The notes under the pieces were generated by a model. That model was given only the letters and a program-made list of their open reading frames with translations, did no database searches and was not told the DNA's origin. From Agrobacterium rosae (GTDB lineage Bacteria; Pseudomonadota; Alphaproteobacteria; Rhizobiales; Rhizobiaceae), in assembly GCF_002915175.1 (NCBI RefSeq), contig NZ_NXEJ01000002.1:92236-156235 (forward strand): a stretch of DNA of 64,000 nucleotides. Direction: 5' to 3'. A program made the translations under genes and the position numbers. This document shows positions 1 to 64,000 of the stretch, in pieces. The number at the start of each line of letters is the position of its first letter. Position 1 is the stretch's first letter.

Positions 1-594
1 CCGGTTACGCTCGATGATGGCAGACAATTGCGCCTGCCGATCCGCCCGCTGGCTGATGGGGAACACGCGCTCGCATCGCTCATCATCAACCAGGCGTCCT
101 TTCCCGTGGTCGAAGCTTTGGCGGATGATCTGGCGGGCAAGCTCAAACATTTCGAGATAGACATTGTCGTGGGCCTTCCCACGCTGGGCCTCACGCTCGC
201 GGCAGAGGTCGCGCGTCGCCTCGGTCACAGCCGTTATGTGCCGCTCGGGACGTCACGGAAATTCTGGTACCTGGAAGAACTTTCCGTGCCCATGTCATCC
301 ATCACCACCCAACAGCAGAAGCGTCTTTATATCGACCCGCGCATGCTTCCACTTCTGGAGGGCAGGCGGGTTGCGCTGGTGGATGATGTGATTTCCAGCG
401 GCACCTCGATCATTGCAGGTCTGTCGCTTCTCGCGGCCTCCAATATCGAGCCCGTGGTCATCGGTGCCGCCATGCTGCAATCGGACAGATGGCGCGACAG
501 GCTGTCGGATTTCGGGGCGCAATGGCCGGGCAGGGTGCAGGGCGTTTTCACCACACCTCTGCTGAAAAAGGCAGGCGACGGTTGGATTTTCTGA
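1..594 (+). CDS. Phosphoribosyltransferase-like protein (5' end outside window)
   Basis: The reading frame is open from the first base, so the true start probably lies upstream; a TTG at 28 is the first possible start inside the window. The PRPP-binding signature of type I phosphoribosyltransferases is clear: two aspartates and a GT in VALVDDVISSGTS at about residues 115-127 counted from position 28. An upstream GLPTLG segment would form the fold's second loop. The family transfers phosphoribosyl groups to purines or related bases in the cytoplasm; the substrate cannot be told from the sequence. It lies 155 bases upstream of a dipeptidase gene on the same strand, with no proven operon link. 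Confidence 0.75.
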   Translation, partial: PVTLDDGRQLRLPIRPLADGEHALASLIINQASFPVVEALADDLAGKLKHFEIDIVVGLPTLGLTLAAEVARRLGHSRYVPLGTSRKFWYLEELSVPMSSITTQQQKRLYIDPRMLPLLEGRRVALVDDVISSGTSIIAGLSLLAASNIEPVVIGAAMLQSDRWRDRLSDFGAQWPGRVQGVFTTPLLKKAGDGWIF

Positions 595-717
595 CGGGCA
601 TCAATCGGCGGTAGTCGTTGAATGGCTATTTTTTCATCCTGCTCAATTTCTGACTTGCGAAGCCTTGGAGGATGGGCCTAGGATCGTCGCCGATTGAGTA
701 AGCCCATGGCTTTAAAT

Positions 718-738
718 AAAAAAACGGCTGCGCCGTTT
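718..738 (-). terminator. Terminator-like hairpin facing left, in the dipeptidase leader
   Basis: Seven-base arms AAACGGC and GCCGTTT enclose a TGC loop at 722-738, with an A run at 718-724. Read on the minus strand this is a hairpin followed by a U tract, the form of an intrinsic terminator. No minus-strand gene lies to its right nearby. On the plus strand the hairpin ends 11 bases before the dipeptidase start codon. Confidence 0.45.
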
Positions 739-749
739 GGAATGTCTGC

Positions 750-1805
750 ATGCAACTTGTTTTCGATGGTCATAATGATGTGCTCCTACGGCTGTGGCGC
801 AATGCCAAATCGGGGAGCGATCCTGTCGCCGAGTTCATGCAAGGCACGTATGAGGGTCATATCGATGCGCCGCGCGCCAAGGCGGGCGGATTGGCCGGTG
901 GCATCTGCGCCATCTACATTCCCTCCGGTGATCTGATCCTGCAGGAGCCAGATGTTTCAGGGCATTACGTCACCCCGCTTGCAGCCCCGCTGGATCGTCA
1001 GCTATCGCTCGATATCGCGCTGGAAAAAGCCGCCATTGCGCTGCGTCTCGATCAGGCGGGAGGCTGGAAGCTTTGCCGCTCGACCACCGAAATCCGCCAA
1101 GCCATGGAGAACGGCGTGTTTGCTGCCGTCCTACACATGGAAGGCTGCGAGGCGATTGCCGCCGATCTCGATGCGCTGGATGTGTTTTATGCCGCCGGTC
1201 TGCGCTCGCTCGGCCCGGTCTGGAGCCGCCACAATATTTTCGGCCACGGCGTGCCCTTCGCCTATCCCATGTCGCCGGATACCGCACCCGGCCTCACCGA
1301 TGCCGGTTTTGAATTGGTGAAACGCTGCAACCAGCTCGGCATTCTCATCGATCTCGCCCACATCACCGAAAAAGGCTTCTGGGATGTGGCAAAAACCACC
1401 GATCAGCCCTTGATCGCCAGCCATTCCAACGCCCATGCCCTGACGCCCGTGGCGCGCAATCTCACCGATAAGCAGATGGACGCCATCAAGGAAAGCAACG
1501 GACTTGTTGGGCTGAACTACGCCGTCACCATGCTGCGGCCGGATGCGCGCGATGACGCCAACACGCCGCTTTCCGCCATGGTGCAGCATATCGATTACAT
1601 GGTCGAGCGCATGGGCATTGATTGCGTGGCGCTGGGTTCGGACTTCGATGGTGCGACGATACCCGCTGAAATCCGCGATGCTAAGGGCAACAATAATCTT
1701 GTTGCGGCGCTCAAATCTGCGGGTTACGCTGATAAAGACCTTGCTAAAATTTGCCGGGAAAACTGGCTGCGCGTTTTGTCTCAGGCATGGCACGAACCGG
1801 CCTGA
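750..1805 (+). CDS. Membrane dipeptidase family M19 (renal dipeptidase-like)
   Basis: A zinc dipeptidase of family M19, which hydrolyses dipeptides and in bacteria often accepts L-D or D-Ala-D-Ala substrates. The binuclear metal ligands can be placed: H8 and D10 in GHND, bridging E131 in HMEGCE, H204 in DLAH, H225 in ASHSN, and D298 in GSDFDG. At 351 residues it has the usual family length. No signal peptide is seen, so the enzyme is probably cytoplasmic. It ends 37 bases before the peptide importer genes, suggesting that imported dipeptides are its substrates; that link is inference. The start at 750 places the HxD motif at the N-terminus as in relatives, although its ribosome binding site overlaps a hairpin. 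Confidence 0.9.
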   Translation: MQLVFDGHNDVLLRLWRNAKSGSDPVAEFMQGTYEGHIDAPRAKAGGLAGGICAIYIPSGDLILQEPDVSGHYVTPLAAPLDRQLSLDIALEKAAIALRLDQAGGWKLCRSTTEIRQAMENGVFAAVLHMEGCEAIAADLDALDVFYAAGLRSLGPVWSRHNIFGHGVPFAYPMSPDTAPGLTDAGFELVKRCNQLGILIDLAHITEKGFWDVAKTTDQPLIASHSNAHALTPVARNLTDKQMDAIKESNGLVGLNYAVTMLRPDARDDANTPLSAMVQHIDYMVERMGIDCVALGSDFDGATIPAEIRDAKGNNNLVAALKSAGYADKDLAKICRENWLRVLSQAWHEPA

Positions 1806-1842
1806 GACCGAGTAGACACAAAGACACAAACAGGGGAAGACG

Positions 1843-3480
1843 ATGAACAAATCGCTCAACAAAGCCGCCCGCATCCTCGCCACCAGCGTGGCCCTTTCGA
1901 TGCTCTCTCTCGCGCCACAGGCCTTTGCGGCAACGCCCGCTGACACGCTGGTCGAAGGTTTCGCTATCGATGACATCATCACGCTCGATCCGGGCGAGGC
2001 GTTCGAGATCACGACGGCCGAGGTCACCGGCAATACCTATAGCAAGCTCGTCTCCATCGACATCACCGACACGTCCAAGGTGAAGGGTGATCTGGCCGAG
2101 AGCTGGACGACATCGGATGATGGTCTGACCTACACATTCAAGCTGAAGCAGGGTCTCAAATTCGCCTCTGGCAATCCCGTGACGGCAGACGATGTGGCCT
2201 TCTCCATGGAGCGGGCCGTGAAGCTCGACAAGAACCCGGCATTCCTGCTCAATCAGTTCGGTCTCAAGGGTGACAATGTGACCGAAAAGGCCAAGGCTAC
2301 GGATGCCAACACGTTCGTTCTGACGGTCGACAAAGCCTATGCACCCAGCTTCGTTCTCAACGTTCTGACGGCAACCGTTGCCTCCGTTGTGGACAAGAAG
2401 CTGGTGATGGAAAAGGCGAAGGCCGTTACGCCAAGTTCCGATTACAAATATGAAACCGATTTCGGCAACGAGTTCCTGAAGACCGGTTATGCTGGTTCCG
2501 GCCCCTACAAAATTCTTGGCTGGAAGGCCAATGAAGCGGTTATTCTGGAAGCCAACCCGAATTATTATGCCGAAAAGCCAAAACTGAAACGCGTCATCTA
2601 TCGCCACATGAAGGAAAGCTCTGGTCAGCGTCTGGCGCTGGAAAATGGCGATATCGACGTGGCGCGTAACCTTGAGCCGGGCGATATGGAGTCCGTTTCC
2701 AAGAAGGACGGCTTCACGGTCATTTCCGCGCCTAAAGGCACGGTCTATTATCTCGGCCTGAACCAGAAGAACGACTATCTGAAAAAGCCCGAAGTCGTTG
2801 AAGCCTTCAAATATCTCATCGATTACGAAGGTATCGGCGCCACCATCATCAAGGGCATTGGTGAGGTCCACCAGACCTTCCTGCCAAAGGGCCAGTTGGG
2901 CGCGCTGGATGAAAACCCCTTCAAGCTTGATGTCGCCAAGGCCAAGGAATTGCTGGCAAAAGCTGGTCTGAAGGATGGCTTCACCGTCACCATGGATGTG
3001 CGCAACACCCAGCCGGTCACGGGCATTGCCGAGAATATTCAGCAGACCTTGGCGCAGGCGGGCATCAAGCTGGAAATCATTCCCGGCGATGGCAAGCAGA
3101 CGCTGACGAAATATCGTGCCCGCCAGCATGACATTTACATCGGTGACTGGGGCTCGGACTATTTCGACCCGAATTCCAATGCTGAAACCTTCACCATCAA
3201 TTACGACAATTCCGATGCCGGCAAGAACAAGACGCTGGCATGGCGAAATGCCTGGGACGTTCCTGAGCTAACGAAGCAGACGCAGGCCGCGCTTCTGGAA
3301 AAGGACAACGCCAAGCGCGCCGCCATGTATCAGGACCTTCAGAAAAAGGTTCTGGAAAGCGGCCCGTTCGTGGTGATCGAGCAGAAAACGGAAATTGCCG
3401 GTTTCTCCAACAAGGTCAAAGGTCTGAAGCTCGGACCGAGCTTCGACACCAACTATGTCTTCCCGGTCTCGAAGGAGTAA
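1843..3480 (+). CDS. Peptide/nickel-type ABC transporter, periplasmic binding protein
   Basis: An SBP_bac_5 family protein of 545 residues. It begins with a Sec signal peptide that probably ends at AFA near residue 29, followed by the typical opening PADTLVEGFAIDDIITLDP and the SWTTSDDGLTYTFKLKQGL block of DppA/OppA proteins. The family binds di- or oligopeptides and related solutes in the periplasm and delivers them to a DppBC-type membrane pair. AGGGGAAG lies just before the ATG. It is the first gene of a five-gene importer set (binding protein, two permeases, two ATPases) that continues to 7077. The upstream M19 dipeptidase favours peptide substrates, but the ligand itself cannot be read from sequence. 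Confidence 0.9.
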   Translation: MNKSLNKAARILATSVALSMLSLAPQAFAATPADTLVEGFAIDDIITLDPGEAFEITTAEVTGNTYSKLVSIDITDTSKVKGDLAESWTTSDDGLTYTFKLKQGLKFASGNPVTADDVAFSMERAVKLDKNPAFLLNQFGLKGDNVTEKAKATDANTFVLTVDKAYAPSFVLNVLTATVASVVDKKLVMEKAKAVTPSSDYKYETDFGNEFLKTGYAGSGPYKILGWKANEAVILEANPNYYAEKPKLKRVIYRHMKESSGQRLALENGDIDVARNLEPGDMESVSKKDGFTVISAPKGTVYYLGLNQKNDYLKKPEVVEAFKYLIDYEGIGATIIKGIGEVHQTFLPKGQLGALDENPFKLDVAKAKELLAKAGLKDGFTVTMDVRNTQPVTGIAENIQQTLAQAGIKLEIIPGDGKQTLTKYRARQHDIYIGDWGSDYFDPNSNAETFTINYDNSDAGKNKTLAWRNAWDVPELTKQTQAALLEKDNAKRAAMYQDLQKKVLESGPFVVIEQKTEIAGFSNKVKGLKLGPSFDTNYVFPVSKE

Positions 3481-3498
3481 TCCGGCAGGATTGGTCCA

Positions 3499-4569
3499 TT
3501 GAGCATCGTTGAGACATCAGCAAGGCCACGGCGCGGCAAGAAAAGCCGCGCCAATACGCGCCTTATCGCCGTCCTTGGCTTCATCGTTACCGTCCTCACC
3601 ACCTTTTTGGGTTTGATGGCGGTTACATTTTTCATTGGTCGCGTCATCCCCATCGATCCCGCCTTGGCGATCGTAGGAGACCGTGCGCCCGCCCATGTGG
3701 TGGAACGCGTGCGCGAGGAACTCGGCCTCAATCTGCCGCTCTGGGAACAGTTTTTCATCTATATCAAGCAGGCGCTTTCGGGGAATTTCGGCAACTCCGT
3801 GCTGACGACCAATCCGGTCTTTGAGGATATCAAGCGCTTCTTCCCAGCCACCATCGAGCTTGCCACCATCGGCACGCTGATCGGTGCTGTCTTCGGCATT
3901 CCGCTCGGTGTTCTCGCCGCCGTCAAGCGTGGCAGCATCATCGACCAGATCGTGCGCATCATCGGCCTCGTCGGTTATTCCGTGCCGATCTTCTGGCTCG
4001 GCCTGCTGGCGCTGCTGGTGTTTTACGCCAAGCTGAACTGGGTCGCGTATCCCGGTCGCATGGATATCGTCTACGAATTCACCTTCACGCCCGTCACCGG
4101 CTTCTACCTGCTGGATGCCTTCTGGCAGGGGCAATGGGATGTGCTGTGGGATCTCTTCCGCCACATCATTCTGCCTGCCGGATTGCTGGGGTATTTTTCG
4201 CTGGCCTATATCAGCCGCATGACGCGTTCCTTCATGCTGAATGAACTCTCCCAAGAGTACATCGTCGCCGCCCGCGCCAAGGGCTTGTCGGAAACGCGCA
4301 TCATCTGGTTCCACGCCCTGCGCAATGCCGCCGTGCCGCTGTTGACGGTCATCGTGCTGTCCTATGCCGGTCTGCTGGAAGGCTCCGTCTTGACGGAAAC
4401 CATCTTCTCCTGGCCAGGACTTGGCCTTTACATCACCAACTCCTTGCAGAATGCGGATATGAATGCCGTTCTCGGTGGCACCATCGTGATTGGCGCTGTG
4501 TTCATCAGCATCAATCTCCTGTCCGATCTGCTCTACCGGACGCTCGATCCAAGGACGCGCAGCCGATGA
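3499..4569 (+). CDS. Peptide-type ABC transporter permease, DppB-like
   Basis: An inner-membrane permease of the BPD_transp_1 family, 356 residues. It starts with a basic cytoplasmic segment and a first membrane helix near residues 28-50. The cytoplasmic EAA loop, which contacts the ATPases, reads YIVAARAKGLSETRI. The start is a TTG at 3499, 18 bases after the binding protein stop, with AGGA upstream; no better ATG exists in this frame near the N-terminus. It is longer than E. coli DppB (about 339 residues) because of an insertion in the loop around VYEFTFTPVTGF. It overlaps the next permease by four bases, so the two are probably translated together. Confidence 0.88.
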   Translation: MSIVETSARPRRGKKSRANTRLIAVLGFIVTVLTTFLGLMAVTFFIGRVIPIDPALAIVGDRAPAHVVERVREELGLNLPLWEQFFIYIKQALSGNFGNSVLTTNPVFEDIKRFFPATIELATIGTLIGAVFGIPLGVLAAVKRGSIIDQIVRIIGLVGYSVPIFWLGLLALLVFYAKLNWVAYPGRMDIVYEFTFTPVTGFYLLDAFWQGQWDVLWDLFRHIILPAGLLGYFSLAYISRMTRSFMLNELSQEYIVAARAKGLSETRIIWFHALRNAAVPLLTVIVLSYAGLLEGSVLTETIFSWPGLGLYITNSLQNADMNAVLGGTIVIGAVFISINLLSDLLYRTLDPRTRSR

Positions 4570-5498
4570 CGCCAGCTTCGACACCACTAAAACCCTATAG
4601 CCGCGAATGGCTGCTGTCCGACCGGCCCGCCTCGCGTGGGCAGGCCCGGCTCGGCCGCGCCTATGTCATCTGGCGGCGGTTTTCGGAAAACCGGCTGGCG
4701 CTGGCCGGTCTCGGCATCATCATGGCGCTGGTCCTCGTCGCGATCTTCGCCGATGTACTGGCCCCGCATTCCGCCGTCCAAGGCGATCTGCGCAATGCCC
4801 GCCTGTTAGCCCCCGGCAGCGACGGCTATCTGCTCGGCACGGATGATCAGGGCCGCGATATTCTTTCGCGCCTCATTCACGGTTCGCGACTGACGCTGTT
4901 CGTGGTTCTGCTGGTTGCCATCATCGCCGCGCCTGTCGGCCTCATCGTCGGCACGGTTGCCGGTTATGCCGGTGGCTGGGTGGATGCCGTTTTGATGCGC
5001 ATCACCGATATTTTTCTGGCGTTCCCTAAGCTCGTTCTGGCGCTGGCGCTGGTTGCGGCTCTGGGGCCCGGCATCGAGAATGCCGTGCTGGCCATCGCCA
5101 TCACCTCATGGCCGCCCTATGCCCGCATCGCGCGTGCCGAAACCATGACGTTCCGCCATTCGGATTTCATCGCGGCGGTGCAATTGATGGGCGCGTCGCC
5201 TTGGCGCATCGTGCTCAAACACGTCATGCCGCTCTGCATGTCATCGCTCATCGTGCGTGTGACGCTGGATATGGCGGGTATCATTCTGACCGCCGCTGGT
5301 CTCGGTTTCCTCGGTCTCGGCGCGCAGCCGCCGCTGCCGGAATGGGGCGCGATGATCGCATCCGGTCGCCGCTTCATTCTGGATCAGTGGTGGGTTGCCG
5401 CCATGCCGGGCATCGCCATTCTCATCGTCAGCCTCGGCTTCAATCTGCTGGGTGATGGTCTGCGCGATGCGCTGGACCCGAAGGAGGCAGGCCAATGA
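4566..5498 (+). CDS. Peptide-type ABC transporter permease, DppC-like
   Basis: The second inner-membrane permease of the importer, 310 residues. It has the long N-terminal cytoplasmic stretch typical of DppC (about 40 residues, ending in FSENRLALAGLGI) before the first helix. The LGTDDQGRDILSRLIHGSRL block and the EAA-type loop DFIAAVQLMGASPWRI are family hallmarks. It starts at an ATGA overlap with the DppB-like gene and ends in an ATGA overlap with the first ATPase gene, showing a tightly packed operon. With the DppB-like partner it forms the transport channel. Confidence 0.9.
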   Translation: MTPASTPLKPYSREWLLSDRPASRGQARLGRAYVIWRRFSENRLALAGLGIIMALVLVAIFADVLAPHSAVQGDLRNARLLAPGSDGYLLGTDDQGRDILSRLIHGSRLTLFVVLLVAIIAAPVGLIVGTVAGYAGGWVDAVLMRITDIFLAFPKLVLALALVAALGPGIENAVLAIAITSWPPYARIARAETMTFRHSDFIAAVQLMGASPWRIVLKHVMPLCMSSLIVRVTLDMAGIILTAAGLGFLGLGAQPPLPEWGAMIASGRRFILDQWWVAAMPGIAILIVSLGFNLLGDGLRDALDPKEAGQ

Positions 5499-6331
5499 GT
5501 GCGCCGCTTCTCACCGTCGAAAACCTGCGCGTCTCCTTTCCCACCCGCACCGGGTTGGTGGAAGCGGTGCGTGGCGTGTCGTTTACGCTCGGCAAGGAGC
5601 GTCTCGGCATCGTCGGCGAATCCGGCTCCGGCAAGTCCCAGACCGGTCGCGCCATCATGGGGCTGACGCCATCTTCTGCCAAAATCGAGGCGGATGCCCT
5701 GCGTTTCGGCGATATCGATCTGCTGACGGCCTCGGCCAAACAACGCCGCAGCATTCGCGGCAAGCGCATCGGCATGATCCTTCAGGACCCGAAATATTCG
5801 CTGAACCCGGTCATGCCCATTGGTCGCCAGATCGTGGAAACCCTGCAGACGCATGAACGCATCAGCACATCGGCGGCCAAACAGCGGGCGCTCGATATGC
5901 TGGAGGCCGTGCAGATCCGCGAGCCGGAACGCGTCTACGGGCTCTATCCGCACGAAGTGTCTGGCGGCATGGGCCAACGCGTGATGATTGCCATGATGCT
6001 GGTCTGCGGCCCGGAATTGCTGATTGCCGATGAACCGACCTCGGCGCTGGATGTGACCGTGCAACTGGAAGTGCTGGGCATTCTCGACAAGCTGGTGCGT
6101 GATCGTGGAATGGGCCTCATCTTCATCTCGCATGATCTGCGGCTGGTATCGTCCTTCTGCGACCGTGTCATCGTCATGTATGCGGGCCGCGTGGTGGAAG
6201 AGCTTCAGGCCTCCAATCTGGACAATGCTCAGCACCCCTATACGCGCGGGCTGCTCAACTGCCTGCCGAAAATTGGCGATAACAGGCATCCGCTGCCGGT
6301 TCTGGATCGCAAGCCGGAGTGGCGCGCATGA
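5495..6331 (+). CDS. Peptide-type ABC transporter ATP-binding protein, DppD-like
   Basis: The cytoplasmic ATPase paired with the DppF-like protein encoded next. Walker A is GESGSGKS at residues 41-48, the signature is VSGGMGQRV, Walker B with catalytic glutamate is [12 protein letters not shown], and the switch histidine is in FISHDLRL. The C-terminal PYTRGLL segment is typical of oligopeptide ATPases. At 278 residues it is shorter than E. coli DppD (about 327) because the C-terminal extension is reduced. Starts and ends by four-base ATGA overlaps. It may also serve the second importer at 8271-11813, which has no ATPase of its own; that is inference. Confidence 0.9.
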
Positions 6332-7077
6332 CCACAGTTCTTTCCGTTAAAGACTTGGTCGTGGATTTCGATGGCCATATCGCGCTTGATGGTGTCAGCA
6401 TCGATGTGGCCCAAGGCGAATCCTTCGGCCTCGTTGGCGAATCCGGTTCTGGTAAATCCACCCTGCTGCGCGCTATTGCCGGTCTCAACCACTTCGATGA
6501 GGGCAGCCTCATGTTGGAGGGGCGGACCTACAAGAGCAAATTCCGCGAAAAGAGCTTCTACCGCGATGTGCAGATGGTGTTTCAGGACCCCTATGGCTCG
6601 CTGCATCCGCGCCAGACGGTGGATGCGCTGCTACTGGAGCCGCTGACGATCCATGGGCTGGATGACAAGGAAGGCCGCATCACCCGCGCGCTGGATGAGG
6701 TGGGCTTGGGAACTGGTTTCCGCTTTCGCTATTCGCACCAGCTTTCCGGCGGCCAGCGCCAGCGCATCGCCATTGCCCGCGCGCTTATTCTGGAGCCGAA
6801 AATCTTGCTGCTGGACGAGCCCACATCGGCGCTCGACGCCTCCATTCAGGCCGAAATCCTCAATCTGCTGGAACAGGCCCGCAAGGACCGAAACCTCACC
6901 TTCCTCATGGTCAGCCACGACCTCGGCGTCATCAGCCATATGTGCGACCGTCTGGCCGTGATGAAAAGCGGCAAGGTGGTGGAGATGCTGGATGTGGAAG
7001 CGCTGGAAAGCCGCAAGTTTGAGGCCGATTATACGCGGCAGTTGCTGGTGGCGAGTGAAGGTTTCGTGCGCGATTGA
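6328..7077 (+). CDS. Peptide-type ABC transporter ATP-binding protein, DppF-like
   Basis: The second ATPase of the importer, 249 residues from the ATG at 6328. That start was chosen over a GTG nine bases earlier because it keeps the ATGA overlap seen at the two preceding junctions. Walker A is GESGSGKS at residues 37-44, the signature [15 protein letters not shown], Walker [13 protein letters not shown], and the switch region MVSHDLGV. It is shorter than E. coli DppF (334) and lacks the usual C-terminal oligopeptide extension. It closes the operon; the next 209 bases hold a palindromic repeat and no gene. Confidence 0.88.
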   Translation: MTTVLSVKDLVVDFDGHIALDGVSIDVAQGESFGLVGESGSGKSTLLRAIAGLNHFDEGSLMLEGRTYKSKFREKSFYRDVQMVFQDPYGSLHPRQTVDALLLEPLTIHGLDDKEGRITRALDEVGLGTGFRFRYSHQLSGGQRQRIAIARALILEPKILLLDEPTSALDASIQAEILNLLEQARKDRNLTFLMVSHDLGVISHMCDRLAVMKSGKVVEMLDVEALESRKFEADYTRQLLVASEGFVRD

Positions 7078-7140
7078 GGGTTCCGCCGTTTGCCGGTATA
7101 TGCCTCATTCTTGTTGAATGCGAATTTTGCCAAGCCCACC

Positions 7141-7231
7141 GTCGTCATCCTCGGGCTTGACCCGAGGATCTAATCACGTTGCCAAAACCGAGAGGTGGAT
7201 AGATCCTCGGGTCAAGCCCGAGGATGACGAC
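7141..7231. repeat. Palindromic element A1 (32-bp perfect inverted ends)
   Basis: The outer arms at 7141-7172 and 7200-7231 are perfect inverted repeats of 32 bases. Each arm is itself a hairpin: ATCCTCGGG, loop CTTGA, CCCGAGGAT (loop TCAAG in the right arm). Between them are 27 bases without obvious structure. Closely related copies lie at 37633-37736 and 49014-49096, and a broken half at 35911-35931. It sits between the peptide importer and the LysR gene and could act as a transcript end for the importer. Confidence 0.85.
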
Positions 7232-7286
7232 AGAGAACTTGGCCTAGCTAAAAAATGACGGAAATAGGCAGGGGCGGATACTCACC

Positions 7287-8186
7287 ATGAATCTACGCGC
7301 ATTGATGTATTTCGATGAGCTTGTCCGCACCAGTTCCATGCGGGCGGCGGCGGAAAATCTCAATGTTGCGCCCACCGCCATCAGCCGCCAGATCGAAAAT
7401 CTGGAAGAGTATTTCGGCACGCCGTTGGTCGAGCGGTCCAGCCGCGGCGTGACCTTGACGGCAGCGGGAGAGCTTCTGGCAGAGCGCGCTGGCAAGACCC
7501 TGCGCGAGCTTGGGCATGTCCACCAACTGATCGATGATCTCAAAGGACTGGAGCGGGGACGTGCTACGATCTATGCCAATGGCGCTACCGTCGCCAGCCT
7601 GCTGGCACCGGCGCTATCGCAATTTTCCCAAGCCTATCCGAAGCTTCGTTTTGAGGTGCACATCACCTCTGCGCGTCAGGCCATCGACGCTTTGGTCTCC
7701 GCACAGGCCGATATCGCCATCACGCTGTTTGCGCCGAAGACATCAGAGGTCAAAATCCTTGCACAGCGGGAGATTGGCTATGATGTCATCCTTCCCGCAG
7801 ATCATCCCTTGGCAGCCAAGTCTTCGATTTCATTAAAAGAACTTGCCAACATGCCGCTTGCCCTGCCGGAAAAAACCTTCGCGGCACGGCAGGCCTTCGA
7901 TGCGTTGTTTGCGCAGGCCGGTGTCGCACTAGACCCGGTCTTCACCGCAAGCTCACTGGAACTGCTGAAAGAACTGGTGCTGGACCAAGCCGCCGTGACG
8001 CTTCTGCCAGCCCTTGCGGTTGCACGCGAAATCAAGTCCGGCCAGATGGTCGCGATCCCGCTCAGCGGCACAAAGGGCGTGCGCACAAACATGGAGCTTT
8101 GCGTTCCACCGGACCGTGAACTGTCCTTCGCCGCCGCGACGCTCGCCGCTTTCATCGAGACCTTTATGGGCAGTCTGCCGAAATAG
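7287..8186 (+). CDS. LysR-family transcriptional regulator
   Basis: A 299-residue LysR regulator. The N-terminal winged helix-turn-helix covers about residues 1-60 (MRAAAENLNVAPTAISRQIENLE) and is followed by a linker helix and a periplasmic-binding-like effector domain from about residue 90. The family binds DNA as a tetramer and responds to a small ligand. It lies upstream of, and on the same strand as, the ATPase-less peptide importer starting at 8271, so control of that importer is likely but not shown. The usual divergent arrangement is absent. Confidence 0.9.
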   Translation: MNLRALMYFDELVRTSSMRAAAENLNVAPTAISRQIENLEEYFGTPLVERSSRGVTLTAAGELLAERAGKTLRELGHVHQLIDDLKGLERGRATIYANGATVASLLAPALSQFSQAYPKLRFEVHITSARQAIDALVSAQADIAITLFAPKTSEVKILAQREIGYDVILPADHPLAAKSSISLKELANMPLALPEKTFAARQAFDALFAQAGVALDPVFTASSLELLKELVLDQAAVTLLPALAVAREIKSGQMVAIPLSGTKGVRTNMELCVPPDRELSFAAATLAAFIETFMGSLPK

Positions 8187-8270
8187 GCGGTTGATTTTTA
8201 CCCTTGTTGTCGTGTAGCGATTTTCGCAACGCGCTGAACACAAAATGTTTGCGCCACTCGACCGGAGACG

Positions 8271-9809
8271 ATGATGATGCGCAGCACGCTTTTGCAATCG
8301 GTAAACCTCACACGCCGCCTGGCCTTGGGTCTTGCCGTTGCCACCACGCTTTCAGCCATGCTGCCCGCTACAGTGGCTTTTGCAGCGGCAAAAAATTTCA
8401 TCACCATCGGCATGGGCACAGAGCCTGCAGGGCTTGACCCGACAGCCGGCGCCAACGTCTTCATCGGCCAAGTCACATGGCAGAACGTCTTTGAAGGTCT
8501 CGTCACCATCGACAAGGACGGCAAGATCCAGCCGCAACTGGCAGACAGCTGGGAGATTTCCGAAGACGGCAAGACCTATACGTTCAAGCTGCATGACGGC
8601 GTGAAATTCCACGATGGCGAGGCCTTCGATTCTTCCGTCGCCAAGGCGTCGCTGGACCGTGCGCGCGGTGACGCCTCCATCAATCCGCAAAAACGCTTCT
8701 TTGCGGCCATCGACAGCATCGAAACGCCAGATGCGACGACGCTTGTTCTGAAACTGAAGCAGCCCTCCGGCAGCCTGCTGTATTGGCTCGGCTGGCCCGC
8801 CTCGGTCATGGTCGGCACCAAATCCGCCGATGCCAACAAGACGACGCCCATCGGTACTGGCCCGTTCAAATTCGTCAATTGGGCCAAGGGCGAAAAGGTC
8901 GAGTTGGCGCGCAACATGGACTACTGGAACAGGTCCGTGACCGTTGCGCTGGATAAGGCGACCTTCCGCTTTATTCCAGATCCGCAGGCGCAGGCCGCAG
9001 CGCTGAAATCAGGCGATGTCGATGCCTTCCCAGAGTTCGGCGCACCGGAATTGATGAGCTCTTTCGAGGGCGACGCGCGGCTCGGCACCTTCATTGGCAA
9101 TACCGAATTGAAGGTGGTGGCAGGCATGAACAATGCCGTCAAACCCTTCAACGATAAGCGCGTGCGGCAGGCGCTGATGATGGCGGTGGATCGCGCAACC
9201 GTCATCGAAGGCGCTTGGTCAGGCTTCGGCACGGCAATCGGCAGCCATTACACCCCCAATGATCGCGGCTACATCGATACGACTGATATCTTCTCGTATA
9301 ATGCGGAAAAGGCCAAGGCGTTGCTGGCGGAAGCTGGTTATGCCAACGGTCTGACCTTCACCATCAAGGCCCCGCAGATGGCCTATGCCCAGCGCAGCGC
9401 ACAGGTCCTGCAAGCCATGTTTGCCGAAATCGGCGTGACGATGAACATCGAAACCACCGAATTTCCGGGCAAATGGGTGTCGGATGTTTTGAAAGGTGCC
9501 AATTACGAAATGACCATCGTCGCCCATGCCGAGCCGATGGATATCGATATCTTTTCGCGCGATCCCTATTACTTCAACTACAAGAACCCGACCTTCAACG
9601 AAATCATCAAGAATGTCGAACTGACGTCCGATCCGGTGGAGCAGGAAGATTTGTATAAGGACGCGCAGAAGATTCTGGCGGCTGATGTGCCTGCATTGTT
9701 TCTGTTTGTGATGCCGAAGCTTGGTGTGTGGGACAAGAAGATTCAGGGGCTTTGGGAAAATGAGCCGATCCCGTCGAATGTTTTGGCGGATGTGCATTGG
9801 GAAGAGTGA
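8271..9809 (+). CDS. Second peptide/nickel-type ABC transporter binding protein
   Basis: An SBP_bac_5 protein of 512 residues with a signal peptide ending near AFA at residues 36-38. The n-region contains LTRRLALG, a paired arginine that weakly resembles a Tat signal, but the rest is ordinary Sec type. The body shows the family features PAGLDPTAGANVF and SWEISEDGKTYTFKLHDGV. It differs clearly from the binding protein at 1843, so it probably has another ligand. Three ATGs in a row begin at 8271; GGAGAC precedes them. Two permease genes follow after a 235-base gap filled mainly by repeat C1. Confidence 0.9.
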   Translation: MMMRSTLLQSVNLTRRLALGLAVATTLSAMLPATVAFAAAKNFITIGMGTEPAGLDPTAGANVFIGQVTWQNVFEGLVTIDKDGKIQPQLADSWEISEDGKTYTFKLHDGVKFHDGEAFDSSVAKASLDRARGDASINPQKRFFAAIDSIETPDATTLVLKLKQPSGSLLYWLGWPASVMVGTKSADANKTTPIGTGPFKFVNWAKGEKVELARNMDYWNRSVTVALDKATFRFIPDPQAQAAALKSGDVDAFPEFGAPELMSSFEGDARLGTFIGNTELKVVAGMNNAVKPFNDKRVRQALMMAVDRATVIEGAWSGFGTAIGSHYTPNDRGYIDTTDIFSYNAEKAKALLAEAGYANGLTFTIKAPQMAYAQRSAQVLQAMFAEIGVTMNIETTEFPGKWVSDVLKGANYEMTIVAHAEPMDIDIFSRDPYYFNYKNPTFNEIIKNVELTSDPVEQEDLYKDAQKILAADVPALFLFVMPKLGVWDKKIQGLWENEPIPSNVLADVHWEE

Positions 9810-9857
9810 GCTGGATGGCGGGTTTGCTTCATAGTGCGGCTCAGTGGGCTTGGGTTT

Positions 9858-10002
9858 CCCCCTCTGCCTGCCGGCATCTCCCCCACAAGGGGGGAGAAAG
9901 CACTTTGCGCACGCACCGCCAAACTGCAACTTTTAAGATGGTCGAAAGGTCGCCCCAACCTTTCTCCCCCCTTGTGGGGGAGATGCCGGCAGGCAGAGGG
10001 GG
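9858..10002. repeat. Long inverted-repeat element C1
   Basis: Two perfectly complementary 42-base arms (9858-9899 and 9961-10002) surround about 61 bases. Each arm contains two smaller hairpins: GCC-TGCC-GGC, and CTCCCCC-ACAAG-GGGGGAG. The element fills the space between the binding protein gene and the first permease gene of the second peptide importer. In RNA it would form a very long duplex. Related elements are at 15135, 44751, 57030 and 61951. Confidence 0.9.
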
Positions 10003-10044
10003 TAAGCTACACCCCCCATCATCCAACGTCGCCCGGGCACCCAC

Positions 10045-10995
10045 ATGATCGCCCTCATCTCCAAACGCATCCTAACCCTCCTCATCACCCTGCTCGCCGT
10101 CTCCTTCCTCATCTACTTCGTCATGGGCCTGCTACCCGGCGACCCTGCTGCCATCATGCTCGGCACATCGGCCAGTCCCGACACGCTCGCAGCGCTGCAA
10201 AAACAGATGGGCCTCGATCAGTCCTTGGCGCTGCGCTACCTGCACTGGCTAGCGGCCATCGCGCGGGGCGATCTCGGGCAATCCTACACCTACGGCGTCC
10301 CAGTCGCCGGGCTCATCCTCGACAGGCTCAGGGTCACACTCCCACTCGCCCTCATCACCGTCGGCCTGTCGATCCTCATCGCCCTGCCGCTCGGCGTTCT
10401 TGCGGCGCGATACAGAGGTGGCGTCATCGATTTTCTCTGCGGTCTGTTTTCCCATGCGGGCATTGCCGTTCCCGGCTTCTGGGTCGGGCTGTTGCTGATC
10501 CTGCTCTTTTCCACCACGCTCGGCTGGATGCCCGCAGGCGGTTTTCCCGGCTGGCAGGCGGGGTTTGGCCCGGCATTGAAGGCGTTGGTGCTTCCGGCGG
10601 TGGCGCTAGCCTTCTCGCAGGCCAGCGTGCTGACACGGATGTGCCGCTCGGCCATGCTGGAGGTGATGAGCGAGGATTTTGTGCGCACTATCAGGGCCAA
10701 GGGCATCGGCGAGGGTGCGACCCTGTGGAAGCACGTTCTGCCCAATGCGCTGATTCCCGTCATCACCATGATCGGCCTGCAATTCACCTTTTTGATTGCA
10801 GGCACGGTGCTGGTGGAAAATGTCTTCAATCTGCCCGGTCTCGGGCGTCTTGCCTATCAGGCGCTGACTCAGCGCGACATTGTCGTCATGCAATCGGTCG
10901 TGCTGTTCTTCTGCGCGCTGGTCATCACCATGAACTTCCTTGTCGATATGGCCTATCTGCTGATCGACCCGCGCTTGCGGGCGCGTGCCACATGA
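10045..10995 (+). CDS. Second peptide-type ABC transporter permease, DppB-like
   Basis: An inner-membrane permease of 316 residues. The N-terminus is ISKRILTLLITLLAVSFLIYF, a basic end followed by the first helix, then the GLLPGDPAAIMLG periplasmic segment found in DppB/GsiC proteins. The EAA loop is DFVRTIRAKGIGEGATLW. Its ATG lies 43 bases after the end of repeat C1. No purine-rich ribosome binding site is obvious in the C-rich sequence before the start, so translation may be weak. The gene overlaps the next permease gene by four bases. Confidence 0.88.
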   Translation: MIALISKRILTLLITLLAVSFLIYFVMGLLPGDPAAIMLGTSASPDTLAALQKQMGLDQSLALRYLHWLAAIARGDLGQSYTYGVPVAGLILDRLRVTLPLALITVGLSILIALPLGVLAARYRGGVIDFLCGLFSHAGIAVPGFWVGLLLILLFSTTLGWMPAGGFPGWQAGFGPALKALVLPAVALAFSQASVLTRMCRSAMLEVMSEDFVRTIRAKGIGEGATLWKHVLPNALIPVITMIGLQFTFLIAGTVLVENVFNLPGLGRLAYQALTQRDIVVMQSVVLFFCALVITMNFLVDMAYLLIDPRLRARAT

Positions 10996-11813
10996 GACGA
11001 TTCAATCGCCGCAGTGCCACCCTCCTAACTGGTGCCGTCATCACCGGAACTCTGCTGACCATCGCGTTGCTATCCCTCGTCTGGACGCCGCAGGTGCCGA
11101 CGAAAATGAACATTGTCGCAAAGCTGAAACCACCGCTGATGCAGGGCCTGCTGGGCACCGATCATTTCGGGCGTGACATTCTTTCCATGCTGATGGTCGG
11201 TGCCTGGAATTCACTCTCTACCGTCGTCATGGCGGTTGCCATCGGCGCCACCATCGGCACGCTGGTCGGCGTGTTTGCCGCTGCGCAACGCGGTGTTGTG
11301 GAGGCTTTGCTGATGCGGCTTTGCGATATTATTTTCGCGCTGCCGCCCATCCTTTCGGCCATGATGCTGGGTGCTTTCATCGGCTCCGGCCGCTTCACCG
11401 CCATCGTCGCCATCGCCACCTTCATGGTGCCGGTCTTTGCCCGGCTGACCTGCGCTGCGGCCTTGCAATTATGGGCGCGAGATTTCGTGTTGGCAGCGGA
11501 AAGTCTGGGGCGGGGCAGGGGGGGCATCACCTTCACCCACATTCTGCCGAACCTTACCAATCTCATCATCGTGCAGGTCAGCATCCAGCTTGGTCTTGCC
11601 ATTCTCACCGAAGCGGGCCTCAGCTTCCTTGGCCTCGGCATGCCACCACCGGCACCCACATGGGGGCGGATGTTGTGGGAATCGCAGACCTATCTCTCCG
11701 CCGCGCCCTGGCTCGCCATTCTCCCCGGCCTCGCCATTGCGCTGGCGGTTCTGGGCTTCAATCTGCTGGGAGATGGCCTGCGCGATCTGCTCGACCCCAA
11801 GCTGCGCCGATAG
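10992..11813 (+). CDS. Second peptide-type ABC transporter permease, DppC-like
   Basis: A 273-residue permease starting at the ATGA overlap with the previous gene; a longer open frame exists upstream but runs out of frame through the repeat and the DppB-like gene, so it is not the gene. The family block LGTDHFGRDILSMLMVGAWN and the EAA-type loop DFVLAAESLGRGRGGI identify it. The C-terminus AVLGFNLLGDGLRDLLDPK is standard for DppC. No ATPase gene follows: the next gene is an ExoD-like protein, so this importer needs ATPases from elsewhere. Confidence 0.9.
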   Translation: MRRFNRRSATLLTGAVITGTLLTIALLSLVWTPQVPTKMNIVAKLKPPLMQGLLGTDHFGRDILSMLMVGAWNSLSTVVMAVAIGATIGTLVGVFAAAQRGVVEALLMRLCDIIFALPPILSAMMLGAFIGSGRFTAIVAIATFMVPVFARLTCAAALQLWARDFVLAAESLGRGRGGITFTHILPNLTNLIIVQVSIQLGLAILTEAGLSFLGLGMPPPAPTWGRMLWESQTYLSAAPWLAILPGLAIALAVLGFNLLGDGLRDLLDPKLRR

Positions 11814-11900
11814 CGAAACAACGACAATGTGAGGCAGATGTCGTATTGCTGCCGCCATTGATCTGTTACAGCGGTGCCACAATTGTGGAGTTGAAACCCT

Positions 11901-12578
11901 ATGCTGCGCCTGTCGGACAATCCCGCTCTATCGGTCGATGATGCCGAGCCGACCTTGGCGGAACCTGCCGAGACCCCTGTCGGCCTTGTCGATATTCTGC
12001 GGGCACTGGCAGGCGATGAAAGCCGTGCACGCATCTCCGTCGGTGATCTTCTGTCTGCGATGGGTGATCGCGCCTTCGGGGCACTGATGCTGGTCTTTGC
12101 TCTGCCCAATATCGTGCCCACACCGCCGGGCACATCGGCCATAACGGGCACGCCTCTCGTCTTCCTCGCCGCCCAACTCTTCGCGGGCAAAAGCCCGTGG
12201 CTGCCGCGTGTCATTGCGGATCGTTCACTGGCGCGCGAAGATTTTGCCCGCGTCGTGCAAAAGATCGTTCCTGTCTTGCTGTGGGTGCAAAAGCTGCTGC
12301 GCCCACGCATGGAAGGTCTGCTCTCGCCGGTTTTCGAGCGGGTGATCGGCCTCATTTGCCTGCTGCTCGCCGTCATTCTGGCCTTGCCCATCCCGCTCGG
12401 CAATATCCTGCCCGCCATCGCAATCTGTTGTTTTTCCTTCGCTCTTCTGGAACGCGATGGCCTGTTTGCGCTGCTGGGCGGTGTCTTGTCGGTCGTCTCG
12501 GTGGCCATCGTCAGCGGCGTGATTTATGGCATTGCCAAAGCCATGCTTTATTTCGTTATCGGACCACTGTTTGGCTGA
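11901..12578 (+). CDS. ExoD-family exopolysaccharide-associated membrane protein
   Basis: A 225-residue protein of the ExoD family, known from Sinorhizobium meliloti where it affects exopolysaccharide production and nodule invasion. A soluble N-terminal part with the family block ISVGDLLSAMGDRAFGALML is followed by LVFALPNIVPTPPGTSAITG and three or four hydrophobic helices in the C-terminal half (about residues 145-225). The biochemical role of the family is not established. It stands alone between the second peptide importer and the SorC regulator on the same strand; nothing in the context gives it a specific partner. Confidence 0.85.
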   Translation: MLRLSDNPALSVDDAEPTLAEPAETPVGLVDILRALAGDESRARISVGDLLSAMGDRAFGALMLVFALPNIVPTPPGTSAITGTPLVFLAAQLFAGKSPWLPRVIADRSLAREDFARVVQKIVPVLLWVQKLLRPRMEGLLSPVFERVIGLICLLLAVILALPIPLGNILPAIAICCFSFALLERDGLFALLGGVLSVVSVAIVSGVIYGIAKAMLYFVIGPLFG

Positions 12579-12652
12579 GCTTGCCTTGCCTTGTTTGACA
12601 TGGGCGTTGAAAAAATGTCAGCACAGTGGAAATATGACCTAAGGGCAGGCAC

Positions 12653-13606
12653 ATGGCCAAAAGATCCGAAACAGGTGGACGGCTAGATGACGCGGCGCGG
12701 GCCGGGTGGCTCTATTACGTTGCCGGCCGCACGCAGGATGAGATCGCATCCGCCATGGGCATCTCCCGCCAGTCCGCGCAGCGCCTCGTGTCATTGGCTG
12801 TTGCCGAACGCCTGATCAAGGTCCGGCTCGATCATCCCATCGCCGCCTGCCTGGAAAAAAGCGAGGCTCTACGCGAGCGCTTTTCGCTGAAATACGTGGA
12901 AGTCGTGCCGAGCGATCCGGCAGGCGTGTCCTCCACTGTCGGCATTGCCGAGGCGGGGGCTGCGGAAATCGAACGCTGGCTGCGCAAGACCGATCCCATC
13001 GTGCTGGCCATCGGCACGGGACGGACGCTGAAGGCGGCGGTCGATCAGTTGCCGCCGATGGAATGCCCGCAACACCGCATCGTGTCGCTCACCGGCAATA
13101 TCGGCCCGGATGGGTCGGCTGCGTACTACAACGTCATCTTCTCGATGGCCGATGCCATCAAGGCGCGGCATTTCCCCATGCCCTTGCCGGTTCTCTGTTC
13201 GTCTGCGGAAGAACGGGAATTGCTGCATGATCAGTCGATGGTCCGCTCCACGCTGGCGCTGGGTGCCGCCGCTGATGTGACCTTTGTTGGTGTCGGTCAG
13301 TTGGCAGAGGATGCACCGCTGTGCGTCGATGGCTTCCTTGAAGTTCAGGAGATGCGCGATCTTATCGCGAAGGGTGGTGCGGGCGAGATTTGCGGTTGGT
13401 CTTTTGATCGGGACGGACAGATTCTCGACACGCCGATCAATGATCGTGTCGCCTCCGTTCCCCTGCCACCGAGAGAGACCAGCACGGTGATTGGCATTGC
13501 CCAAGGCAAGCAAAAATCACCCGCTATTCTTGCGGCGTTACGCGGTGGGCTGCTGAACGGTGTCATCACCGACGAGGCTTCCGCCGAATATTTGCTCAGA
13601 GATTGA
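12653..13606 (+). CDS. SorC/DeoR-type sugar-binding regulator of the polyol operon
   Basis: A 317-residue SorC-family regulator. An N-terminal helix-turn-helix at about residues 25-50 (RTQDEIASAMGISRQSAQRL) is followed by the phosphosugar-binding domain, with the typical VLAIGTGRTLKAAV near the middle and GGLLNGVITDE near the end. Such proteins are repressors or activators released by a sugar or sugar phosphate. It sits directly upstream of the polyol importer and dehydrogenase genes in the same direction, which makes it their likely regulator. Confidence 0.88.
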   Translation: MAKRSETGGRLDDAARAGWLYYVAGRTQDEIASAMGISRQSAQRLVSLAVAERLIKVRLDHPIAACLEKSEALRERFSLKYVEVVPSDPAGVSSTVGIAEAGAAEIERWLRKTDPIVLAIGTGRTLKAAVDQLPPMECPQHRIVSLTGNIGPDGSAAYYNVIFSMADAIKARHFPMPLPVLCSSAEERELLHDQSMVRSTLALGAAADVTFVGVGQLAEDAPLCVDGFLEVQEMRDLIAKGGAGEICGWSFDRDGQILDTPINDRVASVPLPPRETSTVIGIAQGKQKSPAILAALRGGLLNGVITDEASAEYLLRD

Positions 13607-13671
13607 GCAGAAATATTACTGTAAAACCAGTATGTTAGCTATTCCTTGTGCATCGCAGCGCAGGTAGGTGC

Positions 13672-13700
13672 TTGACTTCCGTCTCCCAAAAGTGAGTAAT
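13672..13700 (+). promoter_or_regulatory. Putative sigma-70 promoter of the polyol operon
   Basis: TTGACT at 13672-13677 and AGTAAT at 13695-13700 are separated by 17 bases, a rhizobial housekeeping-type promoter with a good -35 and a weak -10. It is 50 bases upstream of the binding-protein ATG. The ribosome binding site GGGAGGAAG lies at about 13738-13746. Confidence 0.4.
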
Positions 13701-13749
13701 TGCCCTAGAGCAAAGCGAATGCTCACAAACTTCTTCTGGGAGGAAGATC

Positions 13750-15063
13750 ATGACTTTGAAGACACTTCTGCTGGGCGCGTGCTCGGCTCTCGCCTTTTCG
13801 GGCCTCGCTTCCGCAGAAACGCTGACCATCGCCACCGTCAACAACGGCGATATGATCCGCATGCAGGGACTGACATCCGAATTCACCGCCAAAAATCCCG
13901 ATATCAAGGTTGAATGGGTTACGCTGGAAGAAAACGTCCTGCGCGAACGCGTCACCACCGATATCGCCACCAATGGCGGCCAATACGACATCATGACCAT
14001 CGGCAACTACGAAGTTCCGATATGGGCCAAGCAGGGCTGGCTTCTGCCGCTCGAAAAGCTCGGCGATAACTACGATGTCGCTGACATGCTGCCTTCGATC
14101 AAGGGTGGTTTGACTGTCGATTCCAAGCTCTATGCTGCACCGTTCTATGGCGAATCCGCCATGATCATGTATCGCAAGGACCTGTTTGAAAAAGCAGGCC
14201 TGAAGATGCCGGAAAACCCGACCTGGGAATTCATTGGTGACGCAGCCCGCAAGATCACCGATCGTAAGGCTGACATCAACGGCATGTGCCTTCGCGGCAA
14301 AGCCGGCTGGGGCGAAAACATGGCCTTCATCACGGCTCTCACCAACTCCTTTGGTGGTCGCTGGTTCGATGAAAACTGGAAGCCTCAGTTCGATCAGCCT
14401 GAGTGGAAGAACGCGCTTCAGTTCTACGTCGATCTCATGAAGGATGCCGGTCCGTCCGGTGCTTCCTCCAACGGCTTTAACGAAAACCTGACACTGTTCC
14501 AGCAGGGCAAATGCGGCATGTGGATCGACGCCACGGTAGCGGCCTCCTTCGTGTCGAACCCGAAGGATAGCAAGGTTGCCGACAAGGTTGGCTACGCGCT
14601 GTTCCCGACGCATGGCGAATTGAAGAACCACGGCAACTGGCTCTGGTCCTGGAACCTCGCCATTCCCAAGAGCTCGCAGAAGGCAGAAGCTGCTGAAAAG
14701 TTCATTGCCTGGGCAACCAGCAAGGAATACACGCAGCTCGTCGCATCCAAGGATGGCTGGGCCAACGTTCCTCCGGGCACCCGTACCTCGCTCTACAAGA
14801 ACGCGGATTACGAAAAGGCGGCGGGCTTTGCAGCACCGACGCTCGCTGCCATGAACGCGGCTGATATCACCAAGCCAACGGTGAAGCCGGTGCCTTACAC
14901 AGGCGGTCAGTTCGTGGCGATCCCTGAGTTCCAGTCCCTTGGCACCACGGTCGGTCAGCTGTTCTCGGCGGTTGTTGCCGGTCAGTCCAGCGTCGATGAC
15001 GCGCTTGCCAGCGCACAGTCCACGGCCACGCGTGAAATGACGCGCTCGGGATATATCAAGTAA
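13750..15063 (+). CDS. smoE: Sorbitol/mannitol-type ABC transporter binding protein
   Basis: A 437-residue extracellular solute-binding protein (SBP_bac_1) with a signal peptide ending near ASA at residue 23. The mature start ETLTIATVNNGDMIRMQGLTSEF resembles the SmoE/MtlE binding proteins for sorbitol, mannitol and related polyols. Two permeases, an ATPase and a mannitol-type dehydrogenase follow in order, the same order as in the smoEFGK-mtlK operon of Rhodobacter sphaeroides; the symbol rests on that match. A strong hairpin and repeat C2 separate it from the permease genes, so its message could be more stable than theirs. Other polyols such as arabitol remain possible ligands. Confidence 0.85.
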   Translation: MTLKTLLLGACSALAFSGLASAETLTIATVNNGDMIRMQGLTSEFTAKNPDIKVEWVTLEENVLRERVTTDIATNGGQYDIMTIGNYEVPIWAKQGWLLPLEKLGDNYDVADMLPSIKGGLTVDSKLYAAPFYGESAMIMYRKDLFEKAGLKMPENPTWEFIGDAARKITDRKADINGMCLRGKAGWGENMAFITALTNSFGGRWFDENWKPQFDQPEWKNALQFYVDLMKDAGPSGASSNGFNENLTLFQQGKCGMWIDATVAASFVSNPKDSKVADKVGYALFPTHGELKNHGNWLWSWNLAIPKSSQKAEAAEKFIAWATSKEYTQLVASKDGWANVPPGTRTSLYKNADYEKAAGFAAPTLAAMNAADITKPTVKPVPYTGGQFVAIPEFQSLGTTVGQLFSAVVAGQSSVDDALASAQSTATREMTRSGYIK

Positions 15064-15076
15064 TCCTCCCGAAGAT

Positions 15077-15105
15077 CGCCGTCCGGCCTTAAGGGTCGGG
15101 CGGCG
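15077..15105 (+). other. Intercistronic hairpin after the binding-protein gene
   Basis: CGCCGTCCGGCC at 15077-15088 pairs with GGGTCGGGCGGCG at 15093-15105 around a TTAA loop, with small imperfections. It begins 14 bases after the smoE stop codon. There is no U tract, so it is more likely a 3' mRNA stability element than a full terminator, as at other binding-protein/permease junctions. Confidence 0.5.
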
Positions 15106-15134
15106 GGTATATTCAAAGCCGTTATGTTTCCGTG

Positions 15135-15270
15135 AAATCCCCTCCCCAACCCCTCCCCACAAGGGGGAGGGGCTTCATCCGCAGCACCGCTGTCGCCTCG
15201 AGTGAATTTCGGCGCTTGCGGCACGGTTTCTCCCCCCTTGTGGGGGAGATGGCCGGCAGGCCAGAGGGGG
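15135..15270. repeat. Long inverted-repeat element C2 (hybrid left end)
   Basis: The right arm at 15227-15270 is a typical C-family arm with the GGCC-stem, GGCA-loop (TGCC on the other strand) hairpin. The left part at 15135-15176 is different: CCCCTCCCCACAAGGGGGAGGGG with another C-rich run before it. The two ends therefore match only in the inner hairpin. It lies between smoE and its first permease gene and ends 39 bases before the permease start. Confidence 0.75.
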
Positions 15271-15309
15271 TCTTCGACACCAAGCTCAGAAGGCGGAGGA
15301 AGCCATCCG

Positions 15310-16182
15310 ATGGCGACGCAAAATACGAAAAATCTGGCGCGGGTTATGATGGCGCCGTCGGTCATCCTGCTTCTCGTCTGGATGATCGTGCCACTGGCCA
15401 TGACGCTGTGGTTCTCTTTCCAGAATTACAATCTTTTGAACCCGGCCAATGTCAGCTTCGCTGGCTTGTTCAATTACCAGTATTTCTATACCGACCCGGC
15501 CTTCTTCCAGTCCATCTGGAATACGCTGGTCATCGTCGGCGGCGTGCTGATGATCACGGTTATCGGCGGCATCGGCATTGCGCTGTTGCTGGACCAGCCC
15601 ATTTTCGGGCAGGGCATCGTGCGCATTCTCGTCATCTCGCCCTTCTTTGTCATGCCACCCGTTGCGGCTCTCGTCTGGAAGAACATGATCATGCATCCCG
15701 GTTATGGGGTGCTGGCGGACCTATCAAGGTTCTTCGGATTTCAGCCCATCGACTGGTTCTCGCAGTTTCCGCTTCTGTCCATCGTCATCATCGTGGCCTG
15801 GCAGTGGCTGCCTTTCGCGACACTCATCCTGCTGACGGCACTTCAGTCGCTGGATGGCGAGCAGAAGGAAGCCGCCGAAATGGATGGTGCCAGCTTCTTC
15901 AGCCGCTTCATCTATCTGACGCTGCCGCACTTAGCGCGTGCCATCACCGTCGTCATTCTCATCCAGACGATCTTCCTGCTTGGCGTCTATGCGGAAATCC
16001 TCGTCACCACCAACGGTGGCCCGGGCTACGCCTCGACCAATCTCGCCTTCCTCATCTATCGCACGGCGCTGCTGGGCTATGATGTGGGTGGAGCGTCCGC
16101 CGGTGGCATCATCGCCGTCATCCTTGCAAACGTCGTCGCCATCTTCCTGATGCGCGCCGTCGGCAAGAACCTCGATCGATAG
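15310..16182 (+). CDS. smoF: Sorbitol/mannitol-type ABC transporter permease 1
   Basis: A 290-residue inner-membrane permease of the sugar importer class (MalF/UgpA type). Start chosen at the ATG at 15310, behind GGCGGAGGA; the open frame extends back through repeat C2, but that part has no coding character. The first helix (VMMAPSVILLLVWMIVPLAM) and the EAA loop around LDGEQKEAAEMDGASFFSRF are typical. It pairs with the permease encoded at 16194 to form the channel. The gap of only 11 bases to that gene indicates one transcript. Confidence 0.88.
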   Translation: MATQNTKNLARVMMAPSVILLLVWMIVPLAMTLWFSFQNYNLLNPANVSFAGLFNYQYFYTDPAFFQSIWNTLVIVGGVLMITVIGGIGIALLLDQPIFGQGIVRILVISPFFVMPPVAALVWKNMIMHPGYGVLADLSRFFGFQPIDWFSQFPLLSIVIIVAWQWLPFATLILLTALQSLDGEQKEAAEMDGASFFSRFIYLTLPHLARAITVVILIQTIFLLGVYAEILVTTNGGPGYASTNLAFLIYRTALLGYDVGGASAGGIIAVILANVVAIFLMRAVGKNLDR

Positions 16183-16193
16183 GAGACAGGATC

Positions 16194-17018
16194 ATGGCTC
16201 GTAAAGTCTCGACACGCTCCAAAATCGGCTTCACCATTGCCGCCTGGGTTATTGCCCTCTTGCTGTTCTTCCCGATCCTCTACGCCTTCGTCACATCGCT
16301 GAAGACGGAGCCGGAAGCGATTGCGGGCTTCAGCCTCTGGCCATCGGGAACGTTTGAAAACTACATTACGGTCAATACGCAGCGGGATTACTTCAAGCCG
16401 TTCATGAACTCTGTGATCCTCTCGGTAGGCTCCACCATCGTGGCACTTCTGATCGCGATCCCTGCGGCCTGGGCCATGGCGTTTTCGCCTACCAAGCGCA
16501 CCAAGGATATTCTGATGTGGATGCTCTCCACCAAGATGATGCCTGCGGTGGCGGTGCTGGTGCCGATCTATCTCATCTTCCGCAATGCCGGTCTGCTCGA
16601 TACCCGCATCGGCCTCACCATCATGCTCACCTTCATCAATCTGCCGATCGTGGTTTGGATGCTCTACACATACTTCCGGGAAATTCCGGGTGAAATTCTC
16701 GAAGCGTCCCGCATGGATGGCGCATCGCTCTGGAACGAGATCGTCTATGTGCTGACGCCGATGGCGATCCCGGGCATTGCCTCTACGCTTCTTCTCAACA
16801 TCATTCTGGCGTGGAACGAATCCTTCTGGACCATTCGTCTCACCACCACCAATGCCGCACCGCTGACGGCCTTCATCGCCTCCTTCTCCAGCCCGCAGGG
16901 TCTGTTCTGGGCGAAGCTGTCTGCCGCTTCGATGATGGCGATTGCGCCGATCCTCGTGCTTGGCTGGTTCTCCCAGAAACAACTCGTTCGCGGCCTGACC
17001 TTCGGCGCGGTGAAATAA
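16194..17018 (+). CDS. smoG: Sorbitol/mannitol-type ABC transporter permease 2
   Basis: A 274-residue permease of the MalG/UgpE type. It has an N-terminal helix ([20 protein letters not shown]), a periplasmic segment with the conserved [10 protein letters not shown], and an EAA loop reading [28 protein letters not shown] just before the ATG is a good ribosome binding site. Its position between the first permease and the ATPase matches the smoEFGK order. Confidence 0.88.
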
Positions 17019-17029
17019 GGAATAAGAAA

Positions 17030-18028
17030 ATGGGCAGCATTTCCCTTAGAAAAGTTTCCAAGGTCTTTGGTGAAGCCAAGGTCATCCCCTCCATCGATCT
17101 CGATATCGAAGATGGTGAGTTCGTGGTCTTCGTCGGCCCGTCCGGCTGTGGCAAGTCCACACTGCTGCGCCTCATCGCAGGCCTTGAGGATGTCACCGGC
17201 GGTCAGATCATCATTGATGGCAAGGATGTGAGCGAGAAGGCACCGGCAGAACGCGGCCTTGCCATGGTGTTCCAGTCCTACGCGCTTTATCCGCATATGA
17301 GCGTGCGCAACAATATCGGCTTTCCCCTGAAAATGGCCAAGCTCGACAAGGCCGTCATCGACAAGAAGGTCAATGATGCCGCAAGCGTTCTGAACCTCAC
17401 CGACTATCTCGACCGTCGCCCCTCGCAACTGTCGGGCGGCCAGCGCCAGCGTGTCGCTATCGGTCGCGCCATCGTGCGTGAACCCTCGGCCTTCCTGTTC
17501 GATGAGCCCCTGTCCAACCTCGACGCTTCCTTGCGCGGCACGATGCGGCTGGAAATTTCCGAACTGCACAACACGCTGAAGACGACGATGATCTACGTCA
17601 CCCACGACCAGGTGGAAGCCATGACCATGGCCGACAAAATTGTCGTGCTCAATCGCGGCAATATCGAGCAGGTCGGCTCGCCGATGGAGCTTTACAAGAC
17701 GCCGCGCAATCTCTTCGTTGCAGGCTTCATCGGCTCGCCACGCATGAACTTCGTCAAGGGTGCCTATGCTGCCGCCAAGGGTGGTGACACCGTCGGCGTT
17801 CGCCCGGAACATCTGCTGCTGTCCAAGGAAAGCGGTCTATGGCAGGGCAAGGTCACGGTAGCCGAACATCTCGGCTCCGACACCTTCATTCACATCAATG
17901 TCGATGAGATCGGCATGATCACCGCCCGTGCCGGCGGCGAGTTTGCGTGTCAGCATGGCGATACCGTCTTCATCACGCCGGATGACAGCAAAATCCACAA
18001 GTTCGATAGCAAGGGTCTCGCCATCTAA
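17030..18028 (+). CDS. smoK: Polyol ABC transporter ATP-binding protein (UgpC/MalK type)
   Basis: A 332-residue ATPase starting at ATG 17030, 11 bases after the second permease; the longer open frame upstream overlaps that permease gene and is not real. Walker A is GPSGCGKST near residue 38, the signature [15 protein letters not shown], Walker [13 protein letters not shown], and the switch [12 protein letters not shown]. The C-terminal regulatory (TOBE) domain is present but short, with [10 protein letters not shown] as its landmark; relatives are usually about 330-370 residues. It powers the SmoEFG importer. Confidence 0.9.
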
Positions 18029-18114
18029 GGGCCAGACCGCATCGCCGTATGGTTGGCCGTATCAGCGGCCAGCCAAGGCGACTGCTCCATGACAGGAAAT
18101 TCGAGGATCGTCTC

Positions 18115-19596
18115 ATGACATCAAAACTCTCGCTCGCAACGCTCGATCAGGTCAAGGCAACGGCGTCCGTTCCGTCCTATTCGCGTGACGACCTTTCCGC
18201 AGGTATCGTGCATTTCGGCGTGGGCAATTTCCACCGCGCCCATCAGGCTATCTATCTGGACGATCTGTTCAACACCGGTGCCGATCATGATTGGGCCATC
18301 ATCGGAGCGGGCGTTCTGCCGTCTGATACCGTCATGCGGGAAAAGCTTGCGGCACAGGATTTCCTGACGACGGTGGTGGAGCAGGACAACAACCGCACCA
18401 GCGCGCGGGTCACCGCCCCTATGATCGATATTCTCAAAATTGGTGACACAGCCGCTATCATCGAAACCCTCGCCGATCCGAAAATCCGCATCGTCTCGAT
18501 GACCATCACCGAAGGCGGCTATTTCATCGATGCTTCAGGCACCTTCAATCCGCAGCACCCGGCCATTGCCGAAGACGGCAAGAACCCCACAACTCCCAAG
18601 ACGGTGTTCGGCCTCATCGTCGCTGGCCTGAAAGCTCGCAAGGACAAGGGCATCCAGCCCTTCACCGTCATGTCCTGCGATAATATTCCGCACAATGGCA
18701 AGGTCACGAAAAACGCGGTCGTCGGGCTCGCAGCACTCTCCGATCCAGCCTTTGCCAACTGGATCAGCGACAACGTTTCCTTCCCCAATTCCATGGTGGA
18801 CCGCATCACGCCTGCGACGGGTGATCGCGAGCGCGATATCGCCCGCGACGATTTTGGCATCGACGATAACTGGCCGGTCTTCTGCGAAGAGTTCAAGCAG
18901 TGGGTGATGGAAGACAATTTCCAGGCGGGACGTCCTGCGCTGGAAAAGGTCGGCGTGCAGTTCGTGCCGGAAGTCGCGCCCTATGAGCATATGAAGATCC
19001 GCATTCTGAATGGCGGCCATGCGGCGATTGCCTATCCGGCAGCTCTTCTCGACATCCACTTCGTGCATGAGGCAATGGAGCACCCACTGATCCGCGCCTT
19101 CCTCGCCAAGCTGGAGAAGGAAGAGATCATCCCGATCATTCCGCCGGTGCCGAATACGGATCTCAACGAATATTTCGATCTGATCGAGCGGCGGTTCCTC
19201 AACCCCAAGATCGGCGATACCATTCCTCGTTTGGCGCAGGATGGCTCCAACCGCCAGCCGAAATTCATCCTGCCATCAACGGCAGATCGCCTTGAAAAGG
19301 GTGATGATATCGTCGGCCTGTCGCTGGTCTCGGCGCTGTGGTGCCGCTATTTCGCCGGCACGTCCGATAGCGGCGCAAAGATCGTCTTCAACGATGCCAG
19401 CGCCGAGCGCCTTCAGGCCGCCGCCATCAAGGCCAAGGACGATCCGATGGCGTTTCTGGCACTGGACGGCATCTTTGGCGAGGTCGCCAAATCGGAACTC
19501 TTCCGCAAACGCTTCGCCCATGCCTTGAAGACGTTGTGGGAGAAGGGTACAGCCGAGACACTCGAACTTTACCTGCAAAACAAGCTCGTCAGCTGA
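18115..19596 (+). CDS. mtlK: Mannitol 2-dehydrogenase-family polyol dehydrogenase
   Basis: A 493-residue NAD-dependent long-chain polyol dehydrogenase, oxidising mannitol to fructose or a related polyol such as arabitol to its ketose. The catalytic set of the family is present: K294, N299 and H302 in KIRILNGGH, nearly the same numbering as in Pseudomonas fluorescens mannitol dehydrogenase. The N-terminal Rossmann part shows GIVHFGVGNFHRAHQAIYLD. The start at 18115, behind GAGGAT, was preferred to an upstream frame extension because it gives the family length. It follows the importer genes and acts in the cytoplasm on the imported polyol. Confidence 0.9.
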   Translation: MTSKLSLATLDQVKATASVPSYSRDDLSAGIVHFGVGNFHRAHQAIYLDDLFNTGADHDWAIIGAGVLPSDTVMREKLAAQDFLTTVVEQDNNRTSARVTAPMIDILKIGDTAAIIETLADPKIRIVSMTITEGGYFIDASGTFNPQHPAIAEDGKNPTTPKTVFGLIVAGLKARKDKGIQPFTVMSCDNIPHNGKVTKNAVVGLAALSDPAFANWISDNVSFPNSMVDRITPATGDRERDIARDDFGIDDNWPVFCEEFKQWVMEDNFQAGRPALEKVGVQFVPEVAPYEHMKIRILNGGHAAIAYPAALLDIHFVHEAMEHPLIRAFLAKLEKEEIIPIIPPVPNTDLNEYFDLIERRFLNPKIGDTIPRLAQDGSNRQPKFILPSTADRLEKGDDIVGLSLVSALWCRYFAGTSDSGAKIVFNDASAERLQAAAIKAKDDPMAFLALDGIFGEVAKSELFRKRFAHALKTLWEKGTAETLELYLQNKLVS

Positions 19597-19612
19597 CGAA
19601 AAGAGATGTGCC

Positions 19613-20317
19613 ATGCAAACCGGGAGCGCGCCTTTGCTGATCTTTGATTGCGACGGCGTTCTCGTGGACAGCGAGCCGGTTTCCATTGCTGTCCTGATCG
19701 ACATGGTCGCCCATCAGGGCGTCCAGATCACCGAAGAGGAAGCCTATCAGCGGTTCCTGGGCCGTAGTGTCGCCAGCATGACGGCGACGTTGTGGGAGGA
19801 ATATGGTGTCGAAACAGACATCGATTTTCTCGAACATATGCGCAGCGAACTCTTCCAGCGCTTTCGCGATGAACTGAAGGCTATAGACGGCATGGCCGAG
19901 ACGCTGGATCGCCTGTCGGTGCCGCGCTGCGTTGCGTCCTCCAGCCAGCCGGAGCGCATTCGCTACTCGCTCGGCCTGACCGGCTTGCTCGACAAGCTCG
20001 AACCGCATATCTTCAGCGCCACTATGGTGAAAAATGGCAAGCCCGCACCGGATCTCTTTCTGCATGCGGCAGACCAGATGCAGGTGGAGCCTCGTCACTG
20101 CATCGTCATCGAAGACAGCCCTGCGGGAATTGTCGCGGCTAAAGCGGCAGGCATGCGCGTCTTTGCCTTTACCGGCGGATCGCATGCTCGTTTCCCGGCA
20201 TTTCGTGAACACATAGCCAGCCTGAAACCCGATCTGGTGTTTGACGCCATGCCGGATTTGGTCCAACTTGTGGAGAACCACAAGATAGGCGGCAGTTCTG
20301 GAATGAAGGCTGATTGA
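19613..20317 (+). CDS. HAD-superfamily sugar-phosphatase-like hydrolase
   Basis: A 234-residue HAD hydrolase of the beta-phosphoglucomutase/phosphatase group. Motif I is IFDCDGVLVDSE with nucleophile D12 and acid D14, motif II the serine in CVASSSQPERI, motif III the lysine in KNGKPAPD, and motif IV IEDSPAG. A helical cap lies between motifs I and II. It starts 16 bases after the polyol dehydrogenase. HAD enzymes also occur in other rhizobial polyol operons, where they may dephosphorylate sugar phosphates or clear toxic ones; the substrate here is unknown. Confidence 0.82.
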   Translation: MQTGSAPLLIFDCDGVLVDSEPVSIAVLIDMVAHQGVQITEEEAYQRFLGRSVASMTATLWEEYGVETDIDFLEHMRSELFQRFRDELKAIDGMAETLDRLSVPRCVASSSQPERIRYSLGLTGLLDKLEPHIFSATMVKNGKPAPDLFLHAADQMQVEPRHCIVIEDSPAGIVAAKAAGMRVFAFTGGSHARFPAFREHIASLKPDLVFDAMPDLVQLVENHKIGGSSGMKAD

Positions 20318-20340
20318 CGTGCGCATCCACATCTACTCCT

Positions 20341-20456
20341 CCGTCATTCCTGTGCTCGTCACAGGAATCCAGCCAGCCCAAGTCTTTGGGCTGAAAGGAC
20401 TCTTTCCGCCGTGCGGACGTGCGTCGACTGGATTCCTGTCACAAGGACAGGAATGA
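20341..20456. repeat. Four-hairpin mosaic element B1
   Basis: Hairpins in order: ATTCCTGTG-CTCGT-CACAGGAAT, AGCCCAA-GTC-TTTGGGCT, a weaker GC-rich hairpin around 20408-20427, and ATTCCTGTC-ACAAG-GACAGGAAT (20432-20454). The connector GGACTCTTT is shared with other B copies. The last hairpin is followed immediately by GAGGGGC and the ATG of the FGGY kinase at 20462, so the element forms part of that gene's translation start region. Confidence 0.8.
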
Positions 20457-20461
20457 GGGGC

Positions 20462-22036
20462 ATGCGTCAACATCTTGTTGCTGTCGATGTCGGCACGGGC
20501 AGCGCCCGCGCTGGCGTTTTCGATGCGAGCGGCAGGCTGATTGCGCGCGCGACACACCCCATCATCATGCAGCGTCCCAAGGAAAACCACGCCGAGCACG
20601 ATTCCGCCGACATTTGGAATGCCGTCTGCATCGCCGTGCGCCAAACTATGGCAGATGCCGCCATTCCCGCATCCTCCGTCGCAGCCATAGGCTTCGATGC
20701 CACCTGTTCGCTCGTCGTCCGCGGGCCACAGGGCGAGCAGGTCACGGTGTCCACAACAGGCGAAGAGCGCTTCGATACCCTCGTCTGGCTCGATCACCGT
20801 GCCATCGCGCAAGCAGATTTTCTAAGCAGCTCGGGCCATCCCGTGCTGGATTTTGCAGGCGGATCGATTTCGCCTGAGATGCAGATGCCCAAGCTAATGT
20901 GGCTCAAAAAACATCTGCCAGACAGCTGGGCCAAAGCCGGATATTTTTTCGATCTTGCCGATTTCCTGACATGGAAGGCCAGCGGCAGCGCCAAGCGTTC
21001 CAACTGCACGCTGACGGCCAAATGGAATTTTCTGGCGCATGAAGGGCAGGGCTGGAGCCAGGATTATCTTGAAATGGCTAGCCTGGGCGATCTTCTCCAA
21101 CGCGGCAACCTGCCCACAGAAACCGTCGCGCCCGGCCAGAGCGTCGGCAAGCTTTCAGCGCAGGCTGCTGACGAGTTAGGCCTCGATACGGGCTGCGACG
21201 TCGCGGCAGGCATGATTGATGCCTATGCCGGTGCGCTGGGCGCTCTCGGCGGTAGCCTGCAATCGGACGTCGGCAGCAATGTCGCTTTGATTGCCGGAAC
21301 CTCCAGCTGCCTCGTGACGCTCACGCCAAAACGCATGCCCGGCCACAGCCTCTGGGGGCCTTATTGGCAGGCGGTGCTGCCCGGTCATTGGCTGGTGGAG
21401 GGCGGGCAATCGGCCACCGGCGCGCTTTTGGACCACGTCGTGCGCATGCATGCCGCGGGCGGCGAGCCGACCTCGGCACTCCATGCCCGCATCGTGGAAC
21501 GCGTGCTGGATTTGCGCAGCACGGAAGGCGAAGGCTTTGCCGATCACCTGCACGTCCTGCCGGATTTTCACGGCAATCGCTCGCCGCTGGCTGATCCACA
21601 TGCGCGTGGTGTCGTCAGTGGGCTGACGCTCGACACCTCCTTCGATAGCCTCTGCCGTCTCTATTGGCGCACGGCCGTCGCCATCGCGCTCGGCGCACGA
21701 CACGTGCTGGATGCCATGGAAGGTTTCGGTTATCGCGTGGAAACGCTGCATGTAACGGGCGGTCACGTGCACAATCCGCTCCTGATAGAACTCTACGCCG
21801 ATGTCACAGGAAAACGCATCGTCATTCCCGCAAGCGCAGACGCGGTTCTGCTCGGCACGGCCATGACGGCGGCGTCTGCGGGTGGTGTGCATAAGGGATT
21901 GGCCGCTGCCGGTGCGGCCATGTATTCCGGCGGTGAAGAGAAGACATTAAGCGGCGAACGCAAACAGCGTTACGAGCGAGACTATCAGCGTTTTCTCGCC
22001 ATGTACCGCCACAGGGCCGAACTCGAAGCCATCTGA
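20462..22036 (+). CDS. FGGY-family carbohydrate kinase (pentulose kinase-like)
   Basis: A 524-residue sugar kinase of the FGGY family, subgroup resembling D-ribulokinases/pentulose kinases. The N-terminal ATPase-fold motif is VDVGTGSARAGVFD; the C-terminal half carries VTGGHVHNPLLIELYADVTG, the family signature region. It probably phosphorylates a ketose produced by the polyol dehydrogenase (ribulose, xylulose or similar), but fructose is not a usual substrate of this subgroup. Start at 20462 with GAGGGG directly upstream; the frame before it is inside repeat B1. It closes the polyol block and is followed by a terminator and a convergent RpiR gene. Confidence 0.85.
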   Translation: MRQHLVAVDVGTGSARAGVFDASGRLIARATHPIIMQRPKENHAEHDSADIWNAVCIAVRQTMADAAIPASSVAAIGFDATCSLVVRGPQGEQVTVSTTGEERFDTLVWLDHRAIAQADFLSSSGHPVLDFAGGSISPEMQMPKLMWLKKHLPDSWAKAGYFFDLADFLTWKASGSAKRSNCTLTAKWNFLAHEGQGWSQDYLEMASLGDLLQRGNLPTETVAPGQSVGKLSAQAADELGLDTGCDVAAGMIDAYAGALGALGGSLQSDVGSNVALIAGTSSCLVTLTPKRMPGHSLWGPYWQAVLPGHWLVEGGQSATGALLDHVVRMHAAGGEPTSALHARIVERVLDLRSTEGEGFADHLHVLPDFHGNRSPLADPHARGVVSGLTLDTSFDSLCRLYWRTAVAIALGARHVLDAMEGFGYRVETLHVTGGHVHNPLLIELYADVTGKRIVIPASADAVLLGTAMTAASAGGVHKGLAAAGAAMYSGGEEKTLSGERKQRYERDYQRFLAMYRHRAELEAI

Positions 22037-22042
22037 CGCTAT

Positions 22043-22069
22043 AAAAAAGAGCGGCGCAAGCGCCGCTCT
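22043..22069 (-). terminator. Intrinsic terminator of the RpiR gene
   Basis: AGAGCGGCG at 22048-22056 pairs perfectly with CGCCGCTCT at 22061-22069 around CAAG. The A run at 22043-22048 supplies the U tract on the minus strand. It sits between the convergent kinase and RpiR genes; the plus-strand side has no U tract. Confidence 0.8.
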
Positions 22070-22076
22070 GGGTCAT

Positions 22077-22898
22077 TCAGCCATTCAGCGCGCGCTGCAT
22101 ATCACCAATGCGGCGGTTCCGGTCTCTGCGGCCGGTTTCGCTTTTCTGAGACAGTGAGTGCAGCATGAATTCGGTAATCGCCACCAGTTGCAGCATGCTG
22201 TGTCCGCCATTTTGCGCTAGCGGAATGGTCAGGCAGATGTCTGCGCTGTCAGGTCCCCACTCGTAAAACCGGGTGGTGATCAGCACCGTCTTGTAACCAG
22301 CCTTCATGGCCATCTTCGCAAGGCGCTGCAAAGCGGCAAGATTGCCACCACAGTCCATCAGGATCAGAAGCGTGCCTTCGACGGGCTCATCCATCAGCGC
22401 GATGTAGGTTGCGCCATCACGTTGCAGATAATGAACACTCTCACGCGATTCCAAAAGCTTGGTGTAGAAGTAACGGCAGATGCCAAAACTTTCAGCCGAC
22501 GAGGCCACAAACACCTTCTTGCTTTCGGCGATATTATTGAGCGCCGTTTTCCAAACGGATTGGCCAGCCAAATCATAGACCGCCTGAACCGCTTGAATCT
22601 GTTGCAGCATCAGCGATGACAGTGGTGTTTGCGGCGCTTCCTGCGCAACAGCCGGGGCTGTGTCGGCAATGTGCGATTCGTCACGCAGATGCTCGCGAAT
22701 GTCGCTCAACTGTCTGTAACCCAGCGACCGCAGAAAACGACCGACGGTCATTGGGCTGAGGCTCAGCTTTTCTGCCAGTGTCGCGGCTGTTTCGAACGGC
22801 AGTTCGGCCAGATGCTCGATAAGGTATTTCGCAATACGTCGCTCAGACGGTGTGCCGGTCTTGAGCGAACGGGTGAGATCAATCAGCAATTTTTCCAA
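22077..22898 (-). CDS. RpiR/MurR-family transcriptional regulator
   Basis: A 273-residue regulator with an N-terminal RpiR helix-turn-helix (about residues 1-75, including TAATLAEKLSLSPMTVGRF) and a C-terminal SIS domain (about residues 120-250) that normally binds a phosphosugar. The SIS core is visible as VFVASSAESFGICRYF and LLILMDCGGNLAALQRL. It converges on the FGGY kinase and may control the kinase or the whole polyol set in response to a sugar phosphate. Its ATG has GAGGCG upstream at ordinary spacing. Confidence 0.88.
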   Translation of the reverse strand: MEKLLIDLTRSLKTGTPSERRIAKYLIEHLAELPFETAATLAEKLSLSPMTVGRFLRSLGYRQLSDIREHLRDESHIADTAPAVAQEAPQTPLSSLMLQQIQAVQAVYDLAGQSVWKTALNNIAESKKVFVASSAESFGICRYFYTKLLESRESVHYLQRDGATYIALMDEPVEGTLLILMDCGGNLAALQRLAKMAMKAGYKTVLITTRFYEWGPDSADICLTIPLAQNGGHSMLQLVAITEFMLHSLSQKSETGRRDRNRRIGDMQRALNG

Positions 22899-23213
22899 CG
22901 ACGCCTCTTTTTCTTGTCTTTAGCGGACGATGGTACTCAAGCGAGATTTCCCGCTGCCATTCGTGACGACTAGGTTGTACAAAAGGCCAAGTGTCATCCC
23001 GTTGATCCCCACTCCGACGAGAATATACGACTTTTTGCCTGTTTGTTTTTATAGTTTAGTAGTTGCTTTCCTTCAAGTGCAAAATGACGGGTTGAAATTT
23101 TTCTTTGCGGAAAAGTGGTGGATTCTTGTTAAAGGGCCCCTTGGCCCCTATTTCCACGTCCACATGCAAGCGAATCCGGATCGCCTGTAAATCCGCCAAA
23201 AGGGAGGCAGTTA
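22899..23213. other. Gene-free region between divergent RpiR and CysZ-like genes
   Basis: These 315 bases carry the leaders of two divergent genes. The middle is AT-richer than its surroundings (22990-23130). A short hairpin GGGCC-CCTT-GGCCC lies at 23134-23147. GGGAGG at about 23201-23206 is the ribosome binding site of the plus-strand gene. No convincing open frame, repeat copy or promoter box was recognised. Confidence 0.5.
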
Positions 23214-23939
23214 ATGATTTTTGGTGCGGCGCGAGATGCTTTCAAGAATCTTTTTGCGCCAGAGACACGATCGGTGTTCTGGAAGTCTCTCGGGCTGACG
23301 ATTTTGGTGCTTATAGGGCTGTGGTTTGCCATCCGTGGCATCTTCATATGGCTTGCATTGCCGTGGCTTGATTCGCTGGTGCCCAGCATGCCGGAATGGG
23401 CGGGCTGGATGAGCTTCATTCTGGCCATCATCGCGGGCATCGGGCTTGCGCTCGCCCTGGCTCTGCTGATCTCGCCGGTCACTGCCGTCATCGCCGGTCT
23501 GTTTCTGGATGATGTCGCTGAAGTCATTGAAAAGAAAGATTATCCCAACGACCCCCAGGGTACGGCCATGCCGCTGGCGCAGGCCATTCCGTCATCCCTG
23601 AAGTTCTTCGGTATCGTCATTTTGGGCAACCTGATCGCACTCATGCTGCTGCTGGTTCCCGGCGTCAATCTCATCGCGTTTTTTCTGGTCAACGGCTATT
23701 TGCTGGGTCGGGAATTCTTTGAATTCGCGGCCATGCGCTTCCGCACACCTGAGGATGCACGCGCCTTCCGCTCAAAACACGGAACGACGGTTTTCATGGC
23801 CGGTCTGGTGATTGCAGCCTTCCTCGCCATCCCGTTTCTCAACCTTTTGACGCCGCTTTTCGCCGCTTCGCTGATGGTGCATCTGCACAAATCCATCAGC
23901 CGCCGCGACCCATCATTCACCCGTCAATTGGGCCGGTAG
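23214..23939 (+). CDS. CysZ/EI24-like membrane protein (putative sulfate transport family)
   Basis: A 241-residue integral membrane protein related to CysZ/EI24, proteins linked to sulfate uptake in E. coli. It starts with a short amphipathic stretch and has about four long hydrophobic regions, near residues 25-50, 58-88, 135-165 and 190-215. The LLISPVTAVIAGLFLDDVAE block after the second helix is family-typical. The gene ends inside the 3' end of the convergent nth gene (27-base overlap). No sulfur genes lie nearby, so the sulfate role is only family-based. Confidence 0.75.
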   Translation: MIFGAARDAFKNLFAPETRSVFWKSLGLTILVLIGLWFAIRGIFIWLALPWLDSLVPSMPEWAGWMSFILAIIAGIGLALALALLISPVTAVIAGLFLDDVAEVIEKKDYPNDPQGTAMPLAQAIPSSLKFFGIVILGNLIALMLLLVPGVNLIAFFLVNGYLLGREFFEFAAMRFRTPEDARAFRSKHGTTVFMAGLVIAAFLAIPFLNLLTPLFAASLMVHLHKSISRRDPSFTRQLGR

Positions 23940-24683
23940 CTCGACAAGCGGGGCTGGAATATCGCAGGTTTTTTCCGGAGATTTGCACAGATCTGCAATC
24001 ACGCAGCGCTCGCATTCCGGCTTTCGCGCCTTGCAACAGTAGCGCCCGTGCAGAATCAGCCAGTGGTGGGCGTGAAAAAGATAGTCGTCCGGGATGATTC
24101 GCACCAAGCGGTCTTCCACCTCATCCGGAGTTTTCCCCGGTGCCAGACAGAGCCGGTTGGCAATGCGAAACACATGTGTATCCACCGCCAGTGTGGGAAC
24201 GCCGAAGGCCATGGACATCACCACATTGGCGGTCTTGCGGCCGACACCCGGCAGCTTGATCAGCTCCTCGCGGGTGCGTGGAACCTCGCCACCAAAATCA
24301 TCGATCAGCATCTGCGAGAGCGCGACGACGTTCTTGGCCTTGTTTCGATAAAGACCAATGGTCTTGATGTAGCCGATCAGCCGCTCTTCACCCAGCTCCA
24401 GCATTTTCTGCGGGGTATCGGCCACGGCAAACAGGCCGCGCGTTGCCCGGTTGACGCCAACATCCGTGGCCTGCGCCGACAAGGCGACAGCCACCACCAG
24501 CGTAAACGGGTTGGAATGTTCCAGCTCCCCCTTCGGCTCCGGCCGCTGGATGGAGAAACGCCGGAAAATCTCCTTGAGTTCGTCCTGTGAATAGAGCGTC
24601 TTGACCCGCACCGGCTTGCGACGTGACGTCGTATTTGACTTTTTCACAATTTGGGTGCTGGATTTCTTCTTGGCAATTGTCAT
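23913..24683 (-). CDS. nth: Endonuclease III
   Basis: A 256-residue DNA glycosylase/AP lyase that removes oxidised pyrimidines. The helix-hairpin-helix LPGVGRKTANVV carries catalytic K150; catalytic D168 is in VDTHVFR. The four cysteines of the iron-sulfur cluster are spaced C-X6-C-X2-C-X5-C at the C-terminus (CKARKPECERC onward). Start chosen at 24683, which gives a basic N-terminal extension of about 28 residues compared with E. coli; an earlier in-frame start at 25088 would overlap the divergent DUF2244 gene entirely. The tail overlaps the convergent CysZ-like gene by 27 bases. Confidence 0.95.
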   Translation of the reverse strand: MTIAKKKSSTQIVKKSNTTSRRKPVRVKTLYSQDELKEIFRRFSIQRPEPKGELEHSNPFTLVVAVALSAQATDVGVNRATRGLFAVADTPQKMLELGEERLIGYIKTIGLYRNKAKNVVALSQMLIDDFGGEVPRTREELIKLPGVGRKTANVVMSMAFGVPTLAVDTHVFRIANRLCLAPGKTPDEVEDRLVRIIPDDYLFHAHHWLILHGRYCCKARKPECERCVIADLCKSPEKTCDIPAPLVELPAQLTGE

Positions 24684-24719
24684 GGTCAGCTGTGGTTTCG
24701 GGCTATTGAGGACGGCAAG

Positions 24720-25202
24720 GTGGACAGGGTAAACGAGCAGCCGGTTTTTGCAGCGGAACTTGTTCCTTATCGCTCCCTTGGACGCAAGGGCTTTCGCATT
24801 CTTCTGGTGCTGACAGGTGCCGTTTGCCTTCTCTACGGCGTCTTCTTCATGGTCACCGGCGCATGGCCCATCGGCCTGTTTCTCGGCCTGGATTTTCTGC
24901 TTCTCTATGTTGCCTTCCGCGCAAACTACCGGGCTGCCAAAGCACGCGAAGAAGTTACCGTGTCGCGCACCAACCTCTCTATCCGCAAGTTCTCCCCGGC
25001 AGGCCAAATGGTGGAGCATCGCTTCAACCCGTTCTGGGCGCGGTTTCAGGTCCAGCGGCGTGATGATATCGGCATAACCTCTATGCATGTTTCAGGTGAG
25101 GGGCGGGTGACCGATGTCGGCTCCTTCCTCAATCCGGATGATCGCGAAAGTTTTGCCAAGGCTTTTCGCGGTGCGCTCGCGACGGTTCGGTTGAAAATCT
25201 AG
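24720..25202 (+). CDS. DUF2244 domain membrane protein
   Basis: A 160-residue protein starting at a GTG (24720) behind GAGGA. After a short N-terminal segment (EQPVFAAELVPYRSLGRKGF) come two hydrophobic helices (about residues 24-45 and 49-70), then a soluble C-terminal part with ANYRAAKAREEV and RRDDIGITSMHV, matching the DUF2244 pattern. The function of the family is unknown. It is divergent from nth with only 36 bases between the two starts, so each promoter must overlap the other's leader or coding end. Confidence 0.75.
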   Translation: MDRVNEQPVFAAELVPYRSLGRKGFRILLVLTGAVCLLYGVFFMVTGAWPIGLFLGLDFLLLYVAFRANYRAAKAREEVTVSRTNLSIRKFSPAGQMVEHRFNPFWARFQVQRRDDIGITSMHVSGEGRVTDVGSFLNPDDRESFAKAFRGALATVRLKI

Positions 25203-25271
25203 CGGGTCGAGCAAGAAACGGGTGGAGATGGGCGAGACGTCGTGGTTTTGTGTCCCCCAAGGAGATACGCC

Positions 25272-26144
25272 ATGAACGCCAATATCGTGCTGAAGGAAGA
25301 CATCACCCCGGTTGGGTCTGACTATGAGACCGTACGGCAGGTGATCGAAATTCTGACGGTGGAATACCGCGATCAGCCATCACTGGAAACCATCGCGGCG
25401 AAGCTTTCGCAATCGCCCACGCAGTTGCAGAAGACCTTTACCCGCTGGGCCGGCCTGTCTCCGAAAGCATTTCTACAAGCGGTAACGCTGGATCATGCCA
25501 AGCGGCTGCTGGGGCAAGAGCGGTTGCCGCTGCTGGAAGCCTCCATCGAGGTCGGCATGTCTGGACCCGGCCGCCTGCATGACCTTTTCGTGACCCATGA
25601 GGCCATGTCGCCGGGGGAATGGAAAGCCAAGGGCGCAGGCCTGCAAATCCGCTACGGCTTCCACCCGTCTCCCTTCGGCCTGGCGCTCGTGATGATCACG
25701 GATCGCGGGCTGGCCGGATGCGCCTTTGCCGATGCCGGCGAAGAAAAAGCCTGCTTCGAGGACATGTCGCGCCGCTGGCCCAATGCCGACTACTCCGAAG
25801 ACAGCGCTGCCACCGCCCCCTACGCATCCCGTATCTTCGATCCAGCCAAATGGAAAAGCGAACAGCCCCTGCGCGTCGTCCTGCTCGGTACGGATTTTCA
25901 GGTCCGCGTCTGGCAGAGCCTCTTAAAAATTCCGCTTGGCAAAGCTGTCACCTATTCCCATGTCGCCCACGATATCGGCCAACCCACGGCATCCCGCGCC
26001 GTCGGTGCCGCCATCGGTGCCAACCCCATCTCCTTCGTCGTCCCCTGCCACCGGGCAGTGGGCAAAAGCGGCGCGCTGACGGGGTATCACTGGGGGCTGA
26101 CCCGCAAACGGGCTATGCTGGGCTGGGAGACGGGTAAGGTTTGA
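25272..26144 (+). CDS. AraC-type HTH fused to methylated-DNA-protein-cysteine methyltransferase
   Basis: A 290-residue Ada-like protein. Residues about 20-115 form an AraC-type DNA-binding domain (LETIAAKLSQSPTQLQKTF). Residues about 200-285 form the O6-alkylguanine methyltransferase domain with acceptor C259 in VPCHRAVGKSG; the usual V after R is A here. The N-terminal zinc/phosphotriester domain of E. coli Ada is absent, so it resembles the shorter Ada variants. It removes alkyl groups from guanine and may regulate genes. AAGGAGA upstream of ATG 25272 supports this start. Confidence 0.9.
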   Translation: MNANIVLKEDITPVGSDYETVRQVIEILTVEYRDQPSLETIAAKLSQSPTQLQKTFTRWAGLSPKAFLQAVTLDHAKRLLGQERLPLLEASIEVGMSGPGRLHDLFVTHEAMSPGEWKAKGAGLQIRYGFHPSPFGLALVMITDRGLAGCAFADAGEEKACFEDMSRRWPNADYSEDSAATAPYASRIFDPAKWKSEQPLRVVLLGTDFQVRVWQSLLKIPLGKAVTYSHVAHDIGQPTASRAVGAAIGANPISFVVPCHRAVGKSGALTGYHWGLTRKRAMLGWETGKV

Positions 26145-26211
26145 TCAGTGTGCGGCGCATGTGATATAGGATGTGAAAATCACATCTGCCGTGTGAAACC
26201 ATGGAAAGCGT

Positions 26212-26448
26212 ATGAAAAGCACGATCCAACTTTCCGACGATATTGACCGCCGTATCGATCTGGTTGCGGCGAAGAGCAGTTTAACACGAAGCCAAATCGT
26301 TGAGGAAGCGCTTGCTCACGGTCGATCGATCGCTTGGCAGGAGCAGTGGGTCACAGGTGTGAAAGAGGGTTTGGATGACGCCAAAAACGGCAATTTCGCC
26401 AGCGAAGAGGATATTGCCGAGGTTTTGAACCGCTACGATCAGGCTTGA
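26212..26448 (+). CDS. Ribbon-helix-helix antitoxin, ParD/CopG-like
   Basis: A 78-residue protein with a ribbon-helix-helix fold: beta strand KSTIQLSDDIDRRI, then helix, turn SLTRSQ and helix IVEEALAHG. The C-terminal half (VTGVKEGLDDAKNGNFASEE) is typical of antitoxins that wrap around a ParE/RelE toxin. The N-terminal part would bind DNA and repress the pair. The ParE-like frame follows after six bases, and both are on the same strand. Confidence 0.85.
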   Translation: MKSTIQLSDDIDRRIDLVAAKSSLTRSQIVEEALAHGRSIAWQEQWVTGVKEGLDDAKNGNFASEEDIAEVLNRYDQA

Positions 26449-26454
26449 CCGGCT

Positions 26455-26748
26455 CTGCGCGTTATCTGGACAAAACGATCTCTGAGAGAACTTGCCACTA
26501 TCGGCGACTATATTGCTGAGCAGAATCCTCGGGCGGCAGTCCGCATTGTCCGCCTCATTCACAAGACCACAAGAGACTTACTCTCATCGAACCCATTCAT
26601 TGGGAGGCGAGGGGACATCGAGGGCACGAGAGAACTCGTCATATCGGGCACGCAGTACATTGTTGCCTATGTCGTTTCCGGCGACGACGTCCAGGTTTTG
26701 TTCGTGCAACATGGTGCCCGCGAATGGCCCACTGCCGTTTCTGACTGA
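26455..26748 (+). CDS. ParE/RelE-family toxin frame without a standard start codon
   Basis: The open frame after the antitoxin encodes about 97 residues that fit a ParE toxin: RVIWTKRSLRELATIGDYIA, NPRAAVRIVRLIH, NPFIGRRGDIEGTREL and a C-terminal QYIVAYVV/FVQHGAREWP. The family poisons DNA gyrase or cuts mRNA, and is neutralised by the antitoxin. No ATG, GTG or TTG exists at the N-terminus of this frame. CTG at 26455 is the only plausible in-frame start after the antitoxin stop. A TTG at 26445 overlaps the antitoxin TGA in the classic four-base way but is in another frame. A one-base frameshift (pseudogene or sequencing error) is therefore possible. Confidence 0.75.
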   Translation: MRVIWTKRSLRELATIGDYIAEQNPRAAVRIVRLIHKTTRDLLSSNPFIGRRGDIEGTRELVISGTQYIVAYVVSGDDVQVLFVQHGAREWPTAVSD

Positions 26749-26754
26749 CATCAG

Positions 26755-27750
26755 TTACGCTGCCGTCTCCCCCAACTCCAACAATGCCCGAGCCGCCGCC
26801 TCATCCGTAATCAACGTATTGCACCCAATGCGTTTGATGGTGGCGCGGATGGCAGTGGCGCGGTGGGCGCCGCCGGAGGCGAGAACGATGTGCTTGGCCT
26901 TTTTCAACGTGTCGAGGCCGATCGCCATAGCGCGCTGGTTGATGGGGTGGTCGACGGAGCGTCCCTCGGCGTCGATGAAGTTGAACATGGTGTCGCAGAC
27001 GCAGCCTGCCGCCACCAGTTCGTCATGGGTCTGTTTGGAAATGAAGCCTTCCGACAGCGAGGTCGAATGCAGCCCGATATCGCCGCAGCTGACGATGGCG
27101 AGATCGAGATTTTCGGCGAGTTCGAACAGCGTGTTGAGGCCGCATTTTTCGATCAGCGCGCGGCGGGTCTCGGCGCTGTCCACCAGCAGCGGAGCCAGGA
27201 ACATATAACATTCCGCTCCCAGCGCGCTGGCCAGACGCCACGTATAATCCAGCGGGTTGGTCTGGTGTACCGCCACGATGCCGCCCAACAAGGACACCAC
27301 CTTGCAGTTTTCCCGGCGCGGCGGGCGGAAGCTGGAGAGCGATGCCGTCATGGTGCGGCCCCAGCCGACGCCGATGGTGGCATTGTCGGGCACCGCCTCG
27401 GACAGGAACTGGCCGAGTGCCAGGCCCACAGCCTTGGCAATGTCTTCTGCCTTCGATGAAGCGGACGGAATGATGATGGCTTCATCCAATCCGTAGGCGG
27501 CCTCCAGCTTGATCGCGAGTTCGACGTAATCCTCGATGCCTTCATTGATCCAGATCTGTACCTCGGAGCGCTTCATGGCCTCGTCCAGAAGGCGGATGAC
27601 GGTGGAGCGGCTGATGCCGAGTTTTTCCGCCACGTCCTTCTGCGTCATGCCCTGATTGTAATAGAGCCACGCCGCCCGCAGCCGCAGGGATGCAGCTTCA
27701 GAATAGGCTGTATGGGTGTCTCTTCGCAGTTTCGCCACTGTTTTCGCCAT
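26755..27750 (-). CDS. SorC-family sugar-binding transcriptional regulator
   Basis: A 331-residue regulator. Helix-turn-helix at about residues 35-60 (GMTQKDVAEKLGISRSTVIR), then the SorC phosphosugar-binding domain with GVGWGRTMTASL and ASGGAHRATAIRATI. It is divergent from the transaldolase gene and separated from it by 193 bases, which suggests control of the pentose phosphate step or of another unit elsewhere. It is a different protein from the SorC regulator at 12653. Its stop codon is seven bases from the toxin frame's stop, in a convergent arrangement. Confidence 0.88.
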   Translation of the reverse strand: MAKTVAKLRRDTHTAYSEAASLRLRAAWLYYNQGMTQKDVAEKLGISRSTVIRLLDEAMKRSEVQIWINEGIEDYVELAIKLEAAYGLDEAIIIPSASSKAEDIAKAVGLALGQFLSEAVPDNATIGVGWGRTMTASLSSFRPPRRENCKVVSLLGGIVAVHQTNPLDYTWRLASALGAECYMFLAPLLVDSAETRRALIEKCGLNTLFELAENLDLAIVSCGDIGLHSTSLSEGFISKQTHDELVAAGCVCDTMFNFIDAEGRSVDHPINQRAMAIGLDTLKKAKHIVLASGGAHRATAIRATIKRIGCNTLITDEAAARALLELGETAA

Positions 27751-27813
27751 GCTTGGAGGAAGCCGTCACTATGGCAGGCGTGAAACTTATGTCAATTGCA
27801 TTGCGCAAATGTC

Positions 27814-27843
27814 TTGACTTTGGGATTGGCACCGCGCGATACT
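27814..27843 (+). promoter_or_regulatory. Putative sigma-70 promoter of transaldolase
   Basis: TTGACT at 27814-27819 and GATACT at 27838-27843 with an 18-base spacer, about 100 bases before the tal ATG. Just upstream, TTGC and GCAA arms around ATTGC (27796-27808) form a small palindrome that could be part of the SorC operator. Confidence 0.45.
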
Positions 27844-27943
27844 TAACAATGAGAAGACAGCTTGGTTCCGACATCGCGCGCAAGCGAGGGCAGGAACGAA
27901 ACCCGGCTGAAACGGTTTTCAAAGATGACGAGGATCAATCAGC

Positions 27944-28900
27944 ATGACATCCAAACTTGACCAACTCCGTAAAATCACGACGGTTGTCGCCGATACCGGC
28001 GATATCGAGGCCGTCGCACGCCTGAAGCCGGTGGATTGCACCACCAATCCGTCCATCATTCTGAAAGCACTCGGCACGCCGATGTTTGCGGATACCGTGA
28101 AGGAAGCCGTTTCCTGGGGTAAAAAGCAGGGTGGTGATTCCGATGCCGTGGTCGGTGCTATTGCGGACCGTCTGGCGATTTCCGTCGGTGCAAAGCTTGT
28201 CGAACTCGTTCCGGGCCGCGTATCGACTGAGGTCGATGCCGATCTGTCTTTCGACACCAAGGCGTCCATCGCCAAGGCGCATCAGATCATTGCCGGTTAC
28301 AAAGAGCGTGGCATCGAGCGTGATCGCATCCTCATTAAGCTTGCCTCCACTTGGGAAGGCATCAAGGCTGCCGAAGTGCTGCAGGCCGAGGGCATCGATT
28401 GCAATCTGACACTGCTGTTTTCGCAGGCCCAGGCCATTGCCTGCGCGGAAGCCAAAGCCTTCCTCATCTCGCCCTTCGTCGGTCGTATTCTGGACTGGTA
28501 CAAGAAGTCCACCGGTGAAGAGTACACAGCTGAAACCGATCCGGGCGTGGTCTCCGTTCGCAAAATCTACAATTATTACAAGGCCAACGGCATCTCCACC
28601 GTCGTCATGGGCGCTTCGTTCCGCAATGTCGGCGAGATTGAAGCGCTGGCCGGTTGCGACCGCCTGACCATCAGCCCGGCATTGCTGGAAGAGCTGGAAA
28701 AGGACACCGGCACGTTGGAGCGCAAGCTTTCTGCTGACGATTCCAAGGCCGAGCCCTTGCAGTCCCTCGATGAGAAGGCCTTCCGCTGGCACCTCAATGA
28801 AGATGCTATGGCAACGGAAAAGCTGTCGGAAGGTATTCGTCAGTTCGCCAAGGATCTCGAATCGCTGCGCGGCATCATTCGCAAGCAATTGGCCGCTTAA
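27944..28900 (+). CDS. tal: Transaldolase
   Basis: A 318-residue class I transaldolase of the TalB type, exchanging dihydroxyacetone units between sugar phosphates in the non-oxidative pentose phosphate pathway. The Schiff-base lysine is K132 in [11 protein letters not shown] and the proton-transfer aspartate is D17 in VADTGD, both with E. coli TalB numbering. The [12 protein letters not shown] block is also conserved. A promoter is visible upstream and a good terminator downstream, so it is probably a single-gene transcript. It links the polyol and xylose routes of this window to glycolytic intermediates. Confidence 0.96.
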
Positions 28901-28961
28901 AGAATTCTGGAACCTTCGCGATAGTTGCTCGTTATTAAAGTATAATACCTCCAGTCAAGAA

Positions 28962-28997
28962 AACGCGATCGGTCCCCTGCCGGTCGCGTTTTTTATT
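28962..28997 (+). terminator. Intrinsic terminator of transaldolase
   Basis: AACGCGATCGG at 28962-28972 pairs with CCGGTCGCGTT at 28980-28990 (one G-U pair) around a seven-base loop, followed by TTTTTTATT. The U tract overlaps the stop codon of the convergent IclR gene. Confidence 0.88.
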
Positions 28998-29784
28998 GTC
29001 CGGCAGCCACTCCAGAGATTTTGCGGGCAGCGTCGCAAATGAGCTCTATGCAATCGTCCACGCTTGGCGCATCGCTGTTCAGAGGCGTAATGTAGGGGCA
29101 GGTGACAACCGCAAGTGCCGTGCCATCAAGCGTCGGGATCGGCGCGGAAATATTGCGAACGCCAGCGGTTTGAAGACTGTTCATGCTCTCGTATCCATCA
29201 GTCCTGATCTGCTCCAGGCGCTCGATCAGCCCTTCCGGCACGGATTTTTCATCGCCACCTCGAAGCTGTTCGGCAATCATGATCTCGCGTTGTGCATCCG
29301 TCTGGAAGGCCAGCAGGACATGGCCGGAACCGGTGTTGAACAGGCTCATCTGCGCGCCGACGCGGATCGACAGCGCCCAGTAGGTGGACGAATCCTGCTG
29401 CGCAATCACCGCCACGACGCCGCGATCATAAACTGCCAGATGGCACGCCTGCCGGGCGCTGTTGGAAAATTCCCGCATGACAGGAGCTGCAAAGGACACG
29501 AGTCTGCGCAGCGGCGCATGAAAATGGGCAAGGCCGAACATTTTCAAGGTCAGAAAAAACCGATCGCCGTCCTGCCGCTCCACATAACCCCGGCGGACAA
29601 GGCGGTCCAGCATGCGGTAGAACTCATTGGGGCTTTTACCGATCGCCTTGGCGATTTCCACCTGCGTCAGGCCACCATCCGTGCTGGCCAGAAGCTCGAG
29701 AATATCCAATCCCTTGTCCAGGGCGGGCGCGCGGTATTTATCGCTGTCGTCTTCGATCATCTGGTTCCTGTATGGTCCGGGCAA
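28993..29784 (-). CDS. IclR-family transcriptional regulator
   Basis: A 263-residue IclR regulator. The winged helix at about residues 20-80 contains GLTQVEIAKAIGKSPNEFYR, and the effector domain follows from about residue 95 with a conserved AVVTCPYITPL region near the C-terminus. Either the ATG at 29784 or the one at 29760 (MIEDDSDK) can be the start. It is divergent from the SDR dehydrogenase and likely controls it. The stop codon lies inside the U tract of the tal terminator. Confidence 0.88.
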   Translation of the reverse strand: MPGPYRNQMIEDDSDKYRAPALDKGLDILELLASTDGGLTQVEIAKAIGKSPNEFYRMLDRLVRRGYVERQDGDRFFLTLKMFGLAHFHAPLRRLVSFAAPVMREFSNSARQACHLAVYDRGVVAVIAQQDSSTYWALSIRVGAQMSLFNTGSGHVLLAFQTDAQREIMIAEQLRGGDEKSVPEGLIERLEQIRTDGYESMNSLQTAGVRNISAPIPTLDGTALAVVTCPYITPLNSDAPSVDDCIELICDAARKISGVAAGQ

Positions 29785-29803
29785 AGACCGTCACCGAGTT
29801 TAC

Positions 29804-29832
29804 TTGACGTCATATAAATACACTGTTTACAT
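29804..29832 (+). promoter_or_regulatory. Putative promoter of the SDR gene with flanking dyad
   Basis: TTGACG at 29804-29809 and TTACAT at 29827-29832 are 17 bases apart. The half-sites TCATAT at 29810-29815 and ATATGA at 29831-29836 form an inverted pair with a 15-base spacer that overlaps this promoter and is a candidate IclR site. Confidence 0.4.
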
Positions 29833-29893
29833 ATGAATTGTCGATCCATATTCGGCGTGGAGACGTGCCCCTATGGGCGGGAGGAGAAATACC

Positions 29894-30625
29894 ATGGCGC
29901 AGGATTTTACTGGCCAGACAGTCGTCATTACCGCTGCGGGGCAGGGCATTGGTCGTGCAACGGCAGAGAGGTTCATCGAACTGGGCGCGCGCGTCATCGC
30001 GACGGATATCAACGAGGCGGCGCTTGCCACTTTGACACAGGCGGAAACCCGCGTCCTCAATGTTCTGGATGGAGATGCCGTCAAAACCTTTGCAACAGAG
30101 GTCGGCCATACCGATGTGCTGTTCAATTGCGCTGGCTTCGTACACTCCGGCACCATTCTCGATTGCGATGAGAAAGACTGGGACTTTTCTTTCGACCTCA
30201 ACGTCAAGGCCATGTACCGAACCTGCCGGGCATTTCTCCCCGCCATGCTGGAAAAGGGCAAGGGTGCCATCGTCAATATGTCCTCGGTTGCTTCAAGCGT
30301 GAAGGGCGTGCCAAATCGCTTCGCCTATACCGCATCCAAGGCGGCCGTTATCGGCCTGACGAAATCCATCGCCTCTGATTTCGTCACCAGGGGCATTCGC
30401 TGCAACGCCATCTGCCCCGGCACGGTGGACAGCCCGTCTTTGCACGACCGTTTGCGCGCCACGGGCAATTACGAGCAGGCGCTCGCAGACTTCATCGCTC
30501 GCCAACCCATGGGCCGCATCGCCAAGGCAGAAGAGATCGCAGCACTGGTGACGTATCTGGCTTCGGATGAGGCTGGTTTTACGACCGGACAGGCGCATGT
30601 GATCGATGGCGGTTGGACGGCGTAA
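29894..30625 (+). CDS. Short-chain dehydrogenase/reductase
   Basis: A 243-residue classical SDR. The NAD-binding motif is TAAGQGIG at residues 13-20, followed by D38 in VIATDIN, which favours NAD over NADP. The catalytic set is S130 or S131, Y145 and K149 in YTASKAA. The sequence style resembles 2-keto-3-deoxy-L-fuconate or hydroxybutyrate-type dehydrogenases, so a sugar-acid substrate is plausible but not shown. Start chosen at 29894 because GGAGGAGAA lies just upstream; an earlier GTG-type extension would contain that ribosome binding site. Divergent from the IclR gene. Confidence 0.85.
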   Translation: MAQDFTGQTVVITAAGQGIGRATAERFIELGARVIATDINEAALATLTQAETRVLNVLDGDAVKTFATEVGHTDVLFNCAGFVHSGTILDCDEKDWDFSFDLNVKAMYRTCRAFLPAMLEKGKGAIVNMSSVASSVKGVPNRFAYTASKAAVIGLTKSIASDFVTRGIRCNAICPGTVDSPSLHDRLRATGNYEQALADFIARQPMGRIAKAEEIAALVTYLASDEAGFTTGQAHVIDGGWTA

Positions 30626-30647
30626 ACGCCAAGCCACTCTTTTCCCT

Positions 30648-30761
30648 CCGTCATTCCGGCCTTGAGCCGGAATCCAGTCAGCCCAAGTCTTTGGGCTGAA
30701 AAGAGTCTTTGACCTGACAGACGTCAGGTCGCTGGATCCCGCATCAAGTGCGGGATGACGG
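30648..30761. repeat. Four-hairpin mosaic element B2
   Basis: Hairpins in order: ATTCCGGC-CTTGA-GCCGGAAT, AGCCCAA-GTC-TTTGGGCT, GACCTGAC-AGAC-GTCAGGTC, and ATCCCGCA-TCAAG-TGCGGGAT. The outer ends are CCGTCAT and ATGACGG. The second hairpin is the same as in B1, while the first and last stems differ. It follows the SDR gene and may end its transcript. Confidence 0.88.
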
Positions 30762-30782
30762 TAAGGAATTATAAAAGAACAA

Positions 30783-30816
30783 CAAAAAAACGGCGGACCC
30801 TGCGGCCCGCCGTTTT
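30783..30816. terminator. Bidirectional terminator between SDR and DUF1328 genes
   Basis: AAAACGGCGG at 30787-30796 pairs with CCGCCGTTTT at 30807-30816. A run of A upstream (30784-30790) and a T run at 30813-30816 give a tail in both directions. It lies 17 bases after the DUF1328 stop, so it most likely serves that minus-strand gene. Confidence 0.75.
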
Positions 30817-30833
30817 CCGTCATAGTCTTACGT

Positions 30834-31007
30834 TTAGAGGATAGCCTGGCCAGCCATCAGTGCCAGCACCAGGAAGATCACGAAGACCACCACGGCGATA
30901 AAGAACAGAATACGGGCGATGCCCGCCGTCGCCGCGGAAATGCCGGTAAAGCCGAATACACCGGCAATCAGCGAAACTACGAAAAATATGAGAGCCCACT
31001 TCAGCAT
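30834..31007 (-). CDS. DUF1328 small membrane protein (YtjA-like)
   Basis: A 57-residue hydrophobic protein with two membrane helices: one right at the start ([20 protein letters not shown]) and a second from about residue 30, joined by a small-residue turn [10 protein letters not shown]. This is the DUF1328/YtjA pattern; the function is not known, although members are often stress-induced. The ATG at 31007 was chosen because AAAGGGA sits seven bases before it; an ATG two codons upstream overlaps that site. A terminator follows. Confidence 0.82.
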
Positions 31008-31136
31008 GGCCATTCCCTTTGCGTCAATTGATGCGGTCGAGCGCACACGCCATCGACCTGCACATATTGACGCGAATCCCGCCCCTGTGGTTCCGCAGAT
31101 TCTGAAATAATCTTTTCAATTGCGCACAATTGTCTT

Positions 31137-31988
31137 TCAAATCGCAGTTTCCACCCGGTTCGTGGCGCGCGCCTGCATTGTGGTGCGTAAAAATGCCAGA
31201 ACGAACAGCGCTGTCATGACGAGAACGATGGTCGGGGCGGGGGCGCTATCGATCAGGAAGCTGGCCCATATGCCTGTTACCGATGAGAAAACGGCGATGA
31301 TGACGGCTGCAATCAGCATGCTGGAAAAGCGCCGTGTGATCAGAAAGGCGATCGCCCCGGGTGCCACCAGCATGGCGACCGAGAGAATGATACCAATGGC
31401 CTGCAAAGCGCCAACCACCGTCAGAGACAGCACCGCCAGCAATCCGTAATGCAGCAGCCGCACCGGCAGGCCGATGGCCTTGGCATGCTGCGCATCGAAG
31501 GCATGAACCAGCAAATCCTTGCGCAGGATGACGAGAAACAGCGTCGCTGCCAGTGCAATCAGGCCGGTTTCGATGATGTCGCCCATGGCAACGCCCAGCA
31601 TGTCGCCGAAGAGAATATGGTCCAGATGCACGTCGCTCTGCACTTTCACATAAAGAACCAGTCCCAGGCCGAACATGCCGGAAAAGACGATGCCGAGAAC
31701 GGTATCTTCTTTGATGCGGCTGTTTTCCTTGAGGAAGCCCGTTCCCAAAGCGCAGATCATGCCCGCGACGAAAGCGCCAATCGAAAAGGGAATGCCGACG
31801 ATATAAGCGATCACCACGCCCGGCAGCACGGCATGGGAGACGGCATCTCCCATCAGCGACCAGCCTTTCAGCACCAGAATGCACGACAGCATCGCCATCG
31901 GCACGGCAATCATCAGGGTGATGATGAAGGCATATTGCATGAAGGGTAGTTGGAACGGCAGGATTGCCAGTTGCAGGTTCTCGCTCAT
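31137..31988 (-). CDS. sitD: Manganese/iron ABC transporter permease
   Basis: A 283-residue membrane protein of the ABC-3 family (ZnuB/SitD/MntB). It has about eight hydrophobic segments and the family motif LVLKGWSLMGDAVSHAVLPG near residue 40. It overlaps the preceding permease gene by four bases and is last in the sitABCD transcript. With SitC it forms the metal channel in the inner membrane. The SitA-type binding protein points to manganese, possibly iron, rather than zinc. Confidence 0.9.
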   Translation of the reverse strand: MSENLQLAILPFQLPFMQYAFIITLMIAVPMAMLSCILVLKGWSLMGDAVSHAVLPGVVIAYIVGIPFSIGAFVAGMICALGTGFLKENSRIKEDTVLGIVFSGMFGLGLVLYVKVQSDVHLDHILFGDMLGVAMGDIIETGLIALAATLFLVILRKDLLVHAFDAQHAKAIGLPVRLLHYGLLAVLSLTVVGALQAIGIILSVAMLVAPGAIAFLITRRFSSMLIAAVIIAVFSSVTGIWASFLIDSAPAPTIVLVMTALFVLAFLRTTMQARATNRVETAI

Positions 31989-32845
31989 GGTGCGGTTTCC
32001 AATGCGGACTTCGCCTTCGCACGGGAGGCGAGATAGCCGTGTTTGGGCGCAAAAACAAAGGCGGTCAGGAAGATCAGCGTCTGCAACACGACAATGATGC
32101 CGCCGGTCGCTCCGTCGAGGAAGTAACTCAGATAAGCGCCGACGAAGCTGGTGGCAGCACCAATGCCGAAGCTCATGCCGATCAGCCGCTCAAACCTGTC
32201 GGTCAGCAGATAGGCCGTTGCACCCGGCGTGACGACCATGGCGACCACCAGAAACGCGCCGACTGTCTGCAAGGCCGCAACCGTGGAGGCGGCGAGCAAG
32301 GTAAAGAAGATGATCTTCAACAGTTCGGGGTTGAGACCCACGGTGCGGGCGTGGTTCTCATCGAAAAACACCACCATGAAATCGCGCCACTTCACCGCCA
32401 GCACCAAAAGGCTGATACCGCCGATCAGCGCCAGTTGAATGGTGTCTTCCGGGGTGATCGCCAAGATATTGCCGAGCACGATGGTCTGAATATTGATGGA
32501 GGTGGGCGACAGCGACACCATGAACAGGCCAAGGCCGAAAAACGAGGTGAAGATCAGGCCGATGATCGCGTCTTCCTTCAGCCGTGTTTTCTGGTTCAGG
32601 AACAGCATGGCACCCGCCGCCAGACCGCCGGACAGAAATGCGCCGAGCGAGAACGGCAGGCCCAGCATATAGGCACCGGCCACGCCGGGAACGATGGCGT
32701 GGGACAGCGCATCGCCGATCAGCGACCAGCCCTTCAGCATCAGATAGGACGACAGAAAACCGCAGACGCCACCCACGAGAGCGCTGACCCATATGGCGTT
32801 GAGCATATAGGAGTAGGTGAAAGGTTCGAGAAGAGTCTCAATCAT
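31985..32845 (-). CDS. sitC: Manganese/iron ABC transporter permease
   Basis: A 286-residue ABC-3 family permease with the motif [20 protein letters not shown] near residue 42. The ATG at 32845 ([14 protein letters not shown]) was chosen because the 12 extra upstream codons are highly basic and lie within the ATPase gene. It overlaps the sitB end by eight bases and the sitD start by four, so the four genes form one tight operon. SitC and SitD are similar to each other and form a heterodimer. Confidence 0.9.
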
Positions 32846-33728
32846 GGCTCTTCGCTTTCGTCGTCGCGGTGGCCGTTCCATCCTTGCTGTAGATCACGAA
32901 GGGACGCTCATCATCCGTGATAACCTTAACGCGGCGCGTGTCGGCATCGTCATGCAGATCGGCACCGCCCAGAATGAAGTGGCGCAGGCTGCCGCCAAAG
33001 GCCTTCTGCAGGTTCTCTTCGGTAAAGGTATCCTCGGTCTTGCCCGACGCAATGACCGTGCCCTTGACGAAAACCGCCCGGTCGCAAAACTCCGGCACGC
33101 TGCCGAGATTGTGGGTGGAAACCAGCATGATGCGGCCTTCGTCGCGCAGCGCCTTCAACAGCGTGACGATCTGCTCTTCGGTGTTCACATCGACACCGGT
33201 AAAGGGCTCGTCCAGCAGAATGACCTGGCCTTCCTGTGCCAGCGCGCGTGCCAGAAACACCCGCTTTTTTTGCCCGCCGGAGAGTTCGCCGATCTGGCGC
33301 TTGCGGTAGTCCACCATGTTGACGCGGGCCAAGGCTTCATCGACCATCTGGTGATCGCGCTTGGAGGGAATGCGCAGAAAATTCATATGGCCGTAACGGC
33401 CCATCATCACCACGTCTTCCACCAGAACCGGAAAGCTCCAGTCCACCTCTTCGGCCTGCGGCACATAGGCGACGAGGTTCTTTTTCAGCGCATCGCGGGC
33501 GGGCAGATCGAAGATTGAGACCGCGCCTGCCGCTAGCGGCACAAAGCCCATGATGGCCTTGAAAATGGTGGACTTGCCTGCGCCGTTGACGCCGACAAGC
33601 GCCGTAATCGTGCCGCGCGGAATGGAAAAACTGGCGCTGCGCAGCGCCGTGTGGCCATTGCGGTAAGTTACGGTCACATCATCGACGCTTAGTCCTGTCT
33701 CAGCGCCCTTTCGCTTTCCCATCATCAT
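32838..33728 (-). CDS. sitB: Manganese/iron ABC transporter ATP-binding protein
   Basis: A 296-residue ATPase. Walker A is GVNGAGKST near residue 47, the signature [15 protein letters not shown], Walker [13 protein letters not shown], and the switch [10 protein letters not shown]-terminal tail of about 40 residues after the ATPase core ([19 protein letters not shown]) is longer than in E. coli ZnuC and ends in a charged segment. The start overlaps the sitA stop by four bases. It energises SitCD. Confidence 0.9.
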
Positions 33729-34615
33729 TTGGAAAGGCCTTTCACAACAGTTTCCGTCGTTACACGCAGCAGGTCGAGATAGGTCGGTACCGGGCCGTCG
33801 GCTTCGCTCAGCGAATCCACATAAAGGACGCCGCCATAGGCAGCGCCGGTTTCCTTGGCCACCTGCTTTGCCGGGTCGGGAGAGACCGTGCTTTCGCTGA
33901 AAATGACCTGAATATTATGTTCGCGCATGGCATCGATCACGCCGCGCACCTGCTGCGGGGTGCCCTGGCTGTCGGCATTGACAGGCCACAGGAACAGTTC
34001 TTTCAGTCCGAAATCGCGGGCGAGGTAGGAGAATGCGCCTTCGCTCGTCACCAGCCAGCGCTTATTCTCCGGCAGCGCGGCAATGGCATCGCGCATCGGC
34101 TGTATCTCGTGTCTGATCTTGTCGGAATAGGCCTTGGCATTGGCCGCATAGAGATCGGCATGGTCAGGATCGATCTGCGCCAAAGCCTTGCGGATGTTCT
34201 CGACATAGATCAGCGCATTGTCTGGAGACATCCAGGCATGCGGGTTGGGCTTGCCCTGATAGGCACCTCCGCTGATCGACATCGGCTGCACGCCATCGCT
34301 CACCGTCACATTCGGCACGTCGGCAAGGTTTGCCAGAAATTTCTGAAACCACAATTCCAGATTGAGACCGTTCCACAAAACAAGGTCCGCATTGCGGGCT
34401 TTGAGAATGTCACGCGGGGTGGGCTGGTAGTTGTGAATTTCGGCACCAGCCTTGGTGATGCTGTCCACTTCGGCTGCATCGCCCGCCACATTGCGCGCCA
34501 TGTCGGCGATGATGGTGAAGGTGGTCACGACCTTCGGTTTTTCAGCAGCCAGGGCTGAAAAAGGCAGGAAAAGCGCCGCTGCGGCCAGGACGTTGCGAAG
34601 TGTCGATACTGTCAT
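33725..34615 (-). CDS. sitA: Manganese/iron-binding periplasmic protein
   Basis: A 296-residue cluster A-I binding protein with a signal peptide ending near ALA at residue 23. Metal ligands of the SitA/MntC/YfeA group are visible: a histidine in [10 protein letters not shown], a histidine in KPNPHAWMS, a glutamate in VTSEGAFSY and an aspartate in LYVDSLS. It lacks the His-rich loop of zinc-specific ZnuA, which favours manganese or iron. First gene of sitABCD, preceded by two palindromic sites. Some SitA proteins are lipoproteins, but this one shows no lipobox. Confidence 0.9.
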
Positions 34616-34632
34616 CGCCCGATCAAACTCCT

Positions 34633-34707
34633 AATGCGATTAATTCGCAATATCAATTTGCGAGCATTTTTCGCCCTTGTCAACGCTATTGCAAATCGTT
34701 CGCAAAA
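34633..34707 (-). promoter_or_regulatory. Two related palindromes upstream of sitA
   Basis: Box 1 at 34635-34649 has arms TGCGA and TCGCA around TTAAT. Box 2 at 34689-34705 reads TTGCAAATCGTTCGCAA, an imperfect dyad. Aligned, they share wTGCrAwT and TTCGCAA. A third overlapping dyad, TCGCAA and TTGCGA, lies at 34645-34663. They resemble the type of site bound by Fur-family metal regulators; rhizobia control sitABCD with the manganese regulator Mur, so these are candidate Mur sites by inference. Confidence 0.55.
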
Positions 34708-34909
34708 ATAAAAATCTTGATGAATTTTGACGGAGTCCAAAAATGGTCCACTCCTAGCGGCGGATTCTTGCCTGAGTTAAATCTTCTTCAACAACAACAC
34801 GTCAGAATTGATCCCTGCATGTCGGTGGTTTTACCCGCTGGTGCACTCGATATCGCTCGCCATTACGGCCGCTGTTGCGATGTTGGGTTGATGGACATGA
34901 AACGGGGTA

Positions 34910-35878
34910 GTGAATGTCGGAACGTTCGACGTGAAAGCAGTGTTCAAGAGAATACGGTTTTCTCGCAAGTTCGTATTGATTGGCAGTGTTGTCCTCCTTC
35001 TCGGGGGAGCATCCGGCATGGCCGCCGTTTTTGTCGGTAAAGAGCGCCTGTTCGGCCCCTCCAGCGTATCTCTCAACGGTCTGGAGTGCACGCTGGTGCA
35101 ATCCGTCAGCATCAAGAAAAATGGCTCTGTCTGGGTCCGCAAATTCATTCGCACGGATGGCGGGGATGGCCCTGAGCGCATAAAGACAGCGTTGCGTGTG
35201 GCGAAAGCCGTCTATGACAAGCAGAAGCCGGATCTCGTGCAAGTGTCCGTTCTGGACCAAAAAGGTCCAACCATGCGCTCGGATATGCGTGGGCGGGCGG
35301 TTGCTGCACAGATCGTTTTCATTCCCGACGTGAAGAAGCTACCTGATGATGCGGGTGCAAAAACCTATTCTGCCTATTATTACGATGGCGTTCCCAGCGC
35401 AGATGGCGTTTTCTACGGCCTGCGGGTCGATCTGCCTCTGGAAGACACTGAAAAACTGGCGACCAGCCTGAACGAGTTTACCGATTGCATTGATCTGGCC
35501 GCAAAAGAAACGCCTTCGGGTCATGATGCCCCTGCTAAGGGTCACGACAAACCGGAGGGCGGCCATGGCGAAACTGGCGGCCATGGCGAAGCAGCACCAC
35601 CCGCGACCGAGCACGCGCCTGAATCCTCCGAGGGTGCACCGCATGAAACAGCGCCTGCCGCAGTGGACTACCCGGCACTTCTGACCTCAACGCCTGAACA
35701 TGATAGCGTTAGCATATTCAGCTTTGCTTACATAAAGTCGCTGATCTTCGGCAAAGGCCCGACAGAGGCTGTGGCCGCAGAACCAGTTCAGGGCCAAGCA
35801 CCAGTCGCGGAAGAGCCTGCCGCGCACGACGATGCCGCGCCTGACACGGCGCAAGAGCCAGCCAAATCTGAACATTGA
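34910..35878 (+). CDS. Unknown membrane-anchored protein with His/Gly/Glu-rich tail
   Basis: Up to 322 residues from the GTG at 34910; in-frame GTGs at 34931 and 34940 are alternatives. A basic N-terminus is followed by one membrane helix (about residues 21-42), then a folded-looking domain (about 50-200) with VSIKKNGSVWVRKFIR and PTMRSDMRGRAVAAQIVF, and a low-complexity tail from about residue 205. The tail holds repeats of GHD, GHGE and GGHGET and many P, A and E residues, suggesting a flexible periplasmic segment able to bind metal. Not recognised as any known family. It is divergent from sitABCD and shares its control region. Confidence 0.65.
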   Translation: MNVGTFDVKAVFKRIRFSRKFVLIGSVVLLLGGASGMAAVFVGKERLFGPSSVSLNGLECTLVQSVSIKKNGSVWVRKFIRTDGGDGPERIKTALRVAKAVYDKQKPDLVQVSVLDQKGPTMRSDMRGRAVAAQIVFIPDVKKLPDDAGAKTYSAYYYDGVPSADGVFYGLRVDLPLEDTEKLATSLNEFTDCIDLAAKETPSGHDAPAKGHDKPEGGHGETGGHGEAAPPATEHAPESSEGAPHETAPAAVDYPALLTSTPEHDSVSIFSFAYIKSLIFGKGPTEAVAAEPVQGQAPVAEEPAAHDDAAPDTAQEPAKSEH

Positions 35879-35910
35879 TCGTCGTTTGGACGGCGCAAAC
35901 CTCCCCCTCC

Positions 35911-35931
35911 GTCATTCTCGGGCTTGACCCC
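35911..35931. repeat. Truncated half of an A-type element
   Basis: The sequence CGTCATTCTCGGGCTTGACC matches the left end of the A elements (end CGTCAT, stem TCTCGGG, loop CTTGA) but breaks off before the closing stem. It lies next to the lysS terminator and has no right partner, so it looks like a decayed or cut copy. Confidence 0.6.
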
Positions 35932-35954
35932 AACCCACCATCGCCACCGGCCAA

Positions 35955-35988
35955 CAAAAAAGCCGAAGGCATCGCGGCCTCCGGCTTT
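35955..35988 (-). terminator. Intrinsic terminator of lysS
   Basis: AAAGCCG at 35959-35965 pairs with CGGCTTT at 35982-35988, with an inner AGGC/GCCT stem. The A run at 35955-35961 is a U tract on the minus strand. It begins 27 bases after the lysS stop. Confidence 0.8.
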
Positions 35989-36014
35989 CAATATTCAGTG
36001 ATAACAGCCCGTTA

Positions 36015-37514
36015 TCAATCCGTCTTCTGGCGACGCGCCGGGAACAGGATGACGTCGCGGATCGATGGTGCATTGGTCAGCAGCATGACCAGACGGTCCA
36101 CGCCGATACCGAGGCCACCGGCTGGCGGCATGCCTTGGTCGATGGCGTCGAGGAATTCGTCGTCCAGCTGCTTGTCCTTTTCACCGCGGGCATGCGCCTG
36201 CTCCAGCTGCTCCACCATGCGGCGGCGCTGTTCTTCCGGGTCGTTGAGTTCGGAGAAGGCATTGCCCACTTCCCAGGCGTTGCAATAGCTCTCGAAGCGC
36301 TCTACCAGACGCGGCTCGCCCGGCACTTCCTTGGCGAAGGGCGAAATGTCCTTGGGGAAATGCGTGACGTGGCTCGGCTGGATCAGTGTGCTCTCGACCT
36401 TTTCTTCAAAGATGAAGGCAAGGCATTCGCCCCAGGTCCAGTCCTTCTCGACTTCGAAACCGGCTGCCTTGGCGGCAGCACGGGCTTCTTCGTCAGTCTT
36501 GATGGCCAGGAAGTCGATTCCCGTGGCTTCCTTCACCGCATCCGGCATCGGCACGCGCTTGAACGGACCCTTGAAGGAAATCGTCTTGCCCTGGAAGTCC
36601 AGTTCCGTCGTGCCGTGAATGGCCAGCGCCAGCGTTTCGAACATCCGCTCGACCAGACCCATGATGTCTTCGTAGTCGGCATAGGCCCAGTAGCATTCCA
36701 GCATGGTGAATTCCGGATTGTGCCGGGTAGAAACACCTTCATTGCGGAAGTTGCGGTTGATTTCGAACACCTTGTCGGACAGGCCAGACACCAGCGTGCG
36801 CTTCAAAAACAGTTCCGGCGCAATGCGCAGATACATGTCCATCTTCAGCGTGTTGTGGAAGGTCTTGAACGGATCAGCCGTCGCGCCGCCATAGACGGTC
36901 TGCAACATCGGCGTTTCAACCTCGAGGAAGGCTTCCTCTTCCATGAAACGGCGAATGCCGGAAATGATCTTGGAACGCTGCTGGAAACGCAGCTTGGATT
37001 CCTCGTTGGACAGGATATCCAGATGGCGCTTGCGATAGCGAATTTCGATATCGGAAATCCCGCTCCATTTCTCCGGCATTGGCAGCAGAGACTTGGTCAG
37101 CATGGTGATTTCTTCGGCATTGATCGTCAGCTCGCCACGCTTGGTGCGACGCACCTTGCCGGTCACGCCGATGATGTCGCCGATGTCAATCATCGGCAGA
37201 AGATCGCGCGCTTCTTGCGGTGTCGTATCCTTGTGGGAGAAAATCTGCACCTTGCCGGAGGCGTCATGGATATCCATGAACATGCCGGAATTGCGGTTTG
37301 AGTAGACACGGCCCGCAACGGTGACGGTATCGCCAGTTTCAACGTCCGGCTCGATGTCGGCATATTTTTCCGCCAGTTCGGCGTTGGTCAGCGTGCGGTG
37401 AAAATGGGCGGGATAGACGTCGCCAACCTTCTCACGCAGCATCGCCAGCTTCTGGCGGCGTACTTCGGTCACGTCGGAGGAGAGGGCGGTCGTTTCGGGT
37501 GTCTTATCGGTCAT
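36015..37514 (-). CDS. lysS: Lysyl-tRNA synthetase, class II
   Basis: A 499-residue class II synthetase that charges tRNA-Lys. The N-terminal OB-fold anticodon domain (about residues 60-165, with VAGRVYSNRNSGMFMDIHDA) is followed by the catalytic core: motif 1 around FLEVETPMLQTVYGG, motif 2 with FEINRNFRNEGVSTRHNPEF, and motif 3 GLGIGVDRLVMLL with the C-terminal arginine region. Length matches the family. It follows gltX in the same direction after 261 bases that contain element A2, so the two may not share one transcript. Confidence 0.97.
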   Translation of the reverse strand: MTDKTPETTALSSDVTEVRRQKLAMLREKVGDVYPAHFHRTLTNAELAEKYADIEPDVETGDTVTVAGRVYSNRNSGMFMDIHDASGKVQIFSHKDTTPQEARDLLPMIDIGDIIGVTGKVRRTKRGELTINAEEITMLTKSLLPMPEKWSGISDIEIRYRKRHLDILSNEESKLRFQQRSKIISGIRRFMEEEAFLEVETPMLQTVYGGATADPFKTFHNTLKMDMYLRIAPELFLKRTLVSGLSDKVFEINRNFRNEGVSTRHNPEFTMLECYWAYADYEDIMGLVERMFETLALAIHGTTELDFQGKTISFKGPFKRVPMPDAVKEATGIDFLAIKTDEEARAAAKAAGFEVEKDWTWGECLAFIFEEKVESTLIQPSHVTHFPKDISPFAKEVPGEPRLVERFESYCNAWEVGNAFSELNDPEEQRRRMVEQLEQAHARGEKDKQLDDEFLDAIDQGMPPAGGLGIGVDRLVMLLTNAPSIRDVILFPARRQKTD

Positions 37515-37632
37515 CGTCGGGGCCTTTTTCGGGCTGTGTTGTTTTCATTGCTGCGGTCACGATACGCGCCCGCACCTTTTCCTTATCTGGTATCCTCGGC
37601 CCTCTCGGTCGTCATCCGCCCACCTCCACCTC

Positions 37633-37736
37633 CGTCATCCTCGGGCTTGACCCGAGGATCTACCGGCGGAGCGGCGTTCTCACCGTCGAGGCCTAGGCAC
37701 CCGACGTAGATCCTCGGGTCAAGCCCGAGGATGACG
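37633..37736. repeat. Palindromic element A2
   Basis: Perfect 31-base inverted arms at 37633-37663 and 37706-37736, each a hairpin with stem ATCCTCGGG/CCCGAGGAT and loop CTTGA (left) or TCAAG (right). The 42-base core differs from that of A1. It lies between gltX and lysS. Confidence 0.88.
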
Positions 37737-37775
37737 AGCGTGGGGTCTGCCGAGCAACACCAAACAGCGTCGTTT

Positions 37776-39233
37776 TTACGTTCCAGCGCCAACCATCGTC
37801 GCCGCAACCGCAATCGCCACCTTCAACCGCTGGCGCACGACAGATCGACCCAGCACCGCCATCGAGTCAAACAACGGCAGCGAACGCGAAGAACCGGACA
37901 TCGCAACAAACAGCGGCGGCGTCACCACGCGCAGCTTCTTGCCCGTCCGTTCCGCCACATCGCGCAATTCCGCTTCGATGGCCTCAAGCGTCCAGTCTGG
38001 CATTTTTTCCAGATCGGCAGCAACCGTGGTCAGGATTTCGTGGATTTCTTCCGGCTTGCTCTTCAGGCCAGCAAAGGACGCAGGCGTCAGGCCCACATCG
38101 CTCGACAGCAGGAAGCCCGCGAGGTTCGGCAGATCGCCCAGCTTGGAAATACGGCTCTGCGAAAGCTTCAGACCTTCTGTCAGACGCGCATTTTCCATCG
38201 CCCATTCCAGCGTGCGGGCAATGAACTCGTCCTGCGTCAGCTTTTCGCGCAGCCAGCGGCCATTTAGCCAGTCCAGTTTCTGAATGTCGAAAATCGCGCC
38301 AGCCTTGGACAACGCTTCCGGGTCGAACTTTTGCGCCAGTTCATCCATGGTCAAAAGCTCTTCGCCTTCGCCCAGCTGCACGAAAAACAGGCCGAGAAAG
38401 TTCATCAGCGCTTCCGGCAGATAGCCGAGTGCGGAGTAGTAGGAGATTGATGTCGGGTTCTTGCGTTTCGACAGCTTGGATTTGTCGGCATTGCGCATCA
38501 GCGACAGATGCATGAATGTCGGCTGGTCCCAGCCGAAATAGCGATACAGCAGAATGTGCTTCGGCACCGATGCCAGCCACTCTTCGCCGCGCGCGACATG
38601 GGTGATCTTCATCAGATGGTCGTCGATGACATTGGCCATATGATAGGTCGGCATGCCATCGGCCTTCATCAGAACCTGCATATCGACGCTGTCCCAGGGG
38701 ATCGACACATCGCCATAAACGCCATCGGTGAAATCGCAGGAGCCTTCGGTCGGGATTTTCATCCGCACGACGGAGGCTTCACCAGATGCCATACGGCTAG
38801 TGACTTCCTCTGCTTTGAGATGCAAGCAAAGACCATCATATTTCGGCGGCTTGCCAGCGGCGCGCTGCGCCTCGCGCATTTCCGTCAGGCGTTCTGCCGT
38901 GCAGAAACAGCGGAAGGCATGGCCTTTTTCCAGCAGCTCGTCGGCAAATGGCTGGTACATGTCCTTGCGGTCGGACTGGCGGTAGGGGCCGTAAGGGCCG
39001 CCAACGTCAGGGCCTTCAGACCACTTCAGCCCGGTCCATTTCAGCGCTTCCAGCACCTTGTCTTCATATTCGCGCGTGGAACGCGTGGCATCGGTATCTT
39101 CGATGCGCAGAATGAATTCACCACCATGCTTCTGGGCGAAGAGATAGTTGAAAAGCGCAATATAAGCGGTGCCGACATGCGGCTCGCCAGTGGGGGAAGG
39201 TGCAATACGGACGCGGACGCCGGAAGTGGTCAT
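37776..39233 (-). CDS. gltX: Glutamyl-tRNA synthetase
   Basis: A 485-residue class I synthetase. The HIGH-type motif is in RIAPSPTGEPHVGTAYIAL near residues 9-25, the KMSKS-type motif is KSKLSKRKNP near residue 255, and the alpha-helical anticodon domain follows. It charges tRNA-Glu, and in alphaproteobacteria such enzymes may also misacylate tRNA-Gln for the amidotransferase route; many rhizobia have two copies, and which this is cannot be told here. First of the two synthetase genes on this strand. Confidence 0.96.
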   Translation of the reverse strand: MTTSGVRVRIAPSPTGEPHVGTAYIALFNYLFAQKHGGEFILRIEDTDATRSTREYEDKVLEALKWTGLKWSEGPDVGGPYGPYRQSDRKDMYQPFADELLEKGHAFRCFCTAERLTEMREAQRAAGKPPKYDGLCLHLKAEEVTSRMASGEASVVRMKIPTEGSCDFTDGVYGDVSIPWDSVDMQVLMKADGMPTYHMANVIDDHLMKITHVARGEEWLASVPKHILLYRYFGWDQPTFMHLSLMRNADKSKLSKRKNPTSISYYSALGYLPEALMNFLGLFFVQLGEGEELLTMDELAQKFDPEALSKAGAIFDIQKLDWLNGRWLREKLTQDEFIARTLEWAMENARLTEGLKLSQSRISKLGDLPNLAGFLLSSDVGLTPASFAGLKSKPEEIHEILTTVAADLEKMPDWTLEAIEAELRDVAERTGKKLRVVTPPLFVAMSGSSRSLPLFDSMAVLGRSVVRQRLKVAIAVAATMVGAGT

Positions 39234-39422
39234 TGAAATTCACTCGTCGTGACTGGTTGTGATAGCAAGCCGATAGGGCCCGATATCACGAAAATTGACG
39301 TTGGATGCGGCGGGAATGGCTGAAAACAGGCGCAAAGCGCAACTTTCACACGTTCCCATTAGGCATGGCCTTAGGCCATATTACGCCGCATGCGTCAAGA
39401 AAATTAGGTTGCAGCGCATTTA

Positions 39423-39845
39423 TCAATCAGGTCCCGTAAAGCAGCCTTCAAGCAAAGTTGCGGCCTCATCCGAAATGCCGACGATCTTGTTTGTCGCCTG
39501 TCGGTAGAGCTTGAAGTTGAGTTCGGTCTCGGGCTTACCATCGTTCCAGTCGCTAAACGGCTTGAGTTGCGTCCGGCCCAGAGGCCTAGTCGCCATTGCC
39601 ATGCACTTGACGGTAATGCTGACAAGCGGTGTCTGGCGATCAATGCCGGGCTTCTTGGCAATCGCTTCCGTACTCTCGACAATGCCCTTAGCGATAAGGC
39701 CATGCCCGCCTTCGTTCTCGCTCGCAAACAGAAACACGTTGTTGCCTTTGGCAATATGCTTGCCGCCATACATGGTCTTCTGCGCCGGGAATATGAATGT
39801 CGTCGCTTTCGCGTCTGGGATATCGGTCTTGATGACAAAGGCCAT
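39423..39845 (-). CDS. Unknown 140-residue protein, possible PUA/EVE-like fold
   Basis: A 140-residue soluble protein without signal peptide or membrane helix. It is not recognised with confidence. The NNVFLFASENEGGHGLIAKG segment followed by VSITVKCMAMA and a late LYRQATNKIVGISDEAATLL resembles the beta-barrel style of PUA/EVE-type small domains that often bind modified bases; this is a weak inference. Codon use looks coding and a B-type repeat lies just upstream (39866). It is on the same strand as the TerC gene, 230 bases downstream of it. Confidence 0.6.
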   Translation of the reverse strand: MAFVIKTDIPDAKATTFIFPAQKTMYGGKHIAKGNNVFLFASENEGGHGLIAKGIVESTEAIAKKPGIDRQTPLVSITVKCMAMATRPLGRTQLKPFSDWNDGKPETELNFKLYRQATNKIVGISDEAATLLEGCFTGPD

Positions 39846-39865
39846 GCTTCACCTCCGCAACTACG

Positions 39866-39979
39866 CCGTCATCCCGCACTTGATGCGGGATCCAGTGCGA
39901 TCAAGTCCTTGATCGCAAGAGACTCTTTAGCGCCGCAGACGCGGCGCTGCTGGATTCCGGCTCAAGGCCGGAATGACGG
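39866..39979. repeat. Four-hairpin mosaic element B3
   Basis: Hairpins in order: ATCCCGCA-CTTGA-TGCGGGAT, GCGATCAAG-TC-CTTGATCGC, AGCGCCGC-AGAC-GCGGCGCT, ATTCCGGC-TCAAG-GCCGGAAT. The connector AAGAGACTCTTT is itself palindromic. Its inner part is the inverted form of element B4. It lies between the TerC gene and the unknown 140-residue gene. Confidence 0.88.
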
Positions 39980-40024
39980 AAAAAAGAAGAGACTTCAATT
40001 TTCAAAACCATATTGTCAGTTGTC

Positions 40025-40053
40025 AAAGGCCCGCACGACGCGGGCCTTTTATT
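40025..40053. terminator. Hairpin with T tail downstream of the TerC gene
   Basis: AAAGGCCCGC at 40025-40034 pairs perfectly with GCGGGCCTTT at 40040-40049 around ACGAC. The plus-strand tail is TTTTATTT; on the minus strand, where the TerC gene is read, only a short TTT follows. It is the likely end of the TerC transcript, although the better tail faces the other way. Confidence 0.6.
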
Positions 40054-40075
40054 TCGTCAAAGCTGCTCAGCGCAC

Positions 40076-40825
40076 TTAATGCACTGTACCCTTCTTTTTC
40101 TTGCGCGCGTTTCGCGAGATCATGTTCAGCACTTCCACCAGCGCCGAGAAGGCCATGGCGGCGTAGACGTAGCCCTTTGGAACATGGAAGCCCATGCCTT
40201 CGGCGATCAGCGTCGTGCCGATCATCAGCAGGAAGGCGAGTGCCAGCATGACGATGGTCGGGTTCTTTTCGATGAAGTTGGCCAGCGGCGTTGCGGCCAG
40301 CAGCATGACGGTGACGGCAAAGACGACGGCCACGACCATGATCGGAACATGCGGTGTCATGCCGACGGCGGTGATGATGCTGTCCACGGAGAAGACGAGG
40401 TCGAGCAGCAGGATCTGGACGATGGCGGACGAGAAGCTGTTGATGGCAGCACCACCGACCATGTCTTCCTTGTGATCTTCTGGGTCCACATTGTGGTGGA
40501 TTTCCTTGGTCGCTTTCCACACGAGGAACAGGCCGCCGACGATCAGGATGATGTCTTTCCAGGAGAAGCCCTGGCCGAAGAGTTCGAACACCGGTTCGGT
40601 CAGCTGAACGATCCAGGCAACCGTGCCCAGCAGGCCCAGACGCATGATCAGCGCCAGACCGATACCGATCTTGCGGGCCTTTTCTCGCTGATGCTCAGGC
40701 AATTTGTTGGTCAGGATGGAGATGAAAATCAGGTTGTCGATGCCAAGCACGACCTCCATGACGATAAGTGTGACGAGCGCCACCCATGCGGCGGGGTCTG
40801 TCAATAGAGGGACAATGGAGTCCAT
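40076..40825 (-). CDS. TerC-family integral membrane protein
   Basis: A 249-residue membrane protein of the TerC family with about seven hydrophobic segments. The conserved acidic residues of the family are visible in [16 protein letters not shown] and [17 protein letters not shown]. Members are associated with tellurite resistance or with manganese export (Alx, YceF types); a manganese role would fit the nearby SitABCD importer but is not shown by the sequence. A TTG-to-ATG choice is not needed: the ATG at 40825 has GGAAAA upstream. Confidence 0.88.
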
Positions 40826-40979
40826 CGGGCCTGTTTTCCTTTTCAGCTATCCGGCTTCGACAATTCGAAACGCAACAGTTCTATATTCGAATGCGCGAGA
40901 AACAAGCGTGTGACAGATGTGTCATGCCATATTTTCTGGATATTGCGCGCATAACGAGAAATGCGGATGCTGAATGGGC

Positions 40980-41666
40980 TCAAGCCTTCTTGGTTCCATA
41001 CGCCGCCATAAAAACGTCGATGGCGCTGGAGAGGACGCGCTCGGCATCTTCGGGTGGGACATCCCCGTCCAACTCACCGAAGAGCCGCATTTTGAAGAAC
41101 GTACCGGTGGCAAGCTCTATGAACTGGCGTGCTGCAAGGTCCACATCGGCAGCAACCAGCGTTCCTTGATCGACATGGTGCTGGAGAAAATCGCGCAGCA
41201 CGACGCGGACATTGTTTGGTGCCGCGACGAAGAATCGTTGCGACAACTTTGGCATGCGGTCGATAACGCCAAGCACTGAGCGCATGGCAGGTATCATGTC
41301 AGTGCATGTCACCTTATGGATAAAAGCATCCCCGAACTGCCAAAGTCCGTCGCGGACTTCCTCTGTGCCAGCCAGAATGTCGCGCATGGAATGAGCGAAT
41401 TCCGCGCGGTGGCGGTCGATCAGGGCAGCAAACAGCTCGTCCTTGTTCTGGAAATAGACGTAGATCGTACCCTTGGAAACGCTGGCTTCGCGGGTAATAT
41501 CGTTCATGCTGGCGGCGTCGAAGCCCTTTTGCTTGAACACGCGCCACGCACCATCAAGGATCTGCTCTCGCTTTGCCGGGTCTTCGCCCGCCGCAAACCG
41601 TCCCGCCGGTGAAGCGGTGCAGCACTCCTCACTGTGTTTGTCTTCGGTCACGCTTTGATCCGCCAA
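40980..41666 (-). CDS. TetR-family repressor of the efflux pair
   Basis: A 228-residue TetR regulator. The helix-turn-helix sits at about residues 45-70 (DITREASVSKGTIYVYFQNK), preceded by an unusual 30-residue N-terminal extension with two cysteines (EECCTASPAG). The C-terminal ligand domain is of the AcrR type. It is divergent from the HlyD/MFS efflux genes, and two similar palindromes lie between them, so autoregulation and repression of the pump are likely. Confidence 0.9.
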   Translation of the reverse strand: MADQSVTEDKHSEECCTASPAGRFAAGEDPAKREQILDGAWRVFKQKGFDAASMNDITREASVSKGTIYVYFQNKDELFAALIDRHRAEFAHSMRDILAGTEEVRDGLWQFGDAFIHKVTCTDMIPAMRSVLGVIDRMPKLSQRFFVAAPNNVRVVLRDFLQHHVDQGTLVAADVDLAARQFIELATGTFFKMRLFGELDGDVPPEDAERVLSSAIDVFMAAYGTKKA

Positions 41667-41686
41667 TCTTTTAGATTCGATTCAAT

Positions 41687-41763
41687 ATATCGAACCAACC
41701 GGTTCGATATCACTTGATATGTGTCAGGAAAAAGATTAAGTCAATCGAACCGAACGGTTCAGT
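41687..41763. promoter_or_regulatory. Twin TetR operator palindromes
   Basis: Operator 1 at 41687-41710 has perfect ten-base arms ATATCGAACC and GGTTCGATAT around AACC. Operator 2 at 41744-41763 has ATCGAACC, spacer GAAC and the partner GGTTCAGT, perfect only in the inner five bases (GAACC/GGTTC). Centres are 55 bases apart. They occupy the gap between the TetR gene start and the HlyD gene start. Confidence 0.75.
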
Positions 41764-41789
41764 TCGAAGTTATTCTTTTTTTACAGTGA

Positions 41790-43001
41790 ATGGTGTTACC
41801 GATGTCGGCCCAAAAAAGCGGTGCAGTCCGTGCAGTCAATTCGTCAGATGAAACCGAGGCACGCGCCGACGAGGGCAAGCCGGTGACGGCGGAGCAGAGC
41901 GCTGCTCCCGCGCAGGCCGCTGTTCCAGAGAAGAAAAAGCGCAAATCCTTCGTGCTTCCGGTCATCGCGGTTGCCATTTTGGCTGCTGGCGGCTGGTATG
42001 GCTATCAGTACTGGACGGATGGCCGTTTCCTCATCTCCACCGATGACGCCTATGTAAAGGGCGATATCGCCGTCATCTCGCCTAAGGTTTCCGGCTACAT
42101 CACCAAGGTTGATGTCGTCGCCAACCAGGAAGTCAAGGCTGGCGATGAACTGGTGACGCTGGATGATGGCGATTACCGCAATGCGCTGGATCAGGCAGAA
42201 GCTCAGCTTCTGACGCAGCAGCTGTCGCTCAACCGCATCGATGCGCAGATTGCCGGTGCAGAAGCATCGCTGGCGCAGGCCGTTGCCCAGAAGGGTTCCT
42301 TGGATGCCGCATTGCGCGGTGCCGACATCAACCTGAAGCGCGCCAACGAACTTAAAGCCAAGGATGTCGGCACGGCCGCATCGTCGGATAACGCCCAGAT
42401 CGCCATGGAACAGGCCAAAGCCAATCTGGTCGCCGGTGAGGCGGGCGTCGTTTCCGCCCAGGCCAATATCGATCTGCTGAGAGCGCAGCGCAAGGAAGCC
42501 GAAGGTTCGGTCAAGTCGTTGGAAATTTCGCGCGACAAGGCTGCCCGCGACCTGTCCTTCACCGTGCTGCGCGCGCCTTATGATGGCGTCATCGGCAATC
42601 TCTCGGTCCAGACGGGCGATCTCGTTTCGGTCGGCAAGCGTCTCGCATCGCTGGTGCCGATGGACAACCTCTATATCGATGCCAATTTCAAGGAAACGCA
42701 GCTCGCCAAGATAGAGCCCGGTTCCAAGGTGCGCGTGCATGTCGATGCCTTCGGCGATCACGACATCGAAGCCACAGTGCAGTCGATCGCGCCTGCTTCC
42801 GGCTCCGTGTTCTCGTTGCTGCCGCCGGAAAATGCCACGGGCAACTTCACCAAGGTCATTCAGCGTGTGCCGGTTCGCGTCGTCTTCTCCAAGGAAGATC
42901 TTGCCAAGCATAAGCTGCGCGCCGGTTTAAGCGTGGTGGTCGATGTCGATACCCGGACGGCACCGGACAATACGCGCACGGCTCAGAATCAGGCGAAGTA
43001 A
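41790..43001 (+). CDS. HlyD-family membrane fusion protein (EmrA-like)
   Basis: A 403-residue periplasmic adaptor. A soluble N-terminus of about 50 residues is followed by one membrane helix (FVLPVIAVAILAAGGWYGYQ), then the biotinyl-lipoyl part FLISTDDAYVKGDIAVISPK, a long coiled coil (about residues 130-255, rich in A, Q, E and L) and a beta barrel. It links an inner-membrane MFS pump to an outer-membrane channel. The next gene encodes that pump. ATG 41790 or 41802 can be the start. Controlled by the adjacent TetR protein by inference. Confidence 0.9.
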   Translation: MVLPMSAQKSGAVRAVNSSDETEARADEGKPVTAEQSAAPAQAAVPEKKKRKSFVLPVIAVAILAAGGWYGYQYWTDGRFLISTDDAYVKGDIAVISPKVSGYITKVDVVANQEVKAGDELVTLDDGDYRNALDQAEAQLLTQQLSLNRIDAQIAGAEASLAQAVAQKGSLDAALRGADINLKRANELKAKDVGTAASSDNAQIAMEQAKANLVAGEAGVVSAQANIDLLRAQRKEAEGSVKSLEISRDKAARDLSFTVLRAPYDGVIGNLSVQTGDLVSVGKRLASLVPMDNLYIDANFKETQLAKIEPGSKVRVHVDAFGDHDIEATVQSIAPASGSVFSLLPPENATGNFTKVIQRVPVRVVFSKEDLAKHKLRAGLSVVVDVDTRTAPDNTRTAQNQAK

Positions 43002-43080
43002 CCTTCGCTAGACCGTTTTCACGCAATTCCGGCAACAGCGTTTCGCATGTGTTGCTGGCATTGCTCTAAGGACCAAGATC

Positions 43081-44664
43081 ATGGCGGCAACAGCCACTAT
43101 GGCAGGCGGTACGATGGCCGCCGCCGATCCACCGATGGATAAAAAACGCCTTATCGCATTTTTCGCGATGGTGTTCGGCATGTTCATGTCGATCCTGGAT
43201 ATCCAGATCGTGTCTGCATCGCTTGCGGAAATTCAGGCCGGCCTGGGTGCCGGGTCCGATGAAATCGCCTGGGTGCAGACCTCCTATCTGATTGCGGAAG
43301 TCATCATGATTCCGCTGTCGGGAACGCTGGCGCGTATCTTGTCGACACGGGTGCTGTTTGCCACCTGCGCCGCCGGCTTCACCATTTCCAGCGCCCTGTG
43401 TGCGACAGCCACGAACATCGACCAGATGATCGTCTATCGTTGCATTCAGGGCTTCATAGGCGGCGGCATGATCCCATCCGTATTTGCCGCCGCCTTTACG
43501 ATTTTCCCGGCCTCGAAGCGCTCGGTGGTGTCTCCCATCATCGGTCTCGTCGCAACGCTGGCACCCACCATCGGCCCGACGGTCGGCGGTTATCTGTCCA
43601 ATGCCTTCTCCTGGCACTGGCTGTTCCTCGTCAACATCATTCCCGGCATCATCGTGACGTTGGTGACGTGGAATTTCATCGATTTCGACAAGCCGGAACT
43701 GCCGCTGTGGAAGAAGTTCGACTGGTGGGGCCTGCTCTCCATGGGCGTGTTCCTGGGCTCGATGGAATATATCCTGGAAGAGGGCAACAACAACGATTGG
43801 TTCAACGACACCCACATCGTCATCGGTGCAGTGGCGATGACCATTGGCGGCGTCGTGTTCTTCTGGCGCGCCTTCAATGTCGATTTCCCCGTGGTGGATT
43901 TGAAGGCCTTTGCGGACCGGAATTTCTCCATCGGCTCGCTGTTTTCCTTCGTCATGGGCATCGGCCTTTACGGTTTGACCTATATGTACCCCCTCTATCT
44001 CGGGCGCATCCGCGGTTATGATGCGTTGATGATCGGTGAGACGATGTTCGTCTCCGGCATGGCCATGTTCTTCACCGCGCCGATCGCGGGCAGGCTTTCC
44101 ACCAAGCTCGATCCCCGCGTCATGATGGCCATCGGTTTCATCAGTTTCGGTTCGGGAACGTGGATCATGACCTACGTCACTGCAGACTGGGATTTCTACG
44201 AACTGCTGATCCCGCAAATCCTGCGTGGCTTCGGGTTGATGATGTGCATGGTGCCAATCAACAACATCGCGCTCGGCACCCTGCCGCCCGCCCGCATGAA
44301 GAACGCGTCCGGCCTCTTCAATCTCACCCGTAACCTTGGCGGTGCCGTGGGCCTTGCGATCATCAACACCCTGCTCAGCCAGCGTACAGACGATCACTAT
44401 TTCCGCATCGCCGAGCATGTGAATTTCGGCAATCCGGCCGCGCTGGAATGGCTGAACACCGTTGGTGCAAACTACGATTCCTACGGCATGGACGGCACCT
44501 CCGTGGCAGTCAAGAAGCTCGTCGGCGTGGTGTCGCAACAGGCATGGTTGCAGGCCTTTGCGGATGTCTTCCTGGCGCTGACCGTTCTGTTCAGCTGCCT
44601 CATCTTCCTGACGGTGCTCATCAAGAAACCCAAAGCCGCGCCTCCACCCGGTGCCGGGCACTAA
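43081..44664 (+). CDS. DHA2-family MFS multidrug efflux protein (EmrB-like)
   Basis: A 527-residue drug:proton antiporter of the EmrB/QacA type with about 14 membrane helices. The first helix is AFFAMVFGMFMSILDIQIV, including the conserved D-x-Q in the DHA2 motif D1; motif C region GLVATLAPTIGPTVGGYLS is also present. It follows the HlyD gene by 79 bases with AAGGACCAAG before the ATG. Together they would export hydrophobic toxic compounds; the substrate is unknown. A terminator follows the gene. Confidence 0.92.
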   Translation: MAATATMAGGTMAAADPPMDKKRLIAFFAMVFGMFMSILDIQIVSASLAEIQAGLGAGSDEIAWVQTSYLIAEVIMIPLSGTLARILSTRVLFATCAAGFTISSALCATATNIDQMIVYRCIQGFIGGGMIPSVFAAAFTIFPASKRSVVSPIIGLVATLAPTIGPTVGGYLSNAFSWHWLFLVNIIPGIIVTLVTWNFIDFDKPELPLWKKFDWWGLLSMGVFLGSMEYILEEGNNNDWFNDTHIVIGAVAMTIGGVVFFWRAFNVDFPVVDLKAFADRNFSIGSLFSFVMGIGLYGLTYMYPLYLGRIRGYDALMIGETMFVSGMAMFFTAPIAGRLSTKLDPRVMMAIGFISFGSGTWIMTYVTADWDFYELLIPQILRGFGLMMCMVPINNIALGTLPPARMKNASGLFNLTRNLGGAVGLAIINTLLSQRTDDHYFRIAEHVNFGNPAALEWLNTVGANYDSYGMDGTSVAVKKLVGVVSQQAWLQAFADVFLALTVLFSCLIFLTVLIKKPKAAPPPGAGH

Positions 44665-44689
44665 TTTCAAAAGTTCCACCGCAGCGCTG

Positions 44690-44724
44690 AAGGGTCGCCA
44701 GAAATGGCGGCCCTTTTCGTTTTG
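44690..44724 (+). terminator. Intrinsic terminator of the efflux operon
   Basis: AAGGGTCGCC at 44690-44699 pairs with GGCGGCCCTT at 44706-44715 (one G-U pair), followed by TTTTCGTTTT. It starts 26 bases after the MFS stop codon. Confidence 0.85.
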
Positions 44725-44750
44725 TGTGGGAAGCGTCGAATATGCCGCTT

Positions 44751-44906
44751 ACCCCCCGCTGTCCTGCCGGACATCTCCCCCTCAAGGGGGGAGATCGGCT
44801 AGACGCGCGCTCATCACCCATCCACACCGCCAAAAATGGCCAAGAGGTTGCCACGAGTCGATCTCCCCACCTGTGGGGGAGATGCCCGGCAGGGCAGAGG
44901 GGGTAA
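44751..44906. repeat. Long inverted-repeat element C3
   Basis: Left arm at 44751-44798 and right arm at 44859-44906 are inverted copies of about 48 bases but not identical. The small hairpin is GTCC-TGCC-GGAC on the left and GCCC-TGCC-GGGC (read inverted) on the right. The large stem differs as well: CTCAAG type on the left, CACCTGTG type on the right. It lies between the efflux terminator and the DUF533 gene. Confidence 0.85.
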
Positions 44907-44930
44907 GCCACACCCTCCAACCTACAACCA

Positions 44931-45632
44931 TCAAACCTTAGCAGCAGAAACCGTCGCCTCGATATGCTCAACCAGCGCATCCGGCAAACCAAGACGGCCC
45001 GCGAGCAGATCCAGATAGCCGCGCTCTGCCCGGCTGTCGGGCTCGATGGTCAGGCGGGACGCGGTGTAGAGTTCCACCTTCTGCTCTTCGGTCTTGGCAG
45101 CGGCCACCAGTGCGTTGATATCGAGCGGATCGGCAAGTTCTTTCTCGATGAAGGCACCTGCTTCACTATCGAGCTCTGAGACCTGCACCTTTTCCATGAT
45201 GCGGGCGCGCTCTGCCTCGTCTATGTGGCCGTCGGCCTTGGCGGCGGCGATCATGGCCTGCACCAGTGTCAGTGCAAAATTGTTGGAAAGCGTTTCAGAC
45301 TGCGGGTGAAAGGGGGAGTCCACCGGTGGCGGCAACAGTGCCTGAGTGGGCTGCGGTTGCTGCACGGCCTCTGGCTTCTGGCCTGACTGATAATTCTTAT
45401 AGGCGAGGTAGCCCAGACCGGCGATGGCGGCGATGCCACCAACGGCTGCGGCGTTGCCCGCCAACTTGCGACCGGTTTTGGTGCCGAAGATGGCAGCGGC
45501 GATGGCGCCTGCCTTCATCGGATTGTTCTTCGCAATCTGGGTGGCCTGTCCGGCCCGGTCCCGCACGCTTCCCGACAGGCCCGGTACGTTGGAGCCCAAA
45601 AACTGGTCTAGAAGCTTCTTCGCGTCGAACAT
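44931..45632 (-). CDS. DUF533 protein (YebE/TerB-like)
   Basis: A 233-residue protein of the DUF533 family. An N-terminal part with one hydrophobic glycine/alanine-rich helix (about residues 58-77, AGNAAAVGGIAAIAGLGYLA) is followed by a proline/glutamine linker (about 85-110) and a C-terminal all-helical TerB-like domain (about 115-230) with AMIAAAKADGHIDEAERARI. E. coli YebE is an inner-membrane member induced by envelope stress; the molecular role is unknown. The start region is inside a strong hairpin, described separately. Convergent with the efflux genes. Confidence 0.85.
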   Translation of the reverse strand: MFDAKKLLDQFLGSNVPGLSGSVRDRAGQATQIAKNNPMKAGAIAAAIFGTKTGRKLAGNAAAVGGIAAIAGLGYLAYKNYQSGQKPEAVQQPQPTQALLPPPVDSPFHPQSETLSNNFALTLVQAMIAAAKADGHIDEAERARIMEKVQVSELDSEAGAFIEKELADPLDINALVAAAKTEEQKVELYTASRLTIEPDSRAERGYLDLLAGRLGLPDALVEHIEATVSAAKV

Positions 45633-45636
45633 TCAA

Positions 45637-45670
45637 ATCTCCTGTTTTGTTCAATATCAAAACAGGAGAT
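45637..45670 (-). promoter_or_regulatory. Hairpin burying the ribosome binding site of the DUF533 gene
   Basis: ATCTCCTGTTTTG at 45637-45649 and CAAAACAGGAGAT at 45658-45670 are perfect 13-base complements around an eight-base loop. On the minus strand the message reads AACAGGAG, a few bases, then ATG at 45632, so the ribosome binding site is wholly paired in the stem. It could be a translational switch; as DNA it could also be an operator. Confidence 0.7.
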
Positions 45671-45730
45671 AGGGAGTGCGACGACGAATACAAATGGCTG
45701 TAACGTTCACGCAGTCGTGAACGCCAACGC

Positions 45731-46369
45731 TCAGCCGCGCAACGCTGCCGCTTCGGCTGCAAGCTTGGTGATACCAGCCCAGTCACCGGCCGCGATGAGT
45801 TCCTTCGGCGCAACCCACGAGCCGCCGACGCAAACGACGTTCGGCAGCGACAGGTAATCCTTGGCATTCTTTAGCGAAACGCTGCCCGTCGGGCAGAACT
45901 TGATGTCTGCCAGCGGTGAGGACAATGCCTTGAGGTAAGGCGCACCGCCAGCCTGTTCAGCGGGGAAGAATTTCAAAACCTTGTAGCCCTTGTCGCGCAG
46001 ATGCATGACTTCGCTGGCGGTTGCGGCACCCGGCAGAAGCGGAACCTTGGAACCCTTGGCCGCTTCCAGAACGCTTTTGTTGACCCCGGGGCTAACGATA
46101 AAGGTGGAACCTGCCTTGACAGCGGCTTCGAAATCCTTGGCATTGAGAATGGTGCCAGCGCCCACATGCGCGCCTTCGACTTCGTCTGCCACAGCACGGA
46201 TCGCGTCCAGCGCTGCCGGGGTGCGCATAGTGATTTCGATGGCTTTCAAGCCACCTTCGACCAGCGCGCGGGCCAAAGGCACGGCGGATGCGACGTCTTC
46301 GACAATCAGAACAGGCACAACCGGCTGGAGTTTCAGGATGGAAAGCAGCTTTTCGGAATCCTGGGCCAT
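45731..46369 (-). CDS. eda: 2-dehydro-3-deoxy-phosphogluconate aldolase
   Basis: A 212-residue KDPG aldolase that splits 2-keto-3-deoxy-6-phosphogluconate to pyruvate and glyceraldehyde-3-phosphate, the last step of the Entner-Doudoroff pathway. The Schiff-base lysine is K133 in LKFFPAE; E45 and R49 in IEITMRT match the E. coli catalytic numbering. GAGTILN and VSPGVN are also conserved. The ATG at 46369, after GGAGACACC, gives the family length; a longer frame with a non-conserved leader exists upstream. It stands between unrelated genes here, so the rest of the pathway is elsewhere. Confidence 0.93.
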   Translation of the reverse strand: MAQDSEKLLSILKLQPVVPVLIVEDVASAVPLARALVEGGLKAIEITMRTPAALDAIRAVADEVEGAHVGAGTILNAKDFEAAVKAGSTFIVSPGVNKSVLEAAKGSKVPLLPGAATASEVMHLRDKGYKVLKFFPAEQAGGAPYLKALSSPLADIKFCPTGSVSLKNAKDYLSLPNVVCVGGSWVAPKELIAAGDWAGITKLAAEAAALRG

Positions 46370-46519
46370 GATGGTGTCTCCTCTATTGAATCGATTGAAT
46401 TGCGCATTCAATTACCGCGCCAAGCCTGACCTGTCGAGGCAAAACGAAATATTTCAGTTTCATTACTTTTTCATGACAGTTGCATAGGTTACGGTGGCCG
46501 AAATCAGGCAGGTTGTTGA

Positions 46520-47008
46520 ATGGCAAAAGAAATCGAACGCAAGTTTCTGGTCGCGGATGAGAGCTGGCGCGACCAGATCGCGTCACGCACGCCGTTCCGG
46601 CAAGGCTATATCGTTTCTTTGCAAGACCGATCCGTGCGGGTGCGCATCAAAGGTGATGACAGCGCAACCCTGACCATCAAGATCGGCACCAACAGCCTTG
46701 TGCGCGACGAATATGAATATGACATTCCCGTCGCCGATGCCGAGGAACTGCTGACCACCGCCACCGGCATCATCATCGAAAAAATCCGCCACACGGTGGA
46801 GCATCAGGGTTTCATCTGGGAAATCGACGTCTTCGATGGTCTGTACAAGGGCCTTGTCGTTGCGGAAGTGGAGTTGAAAGCAGAGACCGACCAGCCCGAC
46901 TTGCCAACATGGCTGGGCCCGGAAGTCACGGGCGATCCACGTTTTTCAAACCAGCATCTGGCAACAGACGATTTGCGTGCAGAGTTGAGCCATGTCATTC
47001 CAAATTAA
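46520..47008 (+). CDS. CYTH domain protein (triphosphate-binding/inorganic triphosphatase)
   Basis: A 162-residue single CYTH domain. The defining E-x-E-x-K motif is at the start (E4, E6, K8 in EIERKFLV), and the alternating basic and acidic strands follow (SVRVRIKGDDSATLTIK, DEYEYDIP, VVAEVELK). Bacterial members cleave inorganic triphosphate or bind long-chain phosphates inside a tunnel. It overlaps the CHAD gene by 17 bases, a split version of proteins that carry both domains in one chain. Confidence 0.88.
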   Translation: MAKEIERKFLVADESWRDQIASRTPFRQGYIVSLQDRSVRVRIKGDDSATLTIKIGTNSLVRDEYEYDIPVADAEELLTTATGIIIEKIRHTVEHQGFIWEIDVFDGLYKGLVVAEVELKAETDQPDLPTWLGPEVTGDPRFSNQHLATDDLRAELSHVIPN

Positions 47009-47900
47009 TCCTGCCAAACCTTTTCCGGATGAACTGAAACGGGTCGGACTGGAGCTGATCGATGACGCCATTTCCGGCTTGTCACAGCAACCGGATGGCC
47101 CCCATGCCGCCGTGCACGACGCACGCAAGAAGTTCAAGCGGCTGCGCGCCCTCTACCGCTTCACACAAGCCGAAAATCCCGCGTTCCGAACCAACGAAAA
47201 CCTGCGTTTCCGCGACATTGCCCGCTCACTGTCTCAGGCCCGCGAGGCCGCTGCCCTTGTGGAAACCATTCATTACCTTCAGGATTTCACCAACACAGAT
47301 GCGGAGCGCGCTGCCCTTACCAGCGCCCACGACACCCTGGCCAAACGGCGTGACGCAATAACCGGTGACGATGGCGACTTGCACGTGCGCATCGCAGCCG
47401 CGATTGCCGAGTGTGAAAATGGCAAGCGCGCCCTCAATCAGCTCTCCTTGCCGGAAAGCCGGAAAGTGGCTGTGAAACTGGTGAAGGCCACGTGGCGCAA
47501 GCAGCGCAAAAGGGCGTTGGAAGCTCTCAAGGCCTGCCAGGAACAGGCCCATGACGAAGCCTTTCACGACCTGCGAAAGAGCGGACAGGTCTATTGGATG
47601 CATCTGGCCCTCATGCGGCGGGTCTGGCCATCGGCCATGCGGGCCAAAAAAATCCAAGCCAAAGAGCTGGTCGATCTTCTGGGCCACGAACATGATCTTT
47701 CCGTGCTGGCAGCCTTTGCGACACAGGAGCCGGAAGGCTTTGCCAACGGCGAAACACTGAGTGTGCTGCGCGATGCGATCACCCATCGCCAGCAGGCGCT
47801 GCGTCAGGAGTGTCTCGATCTTGCCGACCGGGTGTTTGCCGAATCCGCCAAGAGTGAAAGCAGGATCATCGGCCTTTTGTGGGAACACGCTGCGAACTAA
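46992..47900 (+). CDS. CHAD domain protein
   Basis: A 302-residue all-helical CHAD protein. Conserved histidines and basic residues expected to line the polyanion-binding pore are visible: HAAVHDARKKFKRLRALYR near residue 35, a second repeat with EAFHDLRKSGQVYWMHL near residue 185, and LLGHEHDLSVL. CHAD domains bind polyphosphate. Its start overlaps the CYTH gene, and the two proteins probably act together on polyphosphate or its breakdown products. Confidence 0.85.
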   Translation: MSFQINPAKPFPDELKRVGLELIDDAISGLSQQPDGPHAAVHDARKKFKRLRALYRFTQAENPAFRTNENLRFRDIARSLSQAREAAALVETIHYLQDFTNTDAERAALTSAHDTLAKRRDAITGDDGDLHVRIAAAIAECENGKRALNQLSLPESRKVAVKLVKATWRKQRKRALEALKACQEQAHDEAFHDLRKSGQVYWMHLALMRRVWPSAMRAKKIQAKELVDLLGHEHDLSVLAAFATQEPEGFANGETLSVLRDAITHRQQALRQECLDLADRVFAESAKSESRIIGLLWEHAAN

Positions 47901-47995
47901 GTGATGAGGCTCGTGTTTTCAAAACTTCACCGCCAGCCGCACGCCTCAGCGAAATATGATTGCGCAAAAGCGCATCTGGCTGTATTTCAGCCGCC

Positions 47996-48940
47996 ATGAC
48001 CGACACCTCCACCCTACCCCGCCCGGAAGCCGCCGGCGATTTTCTCGTGGCTGCGCTGTATCATTTTGCCCGCTTCGCGCGGTTTGAAAGCGTACGCGAG
48101 CCGCTGTTCACGCTGTGTCAGCAAAATGGCGTCAAAGGCACGCTGCTTGTGGCCGCAGAAGGCATCAACGGCACCATCGCCGGAACGGATGCGGGTGTCG
48201 GCAATGTCCTAGCCTATCTTCGCGCCCAGCCGGAATTTGCCAATCTTGAGCACAAGGAAAGCCGCGCTTCCAAGATGCCGTTCGTGCGCATGAAGGTGAA
48301 GCTGAAGCAGGAAATCGTCACCATGGGCGTGCCGGATATCGATCCGAACCAGATCGTCGGCACCTATGTCGATCCGAAGGACTGGAACGAGCTGATTTCC
48401 GATCCCGATACGATCCTCATCGATACCCGCAACGATTACGAAACCGCCATCGGCCTGTTCAAGGGCGCGGTCGACCCGCAGACCAAGACATTCCGCGAGT
48501 TTCCCGACTGGGTGAAGAACAATCCCGGCCTGCACAACAAGCCCAAGATCGCCATGTACTGCACCGGCGGCATTCGCTGCGAAAAGGCCACTGCCTTCAT
48601 GAAGGATCAGGGTTTTGACGAGGTCTACCACCTCAAGGGCGGCATTCTGAAATATCTGGAAGAGGTGCCGCAGGAAGAAAGCCTGTGGGAAGGCGCCTGC
48701 TTCGTGTTCGATGAGCGCGTGTCGGTGGTCCACGGTCTGGTTGAGGGCGACCACAAGCTCTGCCACGCCTGCCGCAACCCGATTACGCCAGAAGTTCGCC
48801 TCTCGCCGAAATTCGAAGAAGGCGTGTCCTGCCCAAGCTGCTATGACGACCGCACCGAAGAAGACCGTCAACGCTTCCGCAACCGCCAGAAACAGATCGA
48901 TCTGGCGAAGATGCGGGGTGAGAAGCATATTGGGCGATAG
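47996..48940 (+). CDS. trhO: tRNA uridine(34) hydroxylase / rhodanese-type protein
   Basis: A 314-residue TrhO (YceA) protein, which makes the oxygen-dependent 5-hydroxyuridine at position 34 of certain tRNAs. The N-terminal acylphosphatase-like region contains [14 protein letters not shown]. The rhodanese domain holds the active cysteine C189 in [14 protein letters not shown]. The C-terminal part has paired cysteines (CHACRNP and CPSCYDDR) that probably bind zinc. The ATG at 47996 gives the family N-terminus; upstream codons are not conserved in style. Confidence 0.92.
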
Positions 48941-49013
48941 GCGGTAGGCTTCTCCACCACAGCCGCCGCCTATCCGTCGTCTCTACCTTTTCTAGCGCCT
49001 TCACCCTCTCCGC

Positions 49014-49096
49014 CGTCATCCTCGGGCTTGACCCGAGGATCTGACCACGTTGGATGTTGGGGTTCGTTAGATCCTCGGATCAAGCCCGAGGATGAC
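49014..49096. repeat. Palindromic element A3
   Basis: Left arm 49014-49042 and right arm 49069-49096 follow the A pattern, stem ATCCTCGGG with loop CTTGA or TCAAG. The right arm has one changed base (CTCGGAT instead of CTCGGGT) that weakens its stem. It lies between the convergent trhO and GGDEF/EAL genes, where it could end both transcripts. Confidence 0.82.
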
Positions 49097-49148
49097 CGCG
49101 TGTTGTAGGTTGACGCCACGTTCTAGATGGACGCCACGACATCACACC

Positions 49149-51341
49149 TCAAGACACCTTGCGCTGCGCCACCGGCGCATCCTGCGCCTCCAGCAATGGC
49201 AAAATCTGTTCGGCCGGAATTGGCCTTGAGAACAGATAGCCCTGCAATTCATCGCAGCCGCACAGGTGCAGAATGGCGGCCTGGTCTTCCGTTTCGATGC
49301 CTTCTGCCGTTACCGGAATGCCGAGCGAGCGGGCCAATGCCACGGTGGCCGTCAGCATTTCCAGCGAGCGACCGCCTTCGTCCAGCGCTACTACCAGCGA
49401 TTTGTCGATCTTCATGCGGTTGAAGCCGAAGCGGCGCAGATAACCGATGCTGGCAAAGCCGGAGCCGAAATCGTCCAGCGCGATGCTGACGCCGATCTGT
49501 TTCAGCTTCTCGATGGCAGCACCTGCCCGCTCCGGGTGGTGGATGAAATAGCCTTCGGTCATTTCCAGCATCACGCGCGCTGGCGCAATGTCGTGCTCCT
49601 CGAGAATAGACAGAACCTGTGCGGCAAAAAGCGGATTTCTGAACTGCACAGGCGAGATGTTGACGGCGAGCTTTATATCCGGCCAGGCGACCGCCTCATG
49701 GCAGGCCTTGCGCAGAACGGCCAGGCCAAGCTGGTCGATGAGACCGCTGCTTTCCGCAGCTGCAATGAAGACATCCGGCGACACCGGCCCATAACCGGCG
49801 CGGTTCCAGCGGGCCAGCGCTTCAACACCGTTGATCCGGCGGGTGAGCGTGTTGACCACGGGCTGGAACACGACCTTGATTTCATCGTGCTCGATGGCGT
49901 ATTTCAGATCTGCCTCGAGCTGGTTCTTTTCCTCGCGGCGTGTGTCCATGTGCGGTTCATAGGCCATGTAGCGGCCTCGCCCGCTCTCCTTGGCCTCGTA
50001 CATGGCCATATCGGCACGGCGCAACAGCTCCTCGCCGTCGATATCGCCACCCTTCGACACTGCCGTTCCGATGCTGCAGCCGATGGCGGCCACCCGGTCA
50101 CCGATCATGAAGGGTTCTGAGAACAGGGTCAGAATGTCGTCGCAAAGCTTGCGGCTTTCGATGCGGGCATCGGGCCCTTGCAGGACGATTGCGAACTCGT
50201 CGCCGCCCAGCCGCGCCAGCAGCGTGCCGTCTGCCACAAGCACCTTCAAAGCTGCCGCAACACCCTTGATCAATAGGTCACCGGCACCGTGGCCGAAGGA
50301 ATCGTTGATTTCCTTGAAACCATCAAGATCGAGATAAATGAGGTTGACGTAGGAATTGTCTTCGCCCGACCGCAGAAGGCACTTCTTCAGCCCCTGGAAC
50401 AGTCCGGGGCGGTTGTATAGTCCGGTCAACCGATCGCTCAACAGTTCACGACGTGCAGACGCCTCGTCGCTTTTCAGCTTTCTCAGTGCAGCGGTACCAA
50501 TTGCGATGAGCGCCAGAAAGAACAGAAGGCTGATGGCATTGGCGGCAAAGATGCGTGGTCTTACCTCGCGCATGCTGATGTCACCCGGCATTTGCGACTG
50601 CCAGGTCAGATTGCCCAGCACCTGCCCCCTGGGATCAACGATGCTGACGAAGTAATCCGGATGCGTATCGGGAGGCTGCAAGGCAAGCCCGTTGATGACG
50701 TAGGTATGCGCAAGCTGCTCGATCTTCTGCGCCGTCAAATGGCGGGCAAAGATCAGATACCGTCTTGCGGCTTCAGGCACGTCAAGCAAGCCGGATTTGT
50801 TGCGCACTAAAGCAACACCCACGGCGGCGATGCCGTCCTGCGTCCGCAAAAATCCCGAGACTTCGGATGGCTGGCCAGTCGGGATGGAGCGAGCCTGCTG
50901 GATCAGTCCCGCCAAGCCATCTCCGAAATAGCCTTGAAGCGACCAATCCGTTGCCACACCTTGGCGGTAGGACATCAAAATCTGATCGTTCATATCGATG
51001 AGGACAGCCGTATCGAACAATTCGCTGTTGACGGTCATGTCGCCATAATTGCTGATGATCCACTCCAGACCATCGGCGGCATAGGTAAATCGGGCAGCGT
51101 CGTCCCAGGCTGCGTAATCGTTGAGTGTCGCGGTGAGCTGATTGAGGTAGGTGGAGAGTGCGCCGGAGGTCGTTTCCAAAGAGCGCTGATCATCCAGTGC
51201 ATTGGCATTTTTGGCGACATCGCCCAGCGCGGATAAAATGAGAACGGTGACAATGGCGACGACGATGGCAAGCGCAGACAAAACCCCTGCCACGGCGGTG
51301 GTCCGGCCGATCGACAGTGTTCTGGCATGCTTACGCGGCAT
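49149..51341 (-). CDS. Membrane GGDEF/EAL protein with periplasmic CHASE4-like sensor
   Basis: A 730-residue cyclic di-GMP protein. Order: cytoplasmic basic end, membrane helix 1 (about residues 14-38), periplasmic sensor of about 200 residues resembling CHASE4 (SLETTSGALSTYLNQLTATL, YAAWDDAARF), membrane helix 2 (about 255-277), GGDEF at 379-383, and an EAL domain with intact EAL at 507-509, NISPVQF, DDFGSGF and KIDKSL. Both enzymatic motifs are intact, so it could make and break cyclic di-GMP depending on signal. The ATG at 51341 (MPRKHART) was chosen to give a short positive end before the helix; an upstream frame extends to 51434. Confidence 0.9.
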   Translation of the reverse strand: MPRKHARTLSIGRTTAVAGVLSALAIVVAIVTVLILSALGDVAKNANALDDQRSLETTSGALSTYLNQLTATLNDYAAWDDAARFTYAADGLEWIISNYGDMTVNSELFDTAVLIDMNDQILMSYRQGVATDWSLQGYFGDGLAGLIQQARSIPTGQPSEVSGFLRTQDGIAAVGVALVRNKSGLLDVPEAARRYLIFARHLTAQKIEQLAHTYVINGLALQPPDTHPDYFVSIVDPRGQVLGNLTWQSQMPGDISMREVRPRIFAANAISLLFFLALIAIGTAALRKLKSDEASARRELLSDRLTGLYNRPGLFQGLKKCLLRSGEDNSYVNLIYLDLDGFKEINDSFGHGAGDLLIKGVAAALKVLVADGTLLARLGGDEFAIVLQGPDARIESRKLCDDILTLFSEPFMIGDRVAAIGCSIGTAVSKGGDIDGEELLRRADMAMYEAKESGRGRYMAYEPHMDTRREEKNQLEADLKYAIEHDEIKVVFQPVVNTLTRRINGVEALARWNRAGYGPVSPDVFIAAAESSGLIDQLGLAVLRKACHEAVAWPDIKLAVNISPVQFRNPLFAAQVLSILEEHDIAPARVMLEMTEGYFIHHPERAGAAIEKLKQIGVSIALDDFGSGFASIGYLRRFGFNRMKIDKSLVVALDEGGRSLEMLTATVALARSLGIPVTAEGIETEDQAAILHLCGCDELQGYLFSRPIPAEQILPLLEAQDAPVAQRKVS

Positions 51342-51484
51342 CTGACAGCATCTTTTTTCCTCTAAAGGCTGTATATTCCGCGTGAAGTCTTCAAAAGCTA
51401 TTAAAATACCCCGCCGCAATGCTCTCAATTGCAACGCGCATGGGGCAAAATCCGTAACGTCTTAGTTTAGGGCTAACCGAATGT

Positions 51485-51514
51485 AAAAAACCTCCCCCGT
51501 CTGCACGGGAGAGG
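51485..51514 (-). terminator. Intrinsic terminator of metNIQ
   Basis: CCTCCCCCGT at 51491-51500 pairs with ACGGGAGAGG at 51505-51514 (one mismatch) around CTGC. The A run at 51485-51490 is the U tract on the minus strand. It lies 27 bases past the metQ stop. Confidence 0.82.
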
Positions 51515-51541
51515 CTGAAAAAGGCCGTCTGAAAGCGACGC

Positions 51542-52318
51542 TTACCAGGACGGAATGACCGTGCCGTTGTACTTTTCAAGAATGAAAGTCTTCACTTCCG
51601 GGCTCTGGTAGGATTCGACCAGTGTCTTCACCCAAGGCTTGTCCTTGTCCTGCGTACGCACCGCGATGACGTTGGCGTAAGGGGATTTCTCGCTTTCGAT
51701 GGCGATGGAATCCTTCTTCGGGTTTAGGCCGGCAGCGGTTGCATAGTTGGTGTTGATGACCGAAGCGTCAGTATCATCAAGCGAACGCGGCAGCTGGGCA
51801 GCGTCCAGTTCCACGATCTGGATGTTCTTCGGGTTTTCGGTGATGTCTGCAGGTGTGACCTTCAGACCGACGTCAGGGTTGACCTTAAGCACACCCTTGG
51901 AGGCCAGAACCAGCAGCGCACGACCGCCATTGGTCGGGTCGTTCGGAATGCCGACGGTTGCGCCGTCCTTCAGCTCGTCAAGGCTCTTCACCTTCTTAGA
52001 ATACACGCCCATCGGCGTGGTGATGGTGGTGCCGACGCTGACGAGATCGAACTTGCGATCTGCGACCTGGTTGTCGAGGTAAGGCTGGTGCTGGAAGGAG
52101 TTGGCCTGAAGCTCGCCATCTGCCAGCGCCTGGTTCGGCACGACATAGTCAGAAAATTCGAGGATTTCGAGGTCGAGACCCTTGGTGGCTGCAACCTTCT
52201 TCACCTGCTCCATGATCTGCGCATGTTCGGCGGGGGTGACGCCGATCTTGATGGTTTCAGCCAGTGCACTGCCTGCGAACAGGGCTGCCAGCGATGCTGC
52301 GATGATGAGTTTTTTCAT
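51542..52318 (-). CDS. metQ: Methionine ABC transporter substrate-binding protein
   Basis: A 258-residue NLPA-type binding protein. The signal peptide MKKLIIAASLAALFAGSALA ends in an AxA site with no lipobox, unlike E. coli MetQ, so it should be a soluble periplasmic protein. Family motifs include IGVTPAEHAQIMEQV, the FQHQPYLDN block that contacts the substrate and VINTNYATAAGL. It is the last gene of metNIQ; GGAGACACC precedes its ATG at 52318. Delivers methionine, possibly also its derivatives, to MetNI. Confidence 0.9.
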   Translation of the reverse strand: MKKLIIAASLAALFAGSALAETIKIGVTPAEHAQIMEQVKKVAATKGLDLEILEFSDYVVPNQALADGELQANSFQHQPYLDNQVADRKFDLVSVGTTITTPMGVYSKKVKSLDELKDGATVGIPNDPTNGGRALLVLASKGVLKVNPDVGLKVTPADITENPKNIQIVELDAAQLPRSLDDTDASVINTNYATAAGLNPKKDSIAIESEKSPYANVIAVRTQDKDKPWVKTLVESYQSPEVKTFILEKYNGTVIPSW

Positions 52319-52343
52319 GGGGTGTCTCCTTTGTTTTGTGTTT

Positions 52344-53012
52344 TTAGTTTTTACGATTGCGCTTGTCGAAGCTACGAGCCAGCGCGTCACCGGCGCTTTG
52401 CACGATCTGGACGAGCACGATGAGAACGACGACAACGACCAGCATCACGTCAGGCATGAAGCGCTGGTAGCCATAGCGAATGCCGAGATCCCCCAGCCCT
52501 CCACCGCCGACAGCGCCGACCATGGCCGAGTAGCCGATGAGACTGACGAGCGTCAGCGTCAGTGCCAGCGTAATGCCGGGCTTTGCCTCGGCCAGCAGCA
52601 CCTTGGTGACGATCTGAAGCGGTGTTGCGCCCATGGCACGCGCGGCTTCAATCAGACCCTTGTCCACTTCGCGAATGGCAGCTTCCACCAGACGCGCCAC
52701 GAAGGGAATGGTCGCGACCGTCAACGGTACGATGGCAGCGGAGGTGCCGATGGAGGTGCCTGCGACGAGCCGCGTGAAGGGAATAATCGCAACCACCAGA
52801 ATGATGAAAGGCGTGGAGCGGGCGGCATTGACGATGAGCCCGATGACGCGGTTGACCATAGGTGCCTCGAACAGCTCTCCCTTACCACTGGTGGCGAGGA
52901 AAATGCCGATAGGCAGGCCGAGAAGCGAGCCGACGAGACCGGAGACCGCGACCATGTGGAGGGTCTGGATCAAACCCTTCCAGAGAACAGCAAAGAGCAT
53001 ATCAGGCGACAT
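52344..53012 (-). CDS. metI: Methionine ABC transporter permease
   Basis: A 222-residue permease with about five membrane helices. The block [14 protein letters not shown] and the EAA loop [20 protein letters not shown] are typical of MetI. Start at 53012 overlaps the metN end by 11 bases, so the two are translationally linked. Forms a homodimer in the inner membrane with two MetN subunits. Confidence 0.9.
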
Positions 53013-54102
53013 AACCGAGGACCTCCGTGGTCAGGCCGGTATCGGCATAGAAACGGCTGGCACGCGCCGTGACCTCTGGCGTTGCCGGATAGGACACCAC
53101 CAGCGAGCCGAAAGGCTGGCCGGAGATTTCCTCGATGGTACCGGCGAGAATGTTCACGTCAGGACCGATCTCGGCAACCAGTCGCGCCGTGAGCGGCTGA
53201 AACGCGGTATCGCCGAAGAAGACGAGACGCACCAGTACGCGGTCGGCGGGCGCTGCATCCGGTTTCAAACCAGATGTGACCCAATGCGGCAGCTTCACGC
53301 CAACGGCTGACGATAGCAGGCTGCGGGTCGTTTCATGCCGCGGGTTCGTAAAGATATCGAAGGTGGTTCCCTGCTCAACGATCAGGCCCTTGTCGATGAC
53401 CGCCACCTGAGAGGCTATGGTCTTCACCACCTCCATCTCATGGGTGATGAGCAGCACGGTAAGGTTCAGCTCGGCGTTGATCTTCTTCAACAGTTCCAAA
53501 ATGGACTGCGTGGTCTCCGGGTCGAGCGCGGATGTGGCTTCGTCGGAAAGCAGCAGCTTCGGCTCTGTCGCCAGCGCACGGGCAATGCCGACACGCTGTT
53601 TCTGGCCGCCGGAAAGTTCGGCGGGATAACGGTTGGACTTATCGCCCAGCCCGACCAGATCGAGCAACGGCCCGACCTTCTGTTTGATCTCGGCCCGCGA
53701 GACACCAGCGATTTCCAGCGGCAAAGCGACATTGTCGTAAGCGGTGCGCGACGACAGCAGATTGAAGTGCTGGAAGATCATGCCCACAGAACGGCGCAGG
53801 GTGCGAAGGCCCGCTTCATCCAATGCGCCGACATCCACGCCATCGACGGCAACCTTGCCAGCGCTTGGGCGCTCCAGCCCGTTGACGAGCCGGATGAGGG
53901 TGGACTTGCCCGCGCCGGAGCGGCCGATGATGCCGGAAATCGAGCCTCTGGGGACGGTGTAATCGACACCGGCAAGCGCGGTGAACGACGTCTGGCTGGC
54001 CGGATCGCCAAAGGTCTTGGTCACGGCGTCAAAAACGACCATCGGGTCGCTGGCCGCCTGACCGGCAGGCACGGGGCTGGCCGCAAAATTCTGTGGTGTC
54101 AT
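53002..54102 (-). CDS. metN: Methionine ABC transporter ATP-binding protein
   Basis: A 366-residue ATPase. Walker A is GRSGAGKST near residue 60, the signature [15 protein letters not shown], Walker [13 protein letters not shown] and the switch LITHEMEV. The C-terminal NIL domain (about residues 285-360) that senses methionine is present, ending around SRFYADTGL. The ATG at 54102 was preferred to a TTG one codon earlier. An N-terminal extension of about 22 residues compared with E. coli MetN is present. The 250-base leader carries a dyad at 54251-54278. Confidence 0.92.
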
Positions 54103-54250
54103 CAAATGCTCTTCGGATGAAATCTGTTACGTCGAAACCCGGCGGCAGAAAAGCCGCTCTTCACGCTGCCATCAGGCACATTCGACAAGGCAAGACGTTC
54201 CGTAGCACTGATGTTCAACTTTCCTGATAGAAGCCGGGATCGGCTGTTTT

Positions 54251-54278
54251 GTATCGCAAACATGCCCGTCTGCGATAC
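54251..54278. promoter_or_regulatory. Dyad in the metN leader
   Basis: GTATCGCA at 54251-54258 and TGCGATAC at 54271-54278 are perfect eight-base arms with a 12-base spacer. It is about 150 bases upstream of metN on the minus strand. It could be an operator or a leader hairpin; it does not match a SAM riboswitch that I recognise. Confidence 0.5.
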
Positions 54279-54349
54279 CATTTTGTAGGTATGATTTTTC
54301 AATTATTAGCAGAACTTAGAAAAATCGACCAAATCAACGGATTAAACGA

Positions 54350-54982
54350 TCACTTCACCGTGGTGACGAACTCTTCCAACGGGCGGCGCACCTTCTTGAG
54401 GTTAACCAGCCAGTCGCCCTCTTCCTTGCGATAGCCCAGCGGCAGGATCACTGCCGAGCGCAGGCCCTTTTCACGAAGGCCGAGAATTTCGTCCAGCTTG
54501 GCCGGATCGAAACCTTCCATCGGAGTGGAATCCACACCCTCGAACGCGGCCTGTGCAACGGCGATGCCGAACGCGATATAGGCCTGACGGGCGGCGTGCT
54601 GGAAATTCACCTCGGCATCACGCTGCGGGTAAGACGACAGCAGAGACTGACGGTACTTTTCCCAGCCTTCGTTCTTGAAGCCACGCTCGTCATTGGTCAG
54701 ATCGAACATGTGGTTGATGCGGTCTGCGGTGTAGTTGTCCCAGGCGGCGAAGACCAGCAGGTGTGAGCCTTCGGTGACCTGCGCCTGGTTCCAGGAAATT
54801 TCCTGAATCTTGGCGCGGGTTTCCGGGTTGGTGACGACGATGATTTCGAAAGGCTGCAGGCCGCTCGATGTCGGCGCCAGACGGGCCGCTTCGATGATGC
54901 GGTCGACCTTGTCCTGCGAAACCGACTTGGAAGGGTCCATTTTCTTGGTGGCATAACGCCAGTTCAATTTCTCGATCAGCAT
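54350..54982 (-). CDS. NAD(P)H-dependent nitroreductase-family flavoprotein
   Basis: A 210-residue FMN-dependent oxidoreductase of the NfsB/YodC type. The N-terminus has the conserved LNWRYATKKMD followed by RIIEAARLAPTSSGLQPFEI, where the arginine and serines bind FMN. The C-terminal PMEGFDPAKLDEILGL and ILPLGYRKEEGDW blocks are typical. It reduces nitro compounds or quinones in the cytoplasm; the physiological substrate is not known. Stands between metNIQ and the gene-poor stretch before xylA. Confidence 0.88.
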   Translation of the reverse strand: MLIEKLNWRYATKKMDPSKSVSQDKVDRIIEAARLAPTSSGLQPFEIIVVTNPETRAKIQEISWNQAQVTEGSHLLVFAAWDNYTADRINHMFDLTNDERGFKNEGWEKYRQSLLSSYPQRDAEVNFQHAARQAYIAFGIAVAQAAFEGVDSTPMEGFDPAKLDEILGLREKGLRSAVILPLGYRKEEGDWLVNLKKVRRPLEEFVTTVK

Positions 54983-55499
54983 AAAAATCTCCTTGGGACG
55001 ACCCTCATGTCATGGCACGCATGCGCCGAGCCGGGCTCTCCATAAAACCCACCACACATAGGTCATGTTGCGCCGCACACAAGAAGGCACAGAGAAGTAA
55101 CCACGCAAAATCCTCTCCGGCCCGCTTTATGAGAAAAGCGAACCGGAGGGATGATGAATGCCCGGCAAATGCGTGTTGCATTGGCAGGTATGGTCGAGGT
55201 CTTGGCATTTGCCGGACCCGTTACAACAGCACTCTCACGATATCTATCGGAACGCCCGGTCCCTTGCTTGGCCAGTGGCAAGAGGTGGGTCCACGGAAAC
55301 GACCCTCTTTTAAGAGATGCCGCTTGTCGATACCGGCTTTCGAACCGCGGGAGTGCCGCGCGTTGCACCCCTTTGCTTCGAAAGCACGGGGATTATGCGA
55401 GAGGGTGGGAGAGCGTGGAGAAAAAATTATTTTTATTTTTTGTAGGGCTGGTTTGGCGACGAAACGGAGGCTTTTCAAGCATAGGCCTCGCCCCAATCT
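54983..55499. other. Gene-poor region upstream of the nitroreductase
   Basis: Together with element B4 and the sequence up to 55664, this is a stretch of about 680 bases with no supported gene; short open frames here lack family features and coding-like composition. It holds a bipartite hairpin at 55113-55150 (CTCCGG/CCGGAG outer stem, CGCTTT/AAAGCG inner stem) and an AT-rich run around 55425-55442 after a purine-rich strand. A small RNA or a decayed gene is possible. Confidence 0.5.
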
Positions 55500-55613
55500 C
55501 CGTCATTCCGGCCTTGAGCCGGAATCCAGCAGCGCCGCGTCTGCGGCGCGAAAAAGTCTCTTGCGATCAAGGACTTGATCGCACTGGACCCCGGCTCAAG
55601 GCCGGGGTGACGG
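55500..55613. repeat. Four-hairpin mosaic element B4 (inverted relative to B3)
   Basis: Hairpins in order: ATTCCGGC-CTTGA-GCCGGAAT, AGCGCCGC-GTCT-GCGGCGCG, GCGATCAAG-GA-CTTGATCGC, ACCCCGGC-TCAAG-GCCGGGGT. The inner two are those of B3 in reverse order and orientation, and the last stem is a new variant. It lies 52 bases beyond the xylA stop codon. Confidence 0.88.
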
Positions 55614-55664
55614 AGGTTCCGGGGCGGGGAGAGGAAGCGCCTGCCACAAGGGCAGGCGATACCC

Positions 55665-56975
55665 TTAAACGTAGCGATTGACCACATTTTCCAGATATTC
55701 CTGACGACCGGACTTCGGCTCAGGGTTGATGTTGTCCCGCTCGACCATCGCCGCGATCTCATCCAGCTTCAGCTCACCGCGCAGCAGCTTCTGGGCGTCT
55801 GCCGAATCCCACTTGGCATAACGGTCTGCCAGAGGCTGTGACAGGGCCTTGTCCTCGACCATCTTGGCCGCAGCCTTAAGGCCACGGGCGCAGCAATCCA
55901 TACCGCCGATGTGACCGATCAGCAGATCGGCAGGATCCAGCGACTGGCGGCGCAGCTTCGAATCGAAGTTGGTGCCGCCGTTCTTGAAGCCGCCGCCTTC
56001 CAGCACGTGGTAATAGGCCAGCGCCATTTCCGGCACGTTGTTCGGGAACTGGTCGGTATCCCAGCCGGACTGGTAGTCGTTGCGGTTCATATCGATGGAG
56101 CCGAAAATGCCGAAGGCGTTGGCCATGGCCAGCTCATGCTCGAAGGAGTGACCGGCCAGAATGGCGTGGCCCTGCTCGATATTGACCTTCACTTCCTTGT
56201 CCAGCCCGTGCTTTTGCAGGAAGGCGTAAACGGTGGCGACGTCGTAGTCATACTGGTGCTTGGTGGGCTCCTGCGGCTTCGGCTCGATCAGGATCGTGCC
56301 TTCGAAACCGATCTTGTACTTGTATTCCACCACCAGATTGAGGAAGCGGCCAAGCTGATCCAGCTCACGCTTCACATCTGTGTTGAGCAGGGTTTCATAA
56401 CCTTCACGACCGCCCCAAAGAACGTAGTTGGCGCCGCCGAGTGTCTTGGTGGCATCCATGCAGGTCTTCACCGTCGCAGCCGAATAAGCGAAAACGTCAG
56501 GGTCAGGATTGGTTGCAGCGCCGGACATGAAGCGGCGATTGGAGAACAGATTGGCCGTGCCCCACAGAAGCTTGACGCCGGTATCGGCCTGCTTCTGGCC
56601 GAAGTAATCCACGATCTCGTTGAGGTTGCGGGTGTTCTCCGCAAAGGTCTTGCCTTCGGGGCGCACATCGGCGTCGTGGAAGCAATAGAAGGGCGAGCCC
56701 AGCAGCGAGAAGAATTCGAACGCGACATCCGCCTTCAGCTTGGCGGCCTGCATCGTGTCTTCGAACCATGGACGTTCGAATGTCTGGCCACCGAACGGAT
56801 CGCCGCCGGGCCATGTGAAGGTGTGCCAGTAGGCCACGGCAAAGCGCAGATGATCTTCCATGCGCTTGCCGCCGACGATTTCGTCGGGATTGTAATGGCG
56901 GAAGGCCAGCGGGTTGGTGCTGTCTGGGCCTTCATATTTGATTTTCTGGATGTCGCCGAAAAAGCCTGTGGTCAT
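55665..56975 (-). CDS. xylA: Xylose isomerase
   Basis: A 436-residue class II xylose isomerase converting D-xylose to D-xylulose. The catalytic histidine region is [13 protein letters not shown] near residue 100, the metal ligands are in [14 protein letters not shown] and the aspartate-rich [13 protein letters not shown], and the long N-terminus characteristic of class II is present. The start at 56975, preceded by GGGAGAGAAC, gives the family length; a longer frame runs back into repeat C4. It follows xylB on the same strand with C4 between them, so the pair may be expressed unequally. Confidence 0.95.
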
Positions 56976-57029
56976 GGTTCTCTCCCTTGGATGGTATTCA
57001 TGTCTTTGATGTCGGCGGGTGGAGTTCAC

Positions 57030-57182
57030 CCCCCTCTGTCCTGCCGGACATCTCCCCCTCAAGGGGGGAGATCGACCTGTTGCTCGCTATCGCCCTTCTT
57101 GAACGTTGCGAGTGAAGCGTCGGTGGGCCGTCTTGCCGATCTCCCCCCTTGAGGGGGAGATGGTCGGCAGACCAGAGGGGGG
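57030..57182. repeat. Long inverted-repeat element C4
   Basis: Arms at 57030-57074 and 57137-57182. The small hairpin is GTCC-TGCC-GGAC on the left and GGTC-TGCC-GACC (read inverted) on the right; the large stem is CTCCCCC-TCAAG-GGGGGAG on both sides. The core shares TCTTGCCGATCT with C5. It separates xylB from xylA. Confidence 0.87.
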
Positions 57183-57201
57183 TAACCCCATCCACCAGGG
57201 C

Positions 57202-58656
57202 TCAATGTGAAAGTGTTTTGATCGCCGGATAAAGCGCCCGATAACGCCCATAAGCCTCCTCATAGGCATCGCCCAGCGCTGCCACCGGCTCGATCGTCTC
57301 CTCCGTCTCCGGCTGCGAGCACACCGCAACCGGGTCTGCCCCCGTCGCCGCAATCAACCCCAGACGGGCAGCGCCAAACGCTGCGCCGAAGTCGCCTTCC
57401 GCCGGAATATCGACGGGGACCCCGAGCGATGTCGCAATGGACGCCAGCCAGTAGCGCGAGCGCGAACCGCCGCCGATGGCGGTGACGCGATCAATCGAGG
57501 TGCCGGCGGATTTGAGCGCTTCGAGGTTGTCTCTTATGGCAAAGGTAACGCCTTCCATCACGGCCTGCGTCAGCGCCTTGCGGTCGCTTTCATGGGACAG
57601 GCCGATGAAGGAACCGCGAATGGCTGCGTCATTGTGGGGCGTGCGTTCGCCGGAGAGATAGGGCGCGAAGGTGACGCCTGTCGGGGCCTTTAGCTCGTCG
57701 CCCAGTTCGGTGGAAAGATCGGCTGCGGATTTCCCCGTAATGCCGGAATACCAGTTCAGCGCATCGGTTGCCGAGAGGATGACGCCCATCTGGTGCCACG
57801 TGTTGGGCAGCGCGTGGCAGAAGGCGTGGACGGCGCTTTCGGGCTTGGGCAGGTAGGATGCGTTGGCGGCGAACAGCACGCCTGACGTGCCGAGCGACAC
57901 GAAGGCATGGCCTTCCGACACGGTGCCCATACCACAGGCGGAGGCGGCATTGTCCCCTGCTCCACCGGCAACCACGACCTTGGCAGAAATGCCCCATGAG
58001 GAGGCAAGCTCGGAGCGCAGCGTGCCTGCTTCCTCGGTGCCTTCCACCAGCGATGGCATCTGCTTCTCGGAGAGTCCGGTGGCCTCCAGCAGTTCGGACG
58101 ACCATTTGCGTGCGCCGGTGTCGAGCCACGAGGTGCCTGCGGAGTCGGACATTTCCGAGATATATTCGCCCGTCAGCCAGAGGCGCAGATAATCCTTCGG
58201 CAACAAAACCTTGCCGACCTTGGCGAAAATTTCCGGCTCGTTGTTGGCGACCCATACCAGTTTCGGTGCGGTGAAACCGGGGAAGACGATGTTGCCGGTG
58301 ATCTTGCGGAAACGCGGGTCGGCATCCAGTTTCGCCGCTTCGGCGTAAGAGCGGGTGTCGTTCCACAGAATGCAGGGGCGCAGCACATCGCCTGCCGCAT
58401 CCACCAGCGTTGCGCCGTGCATGTGGCCGGACAGGCCGATGCCCTTGACCGCCGAAAGCTCCTTCGGAAACTTGGCTTTCAGCCCGGAAATCGCCGTTTC
58501 CGTTGCCTTGATCCAATCTGCCGGATTCTGTTCCGACCAGCCATGATGGAGGCGTGAAACGTCCAGCGCGCCATTGGCTGAGCCGATGACGTTTTGATCG
58601 CCATCGATCAGCAGCGCCTTGACGCCGGATGTTCCCAAATCGAGACCGAGATACAT
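57202..58656 (-). CDS. xylB: Xylulokinase
   Basis: A 484-residue FGGY kinase that phosphorylates D-xylulose to xylulose-5-phosphate. The N-terminal phosphate-binding loop is LGLDLGTSGVKALLID; the substrate aspartate is in GAGDNAASACGMG, and the C-terminal FGGY signature region is VTAIGGGSRSRYW. Length and sequence fit the XylB subgroup better than the FGGY kinase at 20462. It follows the LacI gene by 24 bases on the same strand, suggesting that the regulator and kinase share a message. Confidence 0.94.
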   Translation of the reverse strand: MYLGLDLGTSGVKALLIDGDQNVIGSANGALDVSRLHHGWSEQNPADWIKATETAISGLKAKFPKELSAVKGIGLSGHMHGATLVDAAGDVLRPCILWNDTRSYAEAAKLDADPRFRKITGNIVFPGFTAPKLVWVANNEPEIFAKVGKVLLPKDYLRLWLTGEYISEMSDSAGTSWLDTGARKWSSELLEATGLSEKQMPSLVEGTEEAGTLRSELASSWGISAKVVVAGGAGDNAASACGMGTVSEGHAFVSLGTSGVLFAANASYLPKPESAVHAFCHALPNTWHQMGVILSATDALNWYSGITGKSAADLSTELGDELKAPTGVTFAPYLSGERTPHNDAAIRGSFIGLSHESDRKALTQAVMEGVTFAIRDNLEALKSAGTSIDRVTAIGGGSRSRYWLASIATSLGVPVDIPAEGDFGAAFGAARLGLIAATGADPVAVCSQPETEETIEPVAALGDAYEEAYGRYRALYPAIKTLSH

Positions 58657-58680
58657 GTTTCCTCCAGTGCTATGTCAGTG

Positions 58681-59706
58681 TCAGGGGAGATTATCCCGCA
58701 AGAATATGTCGATACGAATGCGTTCCTGCGCCTCGATGACGGCAAGGCCATCGGCACGCGCTTTGAGCACACGGATGGCGCTGCGCACCTCATGGCCTGC
58801 ATCCTGGTTCAGCACGGCATCGAACACGCCTTCCGCCAGGGCATTGGCGGTGTTTTCGGTCAGTTCGTGGGCGATGACGCAAGGATACGATGATTGGCGC
58901 GACGCCTTCAGCGCCTTGATGAGACCGCGATTGCCAGCACCCAGACTGTAGAGGCCGAGAAGATCGGGATTTGCCTTGAGGCATTCCGCCACCAGCTGCT
59001 CAACCGTTTCGGGGTCATCGCGCCCCTCCAGAACCGGCAGCAGGCTCAGATCGGGAAACTCTTCTGCTATGACCGACTGGAACCCGGCGAGCCTTTCGCG
59101 GTGGTCCTTGACCAGCATCGAGCCCGCTAGGACCGCGACATTGCCACCTTTTTCCGGTAAGAACCGCCCCATCAGGCTGGCAGCGGTACGGCCTGCTGCG
59201 ACGTTATCGACGCCCGCAAAATGATCGCGCCTGGAGCCGGTGATATCAGAGACGAGGGTAACGGCGGCGATACCGCTATCGGCCAGCCGATCCGCCGCTT
59301 CCACCACATCCTGCGCATCGATGGCGACGAAGGCAACGCCGGACGGCTTTTCCAACCGGGCCACATCCAGCGCCTGGGCGAGCGCCGCCGCATCGAAAGG
59401 CGGCACTTCGATGATGCGGATGGAGGTGCGCTCAACATAAGACCGGGAGGCTGCCGCCCTCACCTCGGCGCGAAGACCGGCCATGAAGGAATTGTCGTTG
59501 TTGGGCAGGATGAAGACCAGCGCATAGCTGCGGCCCTTGGCCAGATTGGCGGCGGCCATATCGCGCACATAACCCAGCTCCAAAATCGCCGTCTCGACCT
59601 TGGCACGCGTGACCGCGTGCACACCCGGACGCAGGTTGATCACCCGGTCAACGGTGGCAAGACTAACGCCTGCCTTCGAGGCAATATCGTGAACTGTCGG
59701 CTTCAT
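58681..59706 (-). CDS. LacI-family regulator of the xyl genes
   Basis: A 341-residue LacI-type regulator. Helix-turn-helix at residues 4-24 (VHDIASKAGVSLATVDRVI) with the hinge after it; the C-terminal sugar-binding domain begins around residue 60 (SYALVFILPNNDNSFM). The DRVIN recognition helix end is a variant of the usual SRVLN. Start at 59706 after GGGAGAAAAC. It is first in the lacI-xylB-xylA row, behind a large palindrome, which suggests autoregulation and control of xylose use. Confidence 0.88.
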   Translation of the reverse strand: MKPTVHDIASKAGVSLATVDRVINLRPGVHAVTRAKVETAILELGYVRDMAAANLAKGRSYALVFILPNNDNSFMAGLRAEVRAAASRSYVERTSIRIIEVPPFDAAALAQALDVARLEKPSGVAFVAIDAQDVVEAADRLADSGIAAVTLVSDITGSRRDHFAGVDNVAAGRTAASLMGRFLPEKGGNVAVLAGSMLVKDHRERLAGFQSVIAEEFPDLSLLPVLEGRDDPETVEQLVAECLKANPDLLGLYSLGAGNRGLIKALKASRQSSYPCVIAHELTENTANALAEGVFDAVLNQDAGHEVRSAIRVLKARADGLAVIEAQERIRIDIFLRDNLP

Positions 59707-59740
59707 GTTTTCTCCCGGGAGATTCCTTAGAGGAGTTTTT

Positions 59741-59775
59741 GAGGTACGTAAATCAGAAAATGATGTACGTACCTC
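59741..59775. promoter_or_regulatory. Palindromic operator upstream of the LacI gene
   Basis: GAGGTACGTA at 59741-59750 and TACGTACCTC at 59766-59775 are perfect inverted arms with a 15-base spacer. Each contains the short palindrome TACGTA. It lies 35 bases before the LacI start codon. Confidence 0.7.
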
Positions 59776-59817
59776 AATATTGGGGTTGAGGGTGTTACTT
59801 TTGAGGCGAAGGGAAGT

Positions 59818-59850
59818 TACAAGGGGGGGGTGAGCCACACCCTCCAACCT
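59818..59850. repeat. Remnant of a C-family right flank
   Basis: TACAAGGGGGGGG is followed by TGAGCCACACCCTCCAACCT, which matches the sequence just outside the right arm of C3 (TAAGCCACACCCTCCAACCT at 44905-44924). The arms and hairpins are missing. It indicates a deleted element and shows that the repeat unit reaches beyond its inverted ends. Confidence 0.6.
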
Positions 59851-59920
59851 CAACGCAATCCTCTGTTGTCTTTACCAACCACCTACCGTACATCTTTTCC
59901 CTCATTTTACGGGGATAAGA

Positions 59921-60604
59921 ATGCGCGATCTCAGCCAGTTCAAAGGATGTCCGGCACCGCAACCGGTAACGCTCGAAGGTCGGTTCGTTACTGCTGTTCC
60001 GTTCGATCGCGCAGAGCATCTGGAAAAGCTGTGGGATGCGCTTGGCGGGCTCGGCATCAATGACCTGCTGAAATATTTCCCGAAGGATGGGTTTTTGAAT
60101 TCGCAAGCTTTCGGCGACTGGATCGAAGGCGCGCAGGCCGGGTTTGGCTGGGTGACGCTGGTGTTTGTTGACAATGCCAGCGGCGAGGTCGTGGGCATGG
60201 CCAGCTATATGCGACCGGACCCGAAAAACGGCGTGGTGGAAGTGGGCTCCGTTGCCCATGGCGTAAAAATGAAGCGGTCGCCGCTTGCCACCGAAGCGCA
60301 TTATCTGATGGCGCGCCATGTGTTCGATGACCTCGGTTACCGTCGTTATGAGTGGAAATGCCACAATGAAAACGAGGCATCCAAAGCTACGGCCAAGCGC
60401 TACGGCTTCATGTTCGAGGGCGTGTTTCGCCAACACATGGTCTCGAAGGGTGCCAACCGCGATACGGCTTGGTTCTCGATGATCGATAGTGAATGGCCGG
60501 TGATACGGCAGTCTTTCGAAGCGTGGCTTTCACCGAATAATTTTGGCGACGAAGGCGTTCAGAAGCAGAAGCTCGAAGATATTCGCGCAGGGATAACGGC
60601 ATGA
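59921..60604 (+). CDS. GNAT acetyltransferase, RimJ/RimL type
   Basis: A 227-residue GNAT protein. The central beta strands and acetyl-CoA region are visible as VEVGSVAHGVKMKRSPLATE, followed by the helix MARHVFDDLGYRRYEWKC and the NENEASKATAKRYGFMFEG block typical of RimJ/RimL-like enzymes. It would acetylate an amino group of a protein or small molecule; the target is unknown. It overlaps the next small gene by four bases (ATGA). Confidence 0.85.
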   Translation: MRDLSQFKGCPAPQPVTLEGRFVTAVPFDRAEHLEKLWDALGGLGINDLLKYFPKDGFLNSQAFGDWIEGAQAGFGWVTLVFVDNASGEVVGMASYMRPDPKNGVVEVGSVAHGVKMKRSPLATEAHYLMARHVFDDLGYRRYEWKCHNENEASKATAKRYGFMFEGVFRQHMVSKGANRDTAWFSMIDSEWPVIRQSFEAWLSPNNFGDEGVQKQKLEDIRAGITA

Positions 60605-60810
60605 CCGGCAAGACCAGCAGCTCGGCCATCATCGCCGCCATCGCCATCCTCCTCGGCTTCGGGGTGCTGTTCTACATCATGCCGACGATTACGCTGTGGC
60701 TGGCAAACCATTATTCCGTCTGGGCCGCTGCGGCCTTCGATACGGTTGCGGTGTTGGCCTTCTTTTTGATCTTCTGGCTGCGGGCGCGGTACCAACGGCG
60801 TCACCGCTAG
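60601..60810 (+). CDS. Small two-helix membrane protein
   Basis: A 69-residue protein beginning at an ATGA overlap with the acetyltransferase gene. It has two hydrophobic helices (about residues 9-30 and 38-60) and a very basic end (RARYQRRHR), which should face the cytoplasm. Not recognised as a named family. The overlap and the same direction argue that it is a real gene translated with its neighbour. Confidence 0.6.
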   Translation: MTGKTSSSAIIAAIAILLGFGVLFYIMPTITLWLANHYSVWAAAAFDTVAVLAFFLIFWLRARYQRRHR

Positions 60811-60840
60811 CTAAGGCCACCAAATCGCACTCGCATAGCC

Positions 60841-61905
60841 TCACACCTGCAGGGATGCACCCAGCAAGCCAAGCCCCATCAGCAAGACGAACACCGCGCC
60901 GGCGATCTCTATGCCGTGGGTGATGCGTGATGCCTTGGTGCTGCCGGTGCCTGCGAAGCGGACGGCGATGTCTTTGGCTTTGACGGCGAGGCAGGCCAGG
61001 AGTGAGACGGTGATGGCGGTGCCGATGGACATGGCGAGGACGGAGAGGATGCCGCCCATCAACAACCCGTTCAGCACGGAAAAGCTCATGACGATGATGG
61101 CACCGGAGCACGGGCGCAGGCCAACGGCGATGATGGCCGACCATGCTTCATGCAGGCTGAAATCTTTCGCGCGCAGCATGGATGGGTCTGGCGCGTGGGC
61201 GTTGCCGCAGGTGGTGCAGAGGTCGCCCGTGCCGCTCTGGGCGTGATCTGCGAAGACGGGCTTGCCCTGGAAGCGAAGGCCGCTGCCCATTCCCGTTCTT
61301 GGCGGGCCAAGGGTGACGGGTGCGGGATTGGCGATGGCAAGAGCTGGTGCGGGCTCTACTTTCACCATGAGGCTGCGCAGCTTGCGGAACAGCAGCCATG
61401 CGCCGAACAGGGCGACCATCGCGAAGCTGGCGATTTCCATTGCCTGCGTCGCCTTGGTCATGGTGATGGAGGTGCCGCGCAGCACCAGATAGGCAGCACC
61501 GACCAGTGCGATGGCGACCGCGCCTTGTAAAATGGCTGAGATGAAGGAGATGACGATGCCGCGTCTCAGCTGCGTTTCGTTGGCAATCATATAGGACGAG
61601 ATGACCGCCTTGCCGTGGCCGGGGCCGGCGGCGTGGAACACGCCATAGGCAAAGGACAGGCCGATGAGCGATGTCAGTGCCCACGGGTCGTCCCGCATGG
61701 CTTTCAACGCGCCCGTCAAGGCGCGGTAGAAGGTTTGCTGGTGGACGTTGATCCACTGGAAGAGGGGGGCGAGCGGTCCTCCGATGGAGATGGAGGGTTC
61801 TGCCGAGCCGATGCCGAGTGGAGACTGGGCGTGGGCGGTGGACAGGGTGGCGAGGAAGATGGCGCATAAGATGAGAAGAAAGCGAGCGCTGGTGAACTGT
61901 TTCAT
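60841..61905 (-). CDS. NicO-family nickel/cobalt transporter (RcnA-like)
   Basis: A 354-residue membrane protein with a signal-like N-terminus (up to AHA near residue 26) and about six further helices. The family motifs AAGPGHGKAVISSY and VGLRPCSGAIIVMSF are present. A hydrophilic loop between helices contains GDLCTTCGNAHAPDP, a CxxC plus histidine that could bind metal; E. coli RcnA has a His-rich loop in a similar place. The direction of transport (uptake or efflux) cannot be told. The ATG at 61905 is preferred; 61926 is an alternative. Follows the DUF1007 gene across repeat C5. Confidence 0.82.
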   Translation of the reverse strand: MKQFTSARFLLILCAIFLATLSTAHAQSPLGIGSAEPSISIGGPLAPLFQWINVHQQTFYRALTGALKAMRDDPWALTSLIGLSFAYGVFHAAGPGHGKAVISSYMIANETQLRRGIVISFISAILQGAVAIALVGAAYLVLRGTSITMTKATQAMEIASFAMVALFGAWLLFRKLRSLMVKVEPAPALAIANPAPVTLGPPRTGMGSGLRFQGKPVFADHAQSGTGDLCTTCGNAHAPDPSMLRAKDFSLHEAWSAIIAVGLRPCSGAIIVMSFSVLNGLLMGGILSVLAMSIGTAITVSLLACLAVKAKDIAVRFAGTGSTKASRITHGIEIAGAVFVLLMGLGLLGASLQV

Positions 61906-61950
61906 GTCGGTCGGTGAAGAAACCATGAGACCTTGGTGTTCGTGGTTTGC

Positions 61951-62103
61951 CCCCCTCTGCCCTGCCGGGCATCTCCCCCACAGGTGGGGAGATTTCATCG
62001 CCGCAACCCGCTTGCCCGTCTCAAAGGTTGAGGATGAAGCGAGGGGCGTGCCTCTTGCCGATCTCCCCACCTGTGGGGGAGATGCCCGGCAGGGCAGAGG
62101 GGG
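61951..62103. repeat. Long inverted-repeat element C5
   Basis: Perfect 43-base inverted arms at 61951-61993 and 62061-62103. Small hairpin GCCC-TGCC-GGGC, large stem CTCCCC with CACAGGTG. It lies between the DUF1007 and NicO genes, both on the minus strand. Confidence 0.9.
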
Positions 62104-62153
62104 GCGGCCATTGGCGCTGCCGGACACTTGAGCACAAAATGCACTTACGACCC

Positions 62154-62801
62154 TCAGCATTTCAGCTCCAGTCGCGTGGCAAACAGCTTGGTCATGTCGG
62201 TGCCGGTCGGATCGTTGAAGAAGGCGTCGGTCAGATTGTTCTGGTTCTGGGAGATGATTTCATCCGGGTCTGGCCGCACGACCTTGTGTTTGCAGGCCGC
62301 CAGATGCGTGCCCTTGACGACGATGTCGGTGTCCTTGGCGAAGTCTATTGCCGTGTAGAGCGTCGGGTCCCATGCGCCGAAGGTTAGCGTGCCTTTTACG
62401 GGGAGCGGCTTTTGCGGCTTCATGGAAAAGAACATCAGCACCTGACCGTCTTTGTAATCGACATGGATGGCATCGGGCTTGCCGAGATCTACCGGTTTTC
62501 CGTTCATTGTGACGAAGGTGTAATAGGAGAATTCGGCAAGCGATTCGTGCACCGTCGCGCCGATTTCAGCCAGTTCGTCCTTGTCCAGCTTGGCATCGCT
62601 GTTCTTGTCATAGTCCAGCACCACGCTTGCTGAAAACATCTCATCGAAGCGCCAGATGTTGCGCACTTCCGCGATGTTCCCGTCGGCACCCTCGATGATT
62701 TCCATCCGCGCTTCGGCAAAGATATGCGGGTGCGCCATGGCGCTGAGTGGCGCAAGACAGGCGGACAGGCATGCGCCCAGCGGTACGATCACGTTTTTCA
62801 T
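62154..62801 (-). CDS. DUF1007 periplasmic protein with an EF-hand-like loop
   Basis: A 215-residue secreted protein with a signal peptide ending near AMA at residue 21 and the family opening HPHIFAEARMEI. Members are usually encoded beside NicO-type metal transporters, as here, and are thought to assist them. Residues about 66-77 read DKNSDAKLDKDE, which fits the 12-position EF-hand loop (D, N, D, K, D and E at positions 1, 3, 5, 7, 9 and 12), so calcium binding is possible. Start at 62801 was chosen for the clear signal peptide; the upstream extension is charged. Confidence 0.85.
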   Translation of the reverse strand: MKNVIVPLGACLSACLAPLSAMAHPHIFAEARMEIIEGADGNIAEVRNIWRFDEMFSASVVLDYDKNSDAKLDKDELAEIGATVHESLAEFSYYTFVTMNGKPVDLGKPDAIHVDYKDGQVLMFFSMKPQKPLPVKGTLTFGAWDPTLYTAIDFAKDTDIVVKGTHLAACKHKVVRPDPDEIISQNQNNLTDAFFNDPTGTDMTKLFATRLELKC

Positions 62802-62893
62802 GGATGCCTGTCTGTCTCGACGCTTCAATCTGGTTTGTGATTCTACCGGAAAATGGGACCGAATTTCGGCTTGGCCGGAGATGTGCTGCGAAC

Positions 62894-63787
62894 TCATCCG
62901 TAATTCTTGAACCAGTTCGACAGATAGTCCACGAAGCTGCGCACCTTGGCGGGCAGGTAACGCCGGTGCGGGTAGACGGCATAGATGCCGCGATCGCGGG
63001 AAATATAGTCATCGAACAGGGTCACGAGTTCGCCTGAGAGAATGTGCGGTTTGGCGATGAAATCAGGCACGATGGCGACGCCGAGGCCGGTGCGGGCGGC
63101 ACGCAGCGTGGCCATCGGGCTGTTGACCTCGATAGGGCCGGTAATCGCCACGGAATTGGTGCCGCCGCCCGGTTCGAAATAGCGGATGTGGTTGTGGAAG
63201 CGGGAGTTGGTGTCCACGATGCAGGGCACCTTGGCCAGATCCTGCGGCGAATTCAGCGGGCCGTAACGATCCACGAATTCAGGGGTTGCTACCGCGTAAA
63301 CGCGAAAGTCGGCCAGCTTCCTGGCGATCATGCCGGAATCTTCCAGCTTGGTGATTCGCACAGCCAGATCAAAGCTTTCCTCGATCAGGTCCACGAACCG
63401 GTCTTCAGCGACGATTTCCAGAACCAGTTCCGGGTTTTCCTTGGCAAAATCGATCAGGCTCTGGCCGATTTCCGCGTCGATGAAGGTGCGCGGCACGGAG
63501 ATTCGCAGCTTGCCTTTCAGGTCGGCGTTGTTCTCGCGCACGAGATCAGCAAGGTTGTCGATTTCCTTTAGGATATCGGCGGCGGTGCGGTAATAGGTAT
63601 GGCCGGCTTCTGTCATGGAAAACTGGCGCGTGGTGCGGTTGAGAAGCAGCGCGCCGAGATCGTCTTCCAGTTCACGGACATATTTGGACAAAAGCGCCTT
63701 GGAACGCCCGGTCTTGCGGGCGGCGGCGGAAAAACCCTCCGCTTCGACGACGTCGATAAAGGCCCTGATGCGGGTGAGAGTGTCCAT
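62894..63787 (-). CDS. LysR-family transcriptional regulator
   Basis: A 297-residue LysR regulator with the N-terminal helix-turn-helix EGFSAAARKTGRSKALLSKY and a LysR substrate domain from about residue 90 (LRISVPRTF). The unusual RSKALLSKYVREL helix is typical of the AaeR/YhcS-like subgroup. It precedes the DUF1007/NicO genes on the same strand and is followed upstream by a divergent region holding a strong palindrome. Its target may be beyond the window edge. Confidence 0.9.
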   Translation of the reverse strand: MDTLTRIRAFIDVVEAEGFSAAARKTGRSKALLSKYVRELEDDLGALLLNRTTRQFSMTEAGHTYYRTAADILKEIDNLADLVRENNADLKGKLRISVPRTFIDAEIGQSLIDFAKENPELVLEIVAEDRFVDLIEESFDLAVRITKLEDSGMIARKLADFRVYAVATPEFVDRYGPLNSPQDLAKVPCIVDTNSRFHNHIRYFEPGGGTNSVAITGPIEVNSPMATLRAARTGLGVAIVPDFIAKPHILSGELVTLFDDYISRDRGIYAVYPHRRYLPAKVRSFVDYLSNWFKNYG

Positions 63788-63809
63788 ATACGGCTCCTGT
63801 TTGTTCCAT

Positions 63810-63843
63810 ATTCTTGAACGTCCGAGCCCTATCGTTCAAGAAT
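63810..63843. promoter_or_regulatory. Palindrome upstream of the LysR gene
   Basis: ATTCTTGAACG at 63810-63820 and CGTTCAAGAAT at 63833-63843 are perfect 11-base inverted arms with a 12-base spacer. It begins 23 bases before the LysR start codon. A likely regulator site for the LysR gene and for a gene to the right of the window. The remaining 157 bases to the end show no gene. Confidence 0.65.
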
Positions 63844-64000
63844 AAAATCGAGTGCCGAAAAAATCCGCATTATGATGAAAAATTCCCTTGATTGTTACAG
63901 CGAATATTCTTATCTCCCGTTTGCCCAAAGTCGCACGTGCCCATGTGTGTCCGCCGGACCCTCGATGTGGTGAGGAGTTTGGTAAGGTACCTGGAATTAA

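Follow-up and report, generated by a model that had tools for sequence, protein, structure and literature searches.

The window (the whole stretch of Agrobacterium rosae DNA that was analysed, 64,000 nucleotides) carries on its minus strand a gene for a DUF533 protein of 233 aa (44931-45632, delimited as an open reading frame and by a match to PF04391 with an E value of 8e-57), which is preceded by the co-directional gene eda, encoding KDPG aldolase (45731-46411, minus strand). The stop codon of eda lies 98 nt before the DUF533 ATG. Two minus-strand hairpins occupy this short interval: one found by folding directly behind eda (45701-45726), which lacks a T run and is possibly a weak terminator, and one that abuts the DUF533 start codon and is described below. 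A scan of 45560-46500 detected no terminator-like site between eda and DUF533. Other structured elements of the window include the alphaproteobacterial small RNA ar45 (63923-64000, plus strand; Rfam RF02347, 57.1 bits), which is truncated by the window end; a long inverted repeat at 49011-49100, just after the trhO gene, with 35-nt arms that are 91% complementary and 20 nt apart, which looks like a dispersed palindromic repeat or a terminator; and inverted repeats at 41687-41760 with the arms GAACCAACCGGTTCGAT and ATATCGAACC, located between the genes for a TetR-type regulator and an EmrA-like efflux adaptor, which are likely operators of the adjoining TetR-type regulator.

The hairpin at the DUF533 start is formed by two 13-nt arms (45637-45649 and 45658-45670) that are 100% complementary and spaced by 8 nt. 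Read in the sense of the minus-strand RNA, the repeat search and the fold define a left arm ATCTCCTGTTTTG (45658-45670), which is the anti-Shine-Dalgarno strand, an 8-nt loop (45650-45657), and a right arm CAAAACAGGAGAT (45637-45649), which contains the Shine-Dalgarno (SD) sequence AGGAG (45639-45643). The stem covers the whole SD in the folded leader, and its sequence is not followed by a T run on the 3' side. An earlier note on this DNA had described a perfect 13-bp stem with an eight-base loop over the DUF533 SD, and both the repeat search and the folding bear this out; the spacing of four to five bases that it gave holds for the right arm, which ends 4 nt before the ATG, but not for AGGAG itself, which ends 6 nt before it. 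The minus-strand leader of 131 nt folds into this stem with a z-score of -5.86 (0 of 200 shuffles were equally stable), a value that is partly inflated because the same 131 nt include the hairpin near the eda end.

The left arm also carries part of a promoter-like signature. In RNA sense the leader runs from TTTGTA over 16 nt to CTATCT, and on through what remains of the left arm and through the loop into the right arm, which holds AGGAG. The -10-like box CTATCT (45667-45672, minus strand), recognised by the conservation of CTATnT, overlaps the foot of the left arm, and the -35-like box TTTGTA (45689-45694, minus strand), recognised by the conservation of nTTGnn, lies 16 nt upstream of it. As a sequence match, TTTGTA-N16-CTATCT resembles the sigma70 consensus given for Sinorhizobium meliloti, CTTGAC-N17-CTATAT (PMC2873474), while a scan with an E. 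coli-type consensus returned no promoter at the DUF533 leader. CTATnT is present in 116 of the 127 distinct leaders that adjoin a co-directional eda or a divergent xth, and nTTGnn is found exactly 16 or 17 nt upstream of it in 107 of these 116 boxed leaders, against a background of 101 TTG in 6844 positions; the leaders with this spacing include ones without the extended stem. The box, often as CTATGT, is retained in many Rhizobium leaders that do not have the extended stem, as well as in Brucella/Ochrobactrum-type leaders, whose predicted structure is mostly a short foot or a different fold, and it is thus conserved independently of the extended stem. Elsewhere, a variant box pair of the approximate form TTGnAATG ... 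CCTAC(C) was seen by eye ahead of DUF533 in some of the loci L143, L158, L165, L166 and L176; unusual masking of the SD was not seen at these distant loci.

Since a conserved sigma70-like -10 box lies within the left arm, the own transcript of DUF533 should begin at the top of this arm or in the loop, which would leave the SD open. In S. meliloti, a start was accepted in promoter assignments when it lay 5-12 nt beyond the end of the promoter (PMC3616915), and the range 5-12 nt after the box, which we take as the predicted start range, corresponds to 45654-45661 on the minus strand. Purines, which make up 92.3% of the agrobacterial primary starts reported in PMC10469942, occur within this range at 45658 and 45657. 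The earlier note had named a start inside the left arm as a finding that would speak against its proposal that the folded message shuts out the ribosome, and such a start is what the conserved boxes predict; the proposal stands for any RNA that holds both arms but not for the message as such, whose left arm carries the conserved -10 box.

Neither the hairpin nor the box pair belongs to a repeated family in this genome. A simple script caller, applied to 464 kb from a single contig (the window plus 20 stretches of 20 kb each), yielded a sample of 176 genes with an ATG and an SD-like motif; among these, the longest perfect stems covering the SD measured 13 bp (DUF533), 8 bp (in a single gene) and 7 bp (in three), and 154 of the 176 genes had no SD-covering stem under the script's rule. 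The core of the hairpin, searched as CTATCTCC-N4-24-GGAGAT, has one match in the 5.46-Mb genome (two in the backward-read control), and the box pair, searched as TTTGTA-N15-18-CTATCT, likewise has a single match (two in the control). These counts are no higher than the chance controls, and the core-hairpin count shows only the absence of further copies; a repeated element or regulon was rejected, the core hairpin and the box pair each being single in the genome.

The predicted accessibility of the SD depends on where the RNA begins. For the window leader, opening the SD is predicted to cost about 1.2 kcal/mol for every 5' end located 5-12 nt after the box, 14.4-16.6 kcal/mol if the 5' end coincides with the box's first base or precedes it, and about 16 kcal/mol for RNA entering from the upstream eda. 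Known RNA thermometers (ROSE, fourU) resemble the DUF533 leader in pairing the SD within a leader hairpin, but they differ from it in that the long perfect DUF533 stem is predicted to remain shut at 42 C, the opening costs at 20, 28, 37 and 42 C being 18.0, 16.3, 14.5 and 13.5 kcal/mol, respectively. The earlier note's suggestion that the AT-rich upper stem might open with temperature therefore finds no echo in the prediction, which shows no melting at 20-42 C, and an RNA thermometer was rejected; on the modelled energies a simple thermometer is unlikely. Apart from ar45, the window gave no Rfam match at the gathering cut-off to ROSE, fourU or any other described family.

The co-variation of the two arms was scrutinised through comparison with relatives (134 loci, reduced to 106 distinct printed leaders; 105 distinct leaders in the related comparison). 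Arm swaps between species were performed on 83 distinct inter-box segments, from which four loci without the box and all duplicates were excluded. The native arms of the 19 Agrobacterium-type leaders gave -13.65 kcal/mol compared with -10.63 kcal/mol for swapped arms, and those of the 64 other leaders -9.75 compared with -8.59 kcal/mol, with 0 of 2000 permutations as good in both cases. Swaps with Agrobacterium types gave 0 of 20000 with 11 types and 5 of 20000 with 7 types. Because the leaders are related, all of these swap tests contain fewer independent units than their row counts suggest. The native arm was the best or tied partner in only 8 of the 19 Agrobacterium-type rows and 2 of the 64 other rows. 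Members of the Agrobacterium set were picked by hand, according to record titles and same-genus handles, and some of them bear the title Rhizobium (L087 and L100 among the 19); a 16-type swap set, picked for having stems, does not constitute a test. The ungapped alignment A1 (eight rows, seven distinct) shows eight of the 13 pairs invariant, three changed on both sides, and two departing by mismatches only. Its covariation score exceeded those of all 500 shuffles (500 of 500) and of all six slid versions, and the number of further pair types was not unusual (232 of 500 shuffles); the lower six pairs, which set the -10 box against the SD, are invariant in A1. A gapped alignment, A2, was left out of the pair counts; its gaps break the stem in the shorter rows. 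From one species of the genus to another the upper arms vary in sequence, yet they are largely complementary. Both the arm swaps and the covariation thus indicate that the pairing is kept in close relatives with changes on both sides, the comparison by which the earlier note had proposed to check its hairpin.

The masking of the SD was surveyed over 194 loci, 192 of which had an N-terminal match (L188 and L189 were lost) and 159 of which were used after the removal of 32 duplicates and of L179 (no start codon found). Read-through RNA was defined as starting 120 nt upstream, and own RNA as starting 7 nt after the box. The median predicted cost of opening the SD was 9.4 kcal/mol for read-through versus 2.3 kcal/mol for own RNA in the 97 eda-linked boxed leaders, and 6.2 versus 1.4 kcal/mol in the 19 xth-linked leaders. 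Because a longer RNA is harder to open anyway, shuffled leaders provide the fair control, and an SD was considered unusually closed when at most 3 of 60 shuffles were as closed. By this measure read-through RNA was unusually closed in 59 of the 97 boxed leaders behind a co-directional eda (median z 2.1), compared with 3 of 19 boxed leaders with a divergent xth, 1 of 11 unboxed eda-linked leaders and none of the 3 with eda on the opposite strand; leaders with other or unseen neighbours contributed 1 of 14 and 1 of 15. The closed boxed row of unseen neighbour is L122, on a contig that reaches about 380 nt upstream. In every one of the 59 closed leaders, the best fold pairs the SD with bases 5' of the predicted start: in the box in 44, between box and start in 10, and upstream of the box in five. 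L147 has its left arm almost wholly upstream of the -10-like box, so that, if this box is the -10, its stem would be possible only in RNA that starts further upstream. L142, considered as a second case of this kind, was rejected, because in its short fold the paired bases are different ones and the SD is free.

Closure is widespread within the genus of the window, with 27 of 29 rows closed and upper stems differing, and by title the closed rows also include 5 of 9 of Neorhizobium and 7 of 19 of Rhizobium, as well as Pseudorhizobium, Endobacterium and several other genera. The 38 of 97 eda-linked boxed leaders that were not unusually closed include 12 of the 19 titled Rhizobium and all three of genus code g130. 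Four g95 loci (L042 and L046-L048), which may be Ensifer-like, have eda upstream, no box and no stem. At several loci (e.g. L150, L158, L159, L163, L165, L169 and L170), perhaps Mesorhizobium-like, a trhO-like co-directional ORF lies upstream without masking, while L178, with the same kind of ORF upstream, is nevertheless closed; these ORFs end about 80-140 nt before DUF533, and their resemblance to the TrhO of the window was judged by eye. A rearranged neighbourhood is found in L064 to L073 and other Brucella/Ochrobactrum-type loci, where a divergent xth (exonuclease III) replaces eda upstream (orientation taken from ORFs in four loci and from tblastn in 21). The contrast between eda and xth amounts to one independent pair on the tree, i.e. 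a single phylogenetic event, and the proposition that the stem follows the co-directionality of the upstream gene as a general rule failed on the unmasked trhO-like loci and on this single pair. A quick tree of 107 rows (loci up to L134, 180 aa or longer) gives a minimum of nine changes of the closed state, and 19 changes on the best tree. In L016, eda is followed by a hairpin and T run that should already stop eda read-through, and the stem is still kept.

The conserved boxes, the dependence of closure on the start site and a layout like that of the phage T4 gene e lead us to read the DUF533 hairpin as a gate on translation that is set by the start site and leaves eda read-through untranslated, an explanation to which we give a probability of roughly 55%. 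Its basis is computational and consists of the fold, a conserved promoter-like signature, co-varying arms and the predicted opening costs. RNA coming from upstream by read-through of eda, which we infer to occur, would contain both arms, fold, hide the DUF533 SD and go untranslated in the cell. RNA made from the gene's own putative sigma70-type promoter would have its 5' end inside the left arm or immediately after it, the -10 box belonging to that arm; devoid of the anti-SD strand, this RNA would be translated. At about 22-29 nt, the leader predicted for the own transcript falls short of the 61-nt median reported for agrobacterial leaders (PMC10469942), which counts against such a gate. Given the unmasked relatives and the changes of the closed state, a real gate would be a trait that lineages gain and lose, and not a rule that holds for every co-directional gene pair.

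The strongest competing explanation, which we regard as unlikely, is that the main DUF533 mRNA begins further upstream, contains the hairpin and stays repressed in translation until the stem is opened in trans, as the earlier note proposed, by a factor such as a small RNA or a protein. The complete covering of the SD and the retention of the stem with changes on both sides would suit this arrangement, but the conserved -35/-10-like pair puts the start inside the left arm, the stem is not opened by heat in the prediction, and no Rfam family was matched at the gathering cut-off. It is less probable again that RNA stability or the formation of the eda mRNA 3' end is what the stem is for, either as the remnant left in the own transcript or as it stands in the read-through RNA from eda, the masking of the SD being a by-product of a -10 box that resembles the SD complement. 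This could make a coincidence of the lower six pairs, invariant in A1, and would fit a stem that directly follows eda; against it, the co-varying upper arms extend the same helix, and the stem has no T run after it. Template switching during replication is generally known to perfect short inverted repeats, and it might have produced the stem without any selection on the RNA, the foot being fixed by promoter and SD; the at least nine, and up to 19, changes of the closed state on the tree would agree with such an origin, which we nevertheless consider improbable in view of the 27 of 29 closed rows of the window's genus with their differing upper stems. A DNA palindrome bound by a repressor at the promoter start region, already the less favoured alternative in the earlier note, is very improbable, for although a perfect palindrome beside a -10 box occupies the classic place of an operator, its sequence is not conserved in close relatives, the upper arms varying within the genus and between sister species while staying largely complementary, unlike a site read by a protein, and the searched core pattern is single in the genome.

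A hairpin that gates translation by start site has its closest counterpart in T4 gene e (lysozyme), for which, as also for soc and 49, a long early RNA hides the SD and the RNA from the late promoter does not, the gene e late promoter being located within the DNA of the 5' strand of the hairpin (PMC3014915). In gene e the SD is paired in a helix of the upstream-initiated RNA, and RNA from the gene's own promoter is without the 5' strand and is translated (PMC3014915). In DUF533 the SD is likewise predicted to sit in the 3' strand of a stable hairpin of upstream-initiated RNA, and promoter-like boxes are conserved at the place where such a promoter would be expected, with no promoter returned there by the E. 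coli-type scan. DUF533 differs in being a cellular chromosomal gene with a sigma70-like instead of a phage late promoter, its start site and the effect on translation being predicted only. The T4 genes I-TevI, I-TevII, I-TevIII and segB and the Aeh1 gene mobE similarly have their ribosome binding site sequestered only in transcripts from upstream promoters and free in those from near promoters (PMC2988022), a hiding in upstream-initiated RNA that is predicted for DUF533 as well. These are mobile phage endonuclease genes, whereas DUF533 is a conserved chromosomal neighbour of eda. Fold-back is also known for the read-in RNA of IS10 and IS50. Leaders of IS transposase genes, such as tnp of ISPpu9, hide the ribosome binding site in a leader structure as the DUF533 leader does, but ISPpu9 uses antisense RNAs (PMC8450116), and no mobile element was noticed beside DUF533. 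No bacterial precedent for such gating of read-through was recognised in the openly licensed literature, as judged by titles and the beginnings of abstracts, and absence from print is not claimed. That a chromosomal -10 box doubles as an anti-SD strand, with the choice of start deciding on translation, that the Rhizobiaceae DUF533 gate is kept by compensatory change, with the left arm placed elsewhere in at least one genus, and that it insulates the gene from the read-through of its neighbour, is a set of claims to which we assign slightly less than an even chance.

If the gate on DUF533 is real, a mechanism described for phage T4 would operate at an ordinary chromosomal gene, and the cell would transcribe through this gene and yet translate only the RNA begun at the gene's own promoter. 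RNA-seq counts of read-through would then be no measure of protein output for such genes, and the signature, a -10 box complementary to the SD together with a short leader, could be searched for in other genomes.
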